Shown here piece after piece: positions 1 to 36,677 of a stretch of DNA of 36,677 bases. The stretch comes from Patescibacteria group bacterium (GTDB taxonomy: Bacteria; Patescibacteriota; Patescibacteriia; SG8-24), in assembly GCA_028714475.1 (NCBI GenBank), contig JAQTNC010000012.1, positions 3,631 through 40,307 on the forward strand, read 5' to 3'. Numbering within the stretch: the stretch's first letter is position 1; each line of letters begins with the position of its first letter. Position numbers and translations under genes: made by a program. The notes beneath the pieces are model-generated. The model was not told where the DNA came from, searched no databases, and saw only the letters and a list, made by a program, of their open reading frames with translations.

Positions 1-10
1 CGGCAGCATC

Positions 11-40
11 TTGACATGTTTGGGCAAGACATGGTTTTAA
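11..40 (+). promoter_or_regulatory. possible promoter for the first small gene
   Basis: A perfect -35 hexamer TTGACA lies at 11-16. About 18 bases downstream is only a T/A-rich match (TTTTAA, 35-40), so the -10 is weak. The position fits transcription of the gene starting at 95. Inference from sequence only. Confidence 0.3.
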
Positions 41-94
41 TTAACTATGCCCATTCCCTGGGCTTGAACCCAGTGGCAGGAAGGAGATTTTGCC

Positions 95-307
95 ATGCTA
101 CCTCCGTGGGTTATCGAGCAGATTCGGAAACGAGAAGAAGATGAGCGGCGTCGGCGCGAAGAACAGGATCAGCCGAGGGTGTACATCGATGATGAACCCC
201 CACCGCCGGACAGCGACGCGCCGGATCGGCGCGACAGGGACCGCGGGGTCGAAATCGTTGACCTAGATATCCCGCGAAAAACGGCCGGAACGGTCATTCA
301 GCTGTGA
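95..307 (+). CDS. small highly charged protein of unknown function (70 aa)
   Basis: I do not recognise a characterised family. The start is set by a strong Shine-Dalgarno (GGAAGGAG) about 8 bases upstream of the ATG. The protein begins with a short hydrophobic stretch (LPPWVIEQI), then a run of Arg/Glu likely to form a charged helix (about residues 10-26), then an acidic proline-rich linker (DDEPPPPDSD) and a short hydrophobic end (TVIQL). There is no signal peptide or membrane segment. The low-complexity middle suggests an intrinsically disordered protein. A terminator-like hairpin follows at 338-378, so it is probably transcribed alone. The coding call rests on the ribosome-binding site and clean boundaries; the function is unknown. 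Confidence 0.7.
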   Translation: MLPPWVIEQIRKREEDERRRREEQDQPRVYIDDEPPPPDSDAPDRRDRDRGVEIVDLDIPRKTAGTVIQL

Positions 308-337
308 GCCGTCATGAGCCGCGAAAGGAAACGCAGG

Positions 338-378
338 GAGCCCCGGACCGCTTGGTCTAGAGGGCTCTTTAATATTTT
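338..378 (+). terminator. probable intrinsic terminator after the 70-aa gene
   Basis: GAGCCC (338-343) pairs with GGGCTC (362-367), with an inner ACC/GGT pairing, and is followed directly by a T-rich tract (TTTAATATTTTGG). Confidence 0.55.
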
Positions 379-435
379 GGTTTATTGTCGTTTGGTGTGG
401 GAAATAACCGGTCAAGGTGGACGGGCGAGTCGGCC

Positions 436-532
436 AGCGGAGCCGCCTGCGGGGCAGGCGCTCCGAGCCGGGCGCGTTCCACCCGCGCCCTTAAAGATGG
501 CTCTCCGCGCCTGCCCCCGCGGGCGGCTCCGC
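436..532. repeat. imperfect inverted repeat, about 29-bp arms
   Basis: The arm at 436-464 is nearly the reverse complement of the arm at 503-532 (both contain GGAGCCGCCTGC-type sequence and its complement). Inside is a second hairpin, GGGCGCG (470-476) with CGCGCCC (484-490). Together they could form one long cruciform or RNA hairpin. No coding content is recognised. It may be a small repeat element or a strong transcription barrier. Confidence 0.6.
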
Positions 533-622
533 TAGACTAGAACCGATATATTGACGTTATCTGGCAGCCGACCCGACTTGTCACAAAGCCGTTTTTCCTT
601 GAAGAAACGGCACAAACAATTC

Positions 623-650
623 TTGACGAGGCTTGTCCATCTGTTAGGAT
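623..650 (+). promoter_or_regulatory. sigma70-type promoter of the NDT-like/Nudix gene
   Basis: TTGACG (623-628), a 16-base spacer, then TAGGAT (645-650). The predicted transcript would start near 657, leaving a short leader with the Shine-Dalgarno GGAGGT at 668-673 before the ATG at 679. Visible in sequence, not tested. Confidence 0.5.
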
Positions 651-678
651 GAGCGCGGTCCTTTTTTGGAGGTGCGCC

Positions 679-1602
679 ATGAGCAATTCCCATGAGATTC
701 GTTGCCTCATTCACGGCAGTTTCCGAAAGTACTGGTCGCAGATCGTCGAGGCACGGCGGCTGTTCATGGGCGCGGGCATCACCGTGCTCGCGCCGAGCGC
801 CGATGTGGTAGTCGGTTCCCAGGACGACTTCATTTTGTTTGCCGGCGAGGCCGGACGGGACGCGCGGCAGATTGAACTCGAGTATCTGCTCCACCTGCGA
901 CGCCTCGGCGCTGACGGTTTCTCCTACTTCGTCGTTCCGGACGGATATCTCGGACGAACGGCGGCCTACGAACTTGGAGTTGCCCTCGCGCGCGGCGTGC
1001 GCTGTGTCTTTTCGGAAGAGCCGAAGGACCTGCCCATCTGGTATCCGAGAGGCAACGTCACCGCTCCGGCGGTACTTGCCGCCCATGTGATTCGTCACGG
1101 GCGGTTGCCGCGGGAAACCACGGCGGCCGGCGAACGGCCAATGGCCGACCTCGCCTCCGAGGTAACGCAACGCGGAACGCTGGTCGCCGCTGGTGGCATC
1201 ATCGAGCACATCGATACGCGCGGCCGCCGCGACATCCTCCTCGTTCGGACCCACAAGTGGGGCGACCGCTGGAGCGTGGTCGGCGGCAAGGTGCGACCGG
1301 GCGAGACGGTCCGCGCCGCCTACCGTCGCGAGGCTCTCGAGGAGACGGGCCTGCGCGTCCGCGTCGGGCGCCATCTCGCCACCTTTGACCAGCTCCGTGG
1401 CTCCGGCTACTGGTTGCGCTCCACGCACCACCTCTTCGTTGATTTCGTGGCTCGGGCGGATTCCCGTCGGGTTACCCTGAATGACGAGGCTGAGGAGCAC
1501 GTTTGGCTACCGGCCGGGATTGCCTTGCGCGACCTCAACCTGGAGCCGAACGCGAAGAAAATCGTCAGGCTTTATGCTCAAACCTGCCTTCGGGCGGCTT
1601 AA
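679..1602 (+). CDS. two-domain protein: nucleoside 2-deoxyribosyltransferase-like domain + Nudix hydrolase
   Basis: 307 aa. The ATG at 679 is chosen because GGAGGT lies 5 bases upstream; an in-frame ATG at 649 lies inside the promoter. The N-terminal half (about 5-125) begins with IHGSFRK and carries a GYLGRTAAYELGVA segment, the pattern of nucleoside 2-deoxyribosyltransferase-like Rossmann folds, which bind nucleosides or nucleotides. The C-terminal half (about 160-300) is a Nudix hydrolase with a perfect Nudix box (G-x5-E-x7-REAxEExGL; GKVRPGE through REALEETGL), so the Mg-binding glutamates are present. The family normally cleaves nucleoside diphosphates linked to another group. The fusion suggests nucleotide sensing or sanitation, but the substrate cannot be read from sequence. 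It is a single-gene unit with its own promoter and terminator. The Nudix call is firm; the N-terminal call is by fold pattern only. Confidence 0.85.
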   Translation: MSNSHEIRCLIHGSFRKYWSQIVEARRLFMGAGITVLAPSADVVVGSQDDFILFAGEAGRDARQIELEYLLHLRRLGADGFSYFVVPDGYLGRTAAYELGVALARGVRCVFSEEPKDLPIWYPRGNVTAPAVLAAHVIRHGRLPRETTAAGERPMADLASEVTQRGTLVAAGGIIEHIDTRGRRDILLVRTHKWGDRWSVVGGKVRPGETVRAAYRREALEETGLRVRVGRHLATFDQLRGSGYWLRSTHHLFVDFVARADSRRVTLNDEAEEHVWLPAGIALRDLNLEPNAKKIVRLYAQTCLRAA

Positions 1603-1612
1603 GCGTAGCGGC

Positions 1613-1639
1613 GCCGGGAACCTTTTCCCGGCTCTTTTT
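1613..1639 (+). terminator. intrinsic terminator of the Nudix gene
   Basis: GCCGGGAA (1613-1620) pairs perfectly with TTCCCGGC (1625-1632) over a CCTT loop, followed by TCTTTTT. It begins 10 bases after the stop codon. Confidence 0.85.
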
Positions 1640-1729
1640 GTCTCAAAATGCGCCGTTTAATCGCGATATTTATGGGCTGACGGCTGGCGGGAGCCGTGAT
1701 AAACTTCCTTCGTATGAAATCCCTCGTCA

Positions 1730-1776
1730 CCCTTCGACTTCCCCCTCCGCTCGCGAGCGAAGGGGTTCGCTCAGGG
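1730..1776. repeat. hairpin repeat with CCCTTCGACT...TTCGCTCAGGG ends (copy 1)
   Basis: The ends CCCTTCGACT and GCTCAGGG enclose an inner hairpin CCCCT...AGGGG (1742-1764). The same end motifs recur at 34734-34773 and, diverged, at 19988-20020, around different inner stems. It lies in the leader region of yvcK. Confidence 0.65.
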
Positions 1777-1813
1777 TCTAGCGACCTTTGATGAACCCAG
1801 GGCCAATGAAAGT

Positions 1814-2794
1814 ATGAAATCAATTGTTACAATCGGCGGCGGGACGGGGCAGTTCACCCTGCTCACCGGCCTCAAGAAATATCCGGTGCGGCTGACGGCC
1901 ATTGTCAGCATGGCCGATGACGGCGGCTCGACCGGCGTGCTTCGCGATGAGCTGGGCGTCCTTCCGCCGGGCGACATTCGTCAGTGCCTGGTGGCCCTGT
2001 CGGAATCCGAAACGGTCATGCGCGACCTGTTCAACTACCGCTATGACCAAGGCGGACTCAAGGGCCACAACTTCGGCAACATCTTCCTGTCCACTCTGGA
2101 AAAGATGACCGGCAGTGTCGAGGAAGCGGTGCGCGTGGCCGGCATGGTGCTTGCGGTGCGCGGCGAGGTGATTCCTGTGACCACGAGCGACACGCGTTTG
2201 GTTTGCGGTAAGGAAAATGTCTGCCGCGGCGAACACGTCATTGATGTTTCCGTGCTGAAGGAAAAGGACAGCCTGCGCCTGGAGCCGGAAGTCTACGCCA
2301 ACCCCAAGGCGGCGTCAGCCATCGAGCAGGCCGATTGCGTCGTCATCGGCCCTGGCGACCTGTACACGAGCATCATTCCGAACTTGTTAGTCAAGGGAGT
2401 CCCGGAGGCGATTGCCCGTTCGTCAGCGACCGTGGTCTTCAACTGCAACCTGATGAACAAGGCCGGCCATACCGACGGCTTCACGGTGCGCGATTATGTT
2501 GACGAGATTGAGAAACGCATCGGCCGCGGCCGCGTGAACTTCGTCACCTACAACAACCGGATGCCGGAACGGGAGCTCTTGGAAAAGTACGGCGAGGAGG
2601 GCAAATCGCTCGTGGCCGTCGCGGCCGAAGACGAGGATTTCGGCGAAACGGCATTCCGGCCGCTGCCGGCGGATCTCATTAGCGCCCGCGTCACAGTGCC
2701 AAAGAGCGGCGACCAGCTCAAGCGCACCTTCATCCGCCACGATCCCGATGCCTTGGCCGCGCTCATCATCGACAACTGTCTTGGCGGCGTATGA
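1814..2794 (+). CDS. yvcK: YvcK/CofD-like protein (gluconeogenesis factor family)
   Basis: 326 aa, the usual length for the family. It opens with the glycine-rich nucleotide-binding loop GGGTG (residues 8-12), followed by ADDGGSTG (34-41) and NFGNIFLSTL. These are hallmark motifs of the YvcK branch of the CofD/UPF0052 superfamily. In Firmicutes and mycobacteria YvcK binds UDP-sugars and adjusts peptidoglycan precursor supply during growth on gluconeogenic carbon; that role is family knowledge, not shown here. It is probably cytoplasmic, with no signal peptide. The stop overlaps the next start (ATGA at 2791-2794), so translation with the HAD gene is probably coupled. No convincing Shine-Dalgarno precedes the ATG. 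Assignment to the family is secure; the exact role in this organism is inferred. Confidence 0.92.
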   Translation: MKSIVTIGGGTGQFTLLTGLKKYPVRLTAIVSMADDGGSTGVLRDELGVLPPGDIRQCLVALSESETVMRDLFNYRYDQGGLKGHNFGNIFLSTLEKMTGSVEEAVRVAGMVLAVRGEVIPVTTSDTRLVCGKENVCRGEHVIDVSVLKEKDSLRLEPEVYANPKAASAIEQADCVVIGPGDLYTSIIPNLLVKGVPEAIARSSATVVFNCNLMNKAGHTDGFTVRDYVDEIEKRIGRGRVNFVTYNNRMPERELLEKYGEEGKSLVAVAAEDEDFGETAFRPLPADLISARVTVPKSGDQLKRTFIRHDPDALAALIIDNCLGGV

Positions 2795-3408
2795 CAGTGT
2801 ATTTCGATTTCGATCACACCCTGTTCGATACCAGGGAGCTTAGACAGGCCATCGCCCGGATTTTCCTGAAGGGCGGCGTGACGCAGGCGGCGTTCGACGA
2901 GACATACAAGGAGTTGGCGTACGGCGTCGGCTACGAGCCGTCCGCCCATGCCGCGCTTTTGGCTGGGCAGTGGCGCGACCCGGCGGCGCGCGAACAGGCC
3001 CTGAAAGAGGTCTCGGAACTGATGAAATCCGGCGGTTGTTACGTTTTTGAGGGCGTGACCGAGTTGCTCAAGGACCTGAAGAGCAAGGGCCATCGGTTGG
3101 TGATCCTGACGCTCGGTAACCTGGGCTGGCAACACGCCAAAATTGCCTGTTCCGGCTTGGAGGATTTGTTTGATCGGGTAGAGGTCGTTCCCGGACCCGG
3201 ACGAAAGGCGCCGCGACTCAAGGAAATTTCCGGCGTTGATGAGCTGGCCACGGTCGTCGACGACAATCCCGGCGAACTGCAGGCGATGATGGCCATGAGA
3301 CCAAACTTTCGTTGCGTGTATTTCCACCGGCCCGTTAACCCATATCCGAATCCCGGCTGCGAGGAGGTGGTCAGCATCGCTGAATTACGAAAGGTGTTGA
3401 TTGGATGA
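2791..3408 (+). CDS. HAD-superfamily hydrolase
   Basis: 205 aa. HAD motif I is DFDHT near the N-terminus (nucleophile Asp and acid/base Asp), motif II is probably VILTLGN (Thr in the expected place), motif III is the lysine region around RKAPRLKE, and motif IV is VVDDNPGE with paired acidic residues. A helical cap probably lies between motifs I and II. The family hydrolyses phosphate esters; the substrate is not evident. It overlaps yvcK upstream by four bases and the EndoQ-like gene downstream by four bases (ATGA both times), so the three form one coupled operon. Family call firm, specific function unknown. Confidence 0.85.
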   Translation: MTVYFDFDHTLFDTRELRQAIARIFLKGGVTQAAFDETYKELAYGVGYEPSAHAALLAGQWRDPAAREQALKEVSELMKSGGCYVFEGVTELLKDLKSKGHRLVILTLGNLGWQHAKIACSGLEDLFDRVEVVPGPGRKAPRLKEISGVDELATVVDDNPGELQAMMAMRPNFRCVYFHRPVNPYPNPGCEEVVSIAELRKVLIG

Positions 3409-4715
3409 TACCTATGCGTTACATCGCCGACCTTCATGTGCATTCGCGTTACTCCCGCGCCTGCTCCAAGAACCTTGTCCTGCCGAACATGGCGGCGTGG
3501 GCCGCGACCAAGGGGATTGATGTCCTGGCGACGGCTGATTTCACGCACCCCAAGTGGCTGAAGGAAATCGAGGAGAAAATGGAGCCGGCCGCGCCGGGAT
3601 TGTTTCGGTTAAGAAAGGGATTCGCCGAAGAGGTGGTGGGTAGCGGTTATCGGGCCGCCTTGCGTCCTCCGGAGCCGCGGCCGGTCAGCTTCATCCTTTC
3701 GACCGAGTTGTCTTGCATCTACAAGAAAGGCGGCCGGACGCGGCGGCTGCATCTGGTTTTGTTGGCACCGAGCATCGAGGCCGTCAAGATACTGATTGCC
3801 GAGTTCGAACGGCGCAAGTTCAACCTCGCTTCCGACGGGCGGCCGATCCTAGGCTTGGACGCCAAGGAGTTGCTGAAGATCGTCCTGGACATTGACCGCG
3901 ACTTCCTGCTCATCCCGGCCCATGCCTGGACGCCGTGGTTCGCGGTTTTCGGTTCTGAGTCCGGCTTCGATTCCCTGGAGGAGTGCTTTGACGAGTTGGC
4001 GCCGGAAATCTGTGCCATCGAAACAGGGCTTTCGTCAGATCCGCCGATGAACTGGCGCGTTTCCGGACTGGACAACGCCATGCTTGTCTCCAATTCCGAC
4101 GCGCATGGGTTGGAAAATCTCGGCCGCGAGGCCAATGTTTTTGACTGGCCGGAAGCCAGTTATCCGGCCCTGCTCAAGACCTTGCGGCAGCGCGACAGGA
4201 AATCGTTCCTGTACACGATTGAGTTTTTTCCGGAGGAGGGTAAGTACCACGTTGACGGCCACCGCGCCTGCGGCTTCAGTTGCCTGCCGCGCGAGACGAA
4301 GCGGCTCAAGGGCCTCTGTCCGAAATGCAGCAAGGAGCTCGTGCGGGGTGTGCTCGGGCGCGTGGAGGCATTGGCTGACCGACGGGAAGGGGAGAGGCCG
4401 AGGGGCGCCGTTGACTTCCGGCGCATTGTGCCGCTCGCGGAGGTTTTGGGCGACGTTCTCGACAAGGGGGCGGCAACCAAGGCGGTTCGGTCGGTTTACG
4501 ACCGGCTCATCACGAAGGTTGGGAGCGAGTTCGCCGTTCTTCTGGACGCCGAGCCCGCAGCCATCGCCGCTCAATCCGATGCCCGCGTGGCCGAGGCTAT
4601 TGAGCGGATGAGACGGGGTGACGTGACGATTGCGCCGGGTTACGACGGGGTTTTCGGCACGGTTAAGCTGCTCGGGTCAAGTCGAAAGGCGAAGCAGGGC
4701 GCGCTGGATATCTGA
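3405..4715 (+). CDS. PHP-domain endonuclease, Endonuclease Q-like
   Basis: 436 aa. The PHP metal site starts with DLHVHS (His11, His13), continues with an acidic TELSCIY segment and LIPAHAWTPW, and ends with SNSDAH. These are the metal ligands of PHP phosphoesterases. After the PHP domain is a cysteine cluster C289-x3-C293-x11-C305-x2-C308, a probable zinc site, and a helical C-terminal region. This order and length match Endonuclease Q, known from Thermococcales archaea and some bacteria, which nicks DNA 5' of deaminated bases (uracil, hypoxanthine) and abasic sites. The closeness to EndoQ is from remembered family architecture, not from an alignment. The ATG at 3405 overlaps the HAD stop; an ATG at 3414 is an alternative. 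It is last in the yvcK operon and followed by a hairpin terminator. Confidence 0.8.
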   Translation: MIPMRYIADLHVHSRYSRACSKNLVLPNMAAWAATKGIDVLATADFTHPKWLKEIEEKMEPAAPGLFRLRKGFAEEVVGSGYRAALRPPEPRPVSFILSTELSCIYKKGGRTRRLHLVLLAPSIEAVKILIAEFERRKFNLASDGRPILGLDAKELLKIVLDIDRDFLLIPAHAWTPWFAVFGSESGFDSLEECFDELAPEICAIETGLSSDPPMNWRVSGLDNAMLVSNSDAHGLENLGREANVFDWPEASYPALLKTLRQRDRKSFLYTIEFFPEEGKYHVDGHRACGFSCLPRETKRLKGLCPKCSKELVRGVLGRVEALADRREGERPRGAVDFRRIVPLAEVLGDVLDKGAATKAVRSVYDRLITKVGSEFAVLLDAEPAAIAAQSDARVAEAIERMRRGDVTIAPGYDGVFGTVKLLGSSRKAKQGALDI

Positions 4716-4754
4716 AAACAGTCGGCGTATAGATAAAATATTATTTTAAACGAC

Positions 4755-4782
4755 AACACCCGCCTCGTTTTGGGCGGGTGTT
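4755..4782. terminator. bidirectional terminator between convergent genes
   Basis: AACACCCGCC (4755-4764) pairs perfectly with GGCGGGTGTT (4773-4782). On the minus strand it is followed within a few bases by a T/A-rich tract (GTTTAAAATAATATTTT). It serves the 20-aa minus-strand gene and probably also the EndoQ-like gene. Confidence 0.75.
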
Positions 4783-4803
4783 ATCGCACTCTGCGAAAGT
4801 GAC

Positions 4804-4866
4804 TTATTTGCGCTTCTTGGCGACCTTCTTCGCCGGTTTCCGCTTCTTAGCAGGTTTCTTGGCCAT
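4804..4866 (-). CDS. 20-residue lysine-rich basic peptide
   Basis: The open frame reads ATG to TAA in 21 codons. The product is 20 residues: 10 Lys, 2 Arg, 4 Ala, 2 Pro, 1 Val and the initiator Met, with no acidic residue. Evidence that it is real: a near-perfect Shine-Dalgarno (AAGGAGGTGA) about 7 bases upstream of the ATG, a promoter-like pair at 4966-4995, and a strong hairpin terminator just downstream. The AKKxAKK-like pattern resembles the tails of histone H1-like or nucleoid-associated proteins, so binding to DNA or RNA is a reasonable guess. It could instead be a ribosome-associated peptide. No function is known to me. It is shorter than usual gene-finder cut-offs, so it would be missed by default. 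Confidence 0.75.
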   Translation of the reverse strand: MAKKPAKKRKPAKKVAKKRK

Positions 4867-4965
4867 AGTGAGTCACCTCCTTCTTGTCGGATCGCGCTTC
4901 GCGTGTCCGTTTTGTTCGGATGCGTTCGTGATCCCTGTTAGGCGCTTTAATGCGCTCATGTGGAT

Positions 4966-4995
4966 ATCATACAACACATTCTTTGTATTTGTAAA
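4966..4995 (-). promoter_or_regulatory. promoter of the 20-aa basic peptide gene
   Basis: On the minus strand: TTTACA (4995-4990), an 18-base spacer, then TATGAT (4971-4966). The predicted start leaves a leader of roughly 90 bases before the ATG at 4866, containing a small GCGC-rich palindrome near 4941-4956. Confidence 0.5.
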
Positions 4996-5277
4996 GAGTT
5001 GCGTGTCAAGAGTAACACTTTTTTCCTTGTCAAGACCCGTTGGAGTAGCGCAAGCGGGGGTTGGACGTCATGGAAAGCCGTCTTGCACCATCGCCAAGGA
5101 CGATTTTCAGTCGCGAAAAAGTTTTGACGAGGGTGTTGGTCACGCATGCACTGACGAAAATATCACCATCGCAAAGAACCCACGCCATGAGAGGCAGTTG
5201 AGCGCCAATTGCCTCTTGTTTAGCCACAAAACGGACTTCGTTTGCCAAGCTCCTTGTCGCGTTCACGCTCTTTGACG

Positions 5278-5306
5278 TTGACCAAAAGTCGTTTCACTGG
5301 TAATTT
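5278..5306 (+). promoter_or_regulatory. possible promoter of the tRNA-Ala unit
   Basis: TTGACC (5278-5283), a 17-base spacer, then TAATTT (5301-5306). The -35 is good and the -10 poor. Transcription would start about 65 bases before the outer tRNA. Confidence 0.35.
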
Positions 5307-5438
5307 TTCAGAGCGTGGAGGATTAATTCCGCGCATCATCAATGCCTTAAAGGTTTCTGTCGATTCTGGTGGCCCTGGGCCTGTAGCTTAATGGCAGAGC
5401 AGCCGGTTTGTCCCGCACCTAAAGAATGGATAACGGGA

Positions 5439-5546
5439 TCCCGTCAATTTTGGTGGACTTGGGCTTGTAGCTTAATGGTAGAGCAGCCGGTTTGCATCCG
5501 GCAGACGCGGGTTCGATTCCCGCCAAGTCCACCAAAATTGGCGGGA
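5439..5546. repeat. 23-bp inverted repeat flanking the inner tRNA-Ala
   Basis: 5439-5461 and 5524-5546 are reverse complements over 23 positions apart from one G-U type difference. The right arm includes the tRNA 3' acceptor strand and CCA. An additional 12-base perfect palindrome, ACGGGATCCCGT, lies at 5433-5444, and TCCCG (5411-5415) can pair with CGGGA (5434-5438). Confidence 0.75.
5461..5534 (+). tRNA. tRNA-Ala(TGC), complete, nested inside the outer tRNA-Ala
   Basis: Cloverleaf: acceptor GGGCTTG/CAAGTCC with G3-U70, D stem GCTT/GAGC, anticodon stem GCCGG/CCGGC with loop TTTGCAT (anticodon TGC), variable loop AGAC, T arm GCGGG-TTCGATT-CCCGC, encoded ACCA. All stems pair. It has no terminator of its own; transcription would run to the hairpin after the outer gene. 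The 23 bases ending at its first base (5439-5461) can pair with 5524-5546, an alternative to the normal acceptor stem. This gene should give a functional alanine tRNA. Confidence 0.93.
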
Positions 5547-5584
5547 CATCCGGGAAATGAGGGTTCGATTCCCTCCGGGTCCAC

Positions 5585-5622
5585 CACGTAAAAAGCCAGC
5601 GCTTGCGCTGGCTTTTTACGTG
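5585..5622 (+). terminator. intrinsic terminator of the tRNA-Ala unit, starting inside the CCA end
   Basis: A near-perfect palindrome whose core is GCCAGCGC/GCGCTGGC followed by TTTTTACG. Its outer stem includes the last bases of the outer tRNA ACCA. The tRNA-Arg at 18782 has the same arrangement. Confidence 0.85.
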
Positions 5623-5849
5623 CCCCGTGGAAGACCGCAAAGCGGTCTTCTTTACGGGGCCAACGCGTGAAACGCGCTGGCTTCACGTGGCGCCGCCAGT
5701 GTCCCACTCCCGTCGCTTCGCTCGGACATGGGGCGGTACGACGTGTGTGCCCGAGACTTGCGGAGAACATAAAACTATGAGATGTTAAACGAACGCGCCG
5801 CCATCGTCGGCGGACAAAATGGCTGAAAATTCTTTTTGTTGACGCAAAT
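5623..5849. other. intergenic hairpin region after tRNA-Ala
   Basis: It contains a perfect hairpin AAGACCGC/GCGGTCTT at 5631-5649 and a stretch (near 5664-5700) that resembles the region after tRNA-Arg (near 18940-18970), sharing ACGCTGG and TTCACGTGGCG blocks. No gene is seen. No clear Shine-Dalgarno precedes the next gene. Confidence 0.45.
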
Positions 5850-6341
5850 ATGGATAACAACACTACCGTGGTTGATGAGAACGATCAGGTGGTCGGCGAG
5901 GCGCCGGTCGAAGAGGCGCATGCGCGAGGTTTTTGGCACCGTATCGCGGCCGTCTATCTGTTCGATGAGCAGGGGAGGATATTGGTTCAACGACGGGCCG
6001 ACGACGGTCGGCTCGATCATTCCGCCGCTGGCCATGTTGACGTCGGAGAATCCTACTTGGAGGCGGCGCGCCGGGAACTGGCCGAGGAGTTGGGCGTCAA
6101 GGACGTGAATCTGGAAGAGATTGGCGTATGCCGTTCAGCGGGCAAGAGCAAGCACTGGATTGGGGTGTTTTGTTGTCAGGCTCAACCGGTTCGGTTGGAA
6201 CCGACCGAGGTGGCAGGGGTTGATTGGGCTAATCCGAAGGCGTTGCTTGAGGACATGAGAGGCGACGATAAGGACCAGAAATATACCAACAGTTTCAAAA
6301 TCACCCTGGGTTTGTATCTGGAGAAGCGCGGCTTGGCATGA
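5850..6341 (+). CDS. Nudix hydrolase
   Basis: 163 aa. The Nudix box is complete: G-HVDVG-E-SYLEAAR-REL-A-EE-L-G (about residues 60-82). The preceding segment RIAAVYLFDEQGRILVQRR is the usual N-terminal strand pair. The form (GHVDVGES, EEA near the N-terminus, HRIAAVYLF) is closest to the Nudix branch that includes isopentenyl-diphosphate isomerase-like and YfcD-like proteins, but the substrate cannot be assigned. It is probably cytoplasmic. The ATG at 5850 has no Shine-Dalgarno and the leader is AT-rich, so the transcript may be leaderless or SD-independent. It is convergent with the PfkB kinase across a bidirectional terminator. Confidence 0.88.
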   Translation: MDNNTTVVDENDQVVGEAPVEEAHARGFWHRIAAVYLFDEQGRILVQRRADDGRLDHSAAGHVDVGESYLEAARRELAEELGVKDVNLEEIGVCRSAGKSKHWIGVFCCQAQPVRLEPTEVAGVDWANPKALLEDMRGDDKDQKYTNSFKITLGLYLEKRGLA

Positions 6342-6390
6342 GTCCAGCCACAATGAGCCGGAATGGGCAACATTTGTCAGGAACCAAAAA

Positions 6391-6416
6391 TCGCGCCGAG
6401 GGGCGCGACTTTTTTG
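6391..6416. terminator. bidirectional terminator between convergent genes
   Basis: TCGCGCC (6391-6397) pairs with GGCGCGA (6402-6408) over GAGG. T-rich sequence (CTTTTTTG) follows on the plus strand and AAAAA precedes it, so it serves both the Nudix gene and the PfkB gene. Confidence 0.85.
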
Positions 6417-6419
6417 TGC

Positions 6420-7409
6420 TTATGCGACCAGTCGCTTGACGCGCACGCGCCGGAGCATGGTGACGGAAGGGAAGTGCCGCAGGAGGCCGACTTTTGCGCC
6501 CATGTGTTGGACCACACCAGCGGCGTTGCAGGTGCCGACGGAGAGCGCGTATGGCAGGTCGTCCTTCTTCAGGAGTCCGGCGACAAGGCCGGAACCGAAG
6601 GCATCGCCAGCACCGGTCATGTTGATGTGCTTCACCTTCAGCGCGCCGCTGTGCCAAGCGGCTCCGCGTTCAGCGGCATAGGCGCCGTTTGCGCCGTCAG
6701 TGATGATGGCGGCCCGGCGGGGCAGGCCAGCCAGTCCCGAAAGCAGGAGCTTGGGGTCGCGGCCCTTCTGTCCAAGCAGGGCGGCGGCCTCTTCCAGGTT
6801 GAGGTTGAAGACGTCAACGTGTCGAATGAGGCGCTTCAGCCGCTTCAGGCCGTGTTTCAGTTCCTTATTGCCGGGGTTCCAGGCGATTCTGGCGTTGATC
6901 CGATGGGCGCATTTGGCGATATCCTCGACCAGCTTGAGGTTGCCGCCCAGGGAGGAGACGTAGAACCAGCGGGTCTCGAGCGTCGTCCAGGGCACGAATC
7001 TTGAAGACACCTTTTCGGCAGCGCCACGATGGACCAGAATGGTCCTTTCGCCGGTGCCGGAGAGCAGGATGACGGAGAAGGCCGTCTGTTCACCGCGCTT
7101 GGTCTGGAGCAACCCGGCGGAAATTCGTTCGGCCTTGAGAGCCGCGCCGACGGATCGAGCGTTGTCATCCTCGCCCACGGCGGCGATGACGGCGGCCGAG
7201 TGGCCGAGTCTGGCGAAAGTGACCGCCGCGTTGGTGGCTCCACCGCCGGTTTCGAAGACCATCTCCTTAATGTCAATCTTGGCGCCAAGCGGGAAGCAGC
7301 TGTCGAGTCCCGTGGGGGACTCGCGATCCTTCTTTATTTCCAGGGCGTCGCTCCTGATGAAAACGTCGCGGGTGGCGGAGCCAATGGTGATGACGTCGTA
7401 CATATTCAT
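6420..7409 (-). CDS. PfkB/ribokinase-family carbohydrate kinase
   Basis: 329 aa from the ATG at 7409; a second ATG two codons later (7403) is equally possible. The longer open frame upstream runs into a repeat hairpin and is not used. The N-terminus DVITIGSATRDVF matches the first strand of the fold, GGGATNAAVTFARLG (about 55-70) is the substrate-binding glycine signature, and MTGAGDAFGSGLVAGLL near the C-terminus holds the catalytic base Asp and the anion hole (GAGD). The family phosphorylates sugars or nucleosides with ATP; which one is not clear. It lies 81 bases downstream of the class II aldolase on the same strand, separated by a composite hairpin repeat. A role in sugar phosphate or nucleoside supply fits the surrounding pentose phosphate genes, by inference. 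Confidence 0.88.
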   Translation of the reverse strand: MNMYDVITIGSATRDVFIRSDALEIKKDRESPTGLDSCFPLGAKIDIKEMVFETGGGATNAAVTFARLGHSAAVIAAVGEDDNARSVGAALKAERISAGLLQTKRGEQTAFSVILLSGTGERTILVHRGAAEKVSSRFVPWTTLETRWFYVSSLGGNLKLVEDIAKCAHRINARIAWNPGNKELKHGLKRLKRLIRHVDVFNLNLEEAAALLGQKGRDPKLLLSGLAGLPRRAAIITDGANGAYAAERGAAWHSGALKVKHINMTGAGDAFGSGLVAGLLKKDDLPYALSVGTCNAAGVVQHMGAKVGLLRHFPSVTMLRRVRVKRLVA

Positions 7410-7413
7410 GATG

Positions 7414-7487
7414 GTAGCGGGCGGGTTTACCCCGCCACCACAAAATTTCATTGTTTAATGGTGGTGCGCGGCAAGCCGCGCCGCTAC
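7414..7487. repeat. composite inverted repeat between aldolase and PfkB kinase
   Basis: The arms 7414-7441 and 7461-7487 are imperfect reverse complements with shared ends GTAGCGG...CACCAC / GTGGTG...CCGCTAC. Each arm is itself a hairpin (GCGGG-TTTAC-CCCGC and CGCGGC-AA-GCCGCG). The spacer is AT-rich. It could act as a partial terminator or RNA-stability element between the two genes, or be a small repeat element. Confidence 0.7.
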
Positions 7488-7490
7488 GTT

Positions 7491-8426
7491 TTAAGCCTTG
7501 CCAGAACTGCCGAACAACCGCATCTTGCCGCGCACGGTTTCCTTCATGAGCGACTTCGAAAGCGCCAGCCATTTGCGCGGATCAATGGTCTTGTGGTCCT
7601 CGACGACCGTTTCGCGGACGCCGGCGGTGAAGGCGAGACGCAAGTCAGAGTCAATGTTTATCTTGCGGATGCCGTTCCTGATGGCGGCCTTGATTTGCTC
7701 ATCCGGGATGCCGACCGCGCCGGAAAGGCGGTTGCCGTCCTGGAGTACGTCGGCGTGCTTTTTCAGCCGTTCGACCATGGCCGGGGAGACGCCGGAAGCG
7801 CCGTGCAGAACCAGTGGCACCTTGACCAAGGCATCGATTTTCTTGAGGCGGGAAATGTCGAGTTCCGGCGTCGTCTTGGACTTGAAGGCGCCGTGCGCCG
7901 TGCCGATGGAGATGGCGAGCGCGTCGCAGCCGGTCGCCTTGGTGAAGCGCGCCGCTTCATCCGGGTCGGTGAAGAACGCCTGCTTCTCGCTCACGCTCAC
8001 CAGATCCTCGACGCCCTTGATGGCGCCGATTTCCGCCTCGACCGAGACGCCCTTTTTCTTCGCCCAGGCGACGACCTGCTTGGTCTTGGCGACGTTTTCC
8101 TTATATGGGAGGACGGAGCCGTCGAACATGACCGAGGTGTAGCCGGCGTCAATGGCCCGCTTGATGACCTTGAGGTCCTTGCCGTGGTCGAGATGAAAGC
8201 TCATCGGCACCGGCGCCTTGGCCGCGATCTTGGCCATGGCCAGCAGGTAGTCCATCCCGGCGTATTCAATCGCGCCTTCGCTCGTCTGGATGATGACCGG
8301 CGATTTTTCCTCGACCGCCGTCTCGATGACGGCCTGGATGATTTCCAGGTTGTTGACGTTGAACGCGCCGACGGCGTAGCCGCCTTTGTCCGCGGCAGCG
8401 AGGATTTTCTTGTTGGTGGTAAGCAT
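7491..8426 (-). CDS. fba: class II fructose-bisphosphate aldolase
   Basis: 311 aa, typical for class II enzymes. It cleaves or forms fructose-1,6-bisphosphate from dihydroxyacetone phosphate and glyceraldehyde-3-phosphate in the cytoplasm using a divalent metal. The zinc site is visible as FHLDHGKD, a glutamate in VEAEIGAIKG, a histidine in IGTAHG and a histidine in LHGASGV. Other family features are GAFNVNN near the N-terminus and the phosphate-binding INIDSDLR near the C-terminus. It has its own promoter-like sequence and probably a very short or absent leader. It precedes the PfkB kinase on the same strand and is divergent from pepA. It links to the transketolase/Rpe/RpiB genes nearby through triose phosphate. 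Confidence 0.95.
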   Translation of the reverse strand: MLTTNKKILAAADKGGYAVGAFNVNNLEIIQAVIETAVEEKSPVIIQTSEGAIEYAGMDYLLAMAKIAAKAPVPMSFHLDHGKDLKVIKRAIDAGYTSVMFDGSVLPYKENVAKTKQVVAWAKKKGVSVEAEIGAIKGVEDLVSVSEKQAFFTDPDEAARFTKATGCDALAISIGTAHGAFKSKTTPELDISRLKKIDALVKVPLVLHGASGVSPAMVERLKKHADVLQDGNRLSGAVGIPDEQIKAAIRNGIRKINIDSDLRLAFTAGVRETVVEDHKTIDPRKWLALSKSLMKETVRGKMRLFGSSGKA

Positions 8427-8442
8427 AGGGGTGAATACCGTA

Positions 8443-8471
8443 ATTTTAGCAAATTTTTATCCACGTGCCAA
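8443..8471 (-). promoter_or_regulatory. promoter of the aldolase gene
   Basis: On the minus strand: TTGGCA (8471-8466), a 17-base spacer, then TAAAAT (8448-8443), 16 bases before the start codon. The predicted transcript would have a leader of about 9 bases and no Shine-Dalgarno, consistent with near-leaderless translation. Confidence 0.6.
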
Positions 8472-8494
8472 TGGCAATCGCGGAGCCGCCAGCC

Positions 8495-8522
8495 TTGACA
8501 GTGCCCAGACAAATGCTAAGGT
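8495..8522 (+). promoter_or_regulatory. possible promoter of pepA
   Basis: A perfect TTGACA (8495-8500), a 16-base spacer, then TAAGGT (8517-8522), a weak -10. It is divergent from the aldolase promoter. Confidence 0.4.
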
Positions 8523-8561
8523 TAGCGCGGCAATTGTGCCAAAAGAGCAGAGGTCTTTCCC

Positions 8562-10079
8562 ATGATGAATTTGTCCATCACCAGTCGTCGTCACCCGACG
8601 TCCGCGCAGATGATCGTTTTTCCGGTTTTCGAAGGCGCACCAGGCCTCACCAGGCAGGCGAAACGCGCTGACACATCAGTGGGCGGTCGATTGAAGCGTC
8701 TGCTCGCTGACGAGAAGTTGACCGGCAAGGCCGGTGAAGCGGCCGTGTTGCACACTGAAGGAGCCATGGCGGCCAAGAAGCTGCTGCTTCTCGGTGTGGG
8801 CACTGCCCCTCTCACCGCCGACTCGGCCCGCACCTTCGCGGCCAACGCGGTCATCGAGGCGAGGAAGGCCAAGTGCCGCACCGTGGCAGTCGTGTTGCCG
8901 TCTGGGCTGCCCAGCAAACTGGCTCCCAGCATTATCGAGGCCATGGTCGTCGGTGCCAAGCTGGCCGACTATCGGTTTCTTGGCCACAAGGGCGCCAAGG
9001 CAGTCAAGGACGAAGAAGACAAGACGGTCACGGATTTCGCCATCGAACTGGCTGACGACCCCGGCGAGTCCGGGACCAAAGCCTTGGCGAGCGGCGTCTC
9101 GATTGCCGACGCGATCAACAACGCTCGTGACTGGACGAACCTCCGTTCCAACGTCTGCACGCCGGTCTACATGAGCAACCTAGCAACCTGGATTGCGATG
9201 GTCTCCAAAGGGAAGATTGTAGCACACGTCTACGGCCGTCAGGACATGGAGGGTTCAGGATTGAACGGCGTCTTGGCGGTGGCCAAGGGTTCGGCTCAGG
9301 ATCCCAAGATGGTGCGCCTGACCTATAAGCCGCGCGCGAAGACCAAAGCCAAGCTCGTCCTGGTCGGCAAGGGTGTCACCCACGACGCGGGTGGCTACTG
9401 CATCAAGCCGGCTGACTCAATGCTCGAGATGCACATGGACATGGCCGGATCCGCCGCGGTCTTCGCGGCTATGTCAGCCATCGCGGCCCTCGACTTGCCG
9501 GTCGAGGTTCATGGCCTCGTCTTTCTGGCCGAGAACATGATCTCCGGAGACGCGATGCACAACGGCGACGTCCTGACCATGTACGATGGCACGACGGTGG
9601 AGGTTGGCAACACCGATGCCGAAGGGCGCCTGGGTCTTGCTGACCTGCTGGCCTACGCCGCCAAGAACATCCCCGACGCGACCTGCGTCGTGGACATCGC
9701 GACGCTCACCGGCGCCTGCGTGGTCGCTCTTGGCATGAAGATGGCCGGCTTCATGAGCACCGACGACGGACTGGCCGAACGGCTGGTCGCGGCCGGAGCC
9801 GCCGGCGGGGAGAAGCATCACCGCCTGCCGCTGGAATGCGAGTACGATGACCTGCTCAAATCCAAGGTTGCTGACGTGAAGAACGTCGGGGGCAGGTGGG
9901 GCGGCGCCATTACGGCCGCTTTGTTCCTGAAGCGGTTCGTGGGCAGTGCCCCGTGGGCTCACGTCGACATCGCCGGACCGGCCATCCCGGCCGGCACGTC
10001 CCCGACCCAGCAGCAAGAAGGGGCTTCGGGGTTCGGCGTGTACACGCTCGTCAACCTAGCTCGTTCCTACACCAAGTAG
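8562..10079 (+). CDS. pepA: M17-family leucyl aminopeptidase
   Basis: 505 aa, the normal size. It removes N-terminal amino acids from peptides in the cytoplasm using two metal ions; family members are hexamers. The N-terminal macro-like domain covers about 1-170 and the catalytic domain follows. Visible motifs: GKGVTHDAGG (metal-binding Lys and Asp), HMDMAGSA (Asp), AENMISGDAMHNGDVL and the signature NTDAEGRL with metal Asp/Glu and the catalytic Arg. Compared with the usual TFDSGG and RPGD motifs, this protein has THDAGG and HNGD, so it is a diverged branch but keeps the metal ligands. The start is the first ATG of ATGATG, with only a weak upstream GAGG. It is transcribed alone between two minus-strand blocks and followed by a hairpin. 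Confidence 0.92.
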   Translation: MMNLSITSRRHPTSAQMIVFPVFEGAPGLTRQAKRADTSVGGRLKRLLADEKLTGKAGEAAVLHTEGAMAAKKLLLLGVGTAPLTADSARTFAANAVIEARKAKCRTVAVVLPSGLPSKLAPSIIEAMVVGAKLADYRFLGHKGAKAVKDEEDKTVTDFAIELADDPGESGTKALASGVSIADAINNARDWTNLRSNVCTPVYMSNLATWIAMVSKGKIVAHVYGRQDMEGSGLNGVLAVAKGSAQDPKMVRLTYKPRAKTKAKLVLVGKGVTHDAGGYCIKPADSMLEMHMDMAGSAAVFAAMSAIAALDLPVEVHGLVFLAENMISGDAMHNGDVLTMYDGTTVEVGNTDAEGRLGLADLLAYAAKNIPDATCVVDIATLTGACVVALGMKMAGFMSTDDGLAERLVAAGAAGGEKHHRLPLECEYDDLLKSKVADVKNVGGRWGGAITAALFLKRFVGSAPWAHVDIAGPAIPAGTSPTQQQEGASGFGVYTLVNLARSYTK

Positions 10080-10095
10080 TTCGTACGGCTCAAAT

Positions 10096-10123
10096 GGCGC
10101 CGGTCTCTCTCGAGACTGGCGCC
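10096..10123 (+). terminator. hairpin after pepA
   Basis: GGCGCC-GGTCT pairs with AGACT-GGCGCC with one wobble. A T-run appears only about 16 bases later (10139-10144), so termination efficiency is uncertain. It lies between convergent pepA and transketolase. Confidence 0.5.
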
Positions 10124-10151
10124 GTAGTGTATTATCGTATTTTTTGGATAA

Positions 10152-11138
10152 TCAGGCCTTCTTTCTGCTCACGACTTTTTTGACGGCCGCTTTGACATGG
10201 CTCACGCCGAGGCCGCAGGCTTCGATGAGTTCGGCAGCCGTGCCGGATTCGCCGTAGCGATCCTGAATGCCGACGAATTCCTGCGGAGCCGGCGATTCCT
10301 TCGCCAGCGCCTCCGCAACCGACGAACCGAGGCCGCCGGCGACGAGGTGCTCTTCGGCGGTGACGACACAACTGCAGAGGCGGGCGGCGGCGAGGAGCGT
10401 CGCCGTGTCGAGCGGCTTCACAGTATGCATGTTGATGACGAGGCAGCTCACGCCCTCGGTCGCCAATTCCTCGGCCGCCTTGAGCGCCTGTCCGACCATG
10501 AGGCCGCAGGCGACGATGGCGCAGTCCGTCCCGTCGCGCATGACGTTGGCGCGGCCTATTTCGAATGGCGTCTCTTCGGCAGTGATGATGGGCTGTTTTT
10601 CTCGGCCAAGTCGCAGATAGGACTGACCGGTGATGCGCGCGACGGCGAGTGTCGCCTTGCGCGCCTCCAGGGCATCGCACGGCACGACGACGCGCATCTT
10701 CGGCAGGACGCGCATGGTGGCGATGTCCTCGATGGCCTGGTGGGTGGCGCCGTCAGCGCCGACCGTGACGCCGGCATGCGCGCCGACAATCACGACGTCG
10801 GCTTCGTTCAGGCAGACGTTGGTGCGCACCTGTTCCCAGGCGCGGCCCGGGCTGAAGGTGGCGTATGCGGCGACGAAGGCCTTCTTGCCGGCGAGTGCCA
10901 GGCCCGCTCCGAAAGCGACCAGGAATTGCTCGTGCACGCCGAGCTGGACGAAGCGATCGGGGAATTCCTTCTTGAAGGCGTCAAGCCGCACGGATTCGGT
11001 CACGTCGGCGCAGGCCGCTAAGACGGCCGGGTTTTCTCTGGCGGCCAAGACAACGCCCTCGCCGAATCCGTCGCGGGTGGCTTTCGGCGATTGGTTTTCC
11101 TTCGCCAGCGGCACGGGTTTTAACAAGGCGTCGGTCAT
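10152..11138 (-). CDS. transketolase, C-terminal subunit (pyrimidine-binding + C-terminal domains)
   Basis: 328 aa. It is the second half of a split transketolase. ThDP pyrimidine-binding features are the ADVTESVR segment, RFVQLGVHEQFLVAFGAGLA (containing the conserved Glu that activates the cofactor) and GVTVGADGATHQ. The C-terminal domain starts near residue 200 (DCAIVACGLMV). With the N-terminal subunit it moves two-carbon ketol units between pentose and hexose/triose phosphates. The gene starts 1 base after the stop of the N-terminal subunit, so the two are coupled. The tail is basic (KKVVSRKKA). Two-gene transketolases are common in archaea, Firmicutes and CPR bacteria. Confidence 0.93.
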   Translation of the reverse strand: MTDALLKPVPLAKENQSPKATRDGFGEGVVLAARENPAVLAACADVTESVRLDAFKKEFPDRFVQLGVHEQFLVAFGAGLALAGKKAFVAAYATFSPGRAWEQVRTNVCLNEADVVIVGAHAGVTVGADGATHQAIEDIATMRVLPKMRVVVPCDALEARKATLAVARITGQSYLRLGREKQPIITAEETPFEIGRANVMRDGTDCAIVACGLMVGQALKAAEELATEGVSCLVINMHTVKPLDTATLLAAARLCSCVVTAEEHLVAGGLGSSVAEALAKESPAPQEFVGIQDRYGESGTAAELIEACGLGVSHVKAAVKKVVSRKKA

Positions 11139-11139
11139 A

Positions 11140-11994
11140 TCATACGGATGCCAGCTTGGCGGCGATTTCTTTCAGCTCCTTGAGCGCCGCCGCTTCCTGC
11201 TCGGCGTTCGGCGCCTGCCCATGCCAGCGATAATCGTTTTCCATAAACGAGACGCCCTTGCCGGGTACCGTGCGGCAGACGACGACGGTCGGGCGGTCAG
11301 CGGTGGATTGAGCCGTCTCAATTGCGGCAAAAATGGCGTCAAAATCATGACCGTCAATTTCCAGCACGTTCCAGTTGAAGGCGCGGTATTTGTCCGCCAG
11401 CGGCTCGAGCGGCATGATCGTTTCCGTCGGTCCGTCGAGCTGGATGTTGTTGCGGTCCACGAAGAGCGTCAGGTTGGCGAGCCGCCGCGCGCCGGCGAAC
11501 AGCACCGATTCCCAATGCAGGCCAGCATCGTGTTCGCCGTCCGAGACGACGCAGTATGTCCGCCACGCGGCCTTGTCGAGATGAGCGGCATACGCCAAGC
11601 CGCACGACTGTGCAAGCCCAGCGCCGAGCGGCCCGGAAGTCGTTTCTACGCCGGGCAAGCGTTCGCGTTCGGGGTGGCCCTGCAGTCGCGTGCCGAATTT
11701 GCGGAGCGTCATCAGTTCGTCAACCGGAAAATATCCGGCTTCGGCCATGGCGGCATAACGGATCGGGCAGACGTGGCCGTTCGAAAGGATAAGTCGGTCG
11801 CGTTCCGGCCAGTCCGGCTTCTTCGGGTCCTGCCGCAGGACGCGAAAATACAGCGCCGTCATCAGGTCAGCCAAACCCAACGCGCCGCCCGGATGTCCGG
11901 AACCGGCGGCGGCAACCATGCGGATGACGTGCCCACGCAGGCGGTTGGCGGTGAGGGCCAGTTGCCGCTTTTCAGCGTCAGTCAGTTGAGCCAT
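11140..11994 (-). CDS. transketolase, N-terminal subunit (ThDP diphosphate-binding domain)
   Basis: 284 aa. The motif GSGHPGGALG (about 31-40) is the substrate/ThDP His region of transketolases. SDGEHDAGLHWESVLFAG matches the GDG-x(~27)-N ThDP/Mg-binding motif, ending in FVDRNNIQLDG. GHPERERLPGVETTSGPLGAGL is another conserved family block. It pairs with the adjacent C-terminal subunit to give an active enzyme. There is no clear Shine-Dalgarno; the leader is AT-rich. Upstream on the same strand, beyond a terminator, are rpiB, rpe and the 70-aa gene, so the non-oxidative pentose phosphate enzymes cluster here. Confidence 0.93.
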   Translation of the reverse strand: MAQLTDAEKRQLALTANRLRGHVIRMVAAAGSGHPGGALGLADLMTALYFRVLRQDPKKPDWPERDRLILSNGHVCPIRYAAMAEAGYFPVDELMTLRKFGTRLQGHPERERLPGVETTSGPLGAGLAQSCGLAYAAHLDKAAWRTYCVVSDGEHDAGLHWESVLFAGARRLANLTLFVDRNNIQLDGPTETIMPLEPLADKYRAFNWNVLEIDGHDFDAIFAAIETAQSTADRPTVVVCRTVPGKGVSFMENDYRWHGQAPNAEQEAAALKELKEIAAKLASV

Positions 11995-12100
11995 ATAACG
12001 AGGGAAATCCTAACTATATTCTAATTTTACCATTATTTTTGCGCGGTTGATAGGCCGGTTGGGTGCGGCTGAACCCCTTATGAGGGCGCGGTTTTGTAGA

Positions 12101-12129
12101 AAAAAACGGCCGCCCGGTGGGGGCGGTCG
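12101..12129 (-). terminator. terminator of the rpiB-rpe-70 aa operon
   Basis: On the minus strand, CGACCGCCC (12129-12121) pairs with GGGCGGCCG (12115-12107) with one mismatch, followed by a run of T (12106-12100). Confidence 0.75.
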
Positions 12130-12143
12130 TTGGCATATAAAAA

Positions 12144-12356
12144 TCAGTCAAATTTTTTGTTCCGGACATGCTTGGCGAGCTCGTCGCGTAGCATCTTGGC
12201 GTGGCGCTTGTCGTCCGCGAGGATCTTCTTGAGCAGGGCCGCGCAGGACTTGCAGCCGGACTTGGTCGCATCTCCGGCGTAGTGCCGCTCGACGCGCCAG
12301 CCGTCGTCCAGCTTTCCCAGCAGCATCTTCACCAGGTTGTAGTTAGTGTTTTTCAT
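12144..12356 (-). CDS. small CxxC protein of unknown function (70 aa)
   Basis: It begins in an ATGA overlap with the rpe stop codon, so it is translated by coupling. Sequence features are a GCKSCAALL CxxC pair in the middle, an aromatic/charged N-terminal half (NYNLVKMLLGKLDDGWRVE) and a lysine/histidine-rich helical C-terminal half (DDKRHAKMLRDELAKHVR). The helix-CxxC-helix layout could bind a metal or a redox partner, or be a small ferritin-like or rubredoxin-free helical bundle. I cannot assign a family. The tight coupling and terminator directly after it support a real gene at the end of the rpiB-rpe operon. Confidence 0.8.
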   Translation of the reverse strand: MKNTNYNLVKMLLGKLDDGWRVERHYAGDATKSGCKSCAALLKKILADDKRHAKMLRDELAKHVRNKKFD

Positions 12357-13021
12357 AGCTTCTCTTGGCCGCGGGCGGTTAATTCCCCGTCAGCCGCTGC
12401 CCGCAGCTTGGCCAAAGCCAATTGCGGCTCGGGGTTATCAGTGAGTGAGGTGGCCGCGACCAGGATGTCCGCGCCAGCGGCCGCCAAAGCCCCGGCATTG
12501 TTTACGCTGACCCCGCCATCAACGGCCACCTTGATGGAAGGACGGAGTTTTTTTATGGCCGCCACCTTGTCGAGGGCAATTTCGTGAAACGCCTGGCCAC
12601 TGTGGCCTGGCTTCACGCCCATGACGAGGACGGTGTGAACGCTGTCCAGGACAGGCGTCAGGCGGGAAAGAGGCGTTTCCGGATTTATGGCAATCCCGAT
12701 TTGGCCGTCTTGAGTGCCCGCCGAGCGGAGAATCAGATCGTCACGGTTCGTTGCTTCGGCATGATAAATGACGCGGCTCGCTCCGGCGGCCAGCCAGATC
12801 ATGGCGGCGTGTTCTGGCTCCACGACCATGAGGTGAACCTCGTACGGCAGGTCCATCATGATTTCGCGCATCTTGCCCGGTTCCGCCCAAGTCGTGTTTT
12901 CCACGAATTTGCCGTCCATCACGTCAATCTGAACCATGAGGCCAAGCGGACGCACGCGTTCCACCTTGCGGCGGAACTCGTCTTCGGTCTGCGCGAGAAT
13001 GGCGGGCATGATCTGGACCAT
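12353..13021 (-). CDS. rpe: ribulose-phosphate 3-epimerase
   Basis: About 222 aa from the ATG at 13021; a TTG at 13027 overlapping the rpiB stop is an alternative start. It converts ribulose-5-phosphate to xylulose-5-phosphate. TIM-barrel signatures are QIDVMDGKFVENTTW (metal/catalytic Asp), YEVHLMV (His), VIYHAEA (His), VKPGHSGQAF (phosphate loop) and VAVDGGVS (catalytic Asp). The N-terminus reads PAILAQTEDEF in place of the usual PSILSADF, and MGVKPGHSGQ in place of MSVNPGFGGQ, so the enzyme is diverged but the key Asp and His residues remain. It sits between rpiB and the 70-aa gene in one operon. Confidence 0.88.
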   Translation of the reverse strand: MVQIMPAILAQTEDEFRRKVERVRPLGLMVQIDVMDGKFVENTTWAEPGKMREIMMDLPYEVHLMVVEPEHAAMIWLAAGASRVIYHAEATNRDDLILRSAGTQDGQIGIAINPETPLSRLTPVLDSVHTVLVMGVKPGHSGQAFHEIALDKVAAIKKLRPSIKVAVDGGVSVNNAGALAAAGADILVAATSLTDNPEPQLALAKLRAAADGELTARGQEKL

Positions 13022-13023
13022 AC

Positions 13024-13503
13024 TCAAACGCGAGGCAGACGACCGGATTTTTCGAACGCGGAAATTTGGCGCAAACGACGCCCGTGACGTGCCGCTTTGG
13101 AAAACGACGTCTCGAGCCAGACCTTCACCAGGCGTTTCGCTAATGGCACCTCGCCCGTGACCGTGCGCCCGCCGAGACAGAGGACATTGGAGTCGTTGTG
13201 TTCGCGGGTGATGCGGGCGGTATAGGCGTCATAAACGAGGGCCGCCCGTGCGCCCTTCACCTTGTTGGCCGCGATGCATTCTCCGATGCCGCTGCCGCCG
13301 AAAACGATGGCGCGCCCCCGCCCACGCACGGCAGCCTGAACAGCAGGCATGACAAATTTCGGGTAATCGCTCGGCTTTTCAGAAAAAGCGCCAAAATCCC
13401 TGATTTTATAGCCTGATTTAGCCAAAAAATTCCCTATCGCCTCTTTCAGGCGATAGCCAGCGTGGTCAGAGCCGAGGTAGATGACGGGTTTTGCCGCTTT
13501 CAT
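13024..13503 (-). CDS. rpiB: ribose-5-phosphate isomerase B
   Basis: 159 aa, typical length for RpiB/LacAB. It interconverts ribose-5-phosphate and ribulose-5-phosphate. Visible motifs are YLGSDHAGYRLKE at the N-terminus (active-site Asp-His), DYPKFV, FGGSGIGECIAANK (catalytic Ser/Gly loop; many RpiB enzymes have Cys or Thr-Gly-Ile-Gly here) and ARITREHNDSNVLCLGGR. The C-terminal tail is basic. First gene of the rpiB-rpe-70 aa operon and divergent from ileS. No clear Shine-Dalgarno precedes the ATG. Confidence 0.93.
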   Translation of the reverse strand: MKAAKPVIYLGSDHAGYRLKEAIGNFLAKSGYKIRDFGAFSEKPSDYPKFVMPAVQAAVRGRGRAIVFGGSGIGECIAANKVKGARAALVYDAYTARITREHNDSNVLCLGGRTVTGEVPLAKRLVKVWLETSFSKAARHGRRLRQISAFEKSGRLPRV

Positions 13504-13650
13504 ATATAATAGGCATTGACGGGAGTTGGCTTCCTCACCTCTAATTTTATCATCGTTTGGCCATTTCGTCAGGTTAGCGATTTTTCGCTGACTTTATCAT
13601 TGTTGATAACCAAGCCGGTTTTTTCGCCGGCCCCATGAATAATTGCGGAT
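13504..13650. other. divergent spacer between rpiB and ileS
   Basis: AT-rich in its rpiB-proximal part. It contains a small hairpin AGCGA/TCGCT (about 13575-13589) and CCGG-TTTTTTCG-CCGG near 13616-13631 before ileS. No tRNA-sensing T-box motif was recognised, and no convincing promoter hexamer pair could be fixed on either strand. Confidence 0.35.
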
Positions 13651-16600
13651 ATGGCTAAGTTCCACTTGCCGACCATTGAGGAGGAAAACCTGAAACGTTG
13701 GGAGGAGCGGGGCGTTTTCCGTCAGGTTTTGGCCAAGCCGTCGACCCGCGGCAATTTTGTGTTTTTTGAGGGGCCGCCGACCGCGAACGGCAAGCCCGGC
13801 CTGCATCATGTCTTGGCGCGTTCCTTTAAGGATGTCGTCTTGCGTTTCCGCACCATGCGCGGTTATCACATCGATCGCAAGGCCGGCTGGGACACGCACG
13901 GCTTGCCGGTGGAGCTGGAGGTCGAGAAGCAGTTGGGTTTCACCAAGAAACAGGACATCGAGGAATACGGCATCGCCAAGTTCAACGCCAAGTGCCGAGA
14001 ATCGGTTTGGAAATATCTGGACCTGTGGGAGAAGCTGACGCGACGCACCGCCTTCTGGGTGGATTTAGAGAACCCCTACGTCACGTACAAGAACGACTAC
14101 ATCGAATCGCTGTGGTGGATTCTCAAGGAGATCGACCAGAAGGGCCTGCTCTATCAGGGATACAAGATCACGCCGCATTGTCCGCGTTGCGTAACGTCGC
14201 TGTCATCGCATGAGTTGGCACAGGGGTATAAGGACGTGGACGACCAGTCCATCTACGTGAAGTTCCACATCGCCGGGAGCGAGAATCGTTTTTTCCTGGT
14301 TTGGACGACCACGCCATGGACGCTGCCGGGCAACGACGCGCTCGCGGTCGGCGCGGATATCGAGTATGTCGAGGCGCGGCTTGCGGCGACGGGGGAACAG
14401 CTCATCTTGGCGAAGGCTCGGCTCGCGGCGCTTGACGGCGAATACGAAGTTATTGCCGAAATGCGTGGTCGCGATCTCGCGGGTATGGCCTATGAGCCGC
14501 TTTACCGCACGGCGGAGGCTTTTGCGTCCGATGCCCAGAAACCGCGTCTGGCCAATGCCTATAAGGTTTACGCCGCCGATTTCGTCTCGACGGTTGACGG
14601 TTCAGGCATCGTGCACATCGCGCCGGCTTTCGGTCTTGAGGACGCGGAGCTTGGTGAAAAGGCGAAACTGCCGACGTTGCTCACCGTGGACGCGACCGGC
14701 ACGATGCTTTCGGATGCGCCGGGCAAGGGTAAATTCGTGAAGAAGGCCGACGAGGACGTGAAAGCGGACTTGACGGCGCGCGGTCTGCTTTACAAGAGCG
14801 AGACTTATCGCCACAGCTATCCGTTCTGCTGGCGTTGCGGCACGCCGCTCATCTATTACGCCAAGAATTCCTGGTACATCCGAATGTCGGAATTGCGCGA
14901 GGAGCTGCAGAAGGGCAATGAGAGCATCAATTGGGTGCCGGCGCACATCAAGGAAGGGCGCTTCGGCGAATGGCTCAAGGATGTCAAGGATTGGGCGTTG
15001 TCGCGCGAGCGCTATTGGGGCACGCCGCTGCCGGTTTGGCAGTGTTCGTGCGGACACCGGGAAACCGTCGGCGGGCGCGATGGCCTTAAGTCATTGGCTC
15101 GACCGGCAAACCGGTATTTCCTCCAGCGGCACGGCGAGGCGGAAAACAACGTTGCCGACATCGTGAGCTGCTGGCCGGAACAGAAGGAATTCCACCTGAC
15201 CGAGAAGGGGCGGCAGCAGGCACGGGAGGCGGCCGCGAAGCTCAGGTCAATCGGCATCGAGGAGGTTTATTCGTCGGATATTGCCCGAGCCAAGGAAACG
15301 GCGGAAATCATCGCCGCCGAGTTGGGTTTGCCGATCAAATTCGATGAGCGGCTGCGCGAGATTGAATTCGGCGCTTATAACGGCAAGGGCGCAAAGGAGT
15401 ATCATGGGCAGTTTGCTGATCAATTGGAACGCTTCGACAAGCCATCCGAGGGCGGCGAGTCATTGCGTGATTGTCGCCGACGCGTGGTCGGATTCTTCAA
15501 GGGAATTAACGCCCAATCCAGCGGCAAGAAAATCCTTGTGGTCAGCCACGGCGATCCAATTTGGATGTTGCGGACAGGGCTCCAGGAATTGCCCGATGCC
15601 GCTGCCTTGGAGGCTGATGATTATAACCATAAGGGCCAGTTTGCCGAGTTGGAACTTGAGTCCGGCTTGCCGCGCGACGAGGAGGGGCACGTTGATTTAC
15701 ATCGGCCATACATTGACGAGGTCGTGTTGAAATGCCCGGACTGCGGCGGTGAGATGCGGCGCGTCACCGACGTCATTGACGTCTGGTTCGATTCCGGCGC
15801 CATGCCGTTCGCCCAGTGGCACTATCCGTTCGAGAACAAGGAACGCATTGATGGCGGAAGCAATTTCCCGGCGGAATACATTTCCGAAGCCATTGATCAG
15901 ACGCGCGGGTGGTTCTACACCTTGCTGGCCATTTCGACGCTGCTTGGGCGTGGTGCGCCGTACAAGAACGTCATCTGTCTCGGCCACCTGCTCGACGCCA
16001 AAGGCCAGAAGATGTCCAAGTCCAAGGGCAACGTTGTTGATCCGTGGGAGATGTTCTCGAAATACGGCGCGGATGCCGTGCGTTGGCATTTCTTCACCGT
16101 CAATCAGCCCGGCGACGTGAAGTGCTTTGACGAGAAGTCGCTCGACGAGGTGACCAAGAAGGTTTTCCTCATCCTCTGGAACGTGCTGACCTTCTGGAAG
16201 ACTTACGCCGGCGAAACGCGGGGTTCGGACGATTTGCCGGCCGCCGGCCATCCGCTCGACCGTTGGGTTCTGGCGCGGCTAGCCGAGCTCGAACGGGAAA
16301 CGCGTGGCGGTCTCGAGACCTACAACGTCGTTGATGCCTGCCGCGCCATCGGCGCGTTCGTGGACGAGCTTTCCACTTGGTATCTGCGTCGCAGCCGCGA
16401 TCGGTTCAAGTCCTCTGACGAACGCGCGAAGGACGAGGCAGTGGCGACGCTCGGCTACGTCCTCCGGACGCTGTCGAAAATCATGGCGCCGTTCACGCCG
16501 TTTTTGGCCGAACAGCTGTATGCCGAAACCGGCGGGCGATTGGATTCCGTGCATCTCGCCGAGTGGCCGGAAAATGCCGGTCAAACCGACCCCCAAGTCA

Positions 16601-17100
16601 TCGCGCTCATGGATTATGTTCGTTCGGCGGCCTCTTCCGGTCTGGAGGCGCGCGCCGCCGCCGGCATTCCGGTGCGGCAGGCGCTCGCCAAGGCCACGGT
16701 TCGCTCGCCGCAGGCCTTCGAGCCGTGGATGAAAGGCATCGTGCAGAGCGAGTTGAATGTCGAGGCCGTCGAGACGTCGGTCGTGACTGACGCGAAGACC
16801 GCCGGCGTTGAGCTCGACACGGTCCTGACGCCGGAATTGAAACGCAAGGGCGCGGCGCGCGAGGTCGTCCGTCACGTCAACGACTTACGCAAGGGCGCGG
16901 GCATGACCATCGGCGATCGCATCAAGCTGGCTTACGAGACGGAAAGCGCCTTCTGGAAAGAGGTTTTCTCCGAACATTCCTCCGTCATCGCCGCCGACAC
17001 ACTCGCCAATGCGGTCGAGGTCGGCCGTGCGGATACACCTCATCAGCGAGAAATCGAGGTCGAGGGGGAGAAGATTCTAGTCAGCATTGAACGGCTCTAA
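13651..17100 (+). CDS. ileS: isoleucyl-tRNA synthetase with an inserted histidine-phosphatase domain
   Basis: 1149 aa. It charges tRNA-Ile with isoleucine. The ATP-binding HIGH-type motif is GLHH (50-53) within PPTANGKPGLHHVLA, and KMSKS is at 787-791. GWDTHGLPVE, WTTTPWTLPGN (editing domain), RYWGTPLPVW and DVWFDSGAMPFAQWHYPF place it with the eukaryotic/archaeal-like (type 2) IleRS group. Between CSCGHRETVGG and the zinc-ribbon CPDCGGEM lies an extra segment, about residues 485-672, that is a complete histidine phosphatase (phosphoglycerate-mutase-like) domain: RHG with nucleophile His494, Arg546 in SSDIARAKETA, Glu570 in LREIEFG, and His633 in VVSHGD. All catalytic residues are present. 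Without the insert the enzyme would be about 960 aa. It is first in a run ileS-ruvA-femAB-like-tRNA-Arg. No Shine-Dalgarno is visible. Confidence 0.95.
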   Translation: MAKFHLPTIEEENLKRWEERGVFRQVLAKPSTRGNFVFFEGPPTANGKPGLHHVLARSFKDVVLRFRTMRGYHIDRKAGWDTHGLPVELEVEKQLGFTKKQDIEEYGIAKFNAKCRESVWKYLDLWEKLTRRTAFWVDLENPYVTYKNDYIESLWWILKEIDQKGLLYQGYKITPHCPRCVTSLSSHELAQGYKDVDDQSIYVKFHIAGSENRFFLVWTTTPWTLPGNDALAVGADIEYVEARLAATGEQLILAKARLAALDGEYEVIAEMRGRDLAGMAYEPLYRTAEAFASDAQKPRLANAYKVYAADFVSTVDGSGIVHIAPAFGLEDAELGEKAKLPTLLTVDATGTMLSDAPGKGKFVKKADEDVKADLTARGLLYKSETYRHSYPFCWRCGTPLIYYAKNSWYIRMSELREELQKGNESINWVPAHIKEGRFGEWLKDVKDWALSRERYWGTPLPVWQCSCGHRETVGGRDGLKSLARPANRYFLQRHGEAENNVADIVSCWPEQKEFHLTEKGRQQAREAAAKLRSIGIEEVYSSDIARAKETAEIIAAELGLPIKFDERLREIEFGAYNGKGAKEYHGQFADQLERFDKPSEGGESLRDCRRRVVGFFKGINAQSSGKKILVVSHGDPIWMLRTGLQELPDAAALEADDYNHKGQFAELELESGLPRDEEGHVDLHRPYIDEVVLKCPDCGGEMRRVTDVIDVWFDSGAMPFAQWHYPFENKERIDGGSNFPAEYISEAIDQTRGWFYTLLAISTLLGRGAPYKNVICLGHLLDAKGQKMSKSKGNVVDPWEMFSKYGADAVRWHFFTVNQPGDVKCFDEKSLDEVTKKVFLILWNVLTFWKTYAGETRGSDDLPAAGHPLDRWVLARLAELERETRGGLETYNVVDACRAIGAFVDELSTWYLRRSRDRFKSSDERAKDEAVATLGYVLRTLSKIMAPFTPFLAEQLYAETGGRLDSVHLAEWPENAGQTDPQVIALMDYVRSAASSGLEARAAAGIPVRQALAKATVRSPQAFEPWMKGIVQSELNVEAVETSVVTDAKTAGVELDTVLTPELKRKGAAREVVRHVNDLRKGAGMTIGDRIKLAYETESAFWKEVFSEHSSVIAADTLANAVEVGRADTPHQREIEVEGEKILVSIERL

Positions 17101-17101
17101 T

Positions 17102-17665
17102 ATGATCATCAATCTGTCAGGAAAGATAACGCACAAGGCCGCCGATTGGGTCGTCGTGGAGGCTGCTGGCGTCGGTTACCGCGTCTTTGTCACTCCGGCT
17201 CTCAACGAAACGCTGAAAGTCGGTACGGTCGCCAAACTTTGGACGCATGAGCACCAGCGCGATGATGGTCGCGAGCTGTATGGCTTTGGGTCAATGAACG
17301 AACTGGATCTGTTCAAGAAACTCGTAGACATCTCCGGCGTCGGTCCGCGTCTGGCTTTGAACGTGTTGGCGCTCGGTTCGGTCAAGGAAATCGAACGCGC
17401 CATCGAGAAGGGCGACGTGGATCTGTTGTCGCGGGTGCCGCGCATTGGACGCAAGACGGCGCAGAAGATCATCTTGGAACTGCGGGGCAAGCTGGTTGAC
17501 GGCGGCCGCGACGGCGACGAGGTCTTGGCCGCGCTCATCGGCCTGGGATATGACCGCGAAGCCGCGCGCGAGGCCCTGCGCCAACCGAGCGTCAAGGAAA
17601 CGTCGACCGTTGAAGCCCAGCTTAAGGCCGCACTCAAGGAATTGGGTAGGCGTCAGTCGCGGTAA
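17102..17665 (+). CDS. ruvA: Holliday junction branch migration protein RuvA
   Basis: 187 aa, normal for RuvA. It binds four-way junctions as a tetramer and loads the RuvB motor. The N-terminal OB-fold starts MIINLSGKITHKAADWVVVE and includes VGYRVFV. Two helix-hairpin-helix repeats follow (FKKLVDISGVGPRLALNVL and LLSRVPRIGRKTAQKIILEL). The C-terminal RuvB-binding domain is DEVLAALIGLGYDREAAREAL. The start is 1 base after the ileS stop; a longer frame from 17087 inside ileS is not needed. No ruvB or ruvC is present in the window. Confidence 0.95.
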   Translation: MIINLSGKITHKAADWVVVEAAGVGYRVFVTPALNETLKVGTVAKLWTHEHQRDDGRELYGFGSMNELDLFKKLVDISGVGPRLALNVLALGSVKEIERAIEKGDVDLLSRVPRIGRKTAQKIILELRGKLVDGGRDGDEVLAALIGLGYDREAAREALRQPSVKETSTVEAQLKAALKELGRRQSR

Positions 17666-17671
17666 GCGATC

Positions 17672-18778
17672 ATGATCTCCTCACATCTCGCCCGCAATGA
17701 GCAGTCTTGGGACGCATTCGTCATGGCGAACGGCGGCGGTTTTCATCATGCTTGGGATTGGGCGCGCTTTCAGGAGGCGGCGGGGCGGCAGATTTATCGG
17801 TTCAGGATAGACGAGCCGTCAAAGGACGAAGGCGGCGAGCACGAGGACACGGTCATCCAGTTTGTGGCCGTTATTCATGCGTTGCCGCTCGGTTTTCGTT
17901 ACACTTATGTTCCGTATGGGCCGGTATTGCGGCGCGGCGACGCTGCGGAGAACGCCCGGCGTTTTGAGACGTTCGTCGGCGCGCTTCGTGAGTTCGTTGC
18001 CCGAGAACACCTCCTTTTCGCGCGCGTTGATTTTCCGTTTCGGCAATCTTCAACCATGGTCACCGAGGAGGTGTTGGCACAGCACGGCTTTCAGCCGGTC
18101 AAAGCCGTTGCTCCGGCCGCCACGAGCATCGTTGATCTGGTGCCGACCGAAGAGCAATTGCTTTCCGCCATGCACCCCAAGACGCGCTACAATATCCGTG
18201 TGGCCGAGCGCCACGGCGTTGTCGTTCGCGAGGCAGCTTACGGTAACGCACACTTGCTACAGCATGACGTGGAGTTGTTCTGGCGCCTGCTTTCGGAGAC
18301 GGCGGCTCGCGACGGCTTCCGAACCCATCCTCGCTCCTATTACGAGACGATGATTGACGCGTTGTCCCCGAAGAAGCGCACGAACCTGACTGTCCGCCTC
18401 GTTTTTGCCGAACACGCGGGCGAGGTGGCGTCCGCGGCCTTGGTGGCCGACTACGGCGATATGGTGACTTACTTGCACGGCGCTTCGTCGTCGGTCAAGC
18501 GGCCAGTCATGGCGCCGTACGCGCTGCATTGGGAGATTATCCGTGAGGCTAAGCGCCGCGGCTTTGCCAAATATGATTTCTGGGGCGTGGCGGCGACCGA
18601 TGCGCCGGATGACCCGTGGGCCGGGATCACTCGTTTCAAACTCGGCTTCGGCGGCCGACGGGAAAATTACCTTGGGACCTGGGAGTTGCCAAACGGGGGA
18701 GTTTGGTATAAGTTGTATCGCAGCGTTAAGAATATTAGGGGTCGAGGAAGGCACGGCGGTGCGTCCGCCAGACAATAG
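17672..18778 (+). CDS. FemAB/FemX-like aminoacyltransferase
   Basis: 368 aa with two GNAT-like folds. FemABX proteins add amino acids from aminoacyl-tRNA to the peptidoglycan stem peptide (lipid II) at the cytoplasmic membrane face. Supporting features are an N-terminal SWDAFV...GGGFHHAWDWARFQE segment, the LLSAMHPKTRYNIRVAERHGV block (conserved Lys-x-Arg-x-N-I motif), HGASSSVKRPVMAPYALHWEIIREAKRRG and the C-terminal YDFWGVA...GITRFKLGFGG block. It follows ruvA by 6 bases and is 3 bases before tRNA-Arg(CCG), so all are probably co-transcribed. The amino acid and acceptor are not predictable. Related BacF/CelD-type GNAT proteins are an alternative. Confidence 0.82.
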   Translation: MISSHLARNEQSWDAFVMANGGGFHHAWDWARFQEAAGRQIYRFRIDEPSKDEGGEHEDTVIQFVAVIHALPLGFRYTYVPYGPVLRRGDAAENARRFETFVGALREFVAREHLLFARVDFPFRQSSTMVTEEVLAQHGFQPVKAVAPAATSIVDLVPTEEQLLSAMHPKTRYNIRVAERHGVVVREAAYGNAHLLQHDVELFWRLLSETAARDGFRTHPRSYYETMIDALSPKKRTNLTVRLVFAEHAGEVASAALVADYGDMVTYLHGASSSVKRPVMAPYALHWEIIREAKRRGFAKYDFWGVAATDAPDDPWAGITRFKLGFGGRRENYLGTWELPNGGVWYKLYRSVKNIRGRGRHGGASARQ

Positions 18779-18781
18779 AAT

Positions 18782-18856
18782 GCGCCCGTAGTTTAACGGA
18801 TAGAATATGGGCCTCCGAAGCCTGTGATCCAAGTTCGATTCTTGGCGGGCGCACCA
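18782..18856 (+). tRNA. tRNA-Arg(CCG)
   Basis: 75 bases with encoded CCA. Acceptor GCGCCCG/CGGGCGC is fully paired; D stem GTTT/GAAT is weak (wobbles); anticodon stem TGGGC/GCCTG contains two G-U pairs; loop CTCCGAA gives anticodon CCG; T arm CCAAG-TTCGATT-CTTGG. It starts 3 bases after the FemAB-like stop codon. Confidence 0.93.
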
Positions 18857-18892
18857 CGAAAAAACCAGTGCTTAAGCACTGGTTTTTTCGTG
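18855..18892 (+). terminator. intrinsic terminator after tRNA-Arg, starting inside the CCA end
   Basis: A perfect 38-base palindrome with core CCAGTGCTT/AAGCACTGG followed by TTTTTTCGTG. The outer stem begins in the tRNA CCA, as in the tRNA-Ala unit. Confidence 0.88.
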
Positions 18893-18976
18893 CCCTGTAC
18901 CGGAGCGGAGCGACTGGTACGGGGCCTTTTCCTTGGACGAACGCTGGGATTCACGTGGCGCGCCACAAAAATTTTC

Positions 18977-19068
18977 ATCCCCGCGAAAGCGGGGATCCAG
19001 AAAAACCCAGGCGCTTCCGGCCGCCGCCCCGCAGCAGACGTTCTGCCCCGAGCGTAGTCGAGGGGCAG
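18977..19068. repeat. two REP-like hairpins
   Basis: ATCCCCGC-GAAA-GCGGGGAT at 18977-18996, followed by CCAG, resembles the very common environmental-genome repeat with a CCCGCGAAAGCGGG core. CTGCCCC (19043-19049) pairs with GGGGCAG (19062-19068) and looks like an inverted member of the TCGACT...GCTC repeat family of this window. Confidence 0.55.
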
Positions 19069-19400
19069 GACAGTCCCTGTCATTTTCGCCCCCGCTGTTT
19101 GGCGGGGTAAACTACAGCGGGAATCCAGGCAGAAACCAGGCACTTTCGGCCGCCGGTCGGAACCGCTTCCGTCGACCGCGCTCGCGCTGGATGCGTAATT
19201 GCGCGAGCGATGGTCTCCGGAACCGGCCCCGCCCGGCGGCCTCCGCGCTAACCCTCACCAAACCAAAATAGTATGCGCTCGGCCTGCGGAGGCGTCGCAA
19301 AGCGACGCCCGGCCTCGCGAAATGACGATGAGTTGTCCGCAAGGAAAGTTATATGACGGTCTTCCCGTGTAGAAGAAAGTCTAGACCGAAAAACGAGAAT

Positions 19401-19426
19401 AAAAAAAGCCGGCTCGTGGCCGGTTC
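19401..19426 (-). terminator. minus-strand terminator-like hairpin with T7
   Basis: On the minus strand, an ACCGGC...GCCGG stem is followed by TTTTTTT. No recognised minus-strand gene lies upstream of it in the intergenic region, so it may be a relic of a lost gene. Confidence 0.45.
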
Positions 19427-19444
19427 TATCAGAGGTGGTCGGAT

Positions 19445-19518
19445 ATTCCTTGTCCTGGCGCTACGCTTCCCTCCCGCAATCTGTTGTATGCGGGAAGCGT
19501 AGCGCCAGGACAAGGAAT
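19445..19518. repeat. 27-bp perfect inverted repeat with 20-base loop
   Basis: 19445-19471 is the exact reverse complement of 19492-19518; the loop also has a short CCCGCA/TGCGGG pairing. It sits exactly at the left edge of the AT-rich island. Such an arm length is far beyond chance and suggests an element end, a cruciform, or a long RNA hairpin. Confidence 0.85.
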
Positions 19519-19987
19519 AGTCAAATTTATCGCGCCACAAAAAGACGCAAACAAAAGGCCATACGCAACTGCCGATTTTAATGATTTTTTGGAAAACATA
19601 TTGGCTATTTCTCGTTATATTTTAGAGCAAAAACGAAAAAAAGAAAAACGAAATTATTGGCGAGAATATAATTGAAATCATAAATCGTGCGGAGCATACC
19701 TTGCGGAAAAATAGTTTCATTACGCGAGGGCGGGCGGCACTTAATGTGCCGCCCCGGAGCAGGTCGCGAAGCGACCGGCCGAGCGTCTATTTTCTCTAGG
19801 TTGGCGGTATGAGCGCGGAGGCCGCCGCCCCCAGCGTCACCGTAGAGATTCCGTAGGAGCCGCCCGCCGGAAGCGACAGCCGGACGCGCGAGCTCGCGCA
19901 GCGGGGCCGGCGGAGCGGGAGGGCGCAGGCGGCGACACAGGAATCGACCAGGTGACGCGGGGCGGCGGCCGGAAGCGCTTTTTTAGG

Positions 19988-20020
19988 CCCCCTCGACTCG
20001 CCCTGCGGGCTCGCTCGGGG
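19988..20020. repeat. hairpin repeat with CCTCGACT...CGCTCGGGG ends (copy 3)
   Basis: CCCCCTCGACT and CGCTCGGGG enclose GCCC-TGC-GGGC. The end motifs match those of the copies at 1730-1776 and 34734-34773 apart from a few bases. Confidence 0.5.
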
Positions 20021-20033
20021 AATGTAAAATGGA

Positions 20034-20060
20034 TCCTCCCCGCAATACTGCGGGGAGGAT
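20034..20060 (-). terminator. probable terminator of the envelope operon
   Basis: TCCTCCCCGCA pairs with TGCGGGGAGGA. It lies about 35 bases after the stop of the DUF11-like gene on the minus strand, followed by CCATTTTAC; the T-run is short. It resembles a REP-type hairpin reused as a terminator. Confidence 0.5.
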
Positions 20061-20093
20061 GACATTAAAATTTGGAGGCGGAGAGCTGCGTTT

Positions 20094-22139
20094 TTATTGC
20101 ACCCTTCCTTTGCTGGCGGCGAGGTCGTCGGCTTCCGGGGAGGTGGTGGTCGGCGGGGTCGAAAGGATGATGGCGTTGCCGTTCACCTTGTCGCGCGCCT
20201 CGAAGATGACGGCGTCCACGAGCGTCGGCACCTTGCCGCGCTGGTCAGCGGTCGGCGTGATGGCCACGTCGAAGCTGACGGTCATCTTGCTCACCGTGAT
20301 TGGGAGCCAATTCAGGTTCCAGACGATCTTGCCGACCGCGGCGTCGAATTTCAGGTCGCCGGCATCAACGCTGGATTTGCCGGTCCAGACGACGTTGTCC
20401 GGCAGGCGCGCCGACAGCTTTAGGTCTGCGAGATCGTGGAGGGAATTGGTTAGCGTCCAGGTGACGCGGTAGGTCGTGGCTTCATCCACGCGCGGCGGCA
20501 GCGGTCCGCTGCCGATGGGAATGCCGTCCTCGTTGAAATACCGCGTCGCCGCTTCGAGGCGCGCGTCACTCGACACGATGGCGGCGAAAGGCGGCGCTTG
20601 GATGACGCGGTCGGCAGGCTCGTGGTCAATCAAGCCTATCTTCGCCTCAAGGGACGAGGTGACGCGGTAATCACCGGACTTGGCGTCGTCAAGCGGCGCG
20701 GCCAAGAGCGGCACGTCAAAATCAATCGTGCCTTCATCCGACGGGCCGATGCGACCGAGCGCCCTGACTTGCCGCTTGGTCCAGGTGACGCGGTTGCCGT
20801 CGCGGACGCCTTGCTCCTTGTCCTTCATCTGGTTCCAGAGCAGGACGCGGTTTTGGTCCGGTTGGGCATCAAGAAGGATGGATATCTCCACGTCGTCGAG
20901 CGAGACCTCCCCGGTGTTTCGCCAGGTGACGGCGTAGTGAAGCGTGTCGCCGAACGCGACGGGTTGGTCGCCGCTCTTGCCGTTCAGGATGAGCGCCAAG
21001 GCCAACTGCCCCTCGACCACATCCGCGCTGTAAGACGCCTCCTTCTGGATTTTGAACTCTTCATTGGCATCCAGGTACCCGAGCCGGGCCTTGATTTCGT
21101 TCAGGCCCTTGGCATCCGACGCGAACGTCCCTGATATCTTGATGTGGCCTTCGGTGTTGGGGGCGATTGAATCCAAATTCCAGGTGTTTTTGGCATCGTC
21201 GGTCGCTGTCGGTTCAACGGACTCCGGAATGAACGACGGCGGGAAGTCGGCCACCACCCGCATTTTTTTGAATTCCGTTTCCGATTGGTTGACGTAGCCG
21301 ATGTCAATGGTGACCTTGTCGCCGGGCATGATCTTGGCCGGACCGGTCGCGGACAGGGCAAAGACGGAATCGGCCACCGGCGCGCTCAAGGTCGCGACCT
21401 TCTGGAATTCGGAGTTGAAGTCCGCCGGGCGGTACGTGAGGATGGCCTGCAGGTCGAGCGGCTGGCCGAGCGGCGCCTGGACGACGCCTTTGATCTCGAT
21501 TTGGTCGTCCTTGCCGGGCGCCAATGACCCAACGCGCCAGAGCCCGTCGTCGCCGGGTTTCGGGTTGGTCTCGGTGACCACGAATTCCTTGGGCAGGCGC
21601 ATCTCGAGCGACGCGGTGCCGAGCGGCACGCGTTCGCCGTTGCGGTAGCTCACGACGTACGTGATCGGCTCACCGCTCTTGATCTCATGCGGGCCTTCAA
21701 TCACCAGCTCCACGCCTTCGCCGCTGAACTTGCGATCCGTCGGGTTGAAGAAAAGGAAGCCGGCCCACGAGACGGCGGCCAGGAACCCGAAAAAGACCGC
21801 CAGCCCGATGAGCGTTTTCCGCGCGAGCGACGAGCGGACGCGCGTGAGCCGCGTCATGTCCGTGGCTTCCGGCCCGTCGTAGATGGTGTGCAGTTCCTCC
21901 TCAAGCTCCGCTTCGGAGACGGCCGAGTCCGGCAGCGGCGCGTCGGAAGACAGCCAGCGCTTGTCGTCCGGCATACCCGGTTTCGCGGGTTGTCCGGGTG
22001 CGGCATTCTTTACGGGCGGCGGCGGTTGCCCGGCCGGAGCCGGTGGCTTCGCTTTCAGGTGACGGCTCATGAACAGGCCGGGTTTTGACGGCTTCTTTTC
22101 CGGCGGATTGTTTTCAGGCGGCGTTGTCGTTTCAGTCAT
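20094..22139 (-). CDS. single-pass membrane protein with DUF11/CARDB-like extracellular repeats
   Basis: 681 aa. The N-terminal about 108 residues are proline-rich and charged, probably disordered and cytoplasmic. One membrane helix follows (about 110-131, TLIGLAVFFGFLAAVSWAGFLFF). The rest is a series of beta-sandwich repeats, each marked by IKSGEPITYVVSYRN, IMPGDKVTIDIGYVNQS, VAFGDTLHYAVTWRNTG and DEATTYRVTWTLTN-type segments, typical of DUF11/CARDB-like surface repeats. No enzyme motif is visible. It is the last gene of a three-gene operon after the glycosyltransferase and DUF4012 protein, and it may be a surface scaffold. The family of each repeat is by pattern only. Confidence 0.8.
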   Translation of the reverse strand: MTETTTPPENNPPEKKPSKPGLFMSRHLKAKPPAPAGQPPPPVKNAAPGQPAKPGMPDDKRWLSSDAPLPDSAVSEAELEEELHTIYDGPEATDMTRLTRVRSSLARKTLIGLAVFFGFLAAVSWAGFLFFNPTDRKFSGEGVELVIEGPHEIKSGEPITYVVSYRNGERVPLGTASLEMRLPKEFVVTETNPKPGDDGLWRVGSLAPGKDDQIEIKGVVQAPLGQPLDLQAILTYRPADFNSEFQKVATLSAPVADSVFALSATGPAKIMPGDKVTIDIGYVNQSETEFKKMRVVADFPPSFIPESVEPTATDDAKNTWNLDSIAPNTEGHIKISGTFASDAKGLNEIKARLGYLDANEEFKIQKEASYSADVVEGQLALALILNGKSGDQPVAFGDTLHYAVTWRNTGEVSLDDVEISILLDAQPDQNRVLLWNQMKDKEQGVRDGNRVTWTKRQVRALGRIGPSDEGTIDFDVPLLAAPLDDAKSGDYRVTSSLEAKIGLIDHEPADRVIQAPPFAAIVSSDARLEAATRYFNEDGIPIGSGPLPPRVDEATTYRVTWTLTNSLHDLADLKLSARLPDNVVWTGKSSVDAGDLKFDAAVGKIVWNLNWLPITVSKMTVSFDVAITPTADQRGKVPTLVDAVIFEARDKVNGNAIILSTPPTTTSPEADDLAASKGRVQ

Positions 22140-22163
22140 ATCTTTTCAATGAAGCCCGGGCGG

Positions 22164-24788
22164 CTAGTTGGCGTTCGCGACGGCGGCGTACAACTGGTCT
22201 CGTTCCATCCGTTCGGCGACGGACCATGTGCCGGTCTCGTCCGTTTGGCGCTCCGGCGATTGCCAAGTCGGCCGGAAACCGCGCGGCCAATCGGTTTTGG
22301 AGACGAATTCCGCCGCCTTGGCTCCGGGTTGCTTCTGGACCAGCAGGGAGTAGGACAGTTCTTTTTGCGGAGCCGGCGTGCCGGAGGCCAGGACGGAGCG
22401 GATTCCCGTCAGCGCGCCGCGGTTGATTTCGCGCACGCGGATCGTGCCCGGCGGCAGCTTGTAGGCCAGGGTGACGACGTTCGCCTGTCCGGGGTCGGTC
22501 TGCATCCAGCCGCCGAAAACGGTCTTGCCGGATTCGACGGAGACGGTCACGCCGGAAGCGCGATCGTGCTCAATCGTCTTCTCGACGGCCGCCACGTCCG
22601 GATCCGCCACGCGATCGCCGGCGGGAATCTGGAACAGCGTCGCGTCCGGACGGCTGAACCCCGTCGCCTCGATGATCTCGCTGCCTCGCGGCACGTAAAC
22701 GCGCAGGTAATCCACGTTGCGGACGCCGCTGAAGAGGGCGTTCTTGACGCCGAGATGGGTGCGCTTGATGGTCAGGGTGATGAGCCCGGTGCCGTCGGCC
22801 AGGATTTTCGCCGAATGGGTGATCGAGTCCTCCATCATCAGGTCCGTCTTGGCGCCGGCGATGTTGGTGTGCACGACGCTCAAGTAGTCGCCGTTCGTCG
22901 CCGCCAGTTCGCCGCCCCAGCCGAGTTTTCGCACCCGCTGTTCCATCGTTTCGTCCTTGACCCACAGGAGAACTTCCTTGCGGCCAAGCTCCTGCTCCAG
23001 CATGGTGACCAACTTGATCTGCGTCGCTTGGTCAGCCGCGAGCAGGCGCTCGACGAGCTTGGGTGCGAGGTCGGCCAGGAACTGCTTGGGCTTGTTCTCT
23101 TCCTTGTCGTAATCGATTTCGGACTGCTTTTGCGCGACGAAATAGAAATTGCGGCTGTCCACGGTCAGGCCGTATTCCGGCATCTCCACCGGCCCGGTCA
23201 CCTCCAGGAGTTTTTCCATGAAGGTTGCCGTCATGGCGATGACGCCGTCCACGGTCGGTCCGCCGCTCTTCTCATAGAACCAGGCCATCTTGCCGGCCGA
23301 GGTCGGGTAATCGGCGAACCAGTTGGCGTCTTGGAATTCCCAATCCGGATTGATGAGATGCAGGGGTTCCGGCGAAATGAGGCGTTCGCGCAACCCGCCG
23401 CGCAGGTCATAGGAGCCGCCGCCCGGCATTTCGGCGATGGTCACCTTGCCGCGGTTCACGTCCACCTGTGCGAAGCTGCCGATGAAGCCGCCGGTCGGAC
23501 GGAGTTCAGCGTTGTTCTGGAAAACGATGAGCAGGCGACGCCCGCCTTGTGCGCCGACCAGGTACGTCATCAGCTCCAAGGCATCGTCGGCGCGTTCGGC
23601 GCCGGCCAAAAGTTTCGGCGCCGCGTCCTTGGCCGCCGCGACCTGGTCGCGGTAAGCGGGCGGCACGTCATCCGGATTGACTTGGGTCAGCGCCGCCAGC
23701 GCACGATCGAGGTGCGGCCGGGCGCTCTTGAGGCCGGCGCGCAAAAGCGTGAGCTTGTCCGCCGGATTCGGGGCGCTCGAGAGTTCCGCGAGTTTCCCGG
23801 CGAAAACGCTGCCGCCCAAGCCGATTTCGCGGCCAGCCACGATGAGTCCGCTCGCGGCCGAAAGCGGCGTCGGCGGCAGGTAGGCGGAAAAATTCAGGGC
23901 CAAGCTGCCGACAATGCCGAGGCTTTTTTCGACTTCGGAAAAATCCGCCGCCGCCTGCTCGAAGTTGCGGCGGGCGGTCATGAAATCCGTCGCTTGGGCG
24001 GCGTCGGCGGCGGCACGCAGGCTATCCACGCCGTTACCGGCGCGACCCATGATGGCGTCCTTGTTGTTGACGAGAACCGCCACGTAGGCCAGACCGGCCG
24101 TGAGGCCCAGTCCGACCGCACTCGCGGCGACGACGGCGACGATGCGCCGCTTGGTCCAAGGCCGCGGCGCTTTTTTCATCGCTGGCCTGACCGCAACGAC
24201 AGCATCCTTCGCGAGGGGTTTAACGCCTGCCGACGGCGTCATTTTTTGCCCGCTGGTTTTGGCGGGCAGGGGCATGAGCGGGAAAACCGGTTTCAGTTTC
24301 GGACCGACCGCCGCCACTGCCGCGCGTTGAGGTTTCGTTGGCCGGGTCAGCAAGCGCCGCATCGGCCAGGTCGCGGCGCGCCAAAGCGCCGCCGCCGTCA
24401 TCCGGACAACCATCATCGCGGAGAGGCCGGAAAGCGGGTGATTCCGGAAAATGTCCTTGAAGGTCAGGGAAAGCGCCTGTCCGAGAGATTGCGCTTCAGG
24501 CGGCGGGAAGTTGCGCCAGCCACGCGGTCGTTCGGAAAGACGGCAAAAAAGGGTTTCATCAGCCTGATGATGCTCAATCATCCGCTGAAATCTTCCCATT
24601 GGCGCAGTCTTGGTTGCCCACGGCGCGGCATTCTCGCGCGGCGGCATCTGGGCCAGCCGCGCCTTGAGATCCAACTGGTGCGGCGAGTGCCGCGGCAGGT
24701 TAACCCTCGGCGGTTCGCCCGTAGCCACGCCGAAACTTCCGCTCATGGGCGGCTGCTGGGCAATAGGTTGTTCAGGGTTTCGCGGCAT
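22164..24788 (-). CDS. DUF4012-family membrane-anchored protein
   Basis: 874 aa. A long N-terminal cytoplasmic region (about 1-212) rich in Pro, Ala and basic residues precedes one membrane helix (about 216-239). The extracellular part starts with a helical region and then the DUF4012 block, recognised by LLIVFQNNAELRPTGGFIGSFA and the following GGGSYDLRGG...DWEFQDANWFADYPTSA and GPTVDGVIAM segments. DUF4012 is common in CPR bacteria and some Actinobacteria, often beside polysaccharide genes; its biochemical role is unknown to me. The FQNNAELRPTGG pattern recalls LytR-CpsA-Psr-like proteins in a general way, but no equivalence is claimed. It starts 2 bases after the glycosyltransferase stop. 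Confidence 0.85.
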   Translation of the reverse strand: MPRNPEQPIAQQPPMSGSFGVATGEPPRVNLPRHSPHQLDLKARLAQMPPRENAAPWATKTAPMGRFQRMIEHHQADETLFCRLSERPRGWRNFPPPEAQSLGQALSLTFKDIFRNHPLSGLSAMMVVRMTAAALWRAATWPMRRLLTRPTKPQRAAVAAVGPKLKPVFPLMPLPAKTSGQKMTPSAGVKPLAKDAVVAVRPAMKKAPRPWTKRRIVAVVAASAVGLGLTAGLAYVAVLVNNKDAIMGRAGNGVDSLRAAADAAQATDFMTARRNFEQAAADFSEVEKSLGIVGSLALNFSAYLPPTPLSAASGLIVAGREIGLGGSVFAGKLAELSSAPNPADKLTLLRAGLKSARPHLDRALAALTQVNPDDVPPAYRDQVAAAKDAAPKLLAGAERADDALELMTYLVGAQGGRRLLIVFQNNAELRPTGGFIGSFAQVDVNRGKVTIAEMPGGGSYDLRGGLRERLISPEPLHLINPDWEFQDANWFADYPTSAGKMAWFYEKSGGPTVDGVIAMTATFMEKLLEVTGPVEMPEYGLTVDSRNFYFVAQKQSEIDYDKEENKPKQFLADLAPKLVERLLAADQATQIKLVTMLEQELGRKEVLLWVKDETMEQRVRKLGWGGELAATNGDYLSVVHTNIAGAKTDLMMEDSITHSAKILADGTGLITLTIKRTHLGVKNALFSGVRNVDYLRVYVPRGSEIIEATGFSRPDATLFQIPAGDRVADPDVAAVEKTIEHDRASGVTVSVESGKTVFGGWMQTDPGQANVVTLAYKLPPGTIRVREINRGALTGIRSVLASGTPAPQKELSYSLLVQKQPGAKAAEFVSKTDWPRGFRPTWQSPERQTDETGTWSVAERMERDQLYAAVANAN

Positions 24789-24790
24789 GT

Positions 24791-25927
24791 TTATCGTTGC
24801 TGTCGGGCGGCGTCGGCATAAGCCTTCGCCGTCGCTTGGGCACAGCTCTTCCAGTCATATCTCGAGGCCTGCTCGCGGCCTTTAATGACGAGGCTCTGAC
24901 GCAGGTCCGCATCGTTCTCAACTTGTCGCAAGGCGGCCGCCAGGCTGTTCGGATCACGCGGGTCAAAATAGAGAACGGCTTCGCCGAGCACTTCCGGCAG
25001 GCAGGATTCCTTGGAGGAAACGACCGGTACGCCGCGGCACATCGCCTCGAGTGGCGGCAGGCCAAACCCCTCGCACAGCGATGGGAAGACATAGGCCGTC
25101 GCGCCGTCATAGAGTGCCGCCAGTTCCGCGTCCGTGGCCATGCCGAAGAAGACGACGTTTTCCGACCGTCCGGCCTCCTCCGCTTCCCGCCGCAGCCGTT
25201 CGCCGAAGTAATCCTGTGAACCAACCAGCACGAGGTGGCGATCGTCGTGGTTGCTTCGGCGATAGCTCTGGAACGCGGCCACCAGCCAGTCCAGGTTCTT
25301 GTGCGGATAGGCGTTGCCGACGTAAAGGAAATAAGGGTGCGGAAGGTCATTAACCCGCGGCGTCGCAGCGGCGACGTTGCCCCGCAGATTCGGGCTGCAA
25401 GCCTCATAGGTCACGGTGATGTCGCGCTTGGCCATGAAAGGGAAATACTTCACGATTTCCGCCTTGCTGTGTTCGGAAACGGTGATGACGCGGCGCGCGC
25501 GACGCAAGGCACTCGTGATGACGAGGCGGTAGGCGAGACGCTTGAGGCCGAAGTAAATCGGCGCCAGCGTCGTCATCCGTTGCGTCGGAAATGTCATCAG
25601 GATGAGATCATGGATGGTGACCACGAACGGCCGGTTGTAAAGTAGCGGGACATTGAAGTGGGTGAAGTGGACGACATCGAGCTGGTAGCTTTTCAGCAGG
25701 CGGGGGAAGAACAGCTGTTCGCGCCAGCCGTACCACGGCATCTCGGCCAAGACCTTATGGAACCGCGGGTTAGTCGGGACATATTGGCCGAAGTTTTCCT
25801 GACGCAGGAAAATCCAATATTCGTTTTCGCGGTCGATATCCTCAAGATGCGCGATGAGTTCGCTGACGTAGCGACCCAAGCCCCGCCCGGCTGTCCCGTA
25901 AAACCTTGCGTCGATGCCGATGCGCAT
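24791..25927 (-). CDS. glycosyltransferase, GT4-like (GT-B fold)
   Basis: 378 aa. It transfers a sugar from an activated donor in cell-surface glycan assembly. The N-terminus RIGIDARFYGTAGRGLGRYV carries the glycine-rich acceptor loop, followed by VVHFTHFNVPLL and FVVTIHDLILM. RRVITVSEHSKAEIVKYF is the conserved Ser-x-x-Ser segment. YLYVGNAYPHKNLDWLVAAF leads the donor domain, and PSLCEGFGLPPLEAMCRGVPVVSS contains the E-x7-E motif typical of retaining GT4 enzymes. The N-terminus is not a signal peptide, so it is cytoplasmic or peripheral. First gene of the minus-strand envelope operon; divergent from glmS. Confidence 0.92.
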   Translation of the reverse strand: MRIGIDARFYGTAGRGLGRYVSELIAHLEDIDRENEYWIFLRQENFGQYVPTNPRFHKVLAEMPWYGWREQLFFPRLLKSYQLDVVHFTHFNVPLLYNRPFVVTIHDLILMTFPTQRMTTLAPIYFGLKRLAYRLVITSALRRARRVITVSEHSKAEIVKYFPFMAKRDITVTYEACSPNLRGNVAAATPRVNDLPHPYFLYVGNAYPHKNLDWLVAAFQSYRRSNHDDRHLVLVGSQDYFGERLRREAEEAGRSENVVFFGMATDAELAALYDGATAYVFPSLCEGFGLPPLEAMCRGVPVVSSKESCLPEVLGEAVLYFDPRDPNSLAAALRQVENDADLRQSLVIKGREQASRYDWKSCAQATAKAYADAARQQR

Positions 25928-25965
25928 AGTTGTGGCGGCCGCACCCGACGGTCAAGGTTATCATT

Positions 25966-25984
25966 ATTATATGTAGGCATTATA
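25966..25984 (-). promoter_or_regulatory. two overlapping -10-like boxes upstream of the glycosyltransferase
   Basis: TATAAT occurs twice on the minus strand, at 25984-25979 and 25971-25966. A weak CTGGCA (-35-like) lies about 18 bases before the first. The start codon is about 40-50 bases downstream. Confidence 0.4.
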
Positions 25985-26080
25985 ACAAGGGTGTGGAGGG
26001 TGTGCCAGCTTGCGACGGTTTGCGCCGGTTAACAGTAAATTTAGCTAATTTAAGCTAATATTTTAGGAGAGGCGAACGAC

Positions 26081-26108
26081 TTGCTGGCAATTGTCATGGC
26101 GGTATAAT
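26081..26108 (+). promoter_or_regulatory. glmS promoter
   Basis: TTGCTG (26081-26086), a 16-base spacer, then a perfect TATAAT (26103-26108). The leader contains an 8-bp-arm palindrome ACTGGTCA-G-TGACCAGT (26122-26138), just before the start codon at 26148. Confidence 0.55.
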
Positions 26109-26147
26109 CGAGATAGTAACCACTGGTCAGTGACCAGTAACCAACTT

Positions 26148-27986
<1,839 letters not shown>

Positions 27987-28041
27987 GTCTTCGCCACGGA
28001 GGTTGACAAAATTGGTGGTTAGCCACAATCAGAACCCAACC

Positions 28042-28066
28042 CGGCCGTCTTAATGGACGGCCGTTT
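28042..28066 (+). terminator. terminator after glmS
   Basis: CGGCCGTC (28042-28049) pairs with GACGGCCG (28056-28063) over TTAATG, followed by only TTTG, so moderately strong. Confidence 0.55.
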
Positions 28067-28188
28067 GAGGAGCTAACCGCTCCGGTCGGCGTCTCGGCGC
28101 CAGATAAGGAAATAATTTTGCTCAATGAAGCTAAAAACCATTTATTTCCAATAAGTTTCGTCTCGGCTAGAAGTTGTGGCTATCGCTG

Positions 28189-28217
28189 TTGATTCCCGCC
28201 CGGCTAACTGATATAAT
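28189..28217 (+). promoter_or_regulatory. promoter of the first propeller protein gene
   Basis: TTGATT (28189-28194), a 17-base spacer and a perfect TATAAT (28212-28217). The leader is about 54 bases and A-rich. A GGAG at about 28246 is too far from the ATG at 28278 to be a normal Shine-Dalgarno. Confidence 0.65.
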
Positions 28218-28277
28218 GAATACAGATAAAAAATAGAAGAGAATCGGAGAAATAAACACAAATAATCACCCAACGGT

Positions 28278-30530
28278 ATGATTGCTAGTGCTGGAAACAG
28301 CATCAAGCAAGCGCTGAAGCAGGGCCATCATGATTGGTTTTGTTTTTTTTCGTCCAAAATATTCGGCAGAAAAAAGACGGTCGGGCCGATTGCGAAAAAC
28401 ACCATCATGTTTTTGACCGCCGCTCTGGCGGTTAACGGGCTTGTTTTTGTGCCGCCAAGGCCCGCTCTGGCTTGGGTGGACGAACAGTTATCGCAGACCG
28501 GAACCATCAGCTCCTTCACCACTGAAACGCACGGCAACCAGATTGGCCTGCCGACCAACCAAATAATCGACGGCGACTACGATTACCTTGTGACTAAGGA
28601 TGACACGAGCGGCGACCTAATGCTGGTCAGGAAAGACCTCACCACGCTGGACGCGCCGACGGTGATCAACGCCGATGTCTTGGCGAGCGGGGACTGGACG
28701 CTGAATGGCGTCGTTGGCGACACCGTCAATAACCGGGCCTACCTATTGACCTCCATCTATAACGGAATAGATGACACCACCACCAGCATCTACGTGTTGA
28801 ATTTGGTGACGGGCAACCTTGTCGGGGATCCGGTCGAGTTCAGTGGGGCAACCGACTTGGGGGACGAATGGAATTATGTCCAGTTTGGAACGGTTGATGC
28901 CACTGGGGATTACGCATACTTTTTTTCCGTAGAGCCGCCCCGCGTCATCAAGATTGATCTTGATAATTTTGACCTCGCCCACACCATCACCACCGACCTT
29001 AGCGATGGGACCAACATAGCCGAGGTTAACTCCTTGGCCATGAGCCCGACCGGGAACTACCTTTACGCCGGAGCCGGTGTCAATGCCAAAATCGTCAAGA
29101 TTGACCCGTCCGACTTGTCGGTGGAAGGCCAAGCCAGCCTGACGGTCACTGGAGTTTCCAATTTCGCCCCGGCCATCGTCATTGATTCTGCCGGGACATA
29201 CGGTTACGTTGACGTCCATGTGGCGGCCGGGCCGATGCCGCACCAGTTCCTGTTTAAGGTCCTGTTGAGCGATCTGACAAATGAATATATCGATCTCCAG
29301 ACGTTTGACTCGAACAACCGGATGTTTATTGACAGCGCCGGCGAGTACCTCTACGTGAATGCCGTAGACCAAAACAGCAATACGGATGGCTTGGTGGTCG
29401 TCAAACTTTCCGACTTTAGCCGGTTGGATGTCGTTACGGCCGCAGAATCGGTTTATTGGTCCGGATACAGCAACGCCACGCTTGATCCGGCGACCGGGAA
29501 AATATACATCGTCGAGAACGGTTCTTCGCCGATCGTGATTGACGTCTTGGAATGGGCTGCCATCGGCGGCGGGGACCCGACCCCGACCACCCAGAACGTC
29601 ATCCGCCTAGGGCGCATCCAGAAGGACACGGACACGACGGCGGAATTGTCGTTCGTGCTCCCTAGTGTCTCGTCCACGACGCTTACTGTTACCTTCCCGG
29701 CCGGTTTTACCCTCGGCGACGTGGCCGGCGTCACTGGCGCCTGTGCCGACGGCGGCACGGTCGACAACATCCAGAAGGTCGGCCTCGTCATCACGGCCGA
29801 CAAGCACGCCTGCGGTGTCGGCGCGGTCACGCTCTCTGACATCCCGCTCCATACGCCGGGCACGGCTGGCGCCTACACCATCAGCTGGGTCAACGACAAC
29901 CCGGGCAACACCGTCGTCTACATCGTTCCCATTGACCAGATCCAGGTCACGGCCGACATCACCTCGGCGCTCACCTTCGACGTCGACACCCTCGACGCCG
30001 ACGCCTGCACCTCGGCCAAGCCGGACGGCGGCTACTCCGTCGGCCTCGGCACCCTGACCCCGGGCACGGCCAAGACGGCGGACAAGCACATCTGCATGTT
30101 GCTTGACAGCAACGCCAGCGACGGCGTGGTTGTGCAGGTGAAGTCGCTCAATGAGGGCCTGCTCTCGGCTTCGGTCGCCCACACGATCCTCGGCACCTAC
30201 AACGCCGGCGCCACGACCGACCTGTCGGGCGCGGTCGAGGCCTACGGCATCTGCGTCCTGGATACGACCAAGGCGCCAGGCTCGGCCGGTGCCGATCCGC
30301 AGCAAATCCTCCCGTACAACGGATCCTGCGCGATTGACAGCGCCACCAACGCCGTCGGCGGCGTGGACAACGCCGACTTCCAGACCATGGTCAACACGAG
30401 CGGCGCCCCGCTCGACGGCGACGGCTACAACACCGTCGACGCGCTGGTCTCGGCCAAGGCCCTCTCCACCACCCCGGCCGCCGTCGACTACACCGACACC
30501 CTGACCTTCCGCGCCACCGGGACGTTCTAG
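28278..30530 (+). CDS. secreted beta-propeller-like surface protein with C-terminal module (copy 1)
   Basis: 750 aa. A long N-terminal signal peptide (basic region, hydrophobic core about 43-60, NTIMFLTAALAVNGLVFV, then PALA) directs export. Residues about 70-430 are repeats built of short D/G-rich strands (LYVNAVDQNSN, YLYAGAGVNAKIVKIDPSDL, GYVDVHVAAG), the pattern of YVTN/NHL-like beta-propellers. Then a beta-rich domain about 440-550 with paired Cys, and a final module from residue 553 (IQVTADITSALTFD...) ending in YTDTLTFRATGTF. The final 587 bases of coding DNA are repeated in the next gene. No LPXTG or membrane anchor is present, so retention may depend on the C-terminal module. Function unknown; surface binding or structural role is inferred. 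Confidence 0.8.
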   Translation: MIASAGNSIKQALKQGHHDWFCFFSSKIFGRKKTVGPIAKNTIMFLTAALAVNGLVFVPPRPALAWVDEQLSQTGTISSFTTETHGNQIGLPTNQIIDGDYDYLVTKDDTSGDLMLVRKDLTTLDAPTVINADVLASGDWTLNGVVGDTVNNRAYLLTSIYNGIDDTTTSIYVLNLVTGNLVGDPVEFSGATDLGDEWNYVQFGTVDATGDYAYFFSVEPPRVIKIDLDNFDLAHTITTDLSDGTNIAEVNSLAMSPTGNYLYAGAGVNAKIVKIDPSDLSVEGQASLTVTGVSNFAPAIVIDSAGTYGYVDVHVAAGPMPHQFLFKVLLSDLTNEYIDLQTFDSNNRMFIDSAGEYLYVNAVDQNSNTDGLVVVKLSDFSRLDVVTAAESVYWSGYSNATLDPATGKIYIVENGSSPIVIDVLEWAAIGGGDPTPTTQNVIRLGRIQKDTDTTAELSFVLPSVSSTTLTVTFPAGFTLGDVAGVTGACADGGTVDNIQKVGLVITADKHACGVGAVTLSDIPLHTPGTAGAYTISWVNDNPGNTVVYIVPIDQIQVTADITSALTFDVDTLDADACTSAKPDGGYSVGLGTLTPGTAKTADKHICMLLDSNASDGVVVQVKSLNEGLLSASVAHTILGTYNAGATTDLSGAVEAYGICVLDTTKAPGSAGADPQQILPYNGSCAIDSATNAVGGVDNADFQTMVNTSGAPLDGDGYNTVDALVSAKALSTTPAAVDYTDTLTFRATGTF
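29934..30520 (+). repeat. 587-bp direct repeat, copy 1 (C-terminal module coding DNA)
   Basis: By eye, this DNA matches 32831-33417 base for base through the third codon positions, then diverges both upstream and in the last codons (GGGACGTTC versus GGAACCTTT). Confidence 0.9.
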
Positions 30531-30577
30531 GTGAAGTACACCCCGCAGTGTATTAACTACCGAGTTGCCAAAACAAC

Positions 30578-33427
30578 ATGGAGGCTTCCGGACAAAAAAA
30601 AGCCATAAGGCGTTTCGCGCGAAATGTCGGGATTAGACTCGTGACCTTGGCCTTGTTTGTCAATGGTTTTTTATTTGTTGCGCCGGCTCCAGCGATGGCC
30701 GCCGATATCGGCTCCATAATGGATTCGGTGACCGACCCTGTCACGCATACCGCCTATTTCGCCGCCAGCGGTTCGTTACCGATGATTGTGCGCGTTCATC
30801 TCGACACGTTCACCCACAACGCATCGACGGATAGGTTGGACCTGACGTCGGAGGGCATCGTCTATATTTCTTCGGCTTTTATCGATCCGGACGGAGATTA
30901 CGTCTATTTCGTCGGTTATGACGCGGACAACTTCATGAAGATTATCAAGATAGACACTAGCGACTTCACTGCCGACGGCGTCACGGTATTTTCGCTGGCC
31001 GAAGACGATCGCTATGTCGATCCGGGGGCGGCTGTCACGGACGGCACGTTTGCGTATTTGGGCGCTGAAACGGGGATTTGGCCGCCGCTCGTTGACGGTT
31101 CCATCATTAAGGTCAATTTGACCACGGGCGCGGAGACGGTGGTTGAGCTTGACGGGACGGGGGGCTGTCCGGGGATGGCCGGCGTCAACTCGGCCCTCAT
31201 CGACACGTCAGGCCCGACGGATTACGCGTACTTCACCAGCGCGTGGCGGTACACGTCCGGATTTTACCCTGCCATTGATGCGGTAGCCGGCACGGTCCTG
31301 AAAGTGGACTTGAGCGACTTCAGCAACTGCGCCGCCATGGATACGTTGGTGCTGGAGGACAGTAGCAATTTCGGTATGAGCTACCACCCCATTCCCACAA
31401 GCGGCAACGGAATCACCGCCGCCATCGATACGACCAACCACAAGGCGTATTTTGGAGCGGTATATGATTATTTCGTGGCTAGAGTGGATTTGACGACATT
31501 CACCTACGAACGACCCGAATGGACCCCGGCCGGATGCGACCCCGAAGTTGATGATCCCTGCGTGTTCGCGGGCAACGATCTTATGCATGCTGACAGCCCC
31601 GGTAACATGGGATCCGCCCACATCAGCGAAGTCGGGGGCACACCACATCTTTTCATGAGTGCGAGCGAGGGGTCGTCCGGTGCGGTAATCATTAATTTGA
31701 ACACGTTCGCGCAGGTCCCGAACACGATGGCCATTACTAGCGATCTCTATAATTACCCTTACGACAACGCCACGTTCGATTTCACCGAAGGGTACATGTA
31801 TTGGAGCCCATACGAGGCCGATCCGACGGGGATTGCGCGATTCAGTCTGGCTTCATTGCTGGCCGGCGGCGATGGTGGGTTTGATCAGGACAATCCCGGA
31901 GGTGATTTCTTGAGTCTAGCCGATGGAGGCGGCGGCCTCAGCGGCATGTCCGACGCGATGAGCAGCTACGTGGTCAACACGGCCTCGAGCCAGGTCATCA
32001 CCTTCACCACGGCCAGCGCCTGGGATGCGGGGGACACCGTCACCCTCGACATGTCGGCAGTCGCCGACGTCACGAGCTTTGCCCTAACCGACGTCGACGT
32101 CTACGCCGGCGCGGAAAAGACCCTGGTGTCCGCCGGCTGCGCCGCCGACGAGATTACGGTGACTGAAGCCGCTGATGTGATCACCCTGGCGCTGTGCGCC
32201 GGCTCGACGCAGATTGCGGCTGGCCAGGTGGTCATTGATCTCGGTGCCGCTGCCACCACGGGCGGCGGGGGCAACAGTGCCCACTTCACGAACGTCGGCA
32301 CGGCCGGCGCCCACAACGTGGTTGTCGCCGGTACCCTCGGCGACACCGGCAACATCGGCGTGACGCTCACGTCCGGCCCGGCCTCGGGCATGTCGGACAA
32401 GATGAGCCGCTCCATGATCAGCACGGCCTCGAGCCACACCGTCCTCTTCACCCGCTACAGCGCGTGGCACGCGGGGGACACCATCACCCTCAACCTGGCG
32501 AACATCGCCGTTGTCTCGAGTTTTGCGGCGGTGACCGATGTTGATGTTGAAGCTCCGGTGGCGACCGACAAGACCGTGGTGGCCGCAGGTTGCGCTGCCA
32601 ACGAAATCGAGGTGACCGCAGCCGCCAACATCATCACGCTGACGCTGTGCGCCGGGTCGGACACGATCGCGGCCGGCACGACGATGGTTCAGATCGGCTC
32701 CGCCGCCACCACCGACGGCACCGGCTCCGACGCTCACTTCATGAACGTCGGCTCCACCGGCTCCAAGCCGTTGATTCTCGGCGGCACCGCGGGCGACATC
32801 GGCACGCTGTACATCTCGCTCATGACCAACGACCAGATCCAGGTCACGGCCGACATCACCTCGGCGCTCACCTTCGACGTCGACACCCTCGACGCCGACG
32901 CCTGCACCTCGGCCAAGCCGGACGGCGGCTACTCCGTCGGCCTCGGCACCCTGACCCCGGGCACGGCCAAGACGGCGGACAAGCACATCTGCATGTTGCT
33001 TGACAGCAACGCCAGCGACGGCGTGGTTGTGCAGGTGAAGTCGCTCAATGAGGGCCTGCTCTCGGCTTCGGTCGCCCACACGATCCTCGGCACCTACAAC
33101 GCCGGCGCCACGACCGACCTGTCGGGCGCGGTCGAGGCCTACGGCATCTGCGTCCTGGATACGACCAAGGCGCCAGGCTCGGCCGGTGCCGATCCGCAGC
33201 AAATCCTCCCGTACAACGGATCCTGCGCGATTGACAGCGCCACCAACGCCGTCGGCGGCGTGGACAACGCCGACTTCCAGACCATGGTCAACACGAGCGG
33301 CGCCCCGCTCGACGGCGACGGCTACAACACCGTCGACGCGCTGGTCTCGGCCAAGGCCCTCTCCACCACCCCGGCCGCCGTCGACTACACCGACACCCTG
33401 ACCTTCCGCGCCACCGGAACCTTTTAG
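30578..33427 (+). CDS. secreted beta-propeller-like surface protein with tandem domains and the shared C-terminal module (copy 2)
   Basis: 949 aa. The signal peptide has a basic start (QKKAIRRFARN), a hydrophobic core (LVTLALFVNGFLFVAPA) and a likely AMA cleavage site near residue 41. A propeller-like region covers about 45-430. Two tandem homologous domains follow, about 455-600 and 603-750, each starting SGMSD.MS and containing an AGCAA(D/N)EI and LCAGS Cys pair. The final module from residue 752 is identical to that of the upstream protein. Only 47 bases separate the genes, without a recognised terminator, so they are probably co-transcribed. No sortase or transmembrane anchor. These are paralogues of a CPR-type exported surface protein, function unknown. 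Confidence 0.8.
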   Translation: MEASGQKKAIRRFARNVGIRLVTLALFVNGFLFVAPAPAMAADIGSIMDSVTDPVTHTAYFAASGSLPMIVRVHLDTFTHNASTDRLDLTSEGIVYISSAFIDPDGDYVYFVGYDADNFMKIIKIDTSDFTADGVTVFSLAEDDRYVDPGAAVTDGTFAYLGAETGIWPPLVDGSIIKVNLTTGAETVVELDGTGGCPGMAGVNSALIDTSGPTDYAYFTSAWRYTSGFYPAIDAVAGTVLKVDLSDFSNCAAMDTLVLEDSSNFGMSYHPIPTSGNGITAAIDTTNHKAYFGAVYDYFVARVDLTTFTYERPEWTPAGCDPEVDDPCVFAGNDLMHADSPGNMGSAHISEVGGTPHLFMSASEGSSGAVIINLNTFAQVPNTMAITSDLYNYPYDNATFDFTEGYMYWSPYEADPTGIARFSLASLLAGGDGGFDQDNPGGDFLSLADGGGGLSGMSDAMSSYVVNTASSQVITFTTASAWDAGDTVTLDMSAVADVTSFALTDVDVYAGAEKTLVSAGCAADEITVTEAADVITLALCAGSTQIAAGQVVIDLGAAATTGGGGNSAHFTNVGTAGAHNVVVAGTLGDTGNIGVTLTSGPASGMSDKMSRSMISTASSHTVLFTRYSAWHAGDTITLNLANIAVVSSFAAVTDVDVEAPVATDKTVVAAGCAANEIEVTAAANIITLTLCAGSDTIAAGTTMVQIGSAATTDGTGSDAHFMNVGSTGSKPLILGGTAGDIGTLYISLMTNDQIQVTADITSALTFDVDTLDADACTSAKPDGGYSVGLGTLTPGTAKTADKHICMLLDSNASDGVVVQVKSLNEGLLSASVAHTILGTYNAGATTDLSGAVEAYGICVLDTTKAPGSAGADPQQILPYNGSCAIDSATNAVGGVDNADFQTMVNTSGAPLDGDGYNTVDALVSAKALSTTPAAVDYTDTLTFRATGTF
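32831..33417 (+). repeat. 587-bp direct repeat, copy 2 (C-terminal module coding DNA)
   Basis: Counterpart of 29934-30520; same length, no differences found by eye. Confidence 0.9.
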
Positions 33428-33492
33428 GGTCGTTGGGAACAAGCGAGAATCGACAAAATGCCCGCCGTATTGGCCGGGCGTTTAGGTTCGGA

Positions 33493-33514
33493 ACGTGGCA
33501 CTAAGGTGCCACGT
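33493..33514. repeat. perfect hairpin between convergent genes
   Basis: ACGTGGCAC (33493-33501) pairs with GTGCCACGT (33506-33514) over TAAG. Another weaker hairpin (GCCCG/CGGGC, about 33461-33479, then TTTA) lies just before it and could terminate the surface-protein operon. Confidence 0.6.
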
Positions 33515-33602
33515 CCAGAGTCAAAAATAGGGCTTGTTTTAGCTAAAATAAAAAACAACTCGTTGGAACTGGTGATTTTCTATTCTGGGCGATTGATGAT
33601 TA

Positions 33603-34658
33603 TTAGCGGAGGCCAACGAGCTGGCGGACCTCGGCCATCGTGGCTTGCGCGACTTCGCGGGCTTGCTTGGCGCCGTGGGCCAGGACGCGCTCGACGTGTT
33701 CCGGCTTTTGGGCGAGTTCGGCTCGGGCGCGCTGGAAGACGGCGAAATGCTCGGCGACGCGCGTGGCGGCAAGCTGTTTCAGTTCGCCATACTTGAGCGG
33801 CTGGCCGGCGACGAGGCGGTCAACTTCTTCCGGCGAACCGAATTCGCGGATGAGCCCGAGCAGGTTCCAGACGCCGGCCATGCCCTTGAGCTTCTCGTCC
33901 GGTTCGGAATCGCCGAGCGCGGCGATGGCTTCCTCGACCTCGCGCTCTTCCATAGAGATGATGCCAGTTGCCTCGGTCGGCACGCGCTTCACCTTGTCGT
34001 ACATCTCGTCAAAGGTGTCGGTGATGAGCAAACAAGACTTTTCGCCGTGGCTCTTGGACATCTTCCTGGTCGGTTCGGTGAGCGAGCGGACCTTCGGGAT
34101 GTTGGTGAGGAGGGGTTTTGTTTCTGGGAAGAATTCTCCAAAGCGGTTATTGAAGAACCCGGCAATATCGCGCGTAAGCTCGACGTGTTGGACCTGATCA
34201 ATGCCAACCGGCACGAGCTGACCGTGGTACAAAAGGATGTCAGCGGCTTGGAGGACGGGATAGTCAAAAAGCCCCATGTTGACGTTCTCTTGGTGGCGGC
34301 GCGACTTGTCCTTGAATTGGGTCATCCGTTCCAGGAACGACATCGGCGTGATGGTATTGAATATCCACGTCAGCTCCGCGTGTTCGAGGATGTCCGACTG
34401 CTGGAACAAGACCACTTTTTCAGGATCGATTCCCAACGCCAATAAATCCGTCGCCATGCTGATTATCTGTTGGCGCTTCTCTTTCGGGTCATACTCAACC
34501 GTCATCGAGTGCCAGTCGGCAATGAAGAAGTAACATCGATATTGCGGGTCGTCCTGAATCTTGAGCCAGTTGTGGACGGCACCGAGATAATTGCCGACAT
34601 GAAGCGTACCGGTCGGCTGGACGCCGGAGACGACGATTTTGGGTTTGGCACTGGTCAT
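33603..34658 (-). CDS. trpS: tryptophanyl-tRNA synthetase
   Basis: 351 aa. It charges tRNA-Trp. The start at 34658 gives MTSAKPKIVVSGVQPTGTLH, the standard TrpRS beginning; a longer upstream frame is non-homologous. The HIGH motif appears as TLHVGNYLG, the KMSKS motif as RKMSKS, and the substrate segment as GIDQVQHVELTRDIA and ADILLYHGQLVPVG. FIADWHSMTVEYDP is also characteristic. Class I enzyme, dimeric, cytoplasmic. No Shine-Dalgarno is visible. Convergent with the surface-protein operon. Confidence 0.96.
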   Translation of the reverse strand: MTSAKPKIVVSGVQPTGTLHVGNYLGAVHNWLKIQDDPQYRCYFFIADWHSMTVEYDPKEKRQQIISMATDLLALGIDPEKVVLFQQSDILEHAELTWIFNTITPMSFLERMTQFKDKSRRHQENVNMGLFDYPVLQAADILLYHGQLVPVGIDQVQHVELTRDIAGFFNNRFGEFFPETKPLLTNIPKVRSLTEPTRKMSKSHGEKSCLLITDTFDEMYDKVKRVPTEATGIISMEEREVEEAIAALGDSEPDEKLKGMAGVWNLLGLIREFGSPEEVDRLVAGQPLKYGELKQLAATRVAEHFAVFQRARAELAQKPEHVERVLAHGAKQAREVAQATMAEVRQLVGLR

Positions 34659-34733
34659 ATACGGGCAGTTTAGAGGAAAAGCAGGTAAATTCCAAGTAAT
34701 CGTGATATACCACCCATAACATAATATTGGTAC

Positions 34734-34773
34734 CCCTTCGACTTCGGCCGCTTTAGGCGGCCTTCGCTCAGGG
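34734..34773. repeat. hairpin repeat with CCCTTCGACTTC...TTCGCTCAGGG ends (copy 2)
   Basis: The ends match those at 1730-1776, but the inner stem is GGCCGC-TTTAG-GCGGCC (34746-34762). It is in the spacer upstream of trpS. Confidence 0.65.
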
Positions 34774-34842
34774 CATAATATTTTCTGTGCGGAGCCCGCC
34801 CATAAAAAACGGACAGCCCTTTTTGCTTTATAAATACAGAAC

Positions 34843-34866
34843 ACGGACAGGCGAGGGGCCTGTCCG
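34843..34866 (-). terminator. terminator-like hairpin after the 92-aa gene
   Basis: On the minus strand, GGACAGGC pairs with GCCTGTCC, and a T-run (GTCCGTTTTTTATG) occurs about 45 bases further on. The spacing to the T-run is loose. Confidence 0.4.
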
Positions 34867-34899
34867 CGGAGAACTTCGTTCGGTTGCGCTTCTTGTGGG

Positions 34900-35178
34900 C
34901 TAGCCGTTGTCCGGAGCCAAGGGGGCGCCGTCCTCGATGATTTCGACGTCGAAGTCGCTTGGTGGCTGGTCGTCCGGGCGGATGTGTTGCCGCCAGGCCA
35001 TTTCGGCGCGTCCCTTCTTTGTTCCCTTGAGCACGAACCAAGGGGCGTCCGAGTGGCCGCGCGGGTTGGCGATCCGCTCCATTTCGTACTCGCCTGCCGG
35101 CAACTCGCAGTCTTCGTCGCTTTTGACCTTGCTGGCGTCAATGACGCGCCAGACCCGTTTGGTTTTTAGAGTGATCAT
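34900..35178 (-). CDS. small conserved-looking protein of unknown function (92 aa)
   Basis: A good Shine-Dalgarno (GGAGGAG) precedes the ATG at 35178. The protein is soluble and mixed-charge: TKRVWRVIDASKVKSDED, then LPAGEYEMERIANPRGH, then APWFVLKGTKKGRAEMAWRQHI, and an acidic tail (DFDVEIIEDGAPLAPDNG). The alternating pattern suggests a small beta-rich fold. I cannot name a family. A hairpin downstream could terminate it. Confidence 0.75.
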   Translation of the reverse strand: MITLKTKRVWRVIDASKVKSDEDCELPAGEYEMERIANPRGHSDAPWFVLKGTKKGRAEMAWRQHIRPDDQPPSDFDVEIIEDGAPLAPDNG

Positions 35179-35421
35179 CTGTTTTCTCCTCCACGTTTGG
35201 AAATATTTATAGCACCTTTTATCTTATTTGTCAAGCCTTTGCATTGAACTTAAGCTTGACTGCCCTCGGATACAAAGAATCTGGCGAAAATATGAAAAGG
35301 GGCCTGGCACCAATTAAATTGTGTTTGGCTTCAACAAAAAACGGACCCGGCGAGGTTGCCTGTCCGTCTTGGTGTTGCGGTCGCCCCATTGACCCAGACG
35401 GGTCGTTTGATGGCAACCCGG
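35179..35421. other. intergenic spacer between two small minus-strand genes
   Basis: It contains a hairpin on the minus strand (CGGAC-AGGC...GCC-GGTCCG, about 35342-35367) followed by a T-run, a likely terminator for the 128-aa gene. The rest is AT-richer with no gene recognised. Confidence 0.5.
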
Positions 35422-35808
35422 CTATTTCGAGGCGAGGCGGATGACCGCCTTCTTGTCCCAACCGTCACTGCCCGTCATGGCTGTCTCGACCTTGACGCCG
35501 AGGTGATTGATGGCGGCGTTCGCCTCCAAGACGAAAGCCGCGACGAGGGGATCAGTGACCCTGCATTGCCAGAAGCCGCACTCCTCGTATTGCCCCGACT
35601 CCAGCGTCACGAGGTTAAGGGGCAGGAGGCCTGAACTGCCAGCAACGCGCTGTGTTTCCAAGCCCAGGGTTTCCGCCGCGTTTCGCAGGACTTGCTCGCG
35701 CCGGAGGCGTTTCAACTCGACCTCTACGCTGGCATGCCGCGACCTGCTCATGGCGATAGCGAGGAGTTCCTCCGGAGAGGGGAGGCTCGGAAAAGTAAAT
35801 GTGCTCAC
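35422..35808 (-). CDS. small protein of unknown function (128 aa), GTG start
   Basis: The start codon is GTG at 35808, with AGGAAGGA about 8 bases upstream. The N-terminal third is helical and basic (PSPEELLAIAMSRSRHASVEVELKRLRREQVLRNAAETLG). The rest has a CGFWQCR CxxxC pair and a segment AAFVLEANAAINHLGVKVETAMTGS. No signal peptide. I do not recognise it. It may be soluble and regulatory, but no function is inferred. Confidence 0.7.
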   Translation of the reverse strand: MSTFTFPSLPSPEELLAIAMSRSRHASVEVELKRLRREQVLRNAAETLGLETQRVAGSSGLLPLNLVTLESGQYEECGFWQCRVTDPLVAAFVLEANAAINHLGVKVETAMTGSDGWDKKAVIRLASK

Positions 35809-35978
35809 GTGGTTGTCCTTCCTTCTGTCCCTGCCTAACGTCGGCAGGTTTTTGCTTCCGCAAGATTAGCACAAAGCGCCGACTTGTCAAGGGCGGCGCG
35901 TCAGCCCCGCCTTGCCCGATGTCGGCGCATGACCTAAGGTGTTTGCATTCGCATCTAAGTTCCTTCAAGGAGGACGGC

Positions 35979-36488
35979 ATGGATTTCCAGTTCACCACCG
36001 AATGGCCGCTTTCGATGGCCGACCAGATCGTTTATTACCTGCTTCGGCCGCGCCTCTGGATTCCGGAGCGGGATTATCCTGACTTCGGGGAATGGACGTG
36101 TAGGGTCCATGGCGACCTCAAGAGCCAACGGAAGCGGGCCTTGCTCGCGCTCGTTCGCGGCGACATCGTTGGCGCAATCGTATACCAGCGTCACGCCGTC
36201 GAGAGGCACGCGATCGAGATTAAGAACATCAGCGTGCGGCCGGACCACGCCGGGCGCTATGTCGCGAGTTTCCTCTTGCGCAACGCCGAGATCGAGGGCC
36301 GGCGCGACTTCGCCGGCGTGACTGACGTCATGGTGGACGCCAAGAGGTCGAACCGCGCCATTGCCGCCTTCCTCAATCGCCAAGGCTATCGCGTGGCGAG
36401 CGTTCTCGATCTTTACGGCCTTGGTGCCGGCGACGACGTCGTGTTCCGCAAGCCGCTTCCGGCGCGCGGTCTCATTCTGCGACCGTAA
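35979..36488 (+). CDS. GNAT-family acetyltransferase
   Basis: 169 aa. The ATG at 35979 has a strong AAGGAGG five bases upstream; the longer frame back to 35799 overlaps the divergent gene's leader and is not chosen. The central segment IEIKNISVRPDHAGRYVASFLLRNAEIEG corresponds to strand 4 and the acetyl-CoA pyrophosphate loop of GNATs, in a diverged form (RPDHAGRYVAS), and VMVDAKRSNRAIAAFLNRQGYRV is the typical C-terminal part with the N-x-x-A-x-x-F and GF/GY motif. Likely acyl-CoA-dependent transfer to a small molecule or protein; substrate unknown. A UUCG-capped terminator follows. Confidence 0.78.
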   Translation: MDFQFTTEWPLSMADQIVYYLLRPRLWIPERDYPDFGEWTCRVHGDLKSQRKRALLALVRGDIVGAIVYQRHAVERHAIEIKNISVRPDHAGRYVASFLLRNAEIEGRRDFAGVTDVMVDAKRSNRAIAAFLNRQGYRVASVLDLYGLGAGDDVVFRKPLPARGLILRP

Positions 36489-36511
36489 TCGTGGACAACA
36501 GGCCCTTCCTT

Positions 36512-36536
36512 AAATCCGCTTCGGCGGATTTTATTA
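36512..36536 (+). terminator. intrinsic terminator after the GNAT gene
   Basis: AAATCCGC (36512-36519), TTCG tetraloop, GCGGATTT (36524-36531), followed by TATTAC. The loop is the stable UUCG type. Confidence 0.85.
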
Positions 36537-36637
36537 CGCCTCCCGCAGGCGCCCTAGCCAGCCGGTCAGGAACGTCATATGCTCAATATGGTCCTTTCGT
36601 GTTGGGCTACCGTCCAACCCAAGGAGAAGAGGTTGCC

Positions 36638-36677
36638 ATGCTCATTTCCCAGCCCTATGTTGGTTTGAACGGCGCGG
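36638..36677 (+). CDS. start of a gene cut by the window end
   Basis: The ATG at 36638 has a strong AAGGAGAAGAGG upstream, and 13 codons (MLISQPYVGLNGA) are seen before the window ends. Too short to identify. The leader resembles that of the first gene (GCC-ATG-CT context). Confidence 0.6.
   Translation, partial: MLISQPYVGLNGA

Follow-up and report, generated by a model that had tools for sequence, protein, structure and literature searches.

Why does an isoleucyl-tRNA synthetase (IleRS) carry a phosphatase inside its own core? The question is raised by the window, the 36,677-nucleotide stretch of Patescibacteria DNA analysed here, in which ileS encodes a synthetase with a nested histidine phosphatase (HP). 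The gene and the parts of the host synthetase are:

13651 to 17100, + strand: ileS with the nested HP, a single unbroken open reading frame of 1149 aa
13798 to 13809, + strand: GLHH at residues 50-53, a changed HIGH signature of the GXHH form seen in type 2 IleRS (from the sequence)
14224 to 14823, + strand: CP1 editing domain, residues ~192-391 (match to solved IleRS editing domains, e.g. 1wk8)
15043 to 15051, + strand: first half of the zinc ribbon, C465 and C467 (alignments)
15733 to 15744, + strand: second half of the zinc ribbon, CPDC, residues 695-698, with C695 and C698 (alignment and sequence)
16009 to 16023, + strand: KMSKS loop, residues 787-791 (from the sequence)
16258 to 16686, + strand: anticodon-binding domain, residues 870-1012 (PF08264 match)
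16756 to 17094, + strand: C-terminal DUF5915 match, residues 1036-1148 (PF19302 match)

The protein scores 871.7 bits against the TIGR00392 ileS model, above the equivalog cut-off of 621.4, and is the sole IleRS match in the 1.4 Mb genome (one match on search). It matches PF00133 and PF08264, aligns with the 1wk8 editing domain, and contains both GLHH and KMSKS, as expected of an IleRS. The AlphaFold2 model of the full-length protein has a mean pLDDT of 88 and a pTM of 0.79; its best Foldseek matches are Priestia IleRS2 entries, and the best phmmer matches are likewise type 2 IleRS. The GXHH motif has been defined for type 2 IleRS and linked to mupirocin hyper-resistance in IleRS2 (PMC10485003). 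The host is an ordinary type 2 IleRS and presumably essential. Its end is overlapped by ruvA (17087-17665), followed by a FemAB-type gene (17672-18778), and the gene order downstream of ileS is apparently the same on the complete chromosome L004.

The insert and its predicted catalytic residues are:

~15091 to ~15690, + strand: the whole insert relative to uninserted IleRSs, residues ~481-680 (alignment with uninserted orthologues)
15118 to 15606, + strand: His_Phos_1 domain, residues 490-652 (PF00300, E 2.8e-42; AlphaFold2 models; Foldseek)
15127 to 15132, + strand: R493-H494, with H494 the predicted nucleophile (alignment and sequence)
15286 to 15288, + strand: R546, predicted phosphate-pocket arginine (from the sequence)
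15358 to 15360, + strand: E570, predicted general acid/base (from the sequence)
15547 to 15549, + strand: H633, second catalytic histidine, in VVSHGDP (from the sequence)

The domain scores 145 bits against PF00300, whose curated cut-off is 21.7, which places it in branch 1 of the histidine phosphatase superfamily. The RHG nucleophile motif, second arginine, acidic residue, second histidine and fold of the superfamily are all present. An AlphaFold2 model of the excised domain, built from six sequences, reaches a pLDDT of 85, and Foldseek gives TM scores of 0.82 to PspA (4ij5/4ij6) and 0.79 to PhoE (1h2e). The nested HP is thus a complete domain that, judged by its residues and fold, is probably an active phosphatase. 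His_Phos_1 is the only domain matched in the insert, where an intein would have brought a Hint or splicing domain and none was detected; we infer that the HP stays in the protein product.

A sequence-only reading of this DNA had placed a complete, probably active HP in the catalytic region of IleRS at 15099-15666. Completeness within one frame is confirmed, as the segment proposed there matches PF00300 by itself at 8e-44, and the catalytic residues were named correctly as His494 (codon 15130), Arg546 (15286), Glu570 (15358) and His633 (15547). Probable activity is likewise supported by the residues, and a confidently predicted fold closest to PspA and PhoE agrees with the assignment. The extent was roughly right, the true segment (~481-680) being slightly wider, but position 15099 lies off frame, in a frame that contains stops; residue 485 begins at 15103. 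The insert does fall within the class I core, in its second half, but there it separates the two cysteine pairs of the protein's second zinc ribbon, the one after RYWGTPLPVW, and leaves both the HIGH-type GLHH and KMSKS uninterrupted.

The arrangement is present in related genomes, as had been anticipated. Its distribution was measured with a profile of the insert and its flanks against 380 Patescibacteria genomes, with a hand count of frames. HP is nested in IleRS in about 59 of these genomes, spread over about 31 families, and occurs in 10/10 genomes of the window's own family and in both other genomes of the order. Most Patescibacteria IleRSs are uninserted and ~950-1070 aa long. The sequence-only reading had held that orthologues lacking the insert would count against it; such orthologues are indeed the majority, but their existence does not refute the arrangement because the insert recurs in ~31 sampled families. 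A scan of the whole collection found the insert, among the loci it returned, only in Patescibacteria or in unassigned loci. Nested HP was absent from 149 genomes of the phylum of a Bacillota relative, where only stand-alone HP genes appeared at the threshold used.

The insert is not confined to IleRS. At least 13 valyl-tRNA synthetases (ValRSs) contain a nested HP at one of two sites, the zinc-ribbon loop or a second loop after DTWFSSGLWTFSTLGWP (L137, L158, L159), and one of them (L251) contains two HPs. Some IleRSs contain two HPs and one contains three; an HP directly precedes the anticodon domain in L145 and L150. No leucyl-tRNA synthetase (LeuRS) frame appears among the HP matches listed, and 0/12 long LeuRSs contain an HP. 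Mapped onto a tree of 131 IleRS cores, the presence of a nested HP changes 17 times, at least 14 of them forced by well-supported branches, although this tree and the HP tree were built quickly and many of their forks have weak support. These changes mean that nested HP was gained, lost or moved many times.

Sequence change in the nested copies has spared the catalytic residues. The full R-H...R...E/D...H set is found in 106 of 108 copies, the exceptions being L147, without an aligned R-H, and L154, without the second histidine; in the median alignment column the commonest residue reaches only 37%. This pattern suggests that selection acts on catalysis in nested HPs, and it contradicts the earlier suggestion of a purely structural role. 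Family f60 illustrates persistence through a change of host. Its HPs form one clade (support 99), with hosts in two deeply separated IleRS clades. HP identity is 41-49% across host types and 45-52% within them, whereas identity of the host N-terminal half falls from 71-78% within types to 50-55% across them. This lineage either kept its HP while the synthetase type changed or moved the HP between synthetases. The pairing looks functional because HP entered IleRS and ValRS repeatedly and its catalytic residues are near-invariable.

HP is also found next to ileS in a gene of its own. In three genomes with an uninserted IleRS, it lies 4 bp (L212), 14 bp (L242) or 151 bp (L225) upstream of ileS, with the order argS-HP-ileS in L212 and L242. 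A fourth genome (L241/L213) has a looser cluster of argS, HP, a small open reading frame, an HD_4 gene and then ileS. In the HP tree, the three HPs that adjoin ileS all sit within the region of nested copies, and that of L212 groups with some of these with support 97. The HD_4 gene (L213:1545-2051), directly upstream of ileS and near the HP gene, belongs to a type known from small (p)ppGpp hydrolases. Elsewhere, an RNase HI-like gene, identified by sequence, adjoins an ileS with nested HP (L157:6243-6656), and RNase H-HP fusions are found in other organisms (NF005567). HP is also fused to membrane proteins, namely an MFS transporter (L155, 624 aa) and a VTT-domain protein (L156, 462 aa).

Other enzymes are nested in class Ia synthetases of this phylum. 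IleRSs contain NUDIX (L146, L268, L269) and GNAT (L150) domains, a ValRS contains HAD (L149), and serine hydrolase is nested in both IleRS and ValRS. Among the inserted-synthetase loci L146, L148, L149, L150, L268 and L269, some combine NUDIX, serine hydrolase, GNAT or HAD with HP. A Y1-transposase-like (IS200-like) domain occupies residues 328-407 of the IleRS of L264 (>1249 aa). LeuRSs (L286-L292) host NUDIX, HAM1, HAD, serine hydrolase and nucleotidyltransferase-like domains, and one of them (L286:377-5761) reaches 1795 aa with several nested domains in one protein. The Nudix box is intact by strict pattern in 5/10 proteins examined. With the ValRS cases, the tandem copies and the neighbouring HP genes, these nested enzymes turn the question into one about an architecture that recurs, no longer about a single odd protein. 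It is conceivable, as a tentative generalization, that the Patescibacteria Ile, Val and Leu synthetases are hubs whose few permissive loops repeatedly take up and retain active house-cleaning enzymes (HP, NUDIX, HAM1, HAD, serine hydrolase, GNAT), which would couple clean-up of nucleotides or by-products physically to charging within a single polypeptide.

For the HP itself, we lean towards a working phosphatase functionally tied to charging by its host IleRS, most likely clearing a nucleotide-type phosphomonoester. Histidine phosphatases cleave phosphomonoesters and phosphohistidine; the first histidine becomes phosphorylated, the arginine and the second histidine bind the phosphate, and the acidic residue protonates the leaving group. 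By this chemistry, H494 would attack the phosphate of a phosphomonoester gripped by R493, R546 and H633, E570 would protonate the leaving group, and water would then free the phosphate. Retention of the HP next to the synthetase would reflect a task linked to isoleucine charging, or to valine charging in other lineages, and nesting would ensure equal amounts and proximity of the two enzymes. The most likely target of such clearing would be AMP, or else a nucleoside monophosphate that is damaged or non-canonical, formed or met close to the active site where ATP is used.

This explanation is weakest at the substrate step. A nucleotide-type substrate is preferred because the Ile, Val and Leu synthetases elsewhere host NUDIX, HAM1 and HAD, which are nucleotide or small-phosphate families; the serine hydrolase, GNAT and Y1-transposase-like inserts do not fit that theme. 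Hydrolysis of AMP would be wasteful with limited nucleotide synthesis, a point against AMP as the substrate. Aminoacyl-adenylate, also proposed from the sequence, is chemically unlikely because its diester-like phosphate is part of a mixed anhydride, while the superfamily cleaves phosphomonoesters and phosphohistidine. An intact RHG is no proof of activity, because mutation of the RHG histidine in mycobacterial MutT1 left hydrolysis of pNPP and phospho-NDK unchanged (PMC11784022). A further point against the explanation is that most Patescibacteria IleRSs lack an HP. Ap4A hydrolysis by analogy with the NUDIX-HP protein MutT1 was considered and set aside, as that report makes no mention of Ap4A and its RHG domain was inactive in the tests reported (PMC11784022).

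The HP may instead be an active general phosphatase with no link to charging, hosted by class Ia synthetases because, in a small genome, such large and always expressed proteins make tolerant scaffolds. Several unrelated enzymes sit in several loops of Patescibacteria synthetases, and the fusions of HP to MFS and VTT membrane proteins show other hosts, both of which agree with such hosting. A merely tolerant scaffold does not, however, account for the restriction of nested HP to IleRS and ValRS, with no LeuRS among the matches listed and no HP in any of the 12 long LeuRSs, or for the separate HP gene that also adjoins ileS, and we regard this explanation as rather unlikely.

A regulatory role as a protein phosphatase appears improbable. 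The HP would dephosphorylate the synthetase or a partner, such as phosphohistidine NDK, and tune translation to nutrient state. NDK is dephosphorylated by histidine phosphatases such as SixA (PMC12934123), and an HD_4 gene lies in one ileS cluster and a Ppx/GppA gene near another. The closest folds of the HP, however, are mainly small-molecule phosphatases, and neither a kinase partner nor a phosphosite is known here.

Detoxification is decidedly improbable. On this account, the HP and the other nested hydrolases would inactivate, at the target itself, nucleotide or aminoacyl-nucleotide antibiotics directed against synthetases. Some GNAT- and serine-hydrolase-type enzymes inactivate aminoacyl-nucleotide antibiotics, and the nested GNAT and serine hydrolase domains resemble these enzyme types. 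In addition, mupirocin hyper-resistance has been linked to GXHH (PMC10485003), the motif present in the IleRS of the window. Against this, HP is about equally frequent in HxGH and GxHH hosts (35 vs 32), mupirocin has no phosphate, and no inhibitor is known. Resistance of the mupirocin type through GXHH was considered separately and rejected, because the HP shows no preference between HxGH and GxHH hosts.

It is very improbable that the HP is a metabolic enzyme displaced into IleRS, for example a phosphoglycerate mutase or a phosphoserine phosphatase. The best NCBIfam likeness is to archaeal dPGM and the best fold match is the phosphoserine phosphatase PspA, but the scores lie far under the cut-offs for dPGM (NF038349, 109.6 vs 225; TIGR01258, 43.1 vs 81.7), for CobC (95.1 vs 162.9) and PspA (75.1 vs 350) as equivalogs with query protein 1, and for SixA (34.4 vs 74.5), also an equivalog cut-off, with query protein 2. 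The window's genome, moreover, has two tandem cofactor-independent phosphoglycerate mutase (iPGM) genes (C1:82807-85936). It is scarcely credible that the insert is catalytically dead or only structural, or that it arose from faulty assembly or annotation: the defective copies of L147 and L154 could be cited in favour, but the other 106 of 108 are intact and independent assemblies with the insert are numerous, among them the complete chromosome L004 (CP129476.1). The misassembly considered in the sequence-only reading is accordingly rejected, and chance is excluded by the E-values together with the dozens of independent genomes, one of them that chromosome.

Extra domains on tRNA synthetases are already an established theme. 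What stands out here is that a second hydrolytic enzyme is nested in the core of the synthetase, has been acquired repeatedly and has stayed catalytically intact, an arrangement for which no earlier description was found in the open-access literature searched. Among the open-access abstracts examined, none was relevant to HP with IleRS, to aminoacyl-tRNA synthetase insertions in CPR or to NUDIX with LeuRS; the earlier remark that no described function was known for the arrangement agrees with this. The nested HP offers a direct route to asking which reaction cells want beside isoleucine and valine charging and, more generally, how bacteria with small genomes assemble proteins that combine several enzymes. 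It also explains to annotators the 1100-1800 aa synthetases of this phylum.

Among known systems, the type 2 IleRS structures of Priestia megaterium (IleRS2, 8c8u-8c8w) and Thermus (1ile) have the synthetase fold, editing domain, anticodon domain and KMSKS in common with the window protein; unlike it, they have no nested phosphatase, and their matching zinc-ribbon loop is short. PhoE (1h2e) and PspA (4ij5) share the fold and catalytic residues of the nested HP. Both are free-standing, whereas the nested domain comprises ~175 residues and is ~25-31% identical to them; PspA, a metal-independent phosphoserine phosphatase, is the closest fold (TM 0.82). The NF040702 family (ileS_w_GNAT) likewise combines IleRS with an extra enzyme domain, which is an acetyltransferase there and a phosphatase here, and the window protein scores 301 against its exception cut-off of 1999. 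Mycobacterial MutT1 (NUDIX-HP), whose RHG domain played no part in phosphatase activity in the published tests (PMC11784022), and the actinobacterial RNase H-acid phosphatase (NF005567) resemble the window protein in that an HP is fused to another enzyme, one that acts in the metabolism of nucleotides or nucleic acids. Those fusions are end-to-end, whereas the HP of the window is nested in its synthetase.
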